A stretch of DNA of 40,534 bases from positions 1 to 40,534 of the IMG/VR virus record IMGVR_UViG_3300017776_000043; one strand, written 5' to 3'. The notes beneath the pieces are model-generated. The model saw only the letters and a program-made list of their open reading frames with translations. It ran no database searches and was not told where the DNA came from. This document shows, piece after piece, positions 1-40,534 of this stretch; the first letter of the stretch is position 1, and each line of letters begins with the position of its first letter. A program made the position numbers and the translations under genes. This stretch comes from a virus.

Positions 1-3000
1 ACCAGTTAAGTCACCATAAAATCTTGCTGCTTGAACGTTTGCATTTGTAAGTGATAAGTCACCTGTTGATGAACCTGTAGCAGTTGTAGTTGCGAATCTT
101 ACTCTGTCTATACTCTCATCCCAACCCATGAACACATTGTCACCAGTTGTTCCTCTTTCAAGAACAAGACCAAGGTCATTTGAGTTTGAACCTGTATTAC
201 CAGAACCAAGTTCAATCAATGCATCTTCGATTGTTGTGTTGGTTGCACTGTTGGTTACAGTAGCACCATTGACTGTCAGATTACCAGAGAGAACTAAGTC
301 TTCGGCATTGATATCTTTAACAATCAAGTTTGCACTTGAATAACCTGTAGCACCAGTATTTACTGTTGAAGTCGGAAGTGTTTGTGTATCAGTAAATAAT
401 CTGAATGTATTATCTGTAGATGCATCGTAGAATACACCACCATATTTGGTTGTTCCACCTTCTACATACTTACCATAGAAACCAAAGTCTTGACTGTTTC
501 CTGTATTAGAGTTGGTTAGACCTGTAAAGTTATTGTCGGATACAACACTACCAGTCTGAACTGTGTCACCTGTAATTGTTAGGTTACCACTGACTGTTAC
601 GTCTTGGAAGGTTACATCATCGGATGTTGAAACTGCCTGTCCGATTGCAATTGCACCTGTACCTGAATTATAGGTTACTCCTGTTGAACCTGAGAACATT
701 CCACGAACATTGGCAGAGTCAATATTAAACTCACCACTTGAAACTGAAAGACCTTTATTTGCAGTAAAGAATCCTCTGATTTCATTTGTGTCGGCAGTGA
801 TTGCACCATTAGAGTAGTTTACACCACTTGAACCACTGAACATTGCTTTTACATTAGCAGAGTCAATGTCGAATACACCGTTGGATACAGAAAGTCCTTT
901 ATTTGCGGTTAAGTGCGCTCTTACTTCTGTCGCACTCGGCCCTGTATATGTAAAGACACCATTACTGTATGCAAAACTTCCATCTCCGCCAGCGTCAGAT
1001 GCACTAAACATTCCCTTGACATTTGCAGAATCTATGTTAAACTCACCATTAGAAACGGAGAGTCCTTTGTTTGCGGTTAAATGCGCTCTTACTTCAGCAG
1101 CACTAGGCCCAGTATAAGTGATAACACCTGTAGTACTGTTATATGCCAGTGAACCGTCTCCACCCGCATCTGTGACAGAGTTGGATGCTCTTGCTCTTGC
1201 ATCGGTATAGTAGAGGTTAGTATTTTCTGATAAGTTTGCAGTAGTGAATGGGTCGAGTGATATGACATCCGTAAAGTTTCCACCAGTTGTTTGTATTGTA
1301 ATAGTTGCGTTTGAACTATCAAAATCTACACCAGTAACACCCGCAATAGTTACATTACTTGCAGAGGTAACTTGACCTTGAGCATTGATTGCAATCTGGG
1401 GAACTGAAGTTGAAGAACCGTATGTTGCAGCAGTAACACCAGTGTTTGTAAGATTGATTGTATCGGAAGAAGAATCATATGTGATTCCTGTTCCACCAAC
1501 TAGTGCATCACCAAGGTCTGAATCAAAGTTAGACTTTGTATAAACATTCTCCACATCAATAGAGAATCTACCAGTAGAAGAGTCATAAGTTAAATCACCC
1601 GCAGCACTAAAGTGAGCTCGAACGTCACTTGAACTCGGCCCTGTATATGTAAAGACACCATTTGTTGAGTTGTAGGATAGTGAACCATCACCTCCCGCAT
1701 CTGTTACTGATACTGAGTTCTTTGCGTCACTATCTGCACGAGCAGAGGTATAATATAAATTTGTTGAACCTTCTGCAATATTATCTAAATCTTTTTGAGC
1801 AAGACGTGCGTCCCATCTTGCAGTTGTGTAATAAAGATTAGAACTATGTTCTGCTACATTCTGAGTAGTTTTGGTTGCAAGTCTAATATCAAAATCACTA
1901 TCCGCTCTTGCAGTAGTATAATATTTTCTTGTACCTTCTGTTAGATTTGTAGTAGTATATGGGTCAAGAGTAATAGTTGTGAGGAAACTTCCTCCATCCG
2001 CAGTTCCAATTGTAATATTACCATTTGCGGAATCGAATGAGAATGTAGATACACCCGCAACTGCAACTGTACCCGCACTGTCTAATTGACCTTGTGCATT
2101 AACTGAAAATACTGGAATCTGAGATGCGTTACCGTATGTTCCCGCAGTTACTCCAGTTGCTGTAATAGAGATAGTGTCTTGTGCGGAGTCATATGTAATA
2201 CCCGCTCCACCATCTAATGCAGCACCTAAATCGGAATCAAAGTTTGTTTTGGTATAGACTTGTTCTACGTCAAATGAGAACTGACCTGTTCCACTATTAT
2301 AAGATAGGTCACCACCCGCAGAGAACATGCCTCTAACGTTAGCGGAATCTATATTAAACTCACCGTTGGATACAGACAAACCTTTGTTTGCTGTTAAATG
2401 CGCTCTGACTTCGGTTGCACTTGGCCCTGTGTAAGTTATTACACCAGTTGAACTATTATATGAAAGTGAACCATCCCCGCCAGCGTCTGTAACACTGATA
2501 GATGAAAGAGGACTTGTATTTGCAACACCACCCATTCCACCATGACTCTGACAGTAGTAATAAAGTTTACCCGCATCTTGTTCTACTGCTAAATCAACAT
2601 ATGCACCTGTAGAGCCAGCATTACCTACTTTATTATATACTTTAAAGTTTGAAGATAATTCTGAACCACCACCATGTGTTCCATCGGATGTAGTAGAGAA
2701 TACTAATGGGTGTGAACTATTACTACTATGTGATTGGTCGAATCTGTACACAACATTAGGTGACAACACCATATTTGCTTGTGAAGTTCCGTCTATTAAG
2801 TAATAACCACTTTCTACAGTAACTACAATTTTGTGGTATACTGGAGCAGCTCTTTGTGCGTCAATAGATGAATTCAGTATATCTGAATCAACTCTTGTAG
2901 ACGTGTAATAGAGATTTGTGCCTTCTGCTACGTTACTTGTTGTTTTGGTAGCAAGTCTGACATCAAAGTCTGAATCTGCACGAGTAGTTGTATAATAGAG

Positions 3001-4164
3001 GTTTGACCCTTCAGAAAGATTCGCAGTATTTTTAGTTGCGAGTCGAATATCAAAGTCACTATCGGAACGTGCAGTAGTATAATAGAGGTTTGACCCTTCG
3101 GTCAAGTTTGCAGTTGTTGACGATGTTTCGTCTAATAGTTTGTGCCATGCACCACCATGTGCAAAGTAACCTTTACCTGTTCCATGTACGTGTGCGAACA
3201 TACCATGATATGTTCCCGCATTTGGTAAGTCACCTTCTGAACTGTAGACGTTACCGTATAAAATTTTACCTGTAGTTTGAAGAGTCTCTGAACCTAGTGT
3301 CCAGTACTCACTACCTTCATCCCATAAGAATGATTTGTTTGCAGAAGAACCACGTTCAATCTCAATACCCGCATCTTCACTAGGTGTACCAGTTGCATTA
3401 GAGTTTAGGACAATCGTATTGTCTGCAAGGTTAATTGTTTCGGTGTTTACGGTAGTCTCTGTACCAGTAATGGTCAGATTACCATCAAGGACAGTATTAC
3501 CAGTTACTCGTAGAGTACCAATGTTTGCACTATCGAAAGTCGCTTGACTTCCAGTTAAATTTGTGTTTGCAAGATTAGTAATGGTTGCACTGTCAATAGT
3601 TGCACCATTAAGTACAGTTATACCACTATGGAATGTCTCATTGATGTTTGTTCTTGCAAGGTCAGAATCGTTAAATGTAAACTGACCTAAACCGCTATCA
3701 AAGTTTAAAACACCAGTGTTATTTGAAGAAAGAGAAACCCCAAGAGTTTCTTTACTACCACCACTGTCAACAACAACGAAAGAACCATTACTATCTCTTA
3801 GTGATATAGTTCCAAGTTGAATAGTATTTCCACTTAGATGTAAATCTTTCCATTTTTTAGTTGCACTACCAAGGTCGTATGCCTCATTGGAGTCGGGTAT
3901 AAGACTACCCGTAATTGTGTCTCCAGTAAAACTAAAAGTATATTGTTCCAGACCACTATCGTAGTTAGCGGATATATTAGTAGAACCTTTTAAATTTGTT
4001 GTGACGAATTTACTTGCACTTGATTTCCATGCAAGGATTGAACCATCGGATTCTGTCGCACTTACGTCTACCCCTGATAAATTTTCAATAGAAAACGCAC
4101 CAGATGTTACTCGCTTAATTGGAGTCCCAACGACTATCTTTTTGATGTATATCTTATCAGTCAT
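1..4164 (-). CDS. Large modular tail fibre protein, C-terminus cut by window edge
   Basis: The frame is open from an ATG at 4162-4164 to the left edge (1388 codons, no stop), so the C-terminus is missing. AAGGAA about 8 bases upstream is a good ribosome binding site. The first 200 residues contain a motif familiar from cyanophage virion proteins (IPDSNEAYDLGSATKKW). Residues about 441-547 form a cupredoxin-like domain. Around it and after it come repeated spacers (LYYTTAR followed by SDSDFDIRLATK) and repeated modules beginning VTDAGGDGSL and continuing TANKGLSVSNGEFNIDSANV. Low charge, Ser/Thr/Gly/Asn richness and modular repeats fit a trimeric fibre or adhesin on the virion surface. It is the last gene of the minus-strand late block in this window. 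The exact position on the particle is not known. Fibre identity is confident; the T4 equivalent is not assignable. Confidence 0.85.
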   Translation of the reverse strand, partial: MTDKIYIKKIVVGTPIKRVTSGAFSIENLSGVDVSATESDGSILAWKSSASKFVTTNLKGSTNISANYDSGLEQYTFSFTGDTITGSLIPDSNEAYDLGSATKKWKDLHLSGNTIQLGTISLRDSNGSFVVVDSGGSKETLGVSLSSNNTGVLNFDSGLGQFTFNDSDLARTNINETFHSGITVLNGATIDSATITNLANTNLTGSQATFDSANIGTLRVTGNTVLDGNLTITGTETTVNTETINLADNTIVLNSNATGTPSEDAGIEIERGSSANKSFLWDEGSEYWTLGSETLQTTGKILYGNVYSSEGDLPNAGTYHGMFAHVHGTGKGYFAHGGAWHKLLDETSSTTANLTEGSNLYYTTARSDSDFDIRLATKNTANLSEGSNLYYTTTRADSDFDVRLATKTTSNVAEGTNLYYTSTRVDSDILNSSIDAQRAAPVYHKIVVTVESGYYLIDGTSQANMVLSPNVVYRFDQSHSSNSSHPLVFSTTSDGTHGGGSELSSNFKVYNKVGNAGSTGAYVDLAVEQDAGKLYYYCQSHGGMGGVANTSPLSSISVTDAGGDGSLSYNSSTGVITYTGPSATEVRAHLTANKGLSVSNGEFNIDSANVRGMFSAGGDLSYNSGTGQFSFDVEQVYTKTNFDSDLGAALDGGAGITYDSAQDTISITATGVTAGTYGNASQIPVFSVNAQGQLDSAGTVAVAGVSTFSFDSANGNITIGTADGGSFLTTITLDPYTTTNLTEGTRKYYTTARADSDFDIRLATKTTQNVAEHSSNLYYTTARWDARLAQKDLDNIAEGSTNLYYTSARADSDAKNSVSVTDAGGDGSLSYNSTNGVFTYTGPSSSDVRAHFSAAGDLTYDSSTGRFSIDVENVYTKSNFDSDLGDALVGGTGITYDSSSDTINLTNTGVTAATYGSSTSVPQIAINAQGQVTSASNVTIAGVTGVDFDSSNATITIQTTGGNFTDVISLDPFTTANLSENTNLYYTDARARASNSVTDAGGDGSLAYNSTTGVITYTGPSAAEVRAHLTANKGLSVSNGEFNIDSANVKGMFSASDAGGDGSFAYSNGVFTYTGPSATEVRAHLTANKGLSVSNGVFDIDSANVKAMFSGSSGVNYSNGAITADTNEIRGFFTANKGLSVSSGEFNIDSANVRGMFSGSTGVTYNSGTGAIAIGQAVSTSDDVTFQDVTVSGNLTITGDTVQTGSVVSDNNFTGLTNSNTGNSQDFGFYGKYVEGGTTKYGGVFYDASTDNTFRLFTDTQTLPTSTVNTGATGYSSANLIVKDINAEDLVLSGNLTVNGATVTNSATNTTIEDALIELGSGNTGSNSNDLGLVLERGTTGDNVFMGWDESIDRVRFATTTATGSSTGDLSLTNANVQAARFYGDLTG
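650..2499 (-). repeat. Repeated fibre modules (VTDAGGDGSL units and YYTTAR spacers)
   Basis: Three module copies start near 2499, 1713 and 1176 (minus strand), each opening with SVTDAGGDGSLxYNS and a TYTGPS segment. The first two continue with a similar VYTKxNFDSDLG - GITYDS - AINAQGQ/VNAQGQ - LDP[YF]TT course. The third instead breaks into shorter units of ANKGLSVSNGEFNIDSANV followed by a glycine turn. Copies differ at many silent and some coding positions, so the duplications are not recent. The unequal lengths come from differing numbers of LYYTTAR spacers. Confidence 0.8.
2524..2844 (-). other. Cupredoxin-like domain inside the tail fibre
   Basis: This is residues about 441-547 of the large fibre. 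It shows alternating beta-strand patterns, a strand with FDQS, then SSHPLVFSTTSDG, and finally LYYYCQSHGGMGG. The candidate type-1 copper ligands are H485, C538, H541 and M544. The spacing C-x2-H-x2-M equals that of amicyanin, and the first His lies in a strand resembling the plastocyanin PHNVVF strand. Similar HPL...YYCxxHxGMGG segments occur, as I recall, in other marine phage fibres. Copper binding is inferred from ligand arrangement only; the fold could be structural. Confidence 0.6.
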
Positions 4165-4175
4165 TAATTTTTTCC

Positions 4176-4544
4176 TTATTTAGTGACCGAAGGACTTACT
4201 TCTGCTTGACCTTCGAGGACTCTTTGGATTATTGTGTTGGAATCACTATCGACATAAGATATTTCTACATCATAGACATAACGTCCACGAGTCTTCAACG
4301 CATCTGTTTGAGTATTAGTTAGTGAGAGATTTACAATCCCCGAAGTTGCTGGGGAAATTATAGACGCATTAAATGTTACCGTATCTGGGTCACCCGCAGA
4401 ATCGGTATAATTTCTTTTCATTTTAGATGCTACAGACCTATTGGTAAGGTCATATGCACTGTCGCTGTCATTGATGAGATGTATTTCTATCGCTACATCT
4501 GCACCTTGTGTAATTGTAATATCTTCGTAGTTTGGTGTCAACAT
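4176..4544 (-). CDS. Small virion-associated protein, Ig-like/BppU-type N-terminal fold
   Basis: A 122-aa acidic protein. Its opening, ITQGADVAIEIHLINDSDSAYDLTNRSV, follows by a strand-rich body. This pattern (ITQG...V...I.L.D...YDLTG, then a mutually alternating second half ending in a YVYDVEI strand) resembles the small beta-sandwich proteins found beside phage tail fibres and the N-terminal domain of baseplate upper proteins. The gene lies 11 bases upstream of the large fibre gene, which suggests the two are made together. A late promoter motif sits about 42 bases upstream of its ATG. The specific function is unknown; it could link the fibre to the baseplate. Confidence 0.65.
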   Translation of the reverse strand: MLTPNYEDITITQGADVAIEIHLINDSDSAYDLTNRSVASKMKRNYTDSAGDPDTVTFNASIISPATSGIVNLSLTNTQTDALKTRGRYVYDVEISYVDSDSNTIIQRVLEGQAEVSPSVTK

Positions 4545-4586
4545 TTAGAGTACCCATATAAAAACAATAAACTTTCTTCTTGTCTT

Positions 4587-4594
4587 TATTTATA
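4587..4594 (-). promoter_or_regulatory. T4-type late promoter TATAAATA
   Basis: On the minus strand the sequence reads CCTTATAAATAAAGA. The same 15 bases occur at the divergent promoter near 33111. The motif lies in the 71-base gap between the 222-aa and 122-aa genes, with the ATG at 4544 about 42 bases downstream. TATAAATA is the classic T4 gp55-sigma late promoter element. It would drive the 122-aa gene and the large fibre. Confidence 0.75.
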
Positions 4595-4615
4595 AGGAAA
4601 CGAAACCTAACTACA

Positions 4616-5284
4616 TCAAAAATCAGACATTATTTCTTCTATTATATCGTCTTGTAGACCCATAGACATATCAGTTCGGTCAAATATGTAAGATACGGTC
4701 AATCGCCAACAGTCAGTCTCGGCTGCATGATACACCCTTTTATACCAAGGTTCACCATATGCACCAAAATATCCTGCTTTACACTGCCATCCTTTTACAT
4801 CTTGCATGACAACTTCGTCACCTGTATGACCATCAACATATTTAAAACATCCTTCTCCCGTCTCTGACCAAGAGAAAATAATATTATATGCAGATGCATT
4901 TGCATTATTATGCCACGAAATATGTCCATTTGGGGGATAAAGTTGTGCTAATGCGTTATTACGTGTGGATAATATTGTACAAAGTTCAGTATTGAGTTCA
5001 CCAAATTTTGATATATAAGATGCATTATTTGGATTATTTCTTTCAACAAACTGAATTCTATCCGATTTTAAAGAGTATCCATGAACTGCATCTGGAAATC
5101 CTTCATGGTTTGTGTCTTGAGCAATGATTTCATCTCTGTGTTTTGTACCAACCCAGTGACTTCTGTCCTTTGCTTCACCATGGAGATGAACCTCTTTAGA
5201 TAATACTTCTCTATTGTTATAATACCATAAGAAATTATCTAATGCTTGTTTCACATCTTTATTATTAATCGGAATGTCTATCAT
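4616..5284 (-). CDS. 2OG-Fe(II) oxygenase-like protein
   Basis: A 222-aa protein. The C-terminal half resembles the 2-oxoglutarate/Fe(II) oxygenase-like proteins common near tail genes in marine T4-like phages: HISWHNNAN, then YNIIFSWS, GEGCFKY, then a VYHAAETDCWRLTVSYIFD strand. Possible metal ligands are H125, N127 and H186, with R194 eight residues after the second His as the candidate 2OG-binding Arg. The usual second ligand Asp (HxD) is Asn here, which may impair iron binding or mark a diverged role. The ATG overlaps the glycosyltransferase stop (ATGA), so the two are translationally coupled. A role in hydroxylating a virion protein is inference. The function call is moderate, and an inactive structural relative is possible. 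Confidence 0.5.
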   Translation of the reverse strand: MIDIPINNKDVKQALDNFLWYYNNREVLSKEVHLHGEAKDRSHWVGTKHRDEIIAQDTNHEGFPDAVHGYSLKSDRIQFVERNNPNNASYISKFGELNTELCTILSTRNNALAQLYPPNGHISWHNNANASAYNIIFSWSETGEGCFKYVDGHTGDEVVMQDVKGWQCKAGYFGAYGEPWYKRVYHAAETDCWRLTVSYIFDRTDMSMGLQDDIIEEIMSDF

Positions 5285-6030
5285 ACTATAAGTTTATCCT
5301 TCTTCAAAGACCCTGAGTAATGTCTTAATATAGGTGGTTTTCCTTCTATTGATTTCAATCCTTCATATGCATATTGAGTGAAATAATTCCATCTAATATC
5401 ATCTGAGAAGATTCCTATTTTTAAATCTTTATATTTTTCCATCTTCTCTGTCATGTACCAGAGAGTTGTTTGGTCAAAGTGTTTTAAATCCTTTTGAAAT
5501 TGGTCGTGGTCAAACCCTTTTGGTTGCCACTCATTAGTGTGTTGGAGATTATACATTTCAAACCAATCATCCATAAATTCACGGACTAATGGATTCTCAC
5601 TTCTATAGAGACAAACTCCTCCGCATAGACGGAACTTCTCCCTTTTATCTTCATATTTAAATTCACGAATTGCATAAAACTTTTCACGTTCTTTGGTAAG
5701 TTCATGGAAGACCATATCATAATCTTGCATCTCATCCCATACAGTTATTATATCTTCGTGTTCACAGTCCATGTCTGCATCAACATACATGGTAATATCA
5801 TACGGAGTTTGTGCCATACCCCATAGTTTTGCACGATAGTGGTCGGTACAAAAGATTATTTGGTCAGCTTCATCTGCACGGTCATCCAAGAATCTTTCTT
5901 CGGTAACCAGAGTAATGAGTGCTTCTGGATAGAAGTCTTTGATTGATTCCATTAAATTGCAAGCGTAAATATAGAAGTTGTGATTCTTAGACGCTACAAT
6001 TACAAATCCTTTACTTTGAGTCGATTTCAT
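5281..6030 (-). CDS. GT8-like glycosyltransferase (GT-A fold)
   Basis: A 249-aa protein with an N-terminal nucleotide-binding pattern (GFVIVASKNHNFYIYACNL), a DxD metal motif inside YVDADMDC (D84-A85-D86), a GGVCLYRS acceptor-loop segment and a C-terminal LRHYSG (H237). The DxD plus late HYSG arrangement is that of glycogenin/LgtC-type GT8 enzymes. Length is typical for a minimal GT-A domain, and there is no signal peptide or membrane segment, so it should act in the cytoplasm. It overlaps the coiled-coil gene upstream (20 bases) and the oxygenase-like gene downstream (4 bases). Its place among fibre genes suggests it glycosylates a virion protein; sugar and acceptor cannot be told. Confidence 0.7.
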   Translation of the reverse strand: MKSTQSKGFVIVASKNHNFYIYACNLMESIKDFYPEALITLVTEERFLDDRADEADQIIFCTDHYRAKLWGMAQTPYDITMYVDADMDCEHEDIITVWDEMQDYDMVFHELTKEREKFYAIREFKYEDKREKFRLCGGVCLYRSENPLVREFMDDWFEMYNLQHTNEWQPKGFDHDQFQKDLKHFDQTTLWYMTEKMEKYKDLKIGIFSDDIRWNYFTQYAYEGLKSIEGKPPILRHYSGSLKKDKLIV

Positions 6031-6463
6031 TCTCTATAGATTCCTTCACAATCATCATAGCATATAAGTTTACTTCTGGGATAGACCTAGAACGTCTTAA
6101 CTTTGATTTTAATAGTCTGTTTTTAGAATCTTTGATTTCAGCAATCTCAAAAGTCTCTAGTTTATATTCAAAAAGTTTTTCTAACTTCTTTGCACGTTCA
6201 TGTTCTAATTGTTTTTGTTTCTCAAGTTCTGCTTCTGCTTGTTTCTTTTCAAGACGTTTCTTACTTGCAGCATCAATCTTTTCTTCTGTAATGTAAGCGA
6301 CTGCCTCTAAGAATAGAGCGTTCTCAGTTCCATTATTATTGTGTCTGTTCAGTTTATGAACTTGACGAATCTCTTTATTATCAACACTTTCTTCGCTGAT
6401 TGCATTCAACATTTGTTTTTTGGGGGTTTCCCAGAATGCATTATCTAACCATACTCTTGCCAT
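6011..6463 (-). CDS. Coiled-coil protein of unknown function
   Basis: A 150-aa protein. Residues about 65-105 are an almost uninterrupted charged helix rich in Lys, Glu and Gln (KKRLEKKQAEAELEKQKQ), predicted to be a coiled coil, followed by a basic stretch (SKLRRSRS). The start has a clear ribosome binding site, TAGGAG, 7 bases before the ATG. The end overlaps the glycosyltransferase by 20 bases. It sits directly after the tetrapeptide-repeat fibre gene. It may be a fibre assembly chaperone or a partner of the glycosyltransferase, but nothing in the sequence decides this. Confidence 0.6.
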   Translation of the reverse strand: MARVWLDNAFWETPKKQMLNAISEESVDNKEIRQVHKLNRHNNNGTENALFLEAVAYITEEKIDAASKKRLEKKQAEAELEKQKQLEHERAKKLEKLFEYKLETFEIAEIKDSKNRLLKSKLRRSRSIPEVNLYAMMIVKESIENEIDSK

Positions 6464-6502
6464 GTTTAATCTCCTAACACTTCACGTTTATATATAAGTT
6501 TA

Positions 6503-9500
6503 TTATGCGGTTCTCTGATAAAGAGTGTATGTCTTAATTACTGAACTTCCTGAGTCAATAGTTGTTCCGACATAGTTACCCACATAGTCACCTGTAAATT
6601 CTGCAACAAAGTTACCAGTATAATCACCAGTAAATGTTGTCACACTTGTTCTAGTTCTACTGTATGCACTTGAACGTACAACAACACAAGTTCTAGTAAA
6701 TACCGCAGTTGAGTTTCTTGTAGAATCTACTGTAGAATTCCTTGTGTATGCAGAACTTCTTGTTCTCTGATAGTTTGCACTATATAGAGATGTTCTTGTT
6801 CTACTATAGGCGGCACTATAAGTAGACACCCTAGTTCTTTGGTAATCAGCAGTAAAACTTCTATTATAGTTTCCTGTATATTCACCTAAGAAATTACCCG
6901 CAAAATCAGCAACACTATTTCTTGTATAGTCTGCACTAAATGCTCTTGCATAGTCTCCTGTATAATCACCCGTAAAATCACCCAAGAATGTTGCAGTACT
7001 ATTTCTTAAATAATCCGCAGTAAATTCTCTAGCATAGTTACCAGTGTAATCTCCTAAGAAATCACCTACAAAAGTATCTGTACTATTTCTAGTATAGTCT
7101 GCTTGATAGTTTCTAGCATAGTTACCAGTGTAATTACCTACAAAGTTCCCCGCATAATCAGTTACACGAGTTCTCTGGTAATCAGCACTATAGTTTCTTG
7201 CATAGTTACCAACGTAATTACCTAAGAAGTCACCAACATAATCACCAACGTAATCTGTTACACGAGTTCTAGCATAGTCTGCCTGATAGTTTCTTGCATA
7301 GTTACCAGTGTAATCTCCTAAGAAATCACCGACAAAGTTACCTGTGTAATCTGTTACACGTGTTCTAGCATAGTCTGCACTAAAGTTTCTAGCGTAGTCT
7401 GCACTATAATTTCTTGCATAGTTACCAGTGTAATTACCTAAGAAGTCACCCGTGTATGTAGTGATACGAGTTCTATTAGAATCTCTGGTAGATGTTCTTT
7501 GATAATCAGCACTAAAGTTTCTAGCATAGTTACCAGTATAGTCACCTAAGAAATTACCTACGTAATCAGTAATACGAGTTCTATTAGAATCTCTGGTAGA
7601 TGTTCTTGTATAGTTTCTAGCATAGTTTGCAGTAAAGTTTCTAGCATAGTTTGTATTACGGTCTCTGGTATATGCGGCACTAAAGTTTCTGGCATAGTTT
7701 GCAGTAAACGCTCTTGCATAGTTAGTAGCACGAGTTCTTCCGTAGTTACCTACAAAGTTACCAGTGTAGTTACCAGCGAAGTTACCAGTGTAGTTACCTA
7801 CAAAGTTACCAGTGTAGTTATAAGCGTTACCACCTTTACCACCACCCGCATAGTTAGTTGCACGAGTTCTTGAATATGCAGTAGCACGTGTCCTTGCGTA
7901 TGCAGTAGCACGAGTTCTTGAATAGTCACCTACGAAGTTACCTGTGTAGTTACGAGCATAGTTACCAAGATAATTACGAGCATAGTTTCCTGTGTAGTTA
8001 CCCTCAAAGTCACCATGATAATTTCTAGCATAGTTACCAAGGAAGTTTCTAGCATAGTTACCTACGAAGTCACCCGCATAGTCTCCCGCAAAATCTCCAG
8101 TGTATGTAGTAACACGAGTTCTTTGATAGTTCGCACTATAATTACGTGCATAGTTACCTGTATAATCACCTAAGAAATTTCCTGTATAGTCGCCTGCATA
8201 ATCTCCTACGTAATCAGTAATACGTGTTCTTTGATAATCAGCACTAAAGTTTCTAGCGTAGTTTCCAGTGTAGTTACGAGCATAGTTACCAGTATAGTTT
8301 CCTTCAAAGTTACCAGTAAAAACTTGTGTGTAATCAGTTGAACGAGTTCTTTGATAATCAGCACTAAAGTTTCTGGCATAGTTACCTGTATAGTTTCCTT
8401 CAAAGTTACCAGTGTATGTTCCCGCTGAGTTAGTAACACGTGTTCTCTGATAATCTGCTTCAAAGTTTCTAGCGTAGTTTCCTGTGTAATCTCCTAAAAA
8501 ATTACCTGTAAATGTTGTGACTCTATCTCTGGTATAATCTGCTTCAAAGTTTCTTGCGTAGTTTCCTGTATAGTCACCAGTAAAATCTCCAAGGAAATTA
8601 GTAACACGTGTTCTCTGATAGTTTGCAGAATAATTTCTTGTATAATTACCTGTATAATTACCAGTGAAATCTCCTATGAATTCCGCAGTACTGTTTCTAG
8701 TATATGCAGCACTATAGTTTCTTGAATAGTTTCCGACATAGTTACCAGTGAAATCACCAGTAAATGTAGTGACTCTTGTTCTTGAATATACAGCAGAATA
8801 TGCACGAGCATAGTTTCCGATATAATTACCAAGGAAGTTTCTAGAGTAATCACCAGTATAGTTACCTTCAAAGTCTCTGGAGTAATTACCTACGTAATCT
8901 CCAATAAAACTTCTGGAATAATCCCCAACAAAGTCTCCAACAAAGTTACCTGTAAAGTCTCCAGTATATTCACCTAGAAAATTACCTGTGAAATTCCTTG
9001 AGTAATTACCTACGTAATCAACACTTCTAGAGAAATCTGCGGTACGGTTTCTAGTAGAATCTGTTGTACTAACCCTTTGATAGTTTGCACTATAATCAGT
9101 GTTTACTAGGTTAAAACGAGTATCCGTTGCAGTACCACGAGTCGCCCAAGTTCCTGTATCTGTTGGAGCGCCTTGAACATTACTTCTTAATTGATATGTT
9201 CCAACTCCATTAGAACCACTTGATATTCTAGATTGTACTCTTGACCCAAAACTATATTTAATTTCTGCATCGGTCATTTCTTTCAGACCTTGGAAAGAAC
9301 CAGTCAATCCAGATGCACGTTTAATTGAGACAGGTCTTACTACAGTCGGTGAAGACATACTAGACTTCACATAAAGGTTATATACTGTTCCTGAAGAACC
9401 TGTTTGTAATCTATCAGAGAATACTCCAGCTTTATATGTTGAGTATGTTCCGCCTGGCGAAGACGAACCTAATCGGTATGTGCCTGGATATTCAGATGTT

Positions 9501-9910
9501 GCAATACGACTTGTTAAACGGTCTGTGAGTGTATCTACTTCTGAGGAATCAAGTTCATGAATCTCACTTGTTCCACTATTATCATTAAACTCAATAGGAT
9601 ATCTAAATGCATCGGAGTCACCCGCAAAGTTAGTGATACCTTCTCTTTGATATAATGATGTTGTTGTTTGTATTACTGGAACATTACCACTAGCAAATCC
9701 GTGTGTTCCAACTGCATCGTCAAAAGTAGTATCGGTATATGTTCCGATTAAAGCGTTATTAGTTGAGGATGCGGTAAGTGTTCCTACTGCACTAGAATCC
9801 AACGCAGAAAGATGCAACCCTGCTTGATACGCAAGGTAATTCTCCTCTGTGGTTGTTATTTCCTTGAGGTCACCATTTGTACCTTCAAGTTTTAGTGTGG
9901 TAGTTCCCAT
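6503..9910 (-). CDS. Tetrapeptide-repeat tail fibre protein (1135 aa)
   Basis: The first about 270 residues form a non-repetitive N-terminal domain (ENYLAYQAGLHLS ... YRLGSSSPGGTY ... SIKRASGLTGSFQGLKEMTD) shared with the next gene upstream. From about residue 272 almost to the end the protein is a tetrad repeat with consensus [FY]-x-[GRA]-[DN], for example YTGN-YARN-FSAD-YQRT-RVTT. The repeat is broken once by a glycine-rich insert (GGGKGGN). The last about 20 residues (SSVIKTYTLYQRTA) match the paralogue's end. It has only one cysteine. Regular aromatic spacing every fourth residue suggests a fibrous beta structure, most likely trimeric and on the virion surface. Repeat proteins of this look occur in marine T4-like phages as virion structural proteins. 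A tail fibre role is inferred from location and repeats. Confidence 0.75.
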   Translation of the reverse strand: MGTTTLKLEGTNGDLKEITTTEENYLAYQAGLHLSALDSSAVGTLTASSTNNALIGTYTDTTFDDAVGTHGFASGNVPVIQTTTSLYQREGITNFAGDSDAFRYPIEFNDNSGTSEIHELDSSEVDTLTDRLTSRIATSEYPGTYRLGSSSPGGTYSTYKAGVFSDRLQTGSSGTVYNLYVKSSMSSPTVVRPVSIKRASGLTGSFQGLKEMTDAEIKYSFGSRVQSRISSGSNGVGTYQLRSNVQGAPTDTGTWATRGTATDTRFNLVNTDYSANYQRVSTTDSTRNRTADFSRSVDYVGNYSRNFTGNFLGEYTGDFTGNFVGDFVGDYSRSFIGDYVGNYSRDFEGNYTGDYSRNFLGNYIGNYARAYSAVYSRTRVTTFTGDFTGNYVGNYSRNYSAAYTRNSTAEFIGDFTGNYTGNYTRNYSANYQRTRVTNFLGDFTGDYTGNYARNFEADYTRDRVTTFTGNFLGDYTGNYARNFEADYQRTRVTNSAGTYTGNFEGNYTGNYARNFSADYQRTRSTDYTQVFTGNFEGNYTGNYARNYTGNYARNFSADYQRTRITDYVGDYAGDYTGNFLGDYTGNYARNYSANYQRTRVTTYTGDFAGDYAGDFVGNYARNFLGNYARNYHGDFEGNYTGNYARNYLGNYARNYTGNFVGDYSRTRATAYARTRATAYSRTRATNYAGGGKGGNAYNYTGNFVGNYTGNFAGNYTGNFVGNYGRTRATNYARAFTANYARNFSAAYTRDRNTNYARNFTANYARNYTRTSTRDSNRTRITDYVGNFLGDYTGNYARNFSADYQRTSTRDSNRTRITTYTGDFLGNYTGNYARNYSADYARNFSADYARTRVTDYTGNFVGDFLGDYTGNYARNYQADYARTRVTDYVGDYVGDFLGNYVGNYARNYSADYQRTRVTDYAGNFVGNYTGNYARNYQADYTRNSTDTFVGDFLGDYTGNYAREFTADYLRNSTATFLGDFTGDYTGDYARAFSADYTRNSVADFAGNFLGEYTGNYNRSFTADYQRTRVSTYSAAYSRTRTSLYSANYQRTRSSAYTRNSTVDSTRNSTAVFTRTCVVVRSSAYSRTRTSVTTFTGDYTGNFVAEFTGDYVGNYVGTTIDSGSSVIKTYTLYQRTA
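6555..9097 (-). repeat. 12-bp period coding repeat array of the 1135-aa fibre
   Basis: Roughly 2.5 kb encodes about 200 tetrads of [FY]-x-[GRA]-[DN]. In DNA it is a degenerate 12-base repeat with higher-order blocks of about 28-36 residues ending in YQRTRVT or ARTRVT. Identical stretches of 15 bases or more recur, for example the TATGCTAGAAAC-type units. This makes the region prone to recombination and to assembly collapse. Confidence 0.85.
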
Positions 9911-9920
9911 ATCAACCTAT

Positions 9921-12533
9921 TTATGCTGTTCTTACGTAGAGAGTATAAGTCTCAATATTTTGATTACCACTACCTATGGTTTGACCCGCATAGTTACCAG
10001 TAAAGGTTCGAGCAAAGTTTCCTTGAAAGTTTCTTAAATAATTACCTGTATATTGACCCGCATAGTTTCTAGTATAATTACCAATATAATTAGCAGTAAA
10101 TGTTCTAGTAAAGTTTCCTATGAAATTACCAGTAAAGGTTCGAGAATATGAGTCTCCTCCACTAAAATTAGAACTTCTTGTACTAACATAGTTTCTAGAA
10201 TATTGACCACTGAAAAATCTTGTGTAATCACCAGTAAAGTCACCAACATAATCACCCAAGAAATTTCCCGCAAAATCTCCCGCATAATCACCCGCATACT
10301 CAGTCGTTGAGTTTGCAGTACTGTTTCTTGTGAATGCACGTGCAAAGGTATTTTGATATTCACCAATAAATGATGCTGCAAAGTTACCAGTAAAGTATGC
10401 CGCAGACCTACGTCTTACAGAGTAAAAATCCCAATATGGAAAATCAGCATCGGGGTAATCATTATATAAATTACTATGATATCGACCCTGAAAACTACCC
10501 TTCTCATATTCATAATTACCAATTATCATACCCGTTACTAGTTTCATTTTAGTAATGAAATTTGCCCATGTACCTCCAACAAAATCTTCATAGCTAGGTA
10601 TTCCAGTAGTATAATTGTATGAAGTTATTGTTAGATATTGACTAAAAGGTAACACACTTGATGGGTCATCTAACCCAGTAGTAGCTGCATTAGTCATCCC
10701 AAGTTGCTGGCTTGACCCTGTATTATCCGCACTGGAGGCATATATTTTAGCAAAAACAGAAATACCATATTGGTCACCATTAACATGACTCGGCCCACCA
10801 TAGATTACTCTCCAGTAATCATCCGTAGTAGAATTAGACCTTGAATAATAATAACCAGTCCAACCATATGCATAGTTTTGTCTTTGTCTAGTATAATATC
10901 TTTGTCCTATGAAATCACCAGTATAGTATTGAACATTACCTTGCTTATGTCTACCTCTTTGGTAAACGGCAGTATAATTTGTCGTTTGAATAGAAGTTCT
11001 TTGGAAATCACCAGTATAATTTCTTGTGTAGTCACCAGTAAAGTCACCAGTAAAGTCACCAGTTATAGTTCTATTTGAATCTCTGTTAGAATCTCTGGTA
11101 GATGTTCTCTGGAAGTTTGTCAAGACTGCATCAGTACTATTTCTAGTATAGTTAGATTCTCTACTTCTATCAAAGTTTCTGGCATAGTTACCTGTAAAGT
11201 CTCTGGCGTAGTTGGCATCATCAATTGATTGACTATCTCTTGTACTATTTCTTGTGTATTCACCAGTATAATTACCAGAGTATACGTTTATTCTACCATA
11301 GTTTCCAGCAAAAGCATTAGCATAATTACCAGTATAATTATTAACTACATTACTTTGTCGTATAAAATTATTACCTTCGGCATCCGCATAGTTTCCTGTG
11401 AATACGCTTAATCTAGAATAAGCAGCAGTAAAGTTTTGAGTATAATTACCTTGGTAGTTTAAAGCACTACTTCTATTTCTTGAATAGACTCTTTCTGTAT
11501 TACCAGTAAAGTCACCAGTATAGTTACCTAGAAAACCAGATGCGGCATAGTGGTCTGTTCTATCGGTAGTACGAGTTGTTGTGTAACTACTTGTCCTAGT
11601 AGCGTCACTGTGACTTAAAAAAGTAGACGAACGATTTCTTGAATAATCAGCACTATATGTTGACGTTCTAAGTTTTGAATAGGTTGATGACCTTGCCCTT
11701 GTATAGTTTACGTCACTAACAACCTGTCTAGTATCTGTAGCAGTTCCTTTTGCAGCCCATGTGCCAGGCAAACCTTGACCCGTTGGTGTTGTACCAGAAG
11801 GATATATTTTATAAGAACCAATTCCATTAGATGATACTTCTGAGGCAATTTTATTTCTAAGATAATCTGCAAAGGTCTGTCTAACTTGGTCATCGGTCAT
11901 CAACTGAAGACCTTGATACGTTCCTGTAGACCCACTAGCACGTTTTATAGAAAACGGTAATACCTTAGTGGGTGAAGTATCATTAGTTTTTCTGTAAATA
12001 TTATAACCTATAGAAGTTCCATCAGTTCTAGTATCTGTCGCTAAATTTGATATAACAGCACCCCAACTTCCTGTCGGAGTTGAAGACCCTAGTCTATATG
12101 TACTTGGATAGTCAGATGTAAAAACACGACTTCTAATTCTGGTTATTAAAGAATCCATATCTGAGTCATCCATTTCACGGATAACTCTTTGACCATCACT
12201 GTCTCTCTGCATTACAGGAAGACGGAAATTATTAGAACTTCTTATTGTTGCGTCAGAAATACTTCCCGCTGCTTGATAAAGGGAAGTTGTGGTTGTACCA
12301 ATTGTTAATAGAGACCCGCCACCACCAGTTCCTACAGCAGAATCAAATGATGTATCAGTTAATGTTCCAACAAGGTTTCCTGTGTTGGTAGTGCTTAAAG
12401 TGCCAGGCGTACCATTGGCATACCCCGCCATATGTTGACCCGCTAGATATGCTAAGTAGTTCTCCTCCGCAGAAGAGAATACTTGCAACTCAGTGGGTGC
12501 AGCACTGTCTTTTAACTTTAATGGAACAGTCAT
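9921..12533 (-). CDS. Tetrapeptide-repeat tail fibre paralogue with inserted domain (870 aa)
   Basis: A paralogue of the 1135-aa fibre. The N-terminal about 265 residues align through (ENYLAYLAGQHM ... SEYP/SDYPSTYRLGSSTP ... SIKRASGSTGTYQGL ... GTWAAKGTATDTR) and the C-termini are the same type (ETYTLYVRTA). The tetrad array is shorter and less regular. It is interrupted by about 180 non-repetitive residues (about 10400-10940) rich in Tyr, Trp and Phe (AYGWTGYYYSRS ... VIYGGPSH ... DADFPYWDFYSVRRR). The insert looks like a globular domain carried on the fibre and is the best candidate here for receptor or glycan contact. GGAG precedes the ATG. The stop is 10 bases before the next ATG. Confidence 0.72.
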   Translation of the reverse strand: MTVPLKLKDSAAPTELQVFSSAEENYLAYLAGQHMAGYANGTPGTLSTTNTGNLVGTLTDTSFDSAVGTGGGGSLLTIGTTTTSLYQAAGSISDATIRSSNNFRLPVMQRDSDGQRVIREMDDSDMDSLITRIRSRVFTSDYPSTYRLGSSTPTGSWGAVISNLATDTRTDGTSIGYNIYRKTNDTSPTKVLPFSIKRASGSTGTYQGLQLMTDDQVRQTFADYLRNKIASEVSSNGIGSYKIYPSGTTPTGQGLPGTWAAKGTATDTRQVVSDVNYTRARSSTYSKLRTSTYSADYSRNRSSTFLSHSDATRTSSYTTTRTTDRTDHYAASGFLGNYTGDFTGNTERVYSRNRSSALNYQGNYTQNFTAAYSRLSVFTGNYADAEGNNFIRQSNVVNNYTGNYANAFAGNYGRINVYSGNYTGEYTRNSTRDSQSIDDANYARDFTGNYARNFDRSRESNYTRNSTDAVLTNFQRTSTRDSNRDSNRTITGDFTGDFTGDYTRNYTGDFQRTSIQTTNYTAVYQRGRHKQGNVQYYTGDFIGQRYYTRQRQNYAYGWTGYYYSRSNSTTDDYWRVIYGGPSHVNGDQYGISVFAKIYASSADNTGSSQQLGMTNAATTGLDDPSSVLPFSQYLTITSYNYTTGIPSYEDFVGGTWANFITKMKLVTGMIIGNYEYEKGSFQGRYHSNLYNDYPDADFPYWDFYSVRRRSAAYFTGNFAASFIGEYQNTFARAFTRNSTANSTTEYAGDYAGDFAGNFLGDYVGDFTGDYTRFFSGQYSRNYVSTRSSNFSGGDSYSRTFTGNFIGNFTRTFTANYIGNYTRNYAGQYTGNYLRNFQGNFARTFTGNYAGQTIGSGNQNIETYTLYVRTA
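9985..11711 (-). repeat. Interrupted tetrapeptide-repeat array of the 870-aa fibre
   Basis: Same [FY]-x-[GRA]-[DN] period as the neighbouring gene, but more diverged and split in two by a non-repeat domain encoded at about 10400-10940. The promoter-distal array (9985-10400) is the more regular one, with YTGN, FIGN, FAGN and YARN-type units. Confidence 0.75.
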
Positions 12534-12550
12534 GTTCGCACTTTCTCCAA

Positions 12551-14056
12551 TTAATTAAGTTGTGTTCCATTCTCATCGAATATAAGTGGAATATCACCCC
12601 TTAATGCATTAATAGCATTCACTATACTGTCATCTTCTGTTCCTGTGAAAGCAGCGTGTAGATTTGATAACGACCCGATTCTAGAATCAACCTCAGCACC
12701 AGAAGCATCAAGTCCAGTTACTCTTGCAGCAACTTCGTTGATAGCGGATACTAAGTTATTATGACCCGCAGCAGGAACATCGGTAGCATTTAAACCATCA
12801 AGGTTACCAACTGCACTATCTAGTAAGTTTAATGATGAACCAATATTACCAGTGGTTGTGTTATGAGTTGCCCCAATTGCAGCACCAACCTCTGTATGTA
12901 GTTCATTGATTGCACCACGTAATGTGGTAGCAGATGTGTTGAGAGAGGCAGCACCAATCTCTGCATCGTGTTCGTTGATTGCATCCGCAACAGTTGTTGC
13001 AGTAGTAGTCAATGATTGTGTAGGTTCAACAAAGGTATTGAGTGTGTCAATCTCTGTTTCTAGTTCTGCAATCGCACCTGTAACGGTAGTTGCAGTTGTA
13101 CCCATTGCACTGTCACCCTGTAGTGCATCAAGTTCATTTACTGCATCTGATAATGTAGTTGCAGTAGTTGTTAATGCTTGGGCGGGTTCGACTTTTGTAT
13201 TAAGTGTATCAATCTCTACTTCTAGTTCTGCAATCGCAGTAGATACTGTAGATGCAGTTGTACCCATTGCAAGAGCAGTAATTGTACCTAACTCATCATC
13301 ATGTTCTTTAATTGCACCTGTAACAGTAGATGCACTTGTTCCCATTGAAACATTACCTTGCAATGTATCAAGTTCGTTTACCGCACCTACTAAATCGTTA
13401 CTAGTAGTACTAATAGTGTAATTTGCTGTAGTACCACGGATTGCAGTTTCTAGTTCATTGATTGCATCAACGATACCAGTTTTATCGGTTGTACCAAGGG
13501 ACGCAAGAGTTCTTTTAGTTCCACCCTCTGCGTTAAATATGTCTGCTTCAAGTTCGTTGATAGCAGCAGTAAGATTCTTTGCACCAGTTGTAAGATTTGT
13601 GTGTGGTCTTGCACCAATATCAGAGTCAAGTTCACCAATACCAGTAACTAAGTTAGTTGCAGTGGTTGATAGGATATTAGCGACTAGTCCATTATCAGTT
13701 CCACGAATAGCAACTTCTAGTTCATTAACACCAGATACAATATCATTTGCATTTGTTGTTAAATCAGAAGCGGCATTACCACCTCCAGAACCATGCATAT
13801 CTACATCGTGTTCTACTAGTGCAGACACAACGTTATTTGCAGTAATTCCTGCTTGTGATAAATCAGTTGCAACTAAGTCATTCGAAGTACCACGAATACC
13901 TAGTTCCAGTTCATTAATAGCTGCAACGGCACTAGAGTCCTGATTCGTGTTTAATCGACCAGTTGCACCTAAGTCTAATGAGACAGTGTTGGTATTAGTA
14001 ACCAACGTAGTGAACGTATCATTAATCGTTGTAATTGTCGGTTTTGCGGTAGCCAT
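12551..14056 (-). CDS. Coiled-coil repeat fibre protein (501 aa)
   Basis: Almost the whole protein is built from repeats of about 25-30 residues: a Thr/Ser-rich turn (MGTTATTVTGA) followed by a helix of the type AINELxxEIG. At least a dozen copies can be counted (AVNELDALQGD, AIAELETEIDTL, AINEHDAEIG, AINELHTEVG). Alternating short helices with polar turns are typical of trimeric phage fibre shafts. The N-terminus (TITTINDTFTTLVTNTNTVS) is the likely attachment end. Its ATG overlaps the stop of the 68-aa gene. It lies between the DUF4815-like protein and the tetrad fibres, consistent with a baseplate-attached fibre. The function is inferred from architecture. Confidence 0.72.
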   Translation of the reverse strand: MATAKPTITTINDTFTTLVTNTNTVSLDLGATGRLNTNQDSSAVAAINELELGIRGTSNDLVATDLSQAGITANNVVSALVEHDVDMHGSGGGNAASDLTTNANDIVSGVNELEVAIRGTDNGLVANILSTTATNLVTGIGELDSDIGARPHTNLTTGAKNLTAAINELEADIFNAEGGTKRTLASLGTTDKTGIVDAINELETAIRGTTANYTISTTSNDLVGAVNELDTLQGNVSMGTSASTVTGAIKEHDDELGTITALAMGTTASTVSTAIAELEVEIDTLNTKVEPAQALTTTATTLSDAVNELDALQGDSAMGTTATTVTGAIAELETEIDTLNTFVEPTQSLTTTATTVADAINEHDAEIGAASLNTSATTLRGAINELHTEVGAAIGATHNTTTGNIGSSLNLLDSAVGNLDGLNATDVPAAGHNNLVSAINEVAARVTGLDASGAEVDSRIGSLSNLHAAFTGTEDDSIVNAINALRGDIPLIFDENGTQLN

Positions 14057-14262
14057 TACAGTTTCTCTATTAGTTTGTTAAGGAGTTCTTTAACTTCACT
14101 TACTTCATTCTTTAAATCATCAAACTCTCTTTCTTGTTCTTTTCTTTTCGTTTTTAATAAACGAGCTTTACTTATCTCATCTTTATTTATATTAACAATT
14201 GTCCCCGAATTTGGGTCTCTTGCTAAAGATGAATTTCCTTCTATAGCAACATACGATTTCAT
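14056..14262 (-). CDS. Small coiled-coil protein (68 aa)
   Basis: It starts at an ATG overlapping the stop of the 1732-aa gene (TAATG) and ends overlapping the start of the 501-aa fibre, so it is plainly translated as part of the operon. The N-terminal half resembles the head of a structural protein (YVAIEGNSSLARDPNSGTIV). The C-terminal half is a heptad helix (FDDLKNEVSEVKELLNKLIEKL), a probable coiled coil. It could be a linker or chaperone for the adjacent fibre. I do not recognise a family. Confidence 0.6.
   Translation of the reverse strand: MKSYVAIEGNSSLARDPNSGTIVNINKDEISKARLLKTKRKEQEREFDDLKNEVSEVKELLNKLIEKL
14184..14191 (-). promoter_or_regulatory. Possible internal late promoter TATAAATA
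   Basis: The minus strand reads TATAAATAAAGA, the same 12 bases as the motifs at 4587 and 33111. It lies inside the 68-aa gene, 128 bases before the ATG of the 501-aa fibre. The shared downstream AAAGA argues against pure coincidence, but as coding sequence (Asn-Ile-Asn-Lys) it could arise by chance. Confidence 0.4.
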
Positions 14263-17200
14263 TATGTTGCCATTGCAATTGCACGTAAGTCCTTGAAGAA
14301 AGGAACTTTTGCAGAGTTATTAGTACGCATTACAATCTTAAATTGATATTGCGAGAATGCATCAACATCTCCACCGTCTCCACCAATTAGGAAACGATAA
14401 TCACGGAAGTTTCTTTCATCAGCAGCAATCGTTTGTTCTGGTGATTCTAGTGTCCAATCTATATCAAAGATGTTGTCACCATCTTGTGCAACTCTCCAAT
14501 ATAAATCAAAGTCTGAACCAACTGGTCTTAGACAACCAATTATTAGTTTTAAACCAACAGCGGGTTCTTCAAGAACACCGACTGTAGTCATGTGTTTTGC
14601 AAGTGATGAACCACCAAACGCTGTTGTTTCTGCAACATAGTTCAACGGAACATTGAATCCCGCAGCAGTAGCCGCTGCTTGATTATCAATAATATTGTTT
14701 GTAGTTTTGAGTGATACTCTTTGTGCATCAACCAATGGAGAAACATCTCCACGGACTGTTGTCATGTTAACTTTAAATGTTGCAGACTTAACCCCTGAAC
14801 CTAGTTCAACAGACTCGTTTGCAGTCTTAGCAATAAGTCTTGGAGTTGTGAAATAGTTTTCATCTCCAATACGAATCTCAGAAGAGTATGTAATATCTTT
14901 TTGATATCTTGTTTGACCAATAGAAGCAAATGATTTACCAGAAGTAAATTTAACATTATATGTTATATTTGTGTCATCGGGTTGTAATGTTGTAAATTCT
15001 GGAACAACAGTATCGAATAGAACCTGTCTATCTGCCTTAACTGCATCTCCACCAACTCTACCACCCGCATTTGCATTACTACCCGCTTCAAACTTAATAC
15101 CAAATCCATCTGCGTGAGTAACAGTTCTGTTACCGTTTATATTACCCGCAGACAATCCATTACCACCAACAGCACCTGAAATTGTGATAGTATCACTTAC
15201 ATCATAACCGTGGTTCGGGAATAACATAGTAACTGTCGCATCGGATGATGTTGTAAAGAATGGATTACTTGAAATTGATTCTTTTTCAAGAGCAGCGTTT
15301 TCAAACACTGCATAACCACCCGCAGTATCAAAGTCAGCAGTGAAGATTTTAAATGCAAGGTCTTTTGTTTGGTCTGGCTCCCATGTCTTACCATTCTGAG
15401 ATTTAAATAATGACCCCATAGATGGTTGACGTGAAATACGTTTCTCTGTAGAACCAAGTTCAAATGCATAAGTCTCTGCGACATAAGCATTATAATCAAT
15501 TGATTCTGCAAGAAGAACAATACAATAATCCGTTTCTGGATTCAAGAAGATTGGTTCATCAAACTCAAATGTAGTGGGTGCATTTAAGACCGCAGCTTGT
15601 GTTTGAGAAGCAGGAAGATTTACCGCACTTGGGTTCAAGAACTTAGACGCATTACCAATAATCTCTGTAGAAGATGGAGCGCCATTTACCATAGGACGAA
15701 TCTGTAATTCAACAGGAATACTTGTATCCTTGCTTTGAAAATAAGTCTGAACCTTAGTTACAAACATTCCAGATGGTTTTGTTACTGTGAATGATTGTGC
15801 AAGAGGGTCACGATTACGGACACGTGTAGTCTCTGTCCATCTACGAGTTCTCTTCTGAGTAATACGAGTAGATGTAATAGTCTCTTGTCTAGTATCCAAT
15901 GTACCTTGAGCAACATAGTTATTTGATGCATGTGATAAAGCAGCGTCATCATCATTCTTACTAATATCAAGTAGTTTAAATTCTCTTGTTCCCGCACGGA
16001 AACGATTTGTTTCACTTGACGGAATAAAGAATGAACCTTCAATTTCACCATTCGAGTTAGATATTAAATTCGAAGAACCCTCTGGGTGAGTAGTAGCTAA
16101 TCTATTTTCTTTACCACTTAGGAACGTTCCGCTTGCATGTCTTTGGAATGCTTTTTCTTTACAGAAAGTTGCAACATCTGTACCATCAAAGAATGGGAAG
16201 TATCTAGTGTTAGGTCTTAAACCTTCTGCACGGAAAGATACCTCACGAGAACGAATGAAAGGAAGGAATGTTAATGATACAGTTTTATCACCAACAATCT
16301 TACGAACTGTTCTATTACCAACAACTACATTTTGACTAAAACTTGAAGTTCTACTAGTAAATGTACCATCGTTTGTTGTAGACACACCAGTTCGGTTTAT
16401 ACCGTTTGAACTTCTTTGGGTGTTTAGACCAGACCAGTTCCACTGACCCGCTCCTCTCCATCCTCCAAAGAGGTTGCCGATACCACCACCGCCACCACCA
16501 ATACCGAATTCACCGAATCCTATTAATGGAATAAAAGGCGCTCCAGACCACATCCATGCACCACTACCGCCAGCGAATCCACGTTGTTGTGCAGTACCTA
16601 CTGCAAGATTACCTTCGTTTAGGTCACCTAGTTGTTCTTCCGCAGTTTTGTTAATTACATTTGCGGGTTTGTATGCTGTTTGAAACCATTCATCTGAAGC
16701 TGGAGATAGAGTAAGATTTCCTTCTCCAGTAATAACTGCGAATGGGTTAACGTTCTCTGTTCCAGAAATTACTGGTTGACTTATTGATTCAACATGTGTA
16801 TAATTAAGGAATATCGTATCACCTTTAAGAATAGTGTTTGATGATGCGGCACTGTCATATACAAGTCCAACGTTATCTTCAAAGGTTGCACATGAAAGTA
16901 AACCTTTAGTTGGGTCAATAGCAGCACGATATTCTGAGTTTTCTGCGTCTGAGAAACTTCTATTTGCAAAGTTATCTACGAAGAAACCTGATTTCATTCT
17001 AGAGTTTCCAGCAGAATCAAGAACTAAGAGTGAAGATGTATCAAGTTCTAACATACTTAAAGTTGTTACTTCTTCTAACTTATCAATTCTATTCTCTAGT
17101 TCAGAGATATCTTTCATTGTAAATCCTTTCGCTTTGAGAGGAGTTACAACTACGTCAGAGTCATTTAGACCATATGCGTTATGTTCTAGTTCAAAAAGAC

Positions 17201-19460
17201 CTAGAGTATTTGATGGGGTTGCGGGAATCTGAGAAGAAAATCCTGCTTCACCTAAAATATTTTTAACTTCACCTTGTTCGGTAACTACGATTTTATCTGA
17301 ACGAGGGACATAATATGTTACGTCACCTTGGAAGATATCACCATTAGCAGGGATTTCATTTTGTGATGAAGTAGTAAATACATTACTAGAGTTTACCGCA
17401 GAACGGAAATCAATTACGTCACGTAAGTTTACGGATGTTCTAGGCCCGACTTTGAATGCGGGTATCTTGTCATAATCAACCTTACCTTCGTAAGAGTTAA
17501 CTGAGAAGTAATCTCCATTACCATGAACAAAATGTTTAAATGCACAGTAAACTGTTCCGTTTTGAGTCTCTCCACCATTTAATACTAATCGACCATTACC
17601 ATAGAATCCTGCTCGTTGACCATCATCAACAGTAAATTGATGAGAGATATCTGTACCACCAGAATTAGTTAGTCTAATTGATTGTACACTATAGACATCA
17701 GTTTTACCTAAATCTAGATATTTTGCACCAGTTAAAGAATCGGTTGATAATGTTGCGGTTGCAGTTGCATCGGTTAATGTCTTTGGTCTAACTACTGGGG
17801 ATGCTTTGTTAATTTTATGATATACGATAGCATTAGCAGATGCTACATTACTAACAGTCATAGAGGTAGTACCAGAAGTACCAAAAGTTGCACCAGTTTG
17901 TACAGCACCAGTAGATGCATTAATAACAATCCAATCACTTGTATTGGTATAGGTTTCACCAGTCACAGTCAAGTTAGGCATAGAGAATGAACTTGAAGAA
18001 TTAGAAATCGTAGCAGAAACTCTTTGAACTTCAAAGTCAACGTCTGTAATTGCTCTTGGTCTTGGATTAGGAAGAGGATATACTAAGTTTACTTTAGTTG
18101 CATCCTTAATCACTGCTTTACTAGATTCAAAAACAGGGATTGCTCTATTAGTTGTACTAGTACCAAGTGTTTTAATATTTCGGAAAGACTGTCCACTATT
18201 CATCTTGATATCAAATAGATAGACTTTAAAATTAACACCACTCTTTTCTACAAAACGAACTCTTGCTGTACCTGTAATACTTGCAGCAGGATTAGTAGTA
18301 GATGTTGATAGATTAACTGTCTTAAACAATGAACCAATGTCGCCCTTTAGTTCACTACATAAGACAAATTGACCATAACTAATACCAGTTACTTCATTCT
18401 CTAAAGTTACATCAGTTCTTGGTTTTGGAATAGTAATAGGTGTAGGTTTTTCTGTTGCACCACGATGTCCGTTTACATATGCAACACCATCTGATACAGA
18501 TGCGACTAGATTAGTCGCTGAGTCACTGAAATCAACAGTGAAGTCTTTTGCAATATAATCTCCACTCTCTTCTTTTGTTCTTTGTGCAACAAGTGTATTA
18601 GGTGCATTGTAATTATCTGCACCAGTTACTTGGTCAACTACATTACCATCAACAATATCACAATAGAAGACAAAGTTTTCATCTGAGGCAACGTCATCTT
18701 TTGTTGTTAAAGTAAGTTTAATTCGGTATCTATCAGCGCCAGGCGAAGATAGGTTAGGATTTGCACCCTGATTATCATACAATTCATTAGTATCCGCAAC
18801 AGTAATAATATCTTCTGTTACTTTAAAACCAATAACTTTAGTAGGATATCTTGTATATTTTGATATAATAAGTGATTGAGGTTTAGCGAATACAAAATGA
18901 CCACGAGTAAAGAAATCACCCGCAGCATTTGATACTTGACAACCACGTCCTACAGCAGGGTTTGCAATAGTGTTTGTTGATTGTGTTGTAAATGTAAAAC
19001 TACCACTTGTGATATCTACACCCGATTGCATACGAACTGGGTTTGTTCCAACGTCACCACCAGAGGTGTTTGTGTATTGAACATATAGTGTTGCTGGGTC
19101 TGAACCTGTAGCAGTCACGACCTCTAGAACTCTTGCAGCAGTACTTGTTGCGGCATGTGTGAACTCAAGTCCTATTAAAACAGAAGTATCGTCTGGTAAA
19201 GTTCTTACTGAAGTATCTAGTTTAATAAATTCATAATCACTATTGACGTGAGGGCCGCCTGGATTTACGGCAGCACCGTCTTTAAAGACGTTCCGACCAA
19301 ATCTCCCGATTTCCTCTTGAATGATTGTTTGTAGTTGAGTAAGTTCACGTGCTTGAACCGCTCTACCACTGTTAAAAAGGACACGATGATAATTATCACT
19401 GTCCTTAAAATCATCCTTATAGGTTGATTGGAATACGTTAGATGTAAATGTCTTTGGCAT
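14262..19460 (-). CDS. Giant DUF4815-like baseplate/fibre structural protein (1732 aa)
   Basis: The N-terminus (DSDNYHRVLFNSGRAVQARELTQLQTIIQEEIGRFGRNVFKDG) is the hallmark of the DUF4815-type structural protein of marine T4-like phages. The middle has a helical segment (ISELENRIDKLEEVTTLSMLELD) and a glycine/Trp-rich low-complexity stretch (GEFGIGGGGGGIGNLFGG). After about residue 1150 come beta-rich domains containing FVTKVQTYFQSKD and PETDYCIVLLAES. It sits immediately downstream of gp8, where T4 has gp9-gp10-gp11, so it probably replaces those wedge-tip and fibre-attachment proteins; that is inference from position. The start is the only ATG with the conserved N-terminus. The stop overlaps the next ATG by one base. 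Confidence 0.8.
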   Translation of the reverse strand: MPKTFTSNVFQSTYKDDFKDSDNYHRVLFNSGRAVQARELTQLQTIIQEEIGRFGRNVFKDGAAVNPGGPHVNSDYEFIKLDTSVRTLPDDTSVLIGLEFTHAATSTAARVLEVVTATGSDPATLYVQYTNTSGGDVGTNPVRMQSGVDITSGSFTFTTQSTNTIANPAVGRGCQVSNAAGDFFTRGHFVFAKPQSLIISKYTRYPTKVIGFKVTEDIITVADTNELYDNQGANPNLSSPGADRYRIKLTLTTKDDVASDENFVFYCDIVDGNVVDQVTGADNYNAPNTLVAQRTKEESGDYIAKDFTVDFSDSATNLVASVSDGVAYVNGHRGATEKPTPITIPKPRTDVTLENEVTGISYGQFVLCSELKGDIGSLFKTVNLSTSTTNPAASITGTARVRFVEKSGVNFKVYLFDIKMNSGQSFRNIKTLGTSTTNRAIPVFESSKAVIKDATKVNLVYPLPNPRPRAITDVDFEVQRVSATISNSSSSFSMPNLTVTGETYTNTSDWIVINASTGAVQTGATFGTSGTTSMTVSNVASANAIVYHKINKASPVVRPKTLTDATATATLSTDSLTGAKYLDLGKTDVYSVQSIRLTNSGGTDISHQFTVDDGQRAGFYGNGRLVLNGGETQNGTVYCAFKHFVHGNGDYFSVNSYEGKVDYDKIPAFKVGPRTSVNLRDVIDFRSAVNSSNVFTTSSQNEIPANGDIFQGDVTYYVPRSDKIVVTEQGEVKNILGEAGFSSQIPATPSNTLGLFELEHNAYGLNDSDVVVTPLKAKGFTMKDISELENRIDKLEEVTTLSMLELDTSSLLVLDSAGNSRMKSGFFVDNFANRSFSDAENSEYRAAIDPTKGLLSCATFEDNVGLVYDSAASSNTILKGDTIFLNYTHVESISQPVISGTENVNPFAVITGEGNLTLSPASDEWFQTAYKPANVINKTAEEQLGDLNEGNLAVGTAQQRGFAGGSGAWMWSGAPFIPLIGFGEFGIGGGGGGIGNLFGGWRGAGQWNWSGLNTQRSSNGINRTGVSTTNDGTFTSRTSSFSQNVVVGNRTVRKIVGDKTVSLTFLPFIRSREVSFRAEGLRPNTRYFPFFDGTDVATFCKEKAFQRHASGTFLSGKENRLATTHPEGSSNLISNSNGEIEGSFFIPSSETNRFRAGTREFKLLDISKNDDDAALSHASNNYVAQGTLDTRQETITSTRITQKRTRRWTETTRVRNRDPLAQSFTVTKPSGMFVTKVQTYFQSKDTSIPVELQIRPMVNGAPSSTEIIGNASKFLNPSAVNLPASQTQAAVLNAPTTFEFDEPIFLNPETDYCIVLLAESIDYNAYVAETYAFELGSTEKRISRQPSMGSLFKSQNGKTWEPDQTKDLAFKIFTADFDTAGGYAVFENAALEKESISSNPFFTTSSDATVTMLFPNHGYDVSDTITISGAVGGNGLSAGNINGNRTVTHADGFGIKFEAGSNANAGGRVGGDAVKADRQVLFDTVVPEFTTLQPDDTNITYNVKFTSGKSFASIGQTRYQKDITYSSEIRIGDENYFTTPRLIAKTANESVELGSGVKSATFKVNMTTVRGDVSPLVDAQRVSLKTTNNIIDNQAAATAAGFNVPLNYVAETTAFGGSSLAKHMTTVGVLEEPAVGLKLIIGCLRPVGSDFDLYWRVAQDGDNIFDIDWTLESPEQTIAADERNFRDYRFLIGGDGGDVDAFSQYQFKIVMRTNNSAKVPFFKDLRAIAMAT

Positions 19461-19469
19461 GTCTATACC

Positions 19470-20828
19470 TTAAATTTGGATTACGATTTTAATATCTTCA
19501 GTCTGGTCAGCACTACGAGTAACCGCTGCACGGTTATCTATGTAGAGTACTTCTCCAGAGAAAGTGTCAATTTCTGGGTTTACATATGGATGGAAAGAAC
19601 CGTTTAGAACTCCCGCACCATTACCATTTGTTTCTGATATGTTCTCACCTGAACCAAAATTACCGAAACCAGTCTCTTCGGTTTGGTGATACCATATATT
19701 AGAAGAGTCTACTTTATCAATCAATGCTTTGATTCCAGAAGTTGAACCTAATATCTGGTTATCTGCGGTAAACCCTTGAGTTACACTTGATAATACTAGT
19801 TTCTTTAGACCAATACCTGTAGAGGCAGTGAAGTCTACTGTACCCGCACTATCTTTTAAATTTCTAATTAAACCAACTTGACGGAAGTCATTACCAATAA
19901 TAAAGTCATTTCCTTCTGCACCAGATGGTTTTGCGTTAAACATAATTGAGGTAGCACGAAGGTCATCTCTTGGGTCTCCCCCAAGTCCTATTGGAGTACT
20001 AATAACTGCTCTAACTGCGGCTGGTTTAGTTGGAGCTCCACCACCCGTTATAGTAACATCTGCATAGTCATATCCTGAACCTAATGTGTATGCACCAGAA
20101 CTATCGATAAGTTCTACTTTAACTACTTGTCCACCAGAAATTGTTGCGTTTGCTTTTGCCTTTGTTCCGTTACCTGTTACGTTGACTGTTGGTGTGCTTG
20201 AATATCCACTACCACCCGAATCAACCTGATAACCTGTAATTTGTCCTATAATTGCCGCATTCTGAACTGCAAGTTGTTCAACGTCAGCAGCGGGTGAATC
20301 TGAGTCAGTTGCACCCTGTAATTTAATTGGTAAATAGTTTGCAGAGATGTATTTGTTTGCGTCTAAAGCACTGATAGAGTATAAGAATTTCCAAATGTAA
20401 CCGTCTGCGGTATCAAATGCAACACCCGTTGTATTACCTGTAGGTTGAACAGTTGATGTCTGTGCTTGTCCTGCCGCATTTCTAGATTGTTGAATACACA
20501 TGTATACTTGGTTATTGTCATTCATAACATAGTATGACTGAGCAGGATATCCTACTGACGCATCGTCATATGCAGAATAAATTGCACCAGAAGACCAGTT
20601 ATATCTGGGAACAACAAAGGATAAATCAATAATGTTTTTTGCAGATTGTATTCCAAGACGGAAGTTTCTTTCTTCTCTTGCAGAACTTATTACAGTTGGT
20701 GCAACGTCAGAATCGTTCCAATCTTCAGAGCGACCTATTACTGCAAAGTAATTTTCACTTGCGGAATCAAAATCTGATTTGATATCCTTTAATACTTGTT
20801 TCTTTAAATCTTGAGTTATAATCGCCAT
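19470..20828 (-). CDS. gp8: Baseplate wedge protein gp8
   Basis: A 452-aa protein with the gp8 pattern: NYFAVIGRSEDWND (residues 26-39), VVPRYNWSSGAIYSAYDD (72-89), an SYYVMNDNNQVYMCI strand (about 98-112) and DGYIWKFLYSISALDANKY. In T4, gp8 is a dimeric wedge component that joins the gp10/gp7/gp53/gp6 assembly. Marine T4-like gp8 proteins share these motifs. A middle region with VDSGGSGYSSTPTVNVTG repeats looks like a beta-rich insert. It lies 5 bases after the upstream gene and 9 bases before the 1732-aa gene, within the baseplate block. Confidence 0.8.
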   Translation of the reverse strand: MAIITQDLKKQVLKDIKSDFDSASENYFAVIGRSEDWNDSDVAPTVISSAREERNFRLGIQSAKNIIDLSFVVPRYNWSSGAIYSAYDDASVGYPAQSYYVMNDNNQVYMCIQQSRNAAGQAQTSTVQPTGNTTGVAFDTADGYIWKFLYSISALDANKYISANYLPIKLQGATDSDSPAADVEQLAVQNAAIIGQITGYQVDSGGSGYSSTPTVNVTGNGTKAKANATISGGQVVKVELIDSSGAYTLGSGYDYADVTITGGGAPTKPAAVRAVISTPIGLGGDPRDDLRATSIMFNAKPSGAEGNDFIIGNDFRQVGLIRNLKDSAGTVDFTASTGIGLKKLVLSSVTQGFTADNQILGSTSGIKALIDKVDSSNIWYHQTEETGFGNFGSGENISETNGNGAGVLNGSFHPYVNPEIDTFSGEVLYIDNRAAVTRSADQTEDIKIVIQI

Positions 20829-20833
20829 TTCAA

Positions 20834-21859
20834 TTACCCTATTGTTGTGCCATTATTTGACACGAAAAACCATTTGCTTTTAGTTGAGTTCCATACTAGT
20901 ATACATCCGTCACCTTCTCCGAAAGAGATATGGCCATTATTACTTACACCATGGATATTTGAAGTATTACCTACAGTAAGTCTTGCTTCACCCGCACCAA
21001 CGTTACTGAAGTATTTTACTTCCCCTTGAATTGTTCCATCTCCGATAGTTGGAAGGATTTGTGAACCAGAATTAAATACTGTTAATGGTTCGTTTAAATC
21101 AATAGCAGTTGTTGATGCAACATCTGTTCCTTTTTCAAGAACAAGTTTGTTTTTAATTTCAACCGCACCAGTACCTTTTGCAGCAAGTTCAAGACTAATG
21201 TTAGCGTCACCACCGTCTACATCAATAGATGGACTGTTACCTGTGGCACTGTTTGACATAGTAACAAAGTTAACTGCACTTGCGGTCTTTACAAATTTTA
21301 AATATTCGTTGTCTGCACTATCTACTAGTAAAGACCCGCCTGAGATACCACCAAACTTAGGATTGTTAACTGTCAATCCACCAATAGTTTTGTTGAGTAA
21401 CGTTTGTGTTGCATTTGCAAATACAAATGTATCATTACTCTGTAGGACTGGTAACGCAATATTACGATTTGCACTTATATCACCTACGGTTACATTGTAC
21501 GTATGACTTGCATTCGCATCTCGAATCTTAGGTGTTGTCATTGTCGGAACAAGAATAGTCTTGTTAGATAATGTCTGAGAACAAGAGTCTAATATTAATG
21601 TTCCACTGTCATCTGGAATATAGACGTTATTATCTTGTGTTGGTTCAACTGGAGAAACTATAGTCTGGTGGGCATTCACTGCCAATCCTTCAAAGATTGC
21701 ACCCCCCGCTGCAAGTTTTACGTTTGCAGTAGCAGAATCTCCACCAATAGAGGTGTAGAGTTCTGTAAAGTTCTCATTTATTTTCTGAGCAGCAGTACGT
21801 AAGGTATCACCTGTACCATCGTTTGCTGTAGTTCCTCTGTTTAGTGTTTGTTTCGCCAT
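20834..21859 (-). CDS. Fibre-like virion structural protein (341 aa)
   Basis: It opens with the motif LNRGTTANDGTGDTLRTAAQKINENFTELY, common in marine phage structural proteins. The body has TLSNKTI/TLLNKTI repeats typical of phage fibre shafts, followed by strand-rich Gly/Asn sequence. The C-terminus (GCILVWNSTKSKWFFVSNNG) has the look of a fibre tip or trimerisation end. A late promoter lies 22 bases before its ATG. Its position between gpI/gp7-like and gp8 suggests a baseplate-attached short fibre; the exact role is unknown. Confidence 0.7.
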   Translation of the reverse strand: MAKQTLNRGTTANDGTGDTLRTAAQKINENFTELYTSIGGDSATANVKLAAGGAIFEGLAVNAHQTIVSPVEPTQDNNVYIPDDSGTLILDSCSQTLSNKTILVPTMTTPKIRDANASHTYNVTVGDISANRNIALPVLQSNDTFVFANATQTLLNKTIGGLTVNNPKFGGISGGSLLVDSADNEYLKFVKTASAVNFVTMSNSATGNSPSIDVDGGDANISLELAAKGTGAVEIKNKLVLEKGTDVASTTAIDLNEPLTVFNSGSQILPTIGDGTIQGEVKYFSNVGAGEARLTVGNTSNIHGVSNNGHISFGEGDGCILVWNSTKSKWFFVSNNGTTIG

Positions 21860-21881
21860 TTGATAATCCGTCTGTTTAATC

Positions 21882-21889
21882 TATTTATA
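21882..21889 (-). promoter_or_regulatory. T4-type late promoter TATAAATA
   Basis: The minus strand reads CTTATAAATAGATT in the 41-base gap after the 337-aa gene. The ATG of the 341-aa fibre-like gene is 22 bases downstream. This is the only sizeable gap in this part of the operon, which supports real promoter function for the downstream fibre and gp8 genes. Confidence 0.72.
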
Positions 21890-21900
21890 AGTCTTTTACA

Positions 21901-22914
21901 CTATAATGTAAAACTTTTTAGGTATTGGTCACTATCTGCACTATAAAAAATATGTTTCTCTTGGTCAATCGTTTCCCAATGGAAATGATTTGATAAATCC
22001 ATACCATTTGTTTCAAACTGGTCAGAATCATCAAATGTTGGAGATGTTGCAGTTTGTGCTTCTCTTAATGATGAATACTGATTTTCAATAGTCTGTATAG
22101 TATTTGGTCTGAACCCTCTGATATCAGTAAGTTCTGCATTAATTCTACTTAACATACCATCTGAATCACTATATAGGTCATCAACAAGTGCAGTTAAATC
22201 TAGTGTTGGTAACACATTGAACGACCCTGTATTTTCAATAGTAATAGGTGGTGGTGGTTCAAGTTGAACTAATGGAGCGGTAATTTCATCTGTTCCCACA
22301 GATACAATTTGCACTTCACTACCAACAAACATGCCAGCAGGATGGACGAACAACTTATATGGTTCTTTCCATTCTGTTTCTGCAATTTCAGACTTGACAA
22401 GTAGTGCAAAAGTCTGGTATAATTTGTTATCGGTAATAAACTTCTGAGAGTTAAAACCAATCTTAGAATCCTCTTCCCCAACCTTAAATATATTTTTCTT
22501 AGTATAGATTACGTCTGGGTCAATGGAAAAGAATGTTCTAAAGAATTGTTGTATTGAATACAATGTTCCTTTTGAACGATATAATGTATTTGAATACTTT
22601 GCTGCAGCTCTTTTATCTGCAAATCCTTCAAAGAAAGATTGACCCAATAAAAGTTCATCTTCGATATAGGACAAAAGTTCTATATCATTCTGAGTAATAT
22701 CACGGTTAAGGAACAACTCACTAATCAAACGAGAAGGAGACTCAGACCCCGTCTCAAAATGATAGTACTCCTCCAAAAGACTTATGAGTTTTGGATATGT
22801 ACCTCTAAAGAACTCAGGAAGAACCTCTTGGATTTGATTTTTAGGAAAGGTAATATCTCTCCTATTTAAATCAATCAGAGTATCGTTCTTGCCATGTAGA
22901 TGGTTTATTGCCAT
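21901..22914 (-). CDS. Baseplate wedge protein in the gpI/gp7 position (337 aa)
   Basis: The N-terminal about 150 residues are helical and contain FFRGTYPKLISLLEEYYHF, LFLNRDITQNDIELLSYIEDEL and KYSNTLYRSKGTLYSIQQFFRTFF. The segment YRSKGT..SI..FFR is reminiscent of P2 gpI-type tail proteins. In contractile phages the order gp25 (W), gp6 (J), gp7 (I) is strongly conserved, and this gene directly follows gp25 and gp6, overlapping gp6 by one base. T4 gp7 is much longer (over 1000 aa), so this would be the minimal form. The C-terminal half has PPPPITIENTG and an acidic Ser/Asp tail. The assignment rests mainly on synteny. Confidence 0.6.
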   Translation of the reverse strand: MAINHLHGKNDTLIDLNRRDITFPKNQIQEVLPEFFRGTYPKLISLLEEYYHFETGSESPSRLISELFLNRDITQNDIELLSYIEDELLLGQSFFEGFADKRAAAKYSNTLYRSKGTLYSIQQFFRTFFSIDPDVIYTKKNIFKVGEEDSKIGFNSQKFITDNKLYQTFALLVKSEIAETEWKEPYKLFVHPAGMFVGSEVQIVSVGTDEITAPLVQLEPPPPITIENTGSFNVLPTLDLTALVDDLYSDSDGMLSRINAELTDIRGFRPNTIQTIENQYSSLREAQTATSPTFDDSDQFETNGMDLSNHFHWETIDQEKHIFYSADSDQYLKSFTL

Positions 22915-24740
22915 TACGTAGTGACTCCAGTGTCAACATCTACGATACGACTAAACGATTGACTCTTATCATGTTCAATAATATCTTCTCTGAATGGAGT
23001 AATTGCACTTTCATTAGCTGCGACTGCACTTACTTTAATAAATGATTCTGAACCAACAAAATTATCTATTTGTAATCCTACTATACTAATAGTGTCCTTA
23101 GTAAATGAACCAACGTTATCTACTATAACAATACGGTCATTCTGATTAAATACTTCTAGTTTATTAGTGTTTAGTTTGTTTCTAATGATACATGTCTTAT
23201 TTTTATATTGAAACGCATTTGAAGTAATGATATAATTTACATCATCGGTTTCAGAAATATTAGCAGCATATCTTAATGTATGGTCTTGAATCTTAGTTAA
23301 TGTAGGTGAGAACCTTCTCTGCATTCTAACTGTTGCACGAGATGATAAGATTGAGGGACTTACGTCATCTATCAAAGTTAATAGATTTGAACGTCTAAAT
23401 GATTGTCCAAATTTACCTGTGTTATCAGTAAAGTAATCACTAATCGTTGTGTTGACATTATCTTGAATTGTATTTCTAGAAAGTGTAGTCAAGCTAGGAT
23501 TAAATTGGAAGAATACTTCTGTCTCAATAAAAGTTTTTACTGGGTCAATAAACTCTAAACTAAAGGACGCTACTGATAATTGATTCGAAAGGTCTATAAT
23601 AGATTGTTTTGTTACGTCTTCTGTTACTGAATCTACATCTGCATTAAATAATACTGACATAAAGATTGTCCCAAACTTAGGGTCAAGTGCATCTTCACCA
23701 CCAAATGATTTTATATCTTTGATTAATGTGGAAAAGTTTCTTAATACTAGGGTAGAGTAATCAACCGCAGTTACCATTCGGTTCTGAGTTGCATACTGAA
23801 AAGGTGCAGTCTTACGAATGGATTCAATACTTTCTTTCTCACCACCACCAACTGCATTTGCAACAGTACTAACAACCACAGAGTAGTTACCACCCGCAAC
23901 TGATATTGTTGATTGTGGTTCGAATACTTTAGCGGTATCTGATTCAGAACCACTTGAGGCAAGATATGTCACAACAACTTTATTACCCGCATCTGGGGCT
24001 CTACCTAAAGTAGTTCCATTACCAAAAGTTAGTTCAAAGAATCCATTAGGTGATTCTTTTAGAATAAACAATGTTGATGCAATGTTAATTGTTGTTGCTT
24101 TTAGTAAGTTTGTATATGTTGCGAATGCAGAAGCGCCAGGCGTTTCATAGACACGAACCACCGCAGTATCAATATCCATATTTGCATCTGGAATAATATA
24201 AACTGCATTTTCTTCTTTTCTTGTTATAAGGAAAGTTTTTACTCTTTCTGTTCCTTCGAATACTTTAATGTTTTCATTACCAGACGCATCTTTAAATATA
24301 TACAGACCTTCACCATTATCACTTGCAGTTAAATCTTCTAGAGTTTGAAACACATATTCTGTAGTATCAACGGTTGAATTGAATTTAAAACCACTAGGTA
24401 TTTGAATGGTTGCAGTACGACCAGAAACACCACTTAAATTTACAGACATCTTAATAATTGCTTGAGAAGATGTTTTAGAATCTGGAATATATCCTATACC
24501 TTCTGAAAGAGATACCAATGAACTACGTAATTGTGCAGTACCAAGAAAAGATTCGTTCAATGCAAAGTTAGCAGTTAAACCATTGTAGTGTGTGTTGTAT
24601 GCAAGAACATCTAGGATGTTTGACAATCCAGACGCTTCAAAATTAAAGTCTGAAAACTCATTTTTTTCTGCGAGAAAAGTTTTTAGATTGTTTTTGATTG
24701 CATCAAAATCTAACGATGTCGATTTTATTGTTGTTGCCAT
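22914..24740 (-). CDS. gp6: Baseplate wedge protein gp6
   Basis: A 608-aa protein with the classic gp6/gpJ N-terminus: LDFDAIKNNLKTFLAEKNEFSDFNFEASGLSNILDVLAYNTHYN, then LNESFLGTAQLRSSLVSLSEGIGYIP. T4 gp6 forms the iris-like dimers that hold the wedges around the hub. The mid region VGGGEKESIESIRKTAPFQYATQNRMVTAVDY is the typical gpJ segment. Length is close to T4 gp6 (660 aa). The gene starts 1 base after gp25 ends and overlaps the next gene by one base. The call is secure. Confidence 0.95.
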   Translation of the reverse strand: MATTIKSTSLDFDAIKNNLKTFLAEKNEFSDFNFEASGLSNILDVLAYNTHYNGLTANFALNESFLGTAQLRSSLVSLSEGIGYIPDSKTSSQAIIKMSVNLSGVSGRTATIQIPSGFKFNSTVDTTEYVFQTLEDLTASDNGEGLYIFKDASGNENIKVFEGTERVKTFLITRKEENAVYIIPDANMDIDTAVVRVYETPGASAFATYTNLLKATTINIASTLFILKESPNGFFELTFGNGTTLGRAPDAGNKVVVTYLASSGSESDTAKVFEPQSTISVAGGNYSVVVSTVANAVGGGEKESIESIRKTAPFQYATQNRMVTAVDYSTLVLRNFSTLIKDIKSFGGEDALDPKFGTIFMSVLFNADVDSVTEDVTKQSIIDLSNQLSVASFSLEFIDPVKTFIETEVFFQFNPSLTTLSRNTIQDNVNTTISDYFTDNTGKFGQSFRRSNLLTLIDDVSPSILSSRATVRMQRRFSPTLTKIQDHTLRYAANISETDDVNYIITSNAFQYKNKTCIIRNKLNTNKLEVFNQNDRIVIVDNVGSFTKDTISIVGLQIDNFVGSESFIKVSAVAANESAITPFREDIIEHDKSQSFSRIVDVDTGVTT

Positions 24741-24741
24741 G

Positions 24742-25191
24742 TTATCTTAACCTTGCTAATGTTGTGGTGAATTCTACTTCTTCGGTTGTATTCACTACCT
24801 TAAATTTAATAGTTACGTCCAGACTGTGTCTATCAGGTTGCATTTTTACAATCACATTAAGGACTTCTGCTCTGGGTTCATATACTTCTATGTTCTGTAT
24901 TATACCTCTACGTAGAATAGAAGACTTTCCTTTGTCCGCTAATTCGAACAATTGTCCCCTTACATCTCCACCAAAATCAGGACGAAACGGTTTCTCTAGT
25001 CTATTTGTCATAACTAGTGTTTTGATTGACTGTTTCACTGCGGCACCATCCAGTTTTTTGAAGATTTCTCCACTGGTAGGTTTCACCTTAAATGAAAGGT
25101 CAACGTCAGAATACTGTCTCTCTCTACTAGTTGTTACTGTAGCAGATTGGAGATTAGTATCTTCCTGTGCGAATGCTCTACGTATTGCCAT
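24742..25191 (-). CDS. gp25: Baseplate wedge protein gp25 (GPW/gp25 family)
   Basis: A 149-aa protein containing the family core: YSDVDLSFKVKPTSGEIFKK at the N-terminus, then TLVMTNRLEKPFRPDFGGDVRGQLFE, and the conserved Glu-Pro-Arg (E105-P106-R107) in VYEPRAEVLNV. The EPR motif and the beta-sandwich are shared by T4 gp25, P2 gpW and type VI secretion TssE, which form the sheath-nucleating core of contractile baseplates. A TATAAATA motif ends 5 bases before the ATG. It is followed at once by gp6, the usual partner. Confidence 0.96.
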   Translation of the reverse strand: MAIRRAFAQEDTNLQSATVTTSRERQYSDVDLSFKVKPTSGEIFKKLDGAAVKQSIKTLVMTNRLEKPFRPDFGGDVRGQLFELADKGKSSILRRGIIQNIEVYEPRAEVLNVIVKMQPDRHSLDVTIKFKVVNTTEEVEFTTTLARLR

Positions 25192-25196
25192 ACTTC

Positions 25197-25204
25197 TATT
25201 TATA
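25197..25204 (-). promoter_or_regulatory. TATAAATA late-promoter motif 5 bases before gp25 ATG
   Basis: The minus strand reads TATAAATAGAAGT then ATG, within the 20-base gap after the 197-aa gene. T4 late transcription starts a few bases after the motif, so a transcript from here would begin almost at the gp25 start codon (leaderless or nearly so). The same geometry occurs at 35322. It may be a promoter, or a chance AT-rich gap. Confidence 0.5.
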
Positions 25205-25211
25205 ACCTTTT

Positions 25212-25805
25212 TTAGTCTTTCTCTTTAATTTCTACTAATTCATTTTTACTCATTAACTCATTATTAAAATGAGTACTAACATCCTTAGTAAAAGTTATAT
25301 CAAAACTACTTGGAACAGTCGGAAACTCTAGACCAATCTGACCAGTAAGTGTTTTATCTGGATTGTATGTGTCATAATCTAAGTAGATGTTCTTAAAATT
25401 AATATAATCTTTCCAATACTCTGCAACATCAAATGTTTTCTCTAGGTCAACATTTCCTTCTCTATCGATTACTTGATAATACACCAATCTACCGTCAGAT
25501 TTCTTCTGCATGGTTTCATCACCCGCATCAATAGATTTCAGGTCATACAAACCTTCTGATACTACTAGTCTTACTTTGTTAAAGTTTTCTGTATTACCGT
25601 TAATAATACTCATTGCTTCTGCTTGAAGATATAGATTTCTTGCAGTTTGTTTCCTTACAGATGCACTTTCAACATGATTGAACGGTGTTCTATCTCCATA
25701 TGCACCCAAGAACTTGGCAACGGTCACACCTTTTGCTAGTCTAGTTGCAGAATTAATACTACTTTGAAATTCTGGATTATATACTGGGTCTACTAATATT
25801 ATCAT
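25212..25805 (-). CDS. Conserved virion-region protein between gp5 needle and gp25 (197 aa)
   Basis: I do not recognise a named family. The protein starts IILVDPVYNPEFQSSINSATRLAKGV, has an Arg-rich helical segment (ESASVRKQTARNLYLQAEAMS), then mixed strands and an acidic, charged C-terminus (ELMSKNELVEIKEKD). It overlaps the beta-helix gene by 4 bases and precedes gp25, so it is embedded in the baseplate operon. Genes at this spot in related phages are usually baseplate components. A role at the hub-wedge interface is possible but unsupported by motifs. Confidence 0.6.
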   Translation of the reverse strand: MIILVDPVYNPEFQSSINSATRLAKGVTVAKFLGAYGDRTPFNHVESASVRKQTARNLYLQAEAMSIINGNTENFNKVRLVVSEGLYDLKSIDAGDETMQKKSDGRLVYYQVIDREGNVDLEKTFDVAEYWKDYINFKNIYLDYDTYNPDKTLTGQIGLEFPTVPSSFDITFTKDVSTHFNNELMSKNELVEIKEKD

Positions 25806-27250
25806 GGTGTGAACCTTTTACCTCTATTCTCTAATGCATTACCAATCGGTTCAAATCCAAATCTAGATGATGGAGATTTCTTTGCAGTTCTTCCAATTGA
25901 AGGTGGAGTTGTAGCTTTGTAGTCTGGGTTTAGTCTTTCTTCTGAAACAAGAATACCACCTACAGTATCACGAGAAGACTTGTTTCTAAATGCAGAACGA
26001 ATCTCTTGGGTAGTTGGTATCTTATCAAATACATTCTCGTAATCATCGGTCAATAAGATTTTATTCTTTAACGAATCATCTGCATCGACCACAACATTCT
26101 TGATTGCATATGAACCAGAGGTTGCGTGTCCTACTACTACTAATGGAGTCAGTGGGTCTTCCCCTGTAATAACCGCCTGTACCTTGGTTGCTGCTGTATG
26201 AGTATCACCAACCGCACTTCCAGAAGTTGCTGCTTCCGCATATGACTGTCCATGTGTTAGGTCAGATACTTCGGCAAATCCTGCTACATTCGCATTGTAT
26301 GAACGAATCGCTTCGTCTGCAATACCCTTGAATGTACCGTGGAAGATTGCACCAGAAGATTCTGCCATTGCACCTTCATTACCTTGGAACACATTACCAG
26401 TAAAGTCAACCTTCTTACCACCGATTGCACCCTTCTGTCCCAATACTGATACGAACTTCGCACCCGTGATATTGGTGTTCTTAGATGATACTGCATAGGA
26501 TTCTTTACCAGATACAAATATCTTTCCTTCAGATGCTTGGTCAATATTACCTTCAACAAGATGTTTATGATTACCCTTGACAAACTGATTATTATCTGAT
26601 AACATCATATGAGTGTTTGTTCCAACGGTCTTTAGGTTTCTTGTACCTTTTGTTGTTAGATTAGTATTACCTGTGACTGTTGTTTTTAAATTATGTTCGA
26701 TAGACTCTACTAAATTACCCGCAACATTGACATTATAATTACCACCAACATCTATGTTGTAATCACCTGTTACTTTAAGATTAAGATTACCATTGTAGAC
26801 TAAGTTACCATGTCCTTCAACAATAACAGTTTGGTCACCACCAGTGACTTCTACTTTATTGTTTACCGCAGAAATAAGAACAGAACCATCTGCTCTCATC
26901 TCTACACCCGCACCTTTACGGTGTTTAATTAATACTCGTTCACCGCCTGGCGTGTCATCATATTCTACAACATGACCAGATAAAGATTCTGATACTTGGT
27001 TAAAAGGATATTCGGAAGGACGTTGTGATTGTACCCCTAGAGATACACCAACGTCTCCACCCCCAAGGTAAAGGTCATTAATCTTTATACCACGGGCAGC
27101 TTTATTGATACCTGTTCCGAAGTTATAATCTCTTTTAGGATATTCACCAGTAGGGTCTTGCATTCCATCAATAGAAACACCAAGAGTCTGTTCTGTACCC
27201 TCACCTAGTTTATTAACTCGTTCTCTGTAATTATCTTTTTTAGTTGTCAT
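25802..27250 (-). CDS. gp5: gp5-type beta-helix membrane-puncturing needle (482 aa)
   Basis: A VgrG/gp5 C-terminal module. It contains HVVEYDDTPGGERVLIKH and GVEMRADGSVLISA leading into octapeptide repeats with V-x-G/N periodicity (LNLKVTGDYNIDVGGNYNVNV ... TVTGNTNLTTKG) at about residues 133-235. In T4 gp5 these repeats form a triple-stranded beta-helix that pierces the outer membrane. Here the OB-fold and lysozyme-like parts are on a separate gene (29034-29894), so gp5 is split. The last about 200 residues are a strand-poor tail with no family I recognise. The ATG overlaps the amidase gene stop (ATGA). Confidence 0.8.
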   Translation of the reverse strand: MTTKKDNYRERVNKLGEGTEQTLGVSIDGMQDPTGEYPKRDYNFGTGINKAARGIKINDLYLGGGDVGVSLGVQSQRPSEYPFNQVSESLSGHVVEYDDTPGGERVLIKHRKGAGVEMRADGSVLISAVNNKVEVTGGDQTVIVEGHGNLVYNGNLNLKVTGDYNIDVGGNYNVNVAGNLVESIEHNLKTTVTGNTNLTTKGTRNLKTVGTNTHMMLSDNNQFVKGNHKHLVEGNIDQASEGKIFVSGKESYAVSSKNTNITGAKFVSVLGQKGAIGGKKVDFTGNVFQGNEGAMAESSGAIFHGTFKGIADEAIRSYNANVAGFAEVSDLTHGQSYAEAATSGSAVGDTHTAATKVQAVITGEDPLTPLVVVGHATSGSYAIKNVVVDADDSLKNKILLTDDYENVFDKIPTTQEIRSAFRNKSSRDTVGGILVSEERLNPDYKATTPPSIGRTAKKSPSSRFGFEPIGNALENRGKRFTP

Positions 27251-29034
27251 TGTACGTTAATCTCGGATGGACTTAATGGTGAACTGCTAGATGGGTCAGT
27301 GGTTATATTAGTTTTTCTAAATACTGATTCAATATAATCGGTCACATCAAAGTATGGGTCTTCTTCTTGTACATCAATATCATTATGTCCAAATACTTGT
27401 CCACCAGAATATTTACGATAGAATGACCTAATAAATTTTTCTAGTGTCGTATATTGTTCACGAGTAAATGATTGTGAAGACCTATAAGTTTCAGGGTTAT
27501 CATCTCCCGCAGATACATTTATACCACCAACCATTACAATACCAATTGAATATACATCATGTCCATTTACTACTGCGTGTTCTCCAACCTTATTAACAGG
27601 TCTACCACGTTGAAGTCTACCATCTCTTCTAATTACATAATGATAACCAATACCATCGTGTCCTAATTCGTTATGAATGTTATTTATCTCTATTGCACCA
27701 ATGTCTTTATTGGTGAATGTTTCCGTTGCGTGGACGATTACTTCTGTAACTTGTCTTTCTACACGAGCGAAATCTGCATCTAATTCCTCTACAGATGCAA
27801 CGTATGTAAACACATCATCTTTAGATGTACGACCAGACCACTTAGATTCATTTTGACCAATAGAAAAGTCTTCATCAAACATACTCTGGTCAATAACAAC
27901 TGTACCACCAATAGTTGTATCAAGTTGTTCTAAACTATTATCAATTGTTTGTAATTCTGCAATAGCTACATCTATTTTTTCTTGAGGAACACCTTGTTTT
28001 TTTGCTTCGTTTGCAACTTTATCTGACAATGTATTAGGTGTAGTCGCTTCTACTTTATCAATAATACTTTTCATTTCAGGAGACACGTTATTAGATTTTG
28101 ATGTCAGTGTTTTAACTGCTTTAGTTTTTTCTGTTGGGTCTCCTGTTGAAAACTGTCTTAATATTTCTCTTCTCTCTGCTTCAGTTGAACTAATACCGCC
28201 AGGCACAATATTAGCGAGGAAAGAAGATGCTTGTCCTGTCAATCCCTCTGCAAGATTCTGTAAAACTCCACTGACACCTTTGTCTATCGATGATGCAAAG
28301 TCATCTGCAAACTTGGTTGCATCATTTACAAATCCTGTAGCAGCGGTTGTAATATCGTTCAATCCACTTGAAACTAAATCACCAACACTACCGAAATTAC
28401 TTAATGTATTCTTTGGTGACGGGAGTGACGCACTAAGACCACCAATACTAGTTGCATCTGATACTGCATCCTTCACACCATCTCCAAGACTACTCAGACT
28501 TGCAACAGGGGTAATCTCACCTACGACTGCATCAAGACTAGGAATTTCTAAAGAAGGAAGAGCAGCGGTAATACTTGTTAGTTCATCAGCGGAAGCAATA
28601 CTGGCAGTAAATGTAGATATATCAGTCATCGATTCACCAGAGATAGTTGTTACTTTATCTACTGCGGATTGAAGGTCTTTGGGTGATGCACCACCAACTG
28701 CTTCCATTGCAGATGCAGTAGGGTCTGCTTCTGATAAACCTAAAAGGTTTGGTATGGATGATTGTGCAGTTGCAGTACCTCCTAAACTAGGAATCTTATC
28801 TGTAAGTTTTCCTATACCATCTTTTAATACTTCGTTTCCGTCAAGAGCAGACGAACCTAAAGACTGAACTCCACCTAAGACTTCTCCATCAACCTTACCA
28901 ATTTTACTTGTGGTCTTTGCAAATGTATCTTCGATAGTGTTTACAGCACTAGAGGCATAATTAGCATTCCCTTCAACCTGTTTATTGATTTCAGAGTTTA
29001 TTGTACTGTTGAGTGAAGATTTGTTTAATGCCAT
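27247..29034 (-). CDS. Tail-associated N-acetylmuramoyl-L-alanine amidase (AmpD/T7-lysozyme type)
   Basis: The N-terminal about 380 residues are Ser/Ala/Thr-rich, helical and low complexity, probably a structural or scaffold part. The C-terminal domain (about 425-570) is an Amidase_2 fold: VTEVIVHATET (H435), GIGYHYVIRRDGRLQRGRP (Y464), VGEHAVVNGH and VFGHNDIDVQEEDPYFDV (H550, D559). The zinc set would be H435, H550, D559, as in AmpD (His-His-Asp). Position -2 from the last ligand, a catalytic Lys in T7 lysozyme and AmpD, is Glu557, so activity may be altered. It sits between the gp5 OB-domain gene and the needle gene with one- and four-base overlaps, so it is most likely a virion wall hydrolase used at entry, not a lysis enzyme. 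Confidence 0.8.
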   Translation of the reverse strand: MALNKSSLNSTINSEINKQVEGNANYASSAVNTIEDTFAKTTSKIGKVDGEVLGGVQSLGSSALDGNEVLKDGIGKLTDKIPSLGGTATAQSSIPNLLGLSEADPTASAMEAVGGASPKDLQSAVDKVTTISGESMTDISTFTASIASADELTSITAALPSLEIPSLDAVVGEITPVASLSSLGDGVKDAVSDATSIGGLSASLPSPKNTLSNFGSVGDLVSSGLNDITTAATGFVNDATKFADDFASSIDKGVSGVLQNLAEGLTGQASSFLANIVPGGISSTEAERREILRQFSTGDPTEKTKAVKTLTSKSNNVSPEMKSIIDKVEATTPNTLSDKVANEAKKQGVPQEKIDVAIAELQTIDNSLEQLDTTIGGTVVIDQSMFDEDFSIGQNESKWSGRTSKDDVFTYVASVEELDADFARVERQVTEVIVHATETFTNKDIGAIEINNIHNELGHDGIGYHYVIRRDGRLQRGRPVNKVGEHAVVNGHDVYSIGIVMVGGINVSAGDDNPETYRSSQSFTREQYTTLEKFIRSFYRKYSGGQVFGHNDIDVQEEDPYFDVTDYIESVFRKTNITTDPSSSSPLSPSEINVQ

Positions 29035-29894
29035 TATGCTATCCTATCCATCATTCTTCGTGCGGCAAGTTCTGACTGTTTTGTAAGAGACTCATCTTGA
29101 ATATAATACTTACACACTACCCTACACACTCCATCAGAACCTTCTAACTTATCTGATTGTAGTAGTTTTATATTTGCGTTTGTTTGTGACCCATTTAATT
29201 CGTATGCAATGAAGGCAAGTTGAACCATAAATTGATTGTAGTCATTAGAAAAGTTTTGTAAATCATTATACCTTTTTCTAGAATACCTTCCAAGACCACT
29301 TGATTGAACATTAACACCAGTTCTTAAACCAGAAGCCATCTCAAGACCAGAAACTAAACCTATAGATTGTTTAACAGTATATCCAAGATTTAAAAAGAAC
29401 TTGACCGCAGTTTTTTCTCGTGACAATCTTACCAGATTATTAATATTACCACTATTGTCATTTTGTATATCAACATCTTTTGGTTTTACTGCGGCAATAA
29501 CACTTTGCCACAGACCTTCTGGTTTGTTATCTTCTCCAATATCTTCACCCACTTGACCTAGTTGAGTTCTTGTAGGTAATTCAATATGCGGTAGACTACC
29601 TAATACAATAGGTGTTTGTGAATTTACACCATCCATAAACATACCGAAGACCAATGCATTAGGTTGAACCTGTGGCATTCTTCCAATACCAGATATTCCA
29701 CCTTCTGTTGTAGGTACAACGCATTGCGCCCATGGTAGGTCATGTTGAGGTATTAGTTTAGTAGACGAGGTATGTAATCCATGTACACGAATTTTTACTC
29801 GTCCTTCAAAACCATATGGTGGTGAAGAATCCACAACAGTTGCAATAAACCATCGTGTGTTATCACCATAATACTCTGAAAGAATTGGTTTCAT
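29034..29894 (-). CDS. gp5: gp5 OB-fold hub protein with degenerate lysozyme-like domain (286 aa)
   Basis: Residues 1-102 match the gp5/VgrG OB domain: RWFIATVVDSSPPYGFEGRV, KIRVHGLH, HDLPWAQCVVP, GISGIGRMPQ, MFMDGVNSQTPIVLGSLP. In T4 this domain sits on the gp27 hub. Residues about 160-235 resemble the tail-lysozyme (Phage_lysozyme2-like) domain seen in marine gp5 proteins: KTAVKFFLNLGYTVKQSIGLV, SGLEMASGL, SRKRYNDLQNF, YNQFMVQLAFIAYEL. Where these domains usually have N-L-x-x-E-S-G, this protein has L-E-M-A-S-G, so the expected catalytic Glu is Ala187. There is no beta-helix here; it is on a separate gene. The OB call is secure; the lysozyme relationship is moderate. Confidence 0.82.
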   Translation of the reverse strand: MKPILSEYYGDNTRWFIATVVDSSPPYGFEGRVKIRVHGLHTSSTKLIPQHDLPWAQCVVPTTEGGISGIGRMPQVQPNALVFGMFMDGVNSQTPIVLGSLPHIELPTRTQLGQVGEDIGEDNKPEGLWQSVIAAVKPKDVDIQNDNSGNINNLVRLSREKTAVKFFLNLGYTVKQSIGLVSGLEMASGLRTGVNVQSSGLGRYSRKRYNDLQNFSNDYNQFMVQLAFIAYELNGSQTNANIKLLQSDKLEGSDGVCRVVCKYYIQDESLTKQSELAARRMMDRIA

Positions 29895-31246
29895 TATGAA
29901 AGTTTCTCCAGTTTACATACGTTCATAGACACCGTGTGTTGTGTTCCAGAGAAAGTATGTCTAGTATCGTATATAATACAATTACCAGATTTAGTTTTAT
30001 CTATTAAGTCATCTTCACCGACATTTCTATCTTGTTCTGTATTATCATTTACAATTTTTAAATTTACTATGTCACCAACACTTGCTTTCGAAACAATAAA
30101 TCCCGCACCTTCAATAACTACATTCATCATGTTTTTATATAGAGTATTGTGTAATGCTTTACTTTCAAGTTTCTTTTCAAACTTAGTCGCATCAAACTCA
30201 TCATGGTAACTTTTAAATCTACCATATGTACCACTAGATGTTATTGTATGAAACCTCTGTGATTCAAAAGTATCTACAAGAGATTCGTCCATCTTAAACT
30301 CAGTATCAAATACATTCTGATACTCTCCAATTATACCATGATTATTTAATTTATTCAAGGTATTTCTTATTGAAAAGTGTTGACTAAATATTTGTCCTGT
30401 GTTAAGATTAGTATTTGACATCTGTGATGAAACTGCACCTTCTTGAATAAGTTTCAATGTGTTTCCCATCTTAGATGTTTTTAATGCTTTAATAGTAAAT
30501 GTTTTTTCTACTTCCGATTGGGTATCTGCACTAGAAACATTTGCTGGGTTATATGTGTAAGGTAATTTTGAGTTAAACGCTTTTTGTGATAACATGGCAT
30601 CTAAATTACCTAGACGAAGATTGTCATCATGCATAGATGCATAAGCAAAGAAAGGTGACCCTGTAACTGTGGTCGCTCTTTGTATCAACCATTTAATTGT
30701 TTGTATAGGACTCAGGTTAGGAATAATACCTTTCATATTAGATTGAACAGGTAGAGATTCTTTACCGTCACCTCTAAACAAATAAGAAACGTCCACATCC
30801 ATATTCATTTGAGTTGCAAGAAGTTTAATAATAATCTTGTCAATACGTCCGTTAAACGATTTACTAATTCTTGTTAGACTACTCAGATATGCATGTTCGT
30901 CTAGTAATGTAATAACATACATACTAGATTTTCCGTTATCATTTCCCTTGACCGAACGCTCGATTCCAGTCATCATAAAGGTACGTTCGAATACGGTATC
31001 TAAAGTTTCATCCGCAGAAGAAAGTTTTATACGAAATCGTTCTGTTCCTTGAAAATTCATTGAATCAAACAATGCTTTGTCATCAAGAATAACAACAGTT
31101 CCCGTCAAATAAGGTTTATCTAAACTTTCAAATATATTTAATTCCGCAACAGATGTACGAACATCAAAAGAATTTGATGCAAATCCACCGAAACGGTCTG
31201 CCGAGATTGATGCCTCAGTTATTTTGAACTGTTGAGATGTGGACAT
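29894..31246 (-). CDS. Baseplate hub protein, gp27/gpD-like (450 aa)
   Basis: Upstream neighbour of gp5, overlapping it by one base, the usual location of the hub that carries the spike. The N-terminus (SFDVRTSVAELNIFESLDKPYLTGTVVILDDKALFDSMNFQGTE) has the first barrel-domain pattern of VgrG/gpD/gp27-type hubs: strand-rich, with a turn before the FERTFMMTG strand. Then come helical (RIDKIIIKLLATQMN) and PIQTIKWLIQRA segments, also seen in late-control-D proteins. The C-terminus (TRHTFSGTQHTVSMNVCKLEKL) is the expected final strand pair. Length (450) is near T4 gp27 (391). The assignment is by pattern and synteny. Confidence 0.7.
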   Translation of the reverse strand: MSTSQQFKITEASISADRFGGFASNSFDVRTSVAELNIFESLDKPYLTGTVVILDDKALFDSMNFQGTERFRIKLSSADETLDTVFERTFMMTGIERSVKGNDNGKSSMYVITLLDEHAYLSSLTRISKSFNGRIDKIIIKLLATQMNMDVDVSYLFRGDGKESLPVQSNMKGIIPNLSPIQTIKWLIQRATTVTGSPFFAYASMHDDNLRLGNLDAMLSQKAFNSKLPYTYNPANVSSADTQSEVEKTFTIKALKTSKMGNTLKLIQEGAVSSQMSNTNLNTGQIFSQHFSIRNTLNKLNNHGIIGEYQNVFDTEFKMDESLVDTFESQRFHTITSSGTYGRFKSYHDEFDATKFEKKLESKALHNTLYKNMMNVVIEGAGFIVSKASVGDIVNLKIVNDNTEQDRNVGEDDLIDKTKSGNCIIYDTRHTFSGTQHTVSMNVCKLEKLS

Positions 31247-32028
31247 TAACCTACTCTTTTATGAAAGTTATTGAATTCACTAACTACGTTGTCTACCACA
31301 TCGGGTTTTAAAACATTAATAAATTTTAATTCATCGTTCCTTGCTTCAATTCTATCTCTATAAGTGACAGGTTTCCAGAGAGGATTTGGTGTATCAAAAT
31401 CAAATAATGTCAAGTCTTGCCATACACCATTAGTATCTTCGTAATGATGAACTGCATTGTATTGTTCAGATTCTTTAACAAGTGTTGCAGTATAGAATGC
31501 ACCATCTTGAGCAGTGTATTGTATGTTCTCTGTAGGGCCAAAGTTTTCAAGGTTAGGATATTTACCAAAGTAATCGCCAGGCGTTAATGAAGTATCAATT
31601 ACTAATTGACCCATGTCAAGGTTTCGTTTGATTATAGTACCGACAGTACCACTATTTACTCCAGTTACAATCTGACCAACTGGAAATGATGTTGATATAT
31701 CTGAGTTTGTTGTAACAATTCTATATGGATATTTTGTTTTTGCAGTATCCAATAGTTCATATGTAGGGATTGGCCATCCAGACTCACGTAAGTGGTCATT
31801 CATAAGAAAGAATGTCCAGTAATAATTAGTAGTTCCATATAACTTGTATGAAAGAGTATCAGGTCTTTCACCCGCAACTACAGTATACTGTTCATAGAAA
31901 GAAACATTATCTTTCAGTCCATCAATAATATCTACATATTGTGAGAGGTCATCGAAGAGAACTGAAGAGGTCTCATTACCAAAATTATATCCGACAATAT
32001 TAAAGTTTTTAAAATATTTTGTTGTCAT
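31246..32028 (-). CDS. gp53: Baseplate wedge protein gp53
   Basis: A 260-aa protein. The LysM-like core of gp53 is clear: VVAGERPDTLSYKLYGTTNYYWTFFLMNDHLRESGWPIP at residues 51-88, describing a component that joins neighbouring wedges into the six-fold baseplate. After it comes a marine-phage-type insert with FPVGQIVTGVNSGTVGTI and a C-terminal segment TYRDRIEARNDELKFINVL. It overlaps gp48 by one base upstream and the hub gene by one base downstream. Confidence 0.9.
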   Translation of the reverse strand: MTTKYFKNFNIVGYNFGNETSSVLFDDLSQYVDIIDGLKDNVSFYEQYTVVAGERPDTLSYKLYGTTNYYWTFFLMNDHLRESGWPIPTYELLDTAKTKYPYRIVTTNSDISTSFPVGQIVTGVNSGTVGTIIKRNLDMGQLVIDTSLTPGDYFGKYPNLENFGPTENIQYTAQDGAFYTATLVKESEQYNAVHHYEDTNGVWQDLTLFDFDTPNPLWKPVTYRDRIEARNDELKFINVLKPDVVDNVVSEFNNFHKRVG

Positions 32029-33071
32029 TAGAATCCTTCCTCTACATCTTTTCTGTTGAGTGTTCTTGTTTCTTGGAATGATAATGACATTTCGATTTCT
32101 TGAAAGTTCCCGTCATTGTGCATAGTCATTGATGTGTTATTATATGTTACACTAACATCTCTAAGGAAACACGGTTTAATTCTTGTTGCAATCTCTTCTC
32201 CATCATATTCAATATCAATCTGGAATTTGTTGGGAAACTTGTAACCAATAGAAACTTGACTTCCACCCACGTCTAGATTAATATTCTCTGGATATAGTTC
32301 TGTTCTAAATAGTTTAATAATCTCTTTTACTTCTTCTGCTTCTTTTGACGAAGTTGCAATGAACTTAAATGCAAATGCAAATTCACGAAGATTAACTTGT
32401 TTAAATAATACACGAGTGTTTGGATTAGTTGTCACCCCCGCTGCTGATTTGAATGCACCCGATACTTCGTCAGGTAACTTAGATGCAAGTTTAACAACAC
32501 CTAGTTTTGCAACATCTTTGTTTGCCGCACCACTAAGACCCGCACTCAGAGTTTTCATTCCACCTTCAATCAAATTCTTAATAGCACCAGAACCAGATTG
32601 TAATCCTCTTTCCGCAGCCGCACCCGCACCACCTAAGTCCATATTCTCATATGCAACGTTATCACGGTATTGTAGACCAACAGGTAGATACATCGATACT
32701 TGTCTATCAAGTTTAATTAATGGTCTTTGTTTAATAATAGGAACGTTATCTTCACCTTTGTGAGATTTAACTGCTTTTGCAACTTCTTCAGGGTTTTCAG
32801 TTTTAAGTGCATTCTTTAAACCCGCCCCAACAGACTTTGCAAAAGAAGTTGCTGCTTCTGAAATATTACCAAGGTCAGTCTCAGGTTCTTTCATTACGTT
32901 AAAGATTAAACGACCTTTATATTCGTCAGGATTGTTAAGTGGATACTCTAAGTCTTTTCGACTTTTGTTTTCTTCGATGCCAGGCTTTCTACCAGTTGCT
33001 GCTTCAACTATTTGTGCAGAAGTTAAAGTATCTCCTACCTGTACGTCTTGAATGTTTGTGACTGTCGGCAT
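32028..33071 (-). CDS. gp48: Baseplate tail-tube cap protein gp48
   Basis: A 347-aa protein and first gene of the minus-strand block. The C-terminal third carries the gp48 pattern: NPNTRVLFKQVNLREFAFAFKFIATSSKEAEEVKEIIKLFRTELYP followed by GYKFPNKFQIDIEY and CFLRDVSVTYN. In T4, gp48 with gp54 caps the central hub and starts tail-tube polymerisation. The N-terminal part (residues 1-130) is charged and variable, and a Gly/Ala-rich helix (GAGAAAERGLQSGSG) lies in the middle. GAGAAA precedes the ATG, and a late promoter motif lies 39 bases upstream. Confidence 0.85.
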   Translation of the reverse strand: MPTVTNIQDVQVGDTLTSAQIVEAATGRKPGIEENKSRKDLEYPLNNPDEYKGRLIFNVMKEPETDLGNISEAATSFAKSVGAGLKNALKTENPEEVAKAVKSHKGEDNVPIIKQRPLIKLDRQVSMYLPVGLQYRDNVAYENMDLGGAGAAAERGLQSGSGAIKNLIEGGMKTLSAGLSGAANKDVAKLGVVKLASKLPDEVSGAFKSAAGVTTNPNTRVLFKQVNLREFAFAFKFIATSSKEAEEVKEIIKLFRTELYPENINLDVGGSQVSIGYKFPNKFQIDIEYDGEEIATRIKPCFLRDVSVTYNNTSMTMHNDGNFQEIEMSLSFQETRTLNRKDVEEGF

Positions 33072-33082
33072 TGTAATTTCTC

Positions 33083-33090
33083 TATAAATA
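33083..33090 (+). promoter_or_regulatory. gp4: T4-type late promoter TATAAATA for the plus-strand operon
   Basis: The plus strand reads CTATAAATAGGTT in the 55-base divergent gap. The gp4 ATG is 36 bases downstream with AAGG 5 bases before it. It faces the minus-strand motif at 33111-33118, so each motif lies in the other transcript's leader. Confidence 0.78.
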
Positions 33091-33110
33091 GGTTATAAAT
33101 CAGTTATCTT

Positions 33111-33118
33111 TATTTATA
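33111..33118 (-). promoter_or_regulatory. gp48: T4-type late promoter TATAAATA for the minus-strand block
   Basis: The minus strand reads CCTTATAAATAAAGA, identical over 15 bases to the motif at 4587. It lies 39 bases before the gp48 ATG, so it should start the 33-kb minus-strand structural block. With the plus-strand motif it forms an inverted repeat with a 20-base spacer. Confidence 0.8.
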
Positions 33119-33126
33119 AGGTTTTT

Positions 33127-33603
33127 ATGGCATATTCGGGTAGATACAGAGTAAAAAACACAAAGAAGTACGAGGGAGACCATACTGTTGTGGTATATCG
33201 TTCTCTGTGGGAGAAACATGCATTCAAATGGTGTGATAACAACCCCAAAGTAGTAAAATGGTCTTCTGAAGAGGTTATTATACCATACTTATATGAAGTT
33301 GACAAGCGTTATCATAGATATTTTATGGATTTAAAAATGGTCATGGAAGATGGTAAGACTTGGTTGGTTGAGATTAAACCAGATAAAGAGACTAGAATTC
33401 CTACAGGTAGTCGCAGAACTAAAAAGTTTATATCTGAAAGTATGACTTACGTAAAGAATATAAATAAGTGGGAAGCGGCAAATGAATATGCAAAAGACCG
33501 TGGATGGAGATTTGTTATCTGGACTGAAAAGAATGAACCACTCAAGTCTCTTATTCCTAAATCAACAAAACCACTGAGACCTTTCACCAAAAGAAAAAGA
33601 TGA
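33127..33603 (+). CDS. gp4: Head completion nuclease gp4 (TnsA-like fold)
   Basis: A 158-aa protein matching T4 gp4 (head completion). The fold is that of a TnsA/PD-(D/E)xK nuclease: YRSLWEKHAFKWCD (E29), RYFMDLKMVM (D68) and WLVEIKP (E82, K84) give the expected E...D...ExK catalytic set. The basic C-terminus (PKSTKPLRPFTKRKR) may bind DNA. T4 gp4 acts after packaging, before tail joining. First gene of the plus-strand operon, it overlaps the radical SAM gene by 4 bases (ATGA). The AAGG site fixes the start. Confidence 0.93.
   Translation: MAYSGRYRVKNTKKYEGDHTVVVYRSLWEKHAFKWCDNNPKVVKWSSEEVIIPYLYEVDKRYHRYFMDLKMVMEDGKTWLVEIKPDKETRIPTGSRRTKKFISESMTYVKNINKWEAANEYAKDRGWRFVIWTEKNEPLKSLIPKSTKPLRPFTKRKR
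33459..33466 (+). promoter_or_regulatory. Possible internal late promoter TATAAATA inside gp4
   Basis: The plus strand reads AATATAAATAAGTG within the gp4 coding sequence (Asn-Ile-Asn-Lys), 134 bases before the radical SAM gene's ATG. It is sense-oriented like all other copies found, but could be chance. Confidence 0.3.
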
Positions 33604-35330
33604 AACACCATGGATTAATAATAACTGGTGCGTCCTTTACATACCCGATAGGTAAAGGATTTGTTCCAGAACATGCAGTTTATGATTCTGGTAATTGGGA
33701 AGAAATGCCAGTTAGGGGAACGGGCGCTCATAGGATTGCAACCCATTTAAGAAATACTGGGAAGTGGGACATTGAAGTTGTAGACTTTCTTGAGGCATGG
33801 GACGATAGTGAACTACATGAATTTTGTGAAACTCGAATCACTAAGAATACCAAATGGATAGGGTTCAGTGTGTTCTTCACATATTCAATTCACGAAGCAC
33901 CACCTATAGTAAGAAAACAAAACAGACTCATAAAACACATTAAGGAAAGATACCCTTGGGTAAAAATCGTAGTAGGTGCAAATAAACTAGTTAATGTTGT
34001 CCGACACGAAAATGTCGATTACTTTTGTATAGGTAATGGAGAACATGCAATTGTCGCTCTGTGTGATTATTTTACTGGTAATGCAAAACACCCTAAAGTA
34101 AAAGTCAAAATTAATCCTTTCAATCAAATAGACATGGTAGGAAAGGAATTTGTTATTATGGATTGTTTTAATGACTATCCCGCATTTCCTCATAAGAATC
34201 CACACACATCATACGAAGAAAGAGATTTTATACAAAAGGATGAAGTATTGACCATGGAGTTGTCTAGAGGATGTATATTCAAATGTACATTCTGTGACTA
34301 CTCCCCGTTAGGTGTTAAGGGTGACCATAGTAGACATGCAGAAAACTTTGAAGAAGAACTAAGAGAGAACTATGAGAAATGGGGTGTAACACATTACTGT
34401 CTTGCAGATGAGACCGCTAATGCAAGTTCTGAGTACATATCAAAGTTTGCAGACGTTGTAAGAAAACTTCCCTTTCAACCTCAGTTCCATGGATTTATTC
34501 GTGGTGACTTGTTAATAAGACGAGCAAAACAAGACTGGGACAATATGATTGATATGGGATTCACCAGTCAGTCTATGGGTATTGAAACATTTAACCATGC
34601 ATCTGGTAAATCTATTAACAAAGGTTTTTCTCCATTACAGATGCAAGAGGGATTACTTGCATCCGCAGAGTATTTTAAGAAGAATAGACATACTGGTAAT
34701 CATTACAATCAAACATTGACAATGATTGCGGGATTACCTCACGAAACATTTGAAACTTTAGATAAATCTGGAGAATGGTTGAATAAGTATTGGTGGAATC
34801 AAGTTACAATACATCCATTGTATATATCACAACATGTCTCAGATGGTGTTGATGCAGTTTCAGATATAGAAAAAGACCCGTCCAAATATGGATACACGTG
34901 GAGAGATAAAACTCTTTTAGATAAAGCTATAGAAAATTACTATTATCAACACTGGGAAGTAAAGAGAGTAATAAACCCAAACCCCTCTTTACGACAAATG
35001 GTAGATAATTTTCCAAAAGATGCTGCTCTAAAGGAAGAGTTAAAAAACCGTGCAGAAAAAACATTTCAACAAGTATGGGTACATCCAAGTGGAAATTACG
35101 ACCAAATTGACATGTTAGAATGGACTACTAAGTATCAATCAGACAGAATAATCAAACTAGGAAGACCAGAAAGTCTATCTGGATGGCATATGGGTTGGTA
35201 CAAACAACTAGGATATGACTTGAGAGAGACTTACGAAGAAAAACTACCCGATATAACAAGAAAAGACGTAAAGAAATATTTCAAAAACCTCGAAAGATAT
35301 AAGAAAGATAAGTTAAATTGGTATAAATAG
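33600..35330 (+). CDS. B12-binding-type radical SAM enzyme (576 aa)
   Basis: Residues about 1-170 resemble a cobalamin-binding Rossmann domain: GTGAHRIATHLRNTGKWDIEVVDF, WIGFSVFFTYS, VKIVVGANKLVN, VDYFCIGNGEHAI. The DxHxxG cobalt-ligand motif is not obvious. The radical SAM core follows with LSRGCIFKCTFCDYSPLG: C225-x3-C229-x2-C232 binds the [4Fe-4S] cluster. Later core strands are visible (HYCLADETAN, FHGFIRGDLL, SQSMGIETFNH, TLTMIAGLPHET). About 150 C-terminal residues rich in Tyr/Trp/Lys may bind substrate. It is coupled to gp4 (ATGA) and lies in the tail operon, so it is expressed late. The substrate is unknown: a virion protein, a nucleotide or a host metabolite are all possible. The radical SAM call is secure; cobalamin use is inferred. 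Confidence 0.88.
   Translation: MKHHGLIITGASFTYPIGKGFVPEHAVYDSGNWEEMPVRGTGAHRIATHLRNTGKWDIEVVDFLEAWDDSELHEFCETRITKNTKWIGFSVFFTYSIHEAPPIVRKQNRLIKHIKERYPWVKIVVGANKLVNVVRHENVDYFCIGNGEHAIVALCDYFTGNAKHPKVKVKINPFNQIDMVGKEFVIMDCFNDYPAFPHKNPHTSYEERDFIQKDEVLTMELSRGCIFKCTFCDYSPLGVKGDHSRHAENFEEELRENYEKWGVTHYCLADETANASSEYISKFADVVRKLPFQPQFHGFIRGDLLIRRAKQDWDNMIDMGFTSQSMGIETFNHASGKSINKGFSPLQMQEGLLASAEYFKKNRHTGNHYNQTLTMIAGLPHETFETLDKSGEWLNKYWWNQVTIHPLYISQHVSDGVDAVSDIEKDPSKYGYTWRDKTLLDKAIENYYYQHWEVKRVINPNPSLRQMVDNFPKDAALKEELKNRAEKTFQQVWVHPSGNYDQIDMLEWTTKYQSDRIIKLGRPESLSGWHMGWYKQLGYDLRETYEEKLPDITRKDVKKYFKNLERYKKDKLNWYK
35322..35329 (+). promoter_or_regulatory. TATAAATA motif 5 bases before the 197-aa gene
   Basis: The plus strand reads TATAAATAGAACT then ATG. 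It overlaps the radical SAM gene's TAG stop. As at gp25, the motif is so close that a transcript would start near the start codon. No Shine-Dalgarno sequence is visible before this ATG. Confidence 0.45.
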
Positions 35331-35334
35331 AACT

Positions 35335-35928
35335 ATGAGTAATATATTCAACAGACTAGAATTACAGGCATTCCGTGCGGGAGTTACTCCCCGTACCAAA
35401 GAATCCCGTGAATGGTTCAGAAAGAAAGCATCTAACATGCGGTCTATCAATCGTGAAGCATTGATGAAAGAAGACCAGATAAAACAAAGAGCGAATCGCG
35501 GTATTATTGGTTCTATGCAGATGTTTTTCTATGACCCAAAGACTAAAGATAAACTTCCATACTATGATGCATTCCCATTGATTATTGTAGTCGGGCCAGC
35601 AGAGGGTGGATTCTATGGAATCAACCTTCATTATCTTCCACCTATCCTTCGTGCAAAAATGTTGGATGCATTGATGGAAGTTGCGTCCAGTAAGAACTCT
35701 GACGATGCAAAGTTTAATATTACTTACAAGAGATTACAGGGTATTGCAAAGTTGCGATACTACAAACCATGTTTTAAACACTACTTGAATTCACATGTCA
35801 AGAGTAAGTTTGCAGAAGTTCCTGCTCCAGAGTGGGAGATTGCAACATTCTTACCGACTGCACAGTTCCGTAAATCGAACTCACAGAAAGTATTCTATGA
35901 TTCAAGACAGGCAATAGGTAAAGACTAA
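35335..35928 (+). CDS. Conserved T4-like virion protein, possibly DNA end protector gp2 (197 aa)
   Basis: The core SMQMFFYDPKTKDKLPYYDAFPLIIVVGPAEGGFYGINLHYLPPILRAKMLDALM, with LQGIAKLRYYKPCFKHYLNSHVKSKF after it, belongs to a conserved protein of T4-like phages found beside gp4 and tail genes. The N-terminus is basic (FRAGVTPRTKESREWFRKKASNMR), fitting nucleic-acid or virion binding. In T4 the neighbour of gp4 is gene 2 (DNA end protector), and I suspect the same here, but this rests on position and memory of similar sequences, not a decisive motif. The stop overlaps the next ATG (TAATG). Confidence 0.6.
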   Translation: MSNIFNRLELQAFRAGVTPRTKESREWFRKKASNMRSINREALMKEDQIKQRANRGIIGSMQMFFYDPKTKDKLPYYDAFPLIIVVGPAEGGFYGINLHYLPPILRAKMLDALMEVASSKNSDDAKFNITYKRLQGIAKLRYYKPCFKHYLNSHVKSKFAEVPAPEWEIATFLPTAQFRKSNSQKVFYDSRQAIGKD

Positions 35929-36629
35929 TGAGTATTCGTATTGACGATTTTAAATCATCTGTAGGTGCTGGCGGGGGAATCGCATTAGGAAGTCTATATA
36001 AGATTTTCTTACCACCTATCAAAGGTGACGCACGTAACTTAAACTTGTTATGTAAAGCAGCGTCATTGCCTGGCAGACAAATTCTTTCTACAGAAAGACC
36101 AATGGGTATTGATGTTACTAAAGTTGCATATGGTTATGCAGTAGATGACGTAACACTCACGTTCCATTGTTTGAATGATATGGGTATCAGAGAATACTTT
36201 GAACTGTGGCAAGAACAAGCAGTAAATGCAGAAACAAAAGAAGTTGGATATTACAACGATTACACACATCCTGTTATTATTCAACATATTAAAAAGGGTA
36301 TTTCTTTCCCTATAAAGAAAAAGAAACTATTTGACTCTGGTAAAATTCCTTCTGCAATTAGAGGAAGATTACCAAGACTAGGCCCGTTAGACCTCGCACA
36401 AGGTGAGTTTGATTTAAATGCGGTGTTCGGTGACGATATCACATATACGTTACTCCTAGATAAAGCATACCCAACAACATTGAATGCAATTGAGTTGAGT
36501 GATGACGGACAATTACTTGAAGTGACGGTACAACTGTCATATAAGAATTGGAAGTCAAAAAAGGGTGACCGTGTAGGAAACGATTTTGTCGAAGGACTTG
36601 CGGGTGAACTGATTAGGAAATTTTTATAA
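35928..36629 (+). CDS. gp54: Tail-tube-fold baseplate protein, gp54-like (233 aa)
   Basis: The pattern LYKIFLPPIKGDARNLNLLCKAASLPGRQILSTERPMGIDVTKVAYGYAVDDVTLTFHCLNDMGIREYFELWQEQ is that of phage tail-tube-fold proteins: a strand with a Cys, the LPGRQI turn, then a TLTFH strand and the helix REYFELW. The C-terminal strands (YTLLLDKAYPTTLNAIELS ... LLEVTVQLSYKNW) complete the barrel. The middle has a basic insert (PIKKKKLFDSGK). It lies with the tape measure rather than with the sheath, so the tube-initiator gp54 is more likely than gp19. It could instead be another tube-like baseplate subunit. Confidence 0.65.
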   Translation: MSIRIDDFKSSVGAGGGIALGSLYKIFLPPIKGDARNLNLLCKAASLPGRQILSTERPMGIDVTKVAYGYAVDDVTLTFHCLNDMGIREYFELWQEQAVNAETKEVGYYNDYTHPVIIQHIKKGISFPIKKKKLFDSGKIPSAIRGRLPRLGPLDLAQGEFDLNAVFGDDITYTLLLDKAYPTTLNAIELSDDGQLLEVTVQLSYKNWKSKKGDRVGNDFVEGLAGELIRKFL

Positions 36630-36644
36630 TATTTGGAGAATATA

Positions 36645-37352
36645 ATGGCACTACCTAAGTTAAATGATAATCTAAAGTATGAGATGGTAATCCCATCATC
36701 TGAAAAGGTTGTCACATATAGACCATATTTGGTCAAAGAAGAGAAACTTCTTCTCTCTGCTTTTGAGTCGCAAGACCAGAAACAGGCAATGAGGGCAATG
36801 GTCGATACCGTTGTCGCATGTGTGAATGAAGATATTAAAACAAGTGACCTTGCAACGTTCGATGTTGAATACATGTTCACTCAGATTCGTAGTAAGTCGG
36901 TTGGTGAGACATCAACCTTACACTTTAAATGTGAGGCTGAAGAATGTGAGTTAAGGACAGAGGTTGATATTGACTTATCGTCTCTTGAAGTTACAAAATC
37001 AGATGCAAACAATGTGGTTGAGATTACAGATGATATCTCTATTGAACTAAGATATCCTACTTATGATGGATTCGTAAAGAACTTCCGTGAAGGTGTTTCT
37101 GAAGCGGAGTTTGGATTCATGATGTTAGAAGACTGTATGGTTGCAATCATGACAGAAGACGAACATCATCTTGTATCAGACGTAAGTAAAAAAGAACTGA
37201 ATGAATTTATAGATTCAATGACAAACATACAGTTTACAAAGGTTGGTGAATACCTAAAAACTGTACCAGTCATGAAAAAAGAAGTAGAGTTTAAATGTAC
37301 ATGTGGTCACGAGAATAAAGTGACTCTGGAGGGTCTTCAAGATTTTTTTTAA
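36645..37352 (+). CDS. gp26: gp26-like baseplate hub / tail assembly chaperone (235 aa)
   Basis: A T4 gp26-family protein: PKLNDNLKYEMVIPSSEKVVTYRPYLVKEEKLLLSAFES, DVEYMFTQIRSKSVGE. I place the start at ATG 36645, not the in-frame TTG at 36633, because GGAGAA (36635-36640) is the ribosome binding site and contains that TTG. Cysteines C96, C101, C218 and C220 (with H222) form two pairs, FKCEAEECELR and FKCTCGHEN, that could bind zinc or an Fe-S cluster. The gene ends in GAT followed by T8 and TAA. That run is a -1 slippery site leading into a further 61 codons, so this is probably the short form of a G/GT-like chaperone pair. Confidence 0.85.
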   Translation: MALPKLNDNLKYEMVIPSSEKVVTYRPYLVKEEKLLLSAFESQDQKQAMRAMVDTVVACVNEDIKTSDLATFDVEYMFTQIRSKSVGETSTLHFKCEAEECELRTEVDIDLSSLEVTKSDANNVVEITDDISIELRYPTYDGFVKNFREGVSEAEFGFMMLEDCMVAIMTEDEHHLVSDVSKKELNEFIDSMTNIQFTKVGEYLKTVPVMKKEVEFKCTCGHENKVTLEGLQDFF

Positions 37353-37366
37353 TATGCCTCTCGCAT
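37343..37366 (+). promoter_or_regulatory. Probable -1 frameshift site at the end of gp26
   Basis: In the zero frame the end is GAT TTT TTT TAA. Bases 37343-37349 are T TTT TTT, a perfect X XXY YYZ slippery heptamer within T8. A -1 slip puts the ribosome into an open frame of 61 codons. A small hairpin (ATGC, loop CTCTC, GCAT; 37354-37366) starts four bases after the slippery run. It is weak, so pausing may rely on the run and the stop codon. RNA polymerase slippage on T8 is an alternative. Confidence 0.65.
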
Positions 37367-37534
37367 GATAATTTGGTCAATCATTTTAAGACCAACTTTG
37401 CGTTAATGCAACACTTTAATTATTCATTGTATGACATAGAACATATGATGCCATGGGAGAGGGAGATTTACCTAGTATTACTAGAGGAATATCTTAAAGA
37501 ACAAGAAGAACGAATGAAAAACCAAAACGGATAA
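37349..37534 (+). CDS. gp51-like extension reached by -1 frameshift from gp26
   Basis: This open -1 frame has no usable start of its own: the only ATGs are well inside (37406 and later) with no ribosome binding site. It encodes 61 residues after the slip, including FKTNFALMQHFNYS, IEHMMPWEREIYLVLLEEYLKEQEER. The W-E-R-E-I-Y-L..LL..YLKEQE helix matches the tail of T-type chaperones that read Met-Pro-x-x-Glu-Arg before a long helix. It stops at TAA 37532-37534, four bases before the tape-measure ATG. The full fusion would be 296 aa. Separate translation from ATG 37406 (42 aa) is the alternative. Confidence 0.68.
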   Translation, partial: LICLSHDNLVNHFKTNFALMQHFNYSLYDIEHMMPWEREIYLVLLEEYLKEQEERMKNQNG

Positions 37535-37538
37535 GACA

Positions 37539-39221
37539 ATGGCAGAATTAACCATATCACACCTCACTGAAGCAGTTCAGATTGAAGGTATTAAAAGTGA
37601 AAAAAGAGACGAGAAACAGATTAGCGAACTTGCTAGTCTGAATAAATCTTTTGCACAATACTTTAAATCTATGGCAAATCAGGCAGGCGACAATCTTGAA
37701 AAGGAACGTGAAAAGAAGAAAGAAAAGAGTGGTGGCGACCAACCTAGATTTGGACAGATGGTAGGTGATGCAAAGGGGATGGGTTTCCTTGGAGTAATTG
37801 GTGCTATTGGTGCGGCACTTACGGGACTTGTTGTTGGTTTTCTTGATGGTATCAAAGACTCTTTCAAATTAATAACTCCAAAGTTTATAAGAACTGCCTT
37901 TAGTAACAGAGTAATCAAACCAATTACAATGTTATTTGATGCACTAGGAGATATCTTCCGTAAAGCTGGAACAGGACAAATCTTAAAAGGTGATACCTTT
38001 AAAGTGTTTGGTAGATTTACCACAACTCTAGAAAGTATTGCAAAAAGGTTTAAGAGTGTTATTGCTAGTGTTCGTTCTGGTTCAACTAAGTTCTTTGAGT
38101 TCTTTGGTAAGATAGGTGACTTTTTTAAATCTATCGGTAGAAATATAAAAGCGTTTTTTCTAAGTTCAGATGTCATAAGGAATCAACTCAAGAATTTTTC
38201 TAAACTGGGAGAGACATTTAAAACAATTACAAAAGGTGCATCTGAAGGGGGAAGTATCTTTGCTCGACTTGGTGAAGTCGTTAAACCATTCTTTAATGTG
38301 TTCAAAAGAATAGGTAAGTTCTTAGGTGGGCCGATTACAGTTGCAATCATTAGTATCATTGATGGGTTTATTGGTTCATTCAAAGCGTTCACTGATACTG
38401 AGGGTGGAATCTTTGCAAAAATTAGTGCCGCTATTAGTGGTTTCTTTGCGGGAATTACATCTGGTTTTATTGGTGGTTTACTTGACCTTGGTAAAATGGT
38501 AATTGGTTTTGTTGCGGGTCTATTTGGATTCGACTCCTTCAAAGAAAAACTTGCTGAGTTTTCATTCCAAGATATGATTTTTGATGGATTGATGTTCCCA
38601 TTCAGAGCAGTCATGTCTCTGTTTGATGGTAAAGACGGTAACATGTTCTCAACCCTAGCGTCAGATTTGATAGAGGGTATCAAAAGTATCTTTAGTGGTA
38701 TTACTGGATTTGTCAAACAGAAGTTTAAAGCTATTGGTAGTTCAATAGCAGGATTCTTTGGATTTGGTGGTGACGAAGAACCAGAAGTAAAAGAAATTAA
38801 AGAAGGTAAAGTAGTTCCTAAAGTAGAAAAACAAGTTGTTACACCACCACAAGACGATGATTTCCATGAAGTTCGAGGTACAGACGAAGACGGATTCAAT
38901 TATACAGAAACAAAAAGAGCCCCTAAGTCTGAACAAGATATGATGGCGGCAGAAGAAGAACGTTACAAGAGACACCTAAAACTTAATCAAGACCGTATGG
39001 TTAAGTATAATGAACAAGGTAAGGGTGGTAGTAAAGGTGCAATGTATACGGAAGAACGTATAATGAAATTGCAAGCAAAACTAGATGAATTACAGGCAAA
39101 ACAATCTGCGGGTAATACAGTGATTGCACCATCAACAACAACTAACACAACCAACTCAAGTAGTCAAGCAGTATATGGTGACGCTTCACCCGCTACAGAT
39201 GACTTAGACAGGGTTGCATAA
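37539..39221 (+). CDS. gp29: Tail tape measure protein, gp29 equivalent (560 aa)
   Basis: A long protein directly after the chaperone pair, the usual place for the tape measure. Residues about 75-105 and 260-360 contain hydrophobic Gly/Ala/Phe/Ile segments (FLGVIGAIGAALTGLVVGFLDG, ISGFFAGITSGFIGGLLDLG), typical of tape measures that enter the inner membrane on ejection. Long amphipathic helices with KSFAQYFKSMANQAG and FFEFFGKIGDFFKSIGRNI lie between. The C-terminal 100 residues are charged, then Thr/Ser/Asn-rich. T4 gp29 has 590 aa, so tail length should be similar if the helix rule holds. The stop overlaps the iscU start (TAATG). Confidence 0.8.
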   Translation: MAELTISHLTEAVQIEGIKSEKRDEKQISELASLNKSFAQYFKSMANQAGDNLEKEREKKKEKSGGDQPRFGQMVGDAKGMGFLGVIGAIGAALTGLVVGFLDGIKDSFKLITPKFIRTAFSNRVIKPITMLFDALGDIFRKAGTGQILKGDTFKVFGRFTTTLESIAKRFKSVIASVRSGSTKFFEFFGKIGDFFKSIGRNIKAFFLSSDVIRNQLKNFSKLGETFKTITKGASEGGSIFARLGEVVKPFFNVFKRIGKFLGGPITVAIISIIDGFIGSFKAFTDTEGGIFAKISAAISGFFAGITSGFIGGLLDLGKMVIGFVAGLFGFDSFKEKLAEFSFQDMIFDGLMFPFRAVMSLFDGKDGNMFSTLASDLIEGIKSIFSGITGFVKQKFKAIGSSIAGFFGFGGDEEPEVKEIKEGKVVPKVEKQVVTPPQDDDFHEVRGTDEDGFNYTETKRAPKSEQDMMAAEEERYKRHLKLNQDRMVKYNEQGKGGSKGAMYTEERIMKLQAKLDELQAKQSAGNTVIAPSTTTNTTNSSSQAVYGDASPATDDLDRVA

Positions 39222-39643
39222 TGGCATACTCACAAAAAGTAATAGACAGATTCGAGGGTGTATTAAATGCACCAGAACAATTTAGTGTTGGTAGATTTGA
39301 CCCTAATGACCCAGACATTGCAACAGGAATGGCAGGCGCTCCCGCATGTGGAGACGTTATGAAACTGCAATTGAAACTAGACGAAAACGAGATGATAGTA
39401 GATGTCAAATTCAAAACCTATGGATGCGGAAGTGCGATTGCATCAAGTTCAATGTTCGTTGACTTACTTAAAGGCAAAACAATTGACGAAGCAAAACAGA
39501 TTAAAGATAAAGAAATTGCAGATGCTCTTGACTTACCTCCAATCAAACTCCACTGTTCAGTCCTCGCAGAAGACTCTATAAAAAAAGCAGTAGAAGATTG
39601 GGAACAGAAAAATAATAAATTCGAACGGGCAATGTTTCCGTGA
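39221..39643 (+). CDS. iscU: IscU Fe-S cluster scaffold protein
   Basis: A 140-aa full-length IscU homologue. Ligand cysteines are C43 (GAPACGDVMKLQ), C69 (KTYGCGSAIASSS) and C112 (IKLHCSVLAEDS), with D45 and H111 also conserved. The LPPIK motif at 105-109 is the HscA-recognition sequence of the Isc (not Suf) pathway. The N-terminus AYSQKVIDRFEG... and a slightly longer C-terminal tail (EQKNNKFERAMFP) are otherwise normal. IscU receives sulfur from IscS and builds [2Fe-2S]/[4Fe-4S] clusters. No iscS, hscA or fdx is present, so host partners would be used. It is coupled to the tape measure and to iscA, meaning late expression with tail genes. A likely client is the radical SAM enzyme of the same operon. 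Confidence 0.95.
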   Translation: MAYSQKVIDRFEGVLNAPEQFSVGRFDPNDPDIATGMAGAPACGDVMKLQLKLDENEMIVDVKFKTYGCGSAIASSSMFVDLLKGKTIDEAKQIKDKEIADALDLPPIKLHCSVLAEDSIKKAVEDWEQKNNKFERAMFP

Positions 39644-39969
39644 TTGAATTGACTGACGCTGCTGTACAGAAATGTATTCAGAGAACTGAAGACAGACATA
39701 TGAAGATGATACGTCTTGGTGTTACTTCAGGGGGATGTGTTGGTTTTGAATATGTTATTGAGTATGCGGATGAGTCTAAAGACGATGATATTGCTTTTGA
39801 CTATGGTAAGTTTACTATAGTTATTGATGAGATGTCATTACCTTACTTAGAAGAATCTACTTTAGATTGGACTAAGCAAGGTCTTAACGAGTATTTCAAG
39901 ATAACAAACCCTAGAGAAGTATCATCCTGTGGATGTGGGACTTCTATAGGATTTGACCCTTTACCATAA
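39640..39969 (+). CDS. iscA: IscA/ErpA-type A-type Fe-S carrier
   Basis: A 109-aa HesB/IscA-family protein with the three conserved cysteines C33 (VTSGGCVGFEY), C97 and C99 (SSCGCGTSIGF), matching IscA C35, C99, C101. It starts at GTG 39640, which overlaps the iscU stop (GTGA), the only start that keeps the family N-terminus (IELTDAAVQK). A-type carriers pass clusters from IscU to apoproteins, often radical SAM enzymes. Together with iscU it forms a minimal scaffold-carrier pair. The stop at 39967-39969 overlaps the end of the convergent TonB-receptor gene by 9 bases. No terminator hairpin is visible there. Confidence 0.93.
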   Translation: MIELTDAAVQKCIQRTEDRHMKMIRLGVTSGGCVGFEYVIEYADESKDDDIAFDYGKFTIVIDEMSLPYLEESTLDWTKQGLNEYFKITNPREVSSCGCGTSIGFDPLP

Positions 39970-40534
39970 AAGATTCCAACTAAGTCTAAAGATACGTCCA
40001 CCAGCCGCATAGTCTGGAATATACTCATACGAGTTATCTAATGCGTCTTCTATCTCAAGTTTGTAAGTACCTATTGCACCATTAGTGAAACTATAACTGA
40101 TATTAAATGTACTGACATCGTCAATTAGTCTACCATCAAAGTCAACACCTTTATCAAACTCTCCTAGATACTCAATAGTAAATCCATAGTCTGTATATGC
40201 AATCTTTGTTCTATAGTTTGGAACTCTTAGTTTATCTGAATCTGTAATCTCACCATATACAAATACCTTACCAATGTTCTTTTCTAATCTAATACCTCTA
40301 GACCTATATTCACCAGTGTTGATATAAGAATAAGCATTCATATCAAAATCTATTCCTTCATCAAACTTATAGTAATACAGAGATAATCCTTTGTATCCTA
40401 ATTCAGTTCCACGTCCTTGTTCTGGTAACAAGTTAGGATTTGCTGATACCCAAGAATCACCAAACTGTTCGTATAGATTAGGTAGTCGATAACTATTACC
40501 CATAGAGAATCTATATCCATTGTTTTCTAATCCT
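39961..40534 (-). CDS. TonB-dependent receptor, BtuB-like C-terminal barrel (N-terminus beyond window)
   Basis: The frame is open to the right edge, so about 190 C-terminal residues are seen. GYRFSMGNSYRLPNLYEQFG and ANPNLLPEQGRGTELGYKG are the TonB-receptor barrel motif (FRxPNLxELYG...NPNLxPE). Then come alternating strands with turns (NTGEYRSRGIRLEKN, YRTKIAYTDYGFTIEYLGEF) and a C-terminal strand ending in Trp (RLSWNLLW), the outer-membrane-protein signature for BAM. The strand order near ...IEDALDNSYEYIPDYAAGGRIFRLSW resembles BtuB ([20 protein letters not shown]). The plug and TonB box would lie outside the window. The gene is convergent to iscA and ends inside its last codons. Cobalamin or iron-chelate uptake is possible; substrate unknown. 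Confidence 0.82.
   Translation of the reverse strand, partial: GLENNGYRFSMGNSYRLPNLYEQFGDSWVSANPNLLPEQGRGTELGYKGLSLYYYKFDEGIDFDMNAYSYINTGEYRSRGIRLEKNIGKVFVYGEITDSDKLRVPNYRTKIAYTDYGFTIEYLGEFDKGVDFDGRLIDDVSTFNISYSFTNGAIGTYKLEIEDALDNSYEYIPDYAAGGRIFRLSWNLLW

What the first reader, a model, noticed from the sequence alone, without database searches (positions are those of the whole stretch)
33600..40534. Iron-linked gene set (radical SAM, IscU, IscA, TonB receptor) inside a phage tail operon
Within 7 kb, interleaved with gp4, gp54-like, gp26 and tape-measure genes, lie a B12-type radical SAM enzyme with CxxxCxxC, an IscU with all ligand cysteines and the HscA motif, an IscA with all three cysteines, and a convergent BtuB-like receptor. 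Radical SAM enzymes need [4Fe-4S] clusters, IscU/IscA supply them, and TonB receptors import iron chelates or cobalamin (established family knowledge). The inference is that the phage carries uptake, cluster assembly and a cluster-using (perhaps cobalamin-using) enzyme as one functional set expressed late. Alternatives: each gene serves a separate purpose, or the clusters go to a tail protein, as the lambda gpL tip binds [4Fe-4S].
Basis: partly seen in the sequence, partly recalled or inferred. Interest (0 to 1): 0.88.

Follow-up and report, generated by a model that had tools for sequence, protein, structure and literature searches.

The report
Phage-borne B12-receptor-like protein family
A group of T4-like phages, probably marine, carries its own outer-membrane receptor that resembles the bacterial vitamin B12 importer, often together with iron-sulfur assembly genes and B12-type radical enzymes, which suggests that some phages may supply B12 and iron-sulfur clusters to the cells they infect.

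Summary
All four genes are real. The receptor is a phage gene, not host chromosome: near-identical longer contigs complete it (491 aa, beside gp32). It belongs to a phage family of 41 viral loci (28 distinct sequences among 37 extracted). No relative was found by one pattern-based scan of 84,980 prokaryote genomes or by tblastn in 50,697 phage records. Plug and a predicted 22-strand barrel are present. BtuB, the B12 transporter, is the nearest solved structure by sequence and fold. Seven of nine best homologues in 369 cellular genomes have a cobalamin riboswitch in the same locus. The radical SAM enzyme resembles B12-binding types.

'One set expressed late' is only partly supported. Each gene has its own insertion site, combinations vary between relatives, and the receptor is on the opposite strand with gp32. 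IscU is a widespread, published phage gene. At genome level, receptor-bearing groups (contigs of 38 kb or more) carry IscU in 8 of 10, against 1 of 9 receptor-less T4-like contigs, and B12-type radical SAM in 6 of 10 against 1 of 9. Two phages place receptor and B12-type radical SAM as adjacent genes.

Best reading: a phage-encoded corrinoid importer feeding B12/Fe-S enzymes during infection. Transport is not shown.

The parts
33127..33603 (+). gp4-like head closure protein; its stop overlaps the rSAM start
   Evidence: phrog_218 E 2e-52
33600..35330 (+). B12-binding-type radical SAM enzyme, 576 aa, inserted between gp4 and gp2
   Evidence: PF04055; first and most NCBIfam hits are B12-binding rSAM models, all far below their cut-offs; PF02310 E 1.6e-5 on the N-terminal part in the near-identical contig G001, below its gathering score; fold hits OxsB, CysS, TokK, TsrM
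35335..35928 (+). gp2-like DNA end protector (phage backbone)
   Evidence: phrog_429 E 8e-52; 71% to Phage C48C1
35928..36629 (+). tail tube protein (phage backbone)
   Evidence: phrog_45 E 2e-30
36648..37352 (+). gp26-type baseplate hub protein (phage backbone)
   Evidence: PF12322 E 5e-53; phrog_150
37539..39221 (+). tape-measure-like tail protein; last base of its stop is the first base of the IscU start
   Evidence: weak tape-measure PHROGs, best E 6e-8
39221..39643 (+). IscU/NifU_N-like Fe-S scaffold protein
   Evidence: PF01592 E 7e-41; TIGR01999 169 bits, cut-off 192
39640..39969 (+). A-type Fe-S carrier (IscA-like)
   Evidence: PF01521 E 1e-16; TIGR00049 98.8 bits, above its 58.8 cut-off
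39961..40533 (-). C-terminal 190 aa of a BtuB-like TonB-dependent receptor; the complete gene is L112:10004-11479, next to gp32
   Evidence: PF00593 E 5e-10; completed in L001-L004 and L112; structure and homology

Best explanation
The convergent gene is a member of a phage family of compact BtuB-like TonB-dependent outer-membrane transporters. Proposed mechanism: during infection the phage receptor is exported through the host Sec and BAM machinery, inserts in the outer membrane, engages host TonB by its conserved TonB box, and raises import of a corrinoid (vitamin B12 or a relative). The host inner-membrane transporter finishes the uptake. In the cytoplasm the corrinoid and Fe-S clusters, the latter helped by phage IscU/IscA, load phage B12-binding radical SAM enzymes (and host ones). 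The genes are separately inserted cargo on a T4-like backbone rather than one operon, but they tend to be collected in the same genomes. Shown: gene identity, phage location, family spread, predicted fold, relationship to B12 transporters, purifying selection, genome-level association. Inferred: substrate, transport, timing, and the coupling of import to the rSAM enzyme. What the rSAM enzyme modifies is unknown.
For: Family: 41 viral loci, best-segment identity 36-100%; N-terminal EE motif (read as the TonB box), plug and NDPSSGWYDFG-like loop conserved in 26 aligned members; dN/dS 0.11-0.24 in 10 of 11 pairs, 0.43 in one very close pair. Substrate class: the A2 profile against all PDB sequences matched only BtuB and BtuB1 at E<=0.1, 7 sequences; Foldseek top 15 all BtuB or BtuB1/3; VIA-align BtuB Z 35.3, 2.6 A over 468 residues, best non-B12 receptor Z 30.5; 17 of 26 members hit the TonB-B12 model and 14 the BtuB model, 8 a haemoglobin/transferrin one; 7 of the 9 homologues at E<=1e-12 found in 369 genomes of a SAR86 bacterium's class carry a cobalamin riboswitch. 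Cofactor link: rSAM of B12 type; contig groups of 38 kb or more: IscU 8 of 10 vs 1 of 9, B12-type rSAM 6 of 10 vs 1 of 9; in the gp44-drawn set as a whole IscU is in 2 of 3 receptor records vs 2 of 39 others; receptor and B12-type rSAM adjacent in G018/L336 and G466/L332; a dicluster ferredoxin gene directly before the B12-type rSAM in L139.
Against: No transport data. The receptor is far from full BtuB models (the C-terminal piece scores about 30 bits against cut-offs of 600-836), and the window species' full-length receptor hit only haem/transferrin models at E<=0.001. No cobalamin riboswitch in the 11 phage loci scanned. The rSAM's NCBIfam scores are all below cut-off (best 52 vs 360 bits), PF02310 is below its gathering score (21.6 vs 32.1 bits), and lower fold hits include MiaB and RimO, which are not known as B12 enzymes. 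Within the window's own group most relatives lack one or more of the genes, and the window-type rSAM is common in receptor-less relatives (L017, L020-L024), which were not part of the comparison. Receptor-less records G457, G489 and G042 also have a B12-type rSAM; receptor-less G468 and G487 have IscU. The association counts use fragments, related phages, and a 38-kb cut chosen after seeing the lengths. A CobS homologue is strong in 12 group B and C records but not in the 149-kb window phage or the 83-kb group B record G007.
Confidence: 0.58

Rival explanations
1. Separate auxiliary genes: receptor, rSAM and IscU/IscA are independent cargo, each useful alone, brought together because the same T4-like phages and hosts exchange them.
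For: Several combinations occur and each gene has its own site; IscU is common in phages where the others were not seen; Phage C48C1 has a NifU gene far from an otherwise empty backbone; marine T4-like phages are known to accumulate many rSAM genes (PMC5332604, section 14).
Against: Enrichment of IscU and B12-type rSAM with the receptor in three groups and two receptor-rSAM gene pairs.
Confidence: 0.25
2. The receptor imports iron as haem or a siderophore, and the shared theme is iron for Fe-S clusters rather than B12.
For: 8 of 26 members touch the haemoglobin/transferrin receptor model, the window species among them; haem transporter ChuA ranks just below the B12 transporters by fold; a FecR-domain protein is in the same phage.
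Against: Only B12 transporters match by profile in PDB; more members match B12 models; nearest cellular homologues mostly have cobalamin riboswitches.
Confidence: 0.1
3. Superinfection exclusion or decoy: the phage replaces or mimics a host receptor used by competing phages.
For: BtuB-type receptors are well-known phage receptors (general knowledge); the phage version is compact, 486-531 aa as extracted.
Against: N-terminal TonB-box-like motif, plug and hatch-like loop are among the best conserved parts; purifying selection; association with corrinoid and Fe-S genes.
Confidence: 0.04
4. IscU/IscA supply a cluster to a tail protein, as suggested from lambda gpL.
For: In the window the IscU start overlaps the stop of a tail gene.
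Against: In group B IscU-IscA sit by gp46, in group C beside a 421-aa gene not named by any search, and the tail neighbours occur without Isc genes in relatives.
Confidence: 0.03

Closest known systems
BtuB, E. coli TonB-dependent vitamin B12 transporter
   Same: Plug plus 22-strand barrel, TonB-box-like N-terminus, best profile and fold match
   Different: About 19% identity, about 100 residues shorter, phage-encoded, no cobalamin riboswitch in the loci scanned, own deep group
SusC-type TonB receptor of marine megaphage Mar_Mega_1 (PMC9723777; passages read)
   Same: TonB-dependent receptor carried by a marine phage; a SusC protein of an 'uncultured marine phage' is the only clear TonB receptor in BFVD (that it is this phage's protein was not tested)
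   Different: The BFVD protein has 805 residues and 11% identity; the paper's authors suggest carbohydrate uptake; different receptor class
Fe-S auxiliary gene sets of marine T4-like viruses (Nishimura 2017, PMC5332604; passages and section 14 read)
   Same: IscU, A-type carrier and several radical SAM genes in T4-like virus genomes
   Different: The main text has no occurrence of TonB; no B12 receptor described in what I read
Cobalamin-dependent radical SAM enzymes (OxsB, CysS, TokK, TsrM)
   Same: Predicted fold and CxxxCxxC; NCBIfam B12-rSAM hits
   Different: 12-14% identity, sub-cut-off scores, unknown substrate, sited between gp4 and gp2 of a phage

Membership tests
BtuB (TonB-dependent cobalamin transporter) | Signal peptide, TonB box, plug domain | tested here: met
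   Plug PF07715 E 8e-7, conserved in 26-row alignment; signal peptide and TonB box judged by eye, no predictor run
BtuB (TonB-dependent cobalamin transporter) | 22-strand barrel of BtuB type | tested here: met
   AF2 pLDDT 85, strands counted by me from DSSP; BtuB Z 35.3
BtuB (TonB-dependent cobalamin transporter) | Score over the curated BtuB equivalog cut-off | tested here: not met
   C-terminal piece 28-30 bits vs 600-836; the full-length window-species receptor listed no B12 model at E<=0.001; so filed as BtuB-like, not BtuB
BtuB (TonB-dependent cobalamin transporter) | Upstream cobalamin riboswitch (frequent, not universal) | tested here: not met
   None in 11 phage loci; present in 7 of 9 nearest cellular homologues
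BtuB (TonB-dependent cobalamin transporter) | Binds and transports corrinoid | not testable with these tools
   Needs experiment
Cobalamin-dependent radical SAM enzyme | CxxxCxxC radical SAM core | tested here: met
   PF04055 E 5e-10
Cobalamin-dependent radical SAM enzyme | N-terminal B12-binding domain | tested here: inconclusive
   PF02310 E 1.6e-5 but under gathering score; fold matches OxsB, CysS, TokK, TsrM
IscU | NifU_N domain with three ligand Cys, Asp and LPPVK-like motif | tested here: met
   PF01592 E 7e-41; motifs read in the sequence
IscU | Score over IscU equivalog cut-off | tested here: not met
   169.3 vs 192.4 bits; IscU-like scaffold
A-type Fe-S carrier (IscA/SufA/ErpA) | TIGR00049 subfamily cut-off and three Cys | tested here: met
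   98.8 vs 58.8 bits; which A-type subgroup is not resolved

The most novel reading that the evidence does not exclude
A phage-specific outer-membrane corrinoid importer, passed among T4-like phages, works with phage Fe-S assembly and phage B12-radical-SAM enzymes as a distributed metal-cofactor programme that changes the vitamin B12 budget of infected cells.
Probability: 0.45. Interest if true: 0.88.

Novelty: new variant of a known kind. Interest (0 to 1): 0.76.

Why it matters
Lytic phages are not usually expected to build a nutrient transporter in the outer membrane of a cell they are about to lyse. [quoted passage not shown] This family gives a concrete gene with which to test that idea, in an ocean where B12 is scarce and many bacteria cannot make it (general knowledge). 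It also gives a possible purpose to the many radical SAM and Fe-S genes already noted in these phages.

Tried and rejected
Host contamination or misassembly of the receptor: rejected, because it sits between phage core genes on several independent contigs. Window genes as one co-inherited cassette: rejected from relatives. Cobalamin riboswitch control in the phage: searched in 11 loci, none. Cellular origin of the receptor: one genome-contig scan with A1 found nothing related (277 pattern stretches, none confirmed); 369 genomes of the class of a SAR86 bacterium (Gammaproteobacteria by general knowledge) gave 9 weak homologues, 49-65 bits, against 731 and 783 bits for two phage receptors that are not in the profile; donor unresolved. 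The pattern-first search can miss distant cellular relatives. Host from IscU: best genome-collection hit (71%) is itself a phage-like contig with gp32 in a Synechococcus bin, next SAR86 at 63%; not decisive. CobS as part of the set: strong in 12 group B and C records, but the clpP-peptidase-CobS block also occurs without the receptor in L342, L343 and L345, so not counted as evidence. Habitat: no call gave one; 'marine' is inferred from relatives such as HTVC008M and from recall of IMG numbering.

Literature, held PMC library only: phage- or virus-encoded TonB (0 papers); TonB with AMG and Fe-S terms; TonB receptor with AMG and viral contigs (3 listed, passages of 2 opened); iscU with marine AMG (3 listed, 1 opened); btuB with AMG (6 listed, passages of 2 opened); cobS with cyanophage (15 of 16 listed, none opened); vitamin B12 transporter with phage genome (8 listed, 1 of them opened); TonB, B12 and T4-like terms (15 listed, none of them holding 'TonB-dependent'; passages of PMC10547690 and PMC9004378 opened); SAR86 with TonB. 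Nothing I opened describes a phage-encoded B12 receptor. Opened: passages of PMC9004378 (a host btuB only), PMC12300592, PMC9723777, PMC12494485, PMC10547690; passages and section 14 of PMC5332604. The rest were seen as listings. Subscription papers and preprints are not held.

Counts left out or chosen: 41 receptor loci found, 37 extracted, 28 distinct (L007 cut at its N-terminus), 26 aligned (L120 and L141 left out). IscU scan: 80 best of 253 loci seen. gp44 background: 589 relatives, 80 returned, 42 of these records searched, the shortest mostly left out. The 38-kb cut was set after seeing the lengths; it drops receptor-less G468 (21.5 kb, IscU present) and G457 (30 kb, B12-type rSAM present), and receptor record G466 (31 kb, no IscU, B12-type rSAM present). 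Record level: 10 of 15 receptor records of 38 kb or more have IscU. B12-type rSAM over all: 9 of 23 receptor records, 3 of 23 others (one-sided Fisher p 0.045); its profile was partly built from receptor phages. G002 was not.
Full report
Observation. The four genes are present at the stated coordinates. The rSAM start overlaps the gp4 stop, the IscU start overlaps the tape-measure-like stop, and the IscA start overlaps the IscU stop, so these three are tied to structural genes. The receptor is on the other strand, overlaps the 3' end of IscA by 9 bases, and is cut by the window end. The window is a 40.5-kb virus record.

The receptor is phage DNA. Near-identical contigs of 103 kb and 149 kb complete the gene and continue into gp32, a pyrimidine-dimer-glycosylase-like gene and further phage genes. 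In the window species the order is tape measure, IscU, IscA, receptor (convergent), gp32. In its relatives L005, L111 and L008 the receptor lies instead just after the glycosylase-like gene, and tape measure and gp32 are neighbours; L007 begins inside the receptor but shows the same downstream order. So the receptor has changed place within one phage group. The complete named Phage C48C1, whose gp2 is 71% identical, shows an empty backbone: gp4 directly beside gp2, and no rSAM, Isc or receptor gene annotated between the gene at the tape-measure position (labelled 'peptidase' there) and gp32; its NifU gene is about 71 kb from gp32.

A phage receptor family. An alignment of five receptors found 41 viral loci, best-segment identity 36-100%; 37 were extracted, giving 28 distinct sequences of 486-531 aa, of which 26 were aligned. 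Three groups are seen: A (window), B (L113-L122, L128, L141, L144; ribonucleotide reductase and exonuclease neighbours in L144) and C (L123-L127, L129-L139; in 7 of 9 representatives mapped, between a clpP-like gene and a peptidase-CobS pair, in the gp47-gp46-gp45-gp44 block, the others, L129 and L132, beside the glycosylase-like gene). Mean receptor identity is A-B 53.5%, A-C 43.6%, B-C 44.8%, whereas gp44 of B is closer to C (71-73%) than to A (61%), which suggests exchange between groups A and B. Three receptor-less relatives keep the clpP-peptidase-CobS block without the receptor (L342, L343, L345). One pattern-based scan of 84,980 prokaryote genomes found no relative. tblastn of the window's C-terminal piece at E 1e-5 and of three whole receptors at E 0.01 found none in 50,697 phage records. 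dN/dS was 0.11-0.24 in 10 of 11 pairs and 0.43 in one very close pair.

What it resembles. The AlphaFold model (pLDDT 85, pTM 0.85) shows a plug and, by my count of DSSP strands, a 22-strand barrel in 491 residues. The family profile against all PDB sequences matched only BtuB and BtuB1 at E 0.1 or better. Foldseek ranks 1-15 are B12 transporters. In VIA-align the first 15 rows are B12 transporters (Z 35.3-31.3) and the first other receptor is haem transporter ChuA at Z 30.5. By NCBIfam, 17 of 26 members match the TonB-B12 model, 14 BtuB and 8 a haemoglobin/transferrin model; the window species' own receptor shows only haem/transferrin hits at E 0.001 or better, although its C-terminal piece alone matched BtuB at E 1e-7. 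In 369 genomes of the class of a SAR86 bacterium the nine homologues at E 1e-12 or better score 49-65 bits, and 7 of these 9 loci carry a cobalamin riboswitch at the gathering score, one of them only just. I had no matched control of unrelated TonB receptors for that last count. BFVD holds one clear other viral TonB receptor, a SusC-like protein of an uncultured marine phage; a SusC gene of a marine megaphage is in print.

The rSAM enzyme. Its first and most NCBIfam hits are B12-binding rSAM models, all far below their cut-offs. In the near-identical contig its N-terminal part matches PF02310 at E 1.6e-5, below the gathering score. Its model (pLDDT 81) matches OxsB, CysS, TokK, AprD4, MgmA and TsrM best, then MiaB and RimO. 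Homologues of this type occur in receptor phages of all three groups, and the window phage has a second one. The same gene is also common in receptor-less relatives (L017, L020-L024).

Do the genes go together? Locally, no: see the first-reader verdict. At contig level, yes with caveats. Receptor-bearing records: IscU 9 of 30, IscA 9 of 30, the same nine. Contigs of 38 kb or more, receptors at 97% identity or more counted once: IscU in 8 of 10 groups, against 1 of 9 receptor-less T4-like records drawn by gp44, one-sided Fisher p 0.0045; B12-type rSAM 6 of 10 against 1 of 9, p 0.040. In the gp44-drawn set of 42 records, without a length cut, IscU is in 2 of 3 receptor records and 2 of 39 others, p 0.020. 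Both receptor-less positives (G468, G487) carry an IscU that scores very differently (182-186 against about 138 bits). B12-type rSAM over all: 9 of 23 receptor records, 3 of 23 others, p 0.045. Caveats: the phages are related, the records are fragments, the background may include other habitats, the length cut was set afterwards, the rSAM profile was partly built from receptor phages, and receptor-less relatives known to carry the rSAM were not in that comparison. In two phages the receptor is followed 11 nt later by a B12-type rSAM gene, the two rSAMs being 75% identical (L336 and L332); that is 2 of the 9 group C loci with the clpP-side site whose downstream neighbour was read (L123, L125, L127/L336, L130, L136, L138, L139, L332, L334). 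In L139 a dicluster ferredoxin gene directly precedes the B12-type rSAM.

Mechanism. Shown: identity, location, spread, predicted fold, relationship, selection, association. Inferred: export to the outer membrane, TonB-driven corrinoid uptake, use of the corrinoid and of Fe-S clusters by phage rSAM enzymes. The receptor's side of the genome (with gp32) suggests expression before or separately from the late genes; no expression data were available.

Known and new. Fe-S genes and many rSAM genes in marine T4-like phages are published (PMC5332604, section 14). The receptor family and its link to B12-type rSAM were not found in the searches made, most of whose listed papers I did not open. I file it as a new variant of a known kind: a phage auxiliary gene, here an outer-membrane BtuB-like receptor.

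Noticed in passing
L237:9680-10801 and L237:11212-13032 (149-kb contig G001 of the window phage): A FecR-domain protein followed by a CHASE2-adenylate/guanylate cyclase membrane protein; the cyclase is shared with Pelagibacter phage HTVC008M (44.5%) and Methylophilales phage Melnitz (35%).
   Followed up: partly
L332:5912-6511, L334:3767-4210, L139:9551-9964, L136:9533-9964, L130:9502-9996, L336:12573-13046: A small protein with a signal-peptide-like start and, in most, an ADTSDVI-like and a GSEIQK-like motif sits directly before the receptor in several group C phages; two members scanned had no Pfam match. Possible periplasmic or envelope partner.
   Followed up: partly
L139:16100-16423: Dicluster ferredoxin gene directly upstream of a B12-type radical SAM gene in a receptor-bearing phage.
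   Followed up: no
L332:4151-4384 and L332:13653-14717: Glutaredoxin and an AurF-like oxygenase in the receptor-bearing replication block.
   Followed up: no
L146 (NYUU01000001.1): Contig binned as a Synechococcus MAG in the genome collection looks like a T4-like phage, with gp32-like and IscU genes.
   Followed up: no
G007, G012, G030: Group B receptor phages have 8-9 radical SAM matches each at E 0.001, some under the cut-off; three of those classified in G030 match the twitch-domain rSAM family NF033640 above its cut-off.
   Followed up: partly
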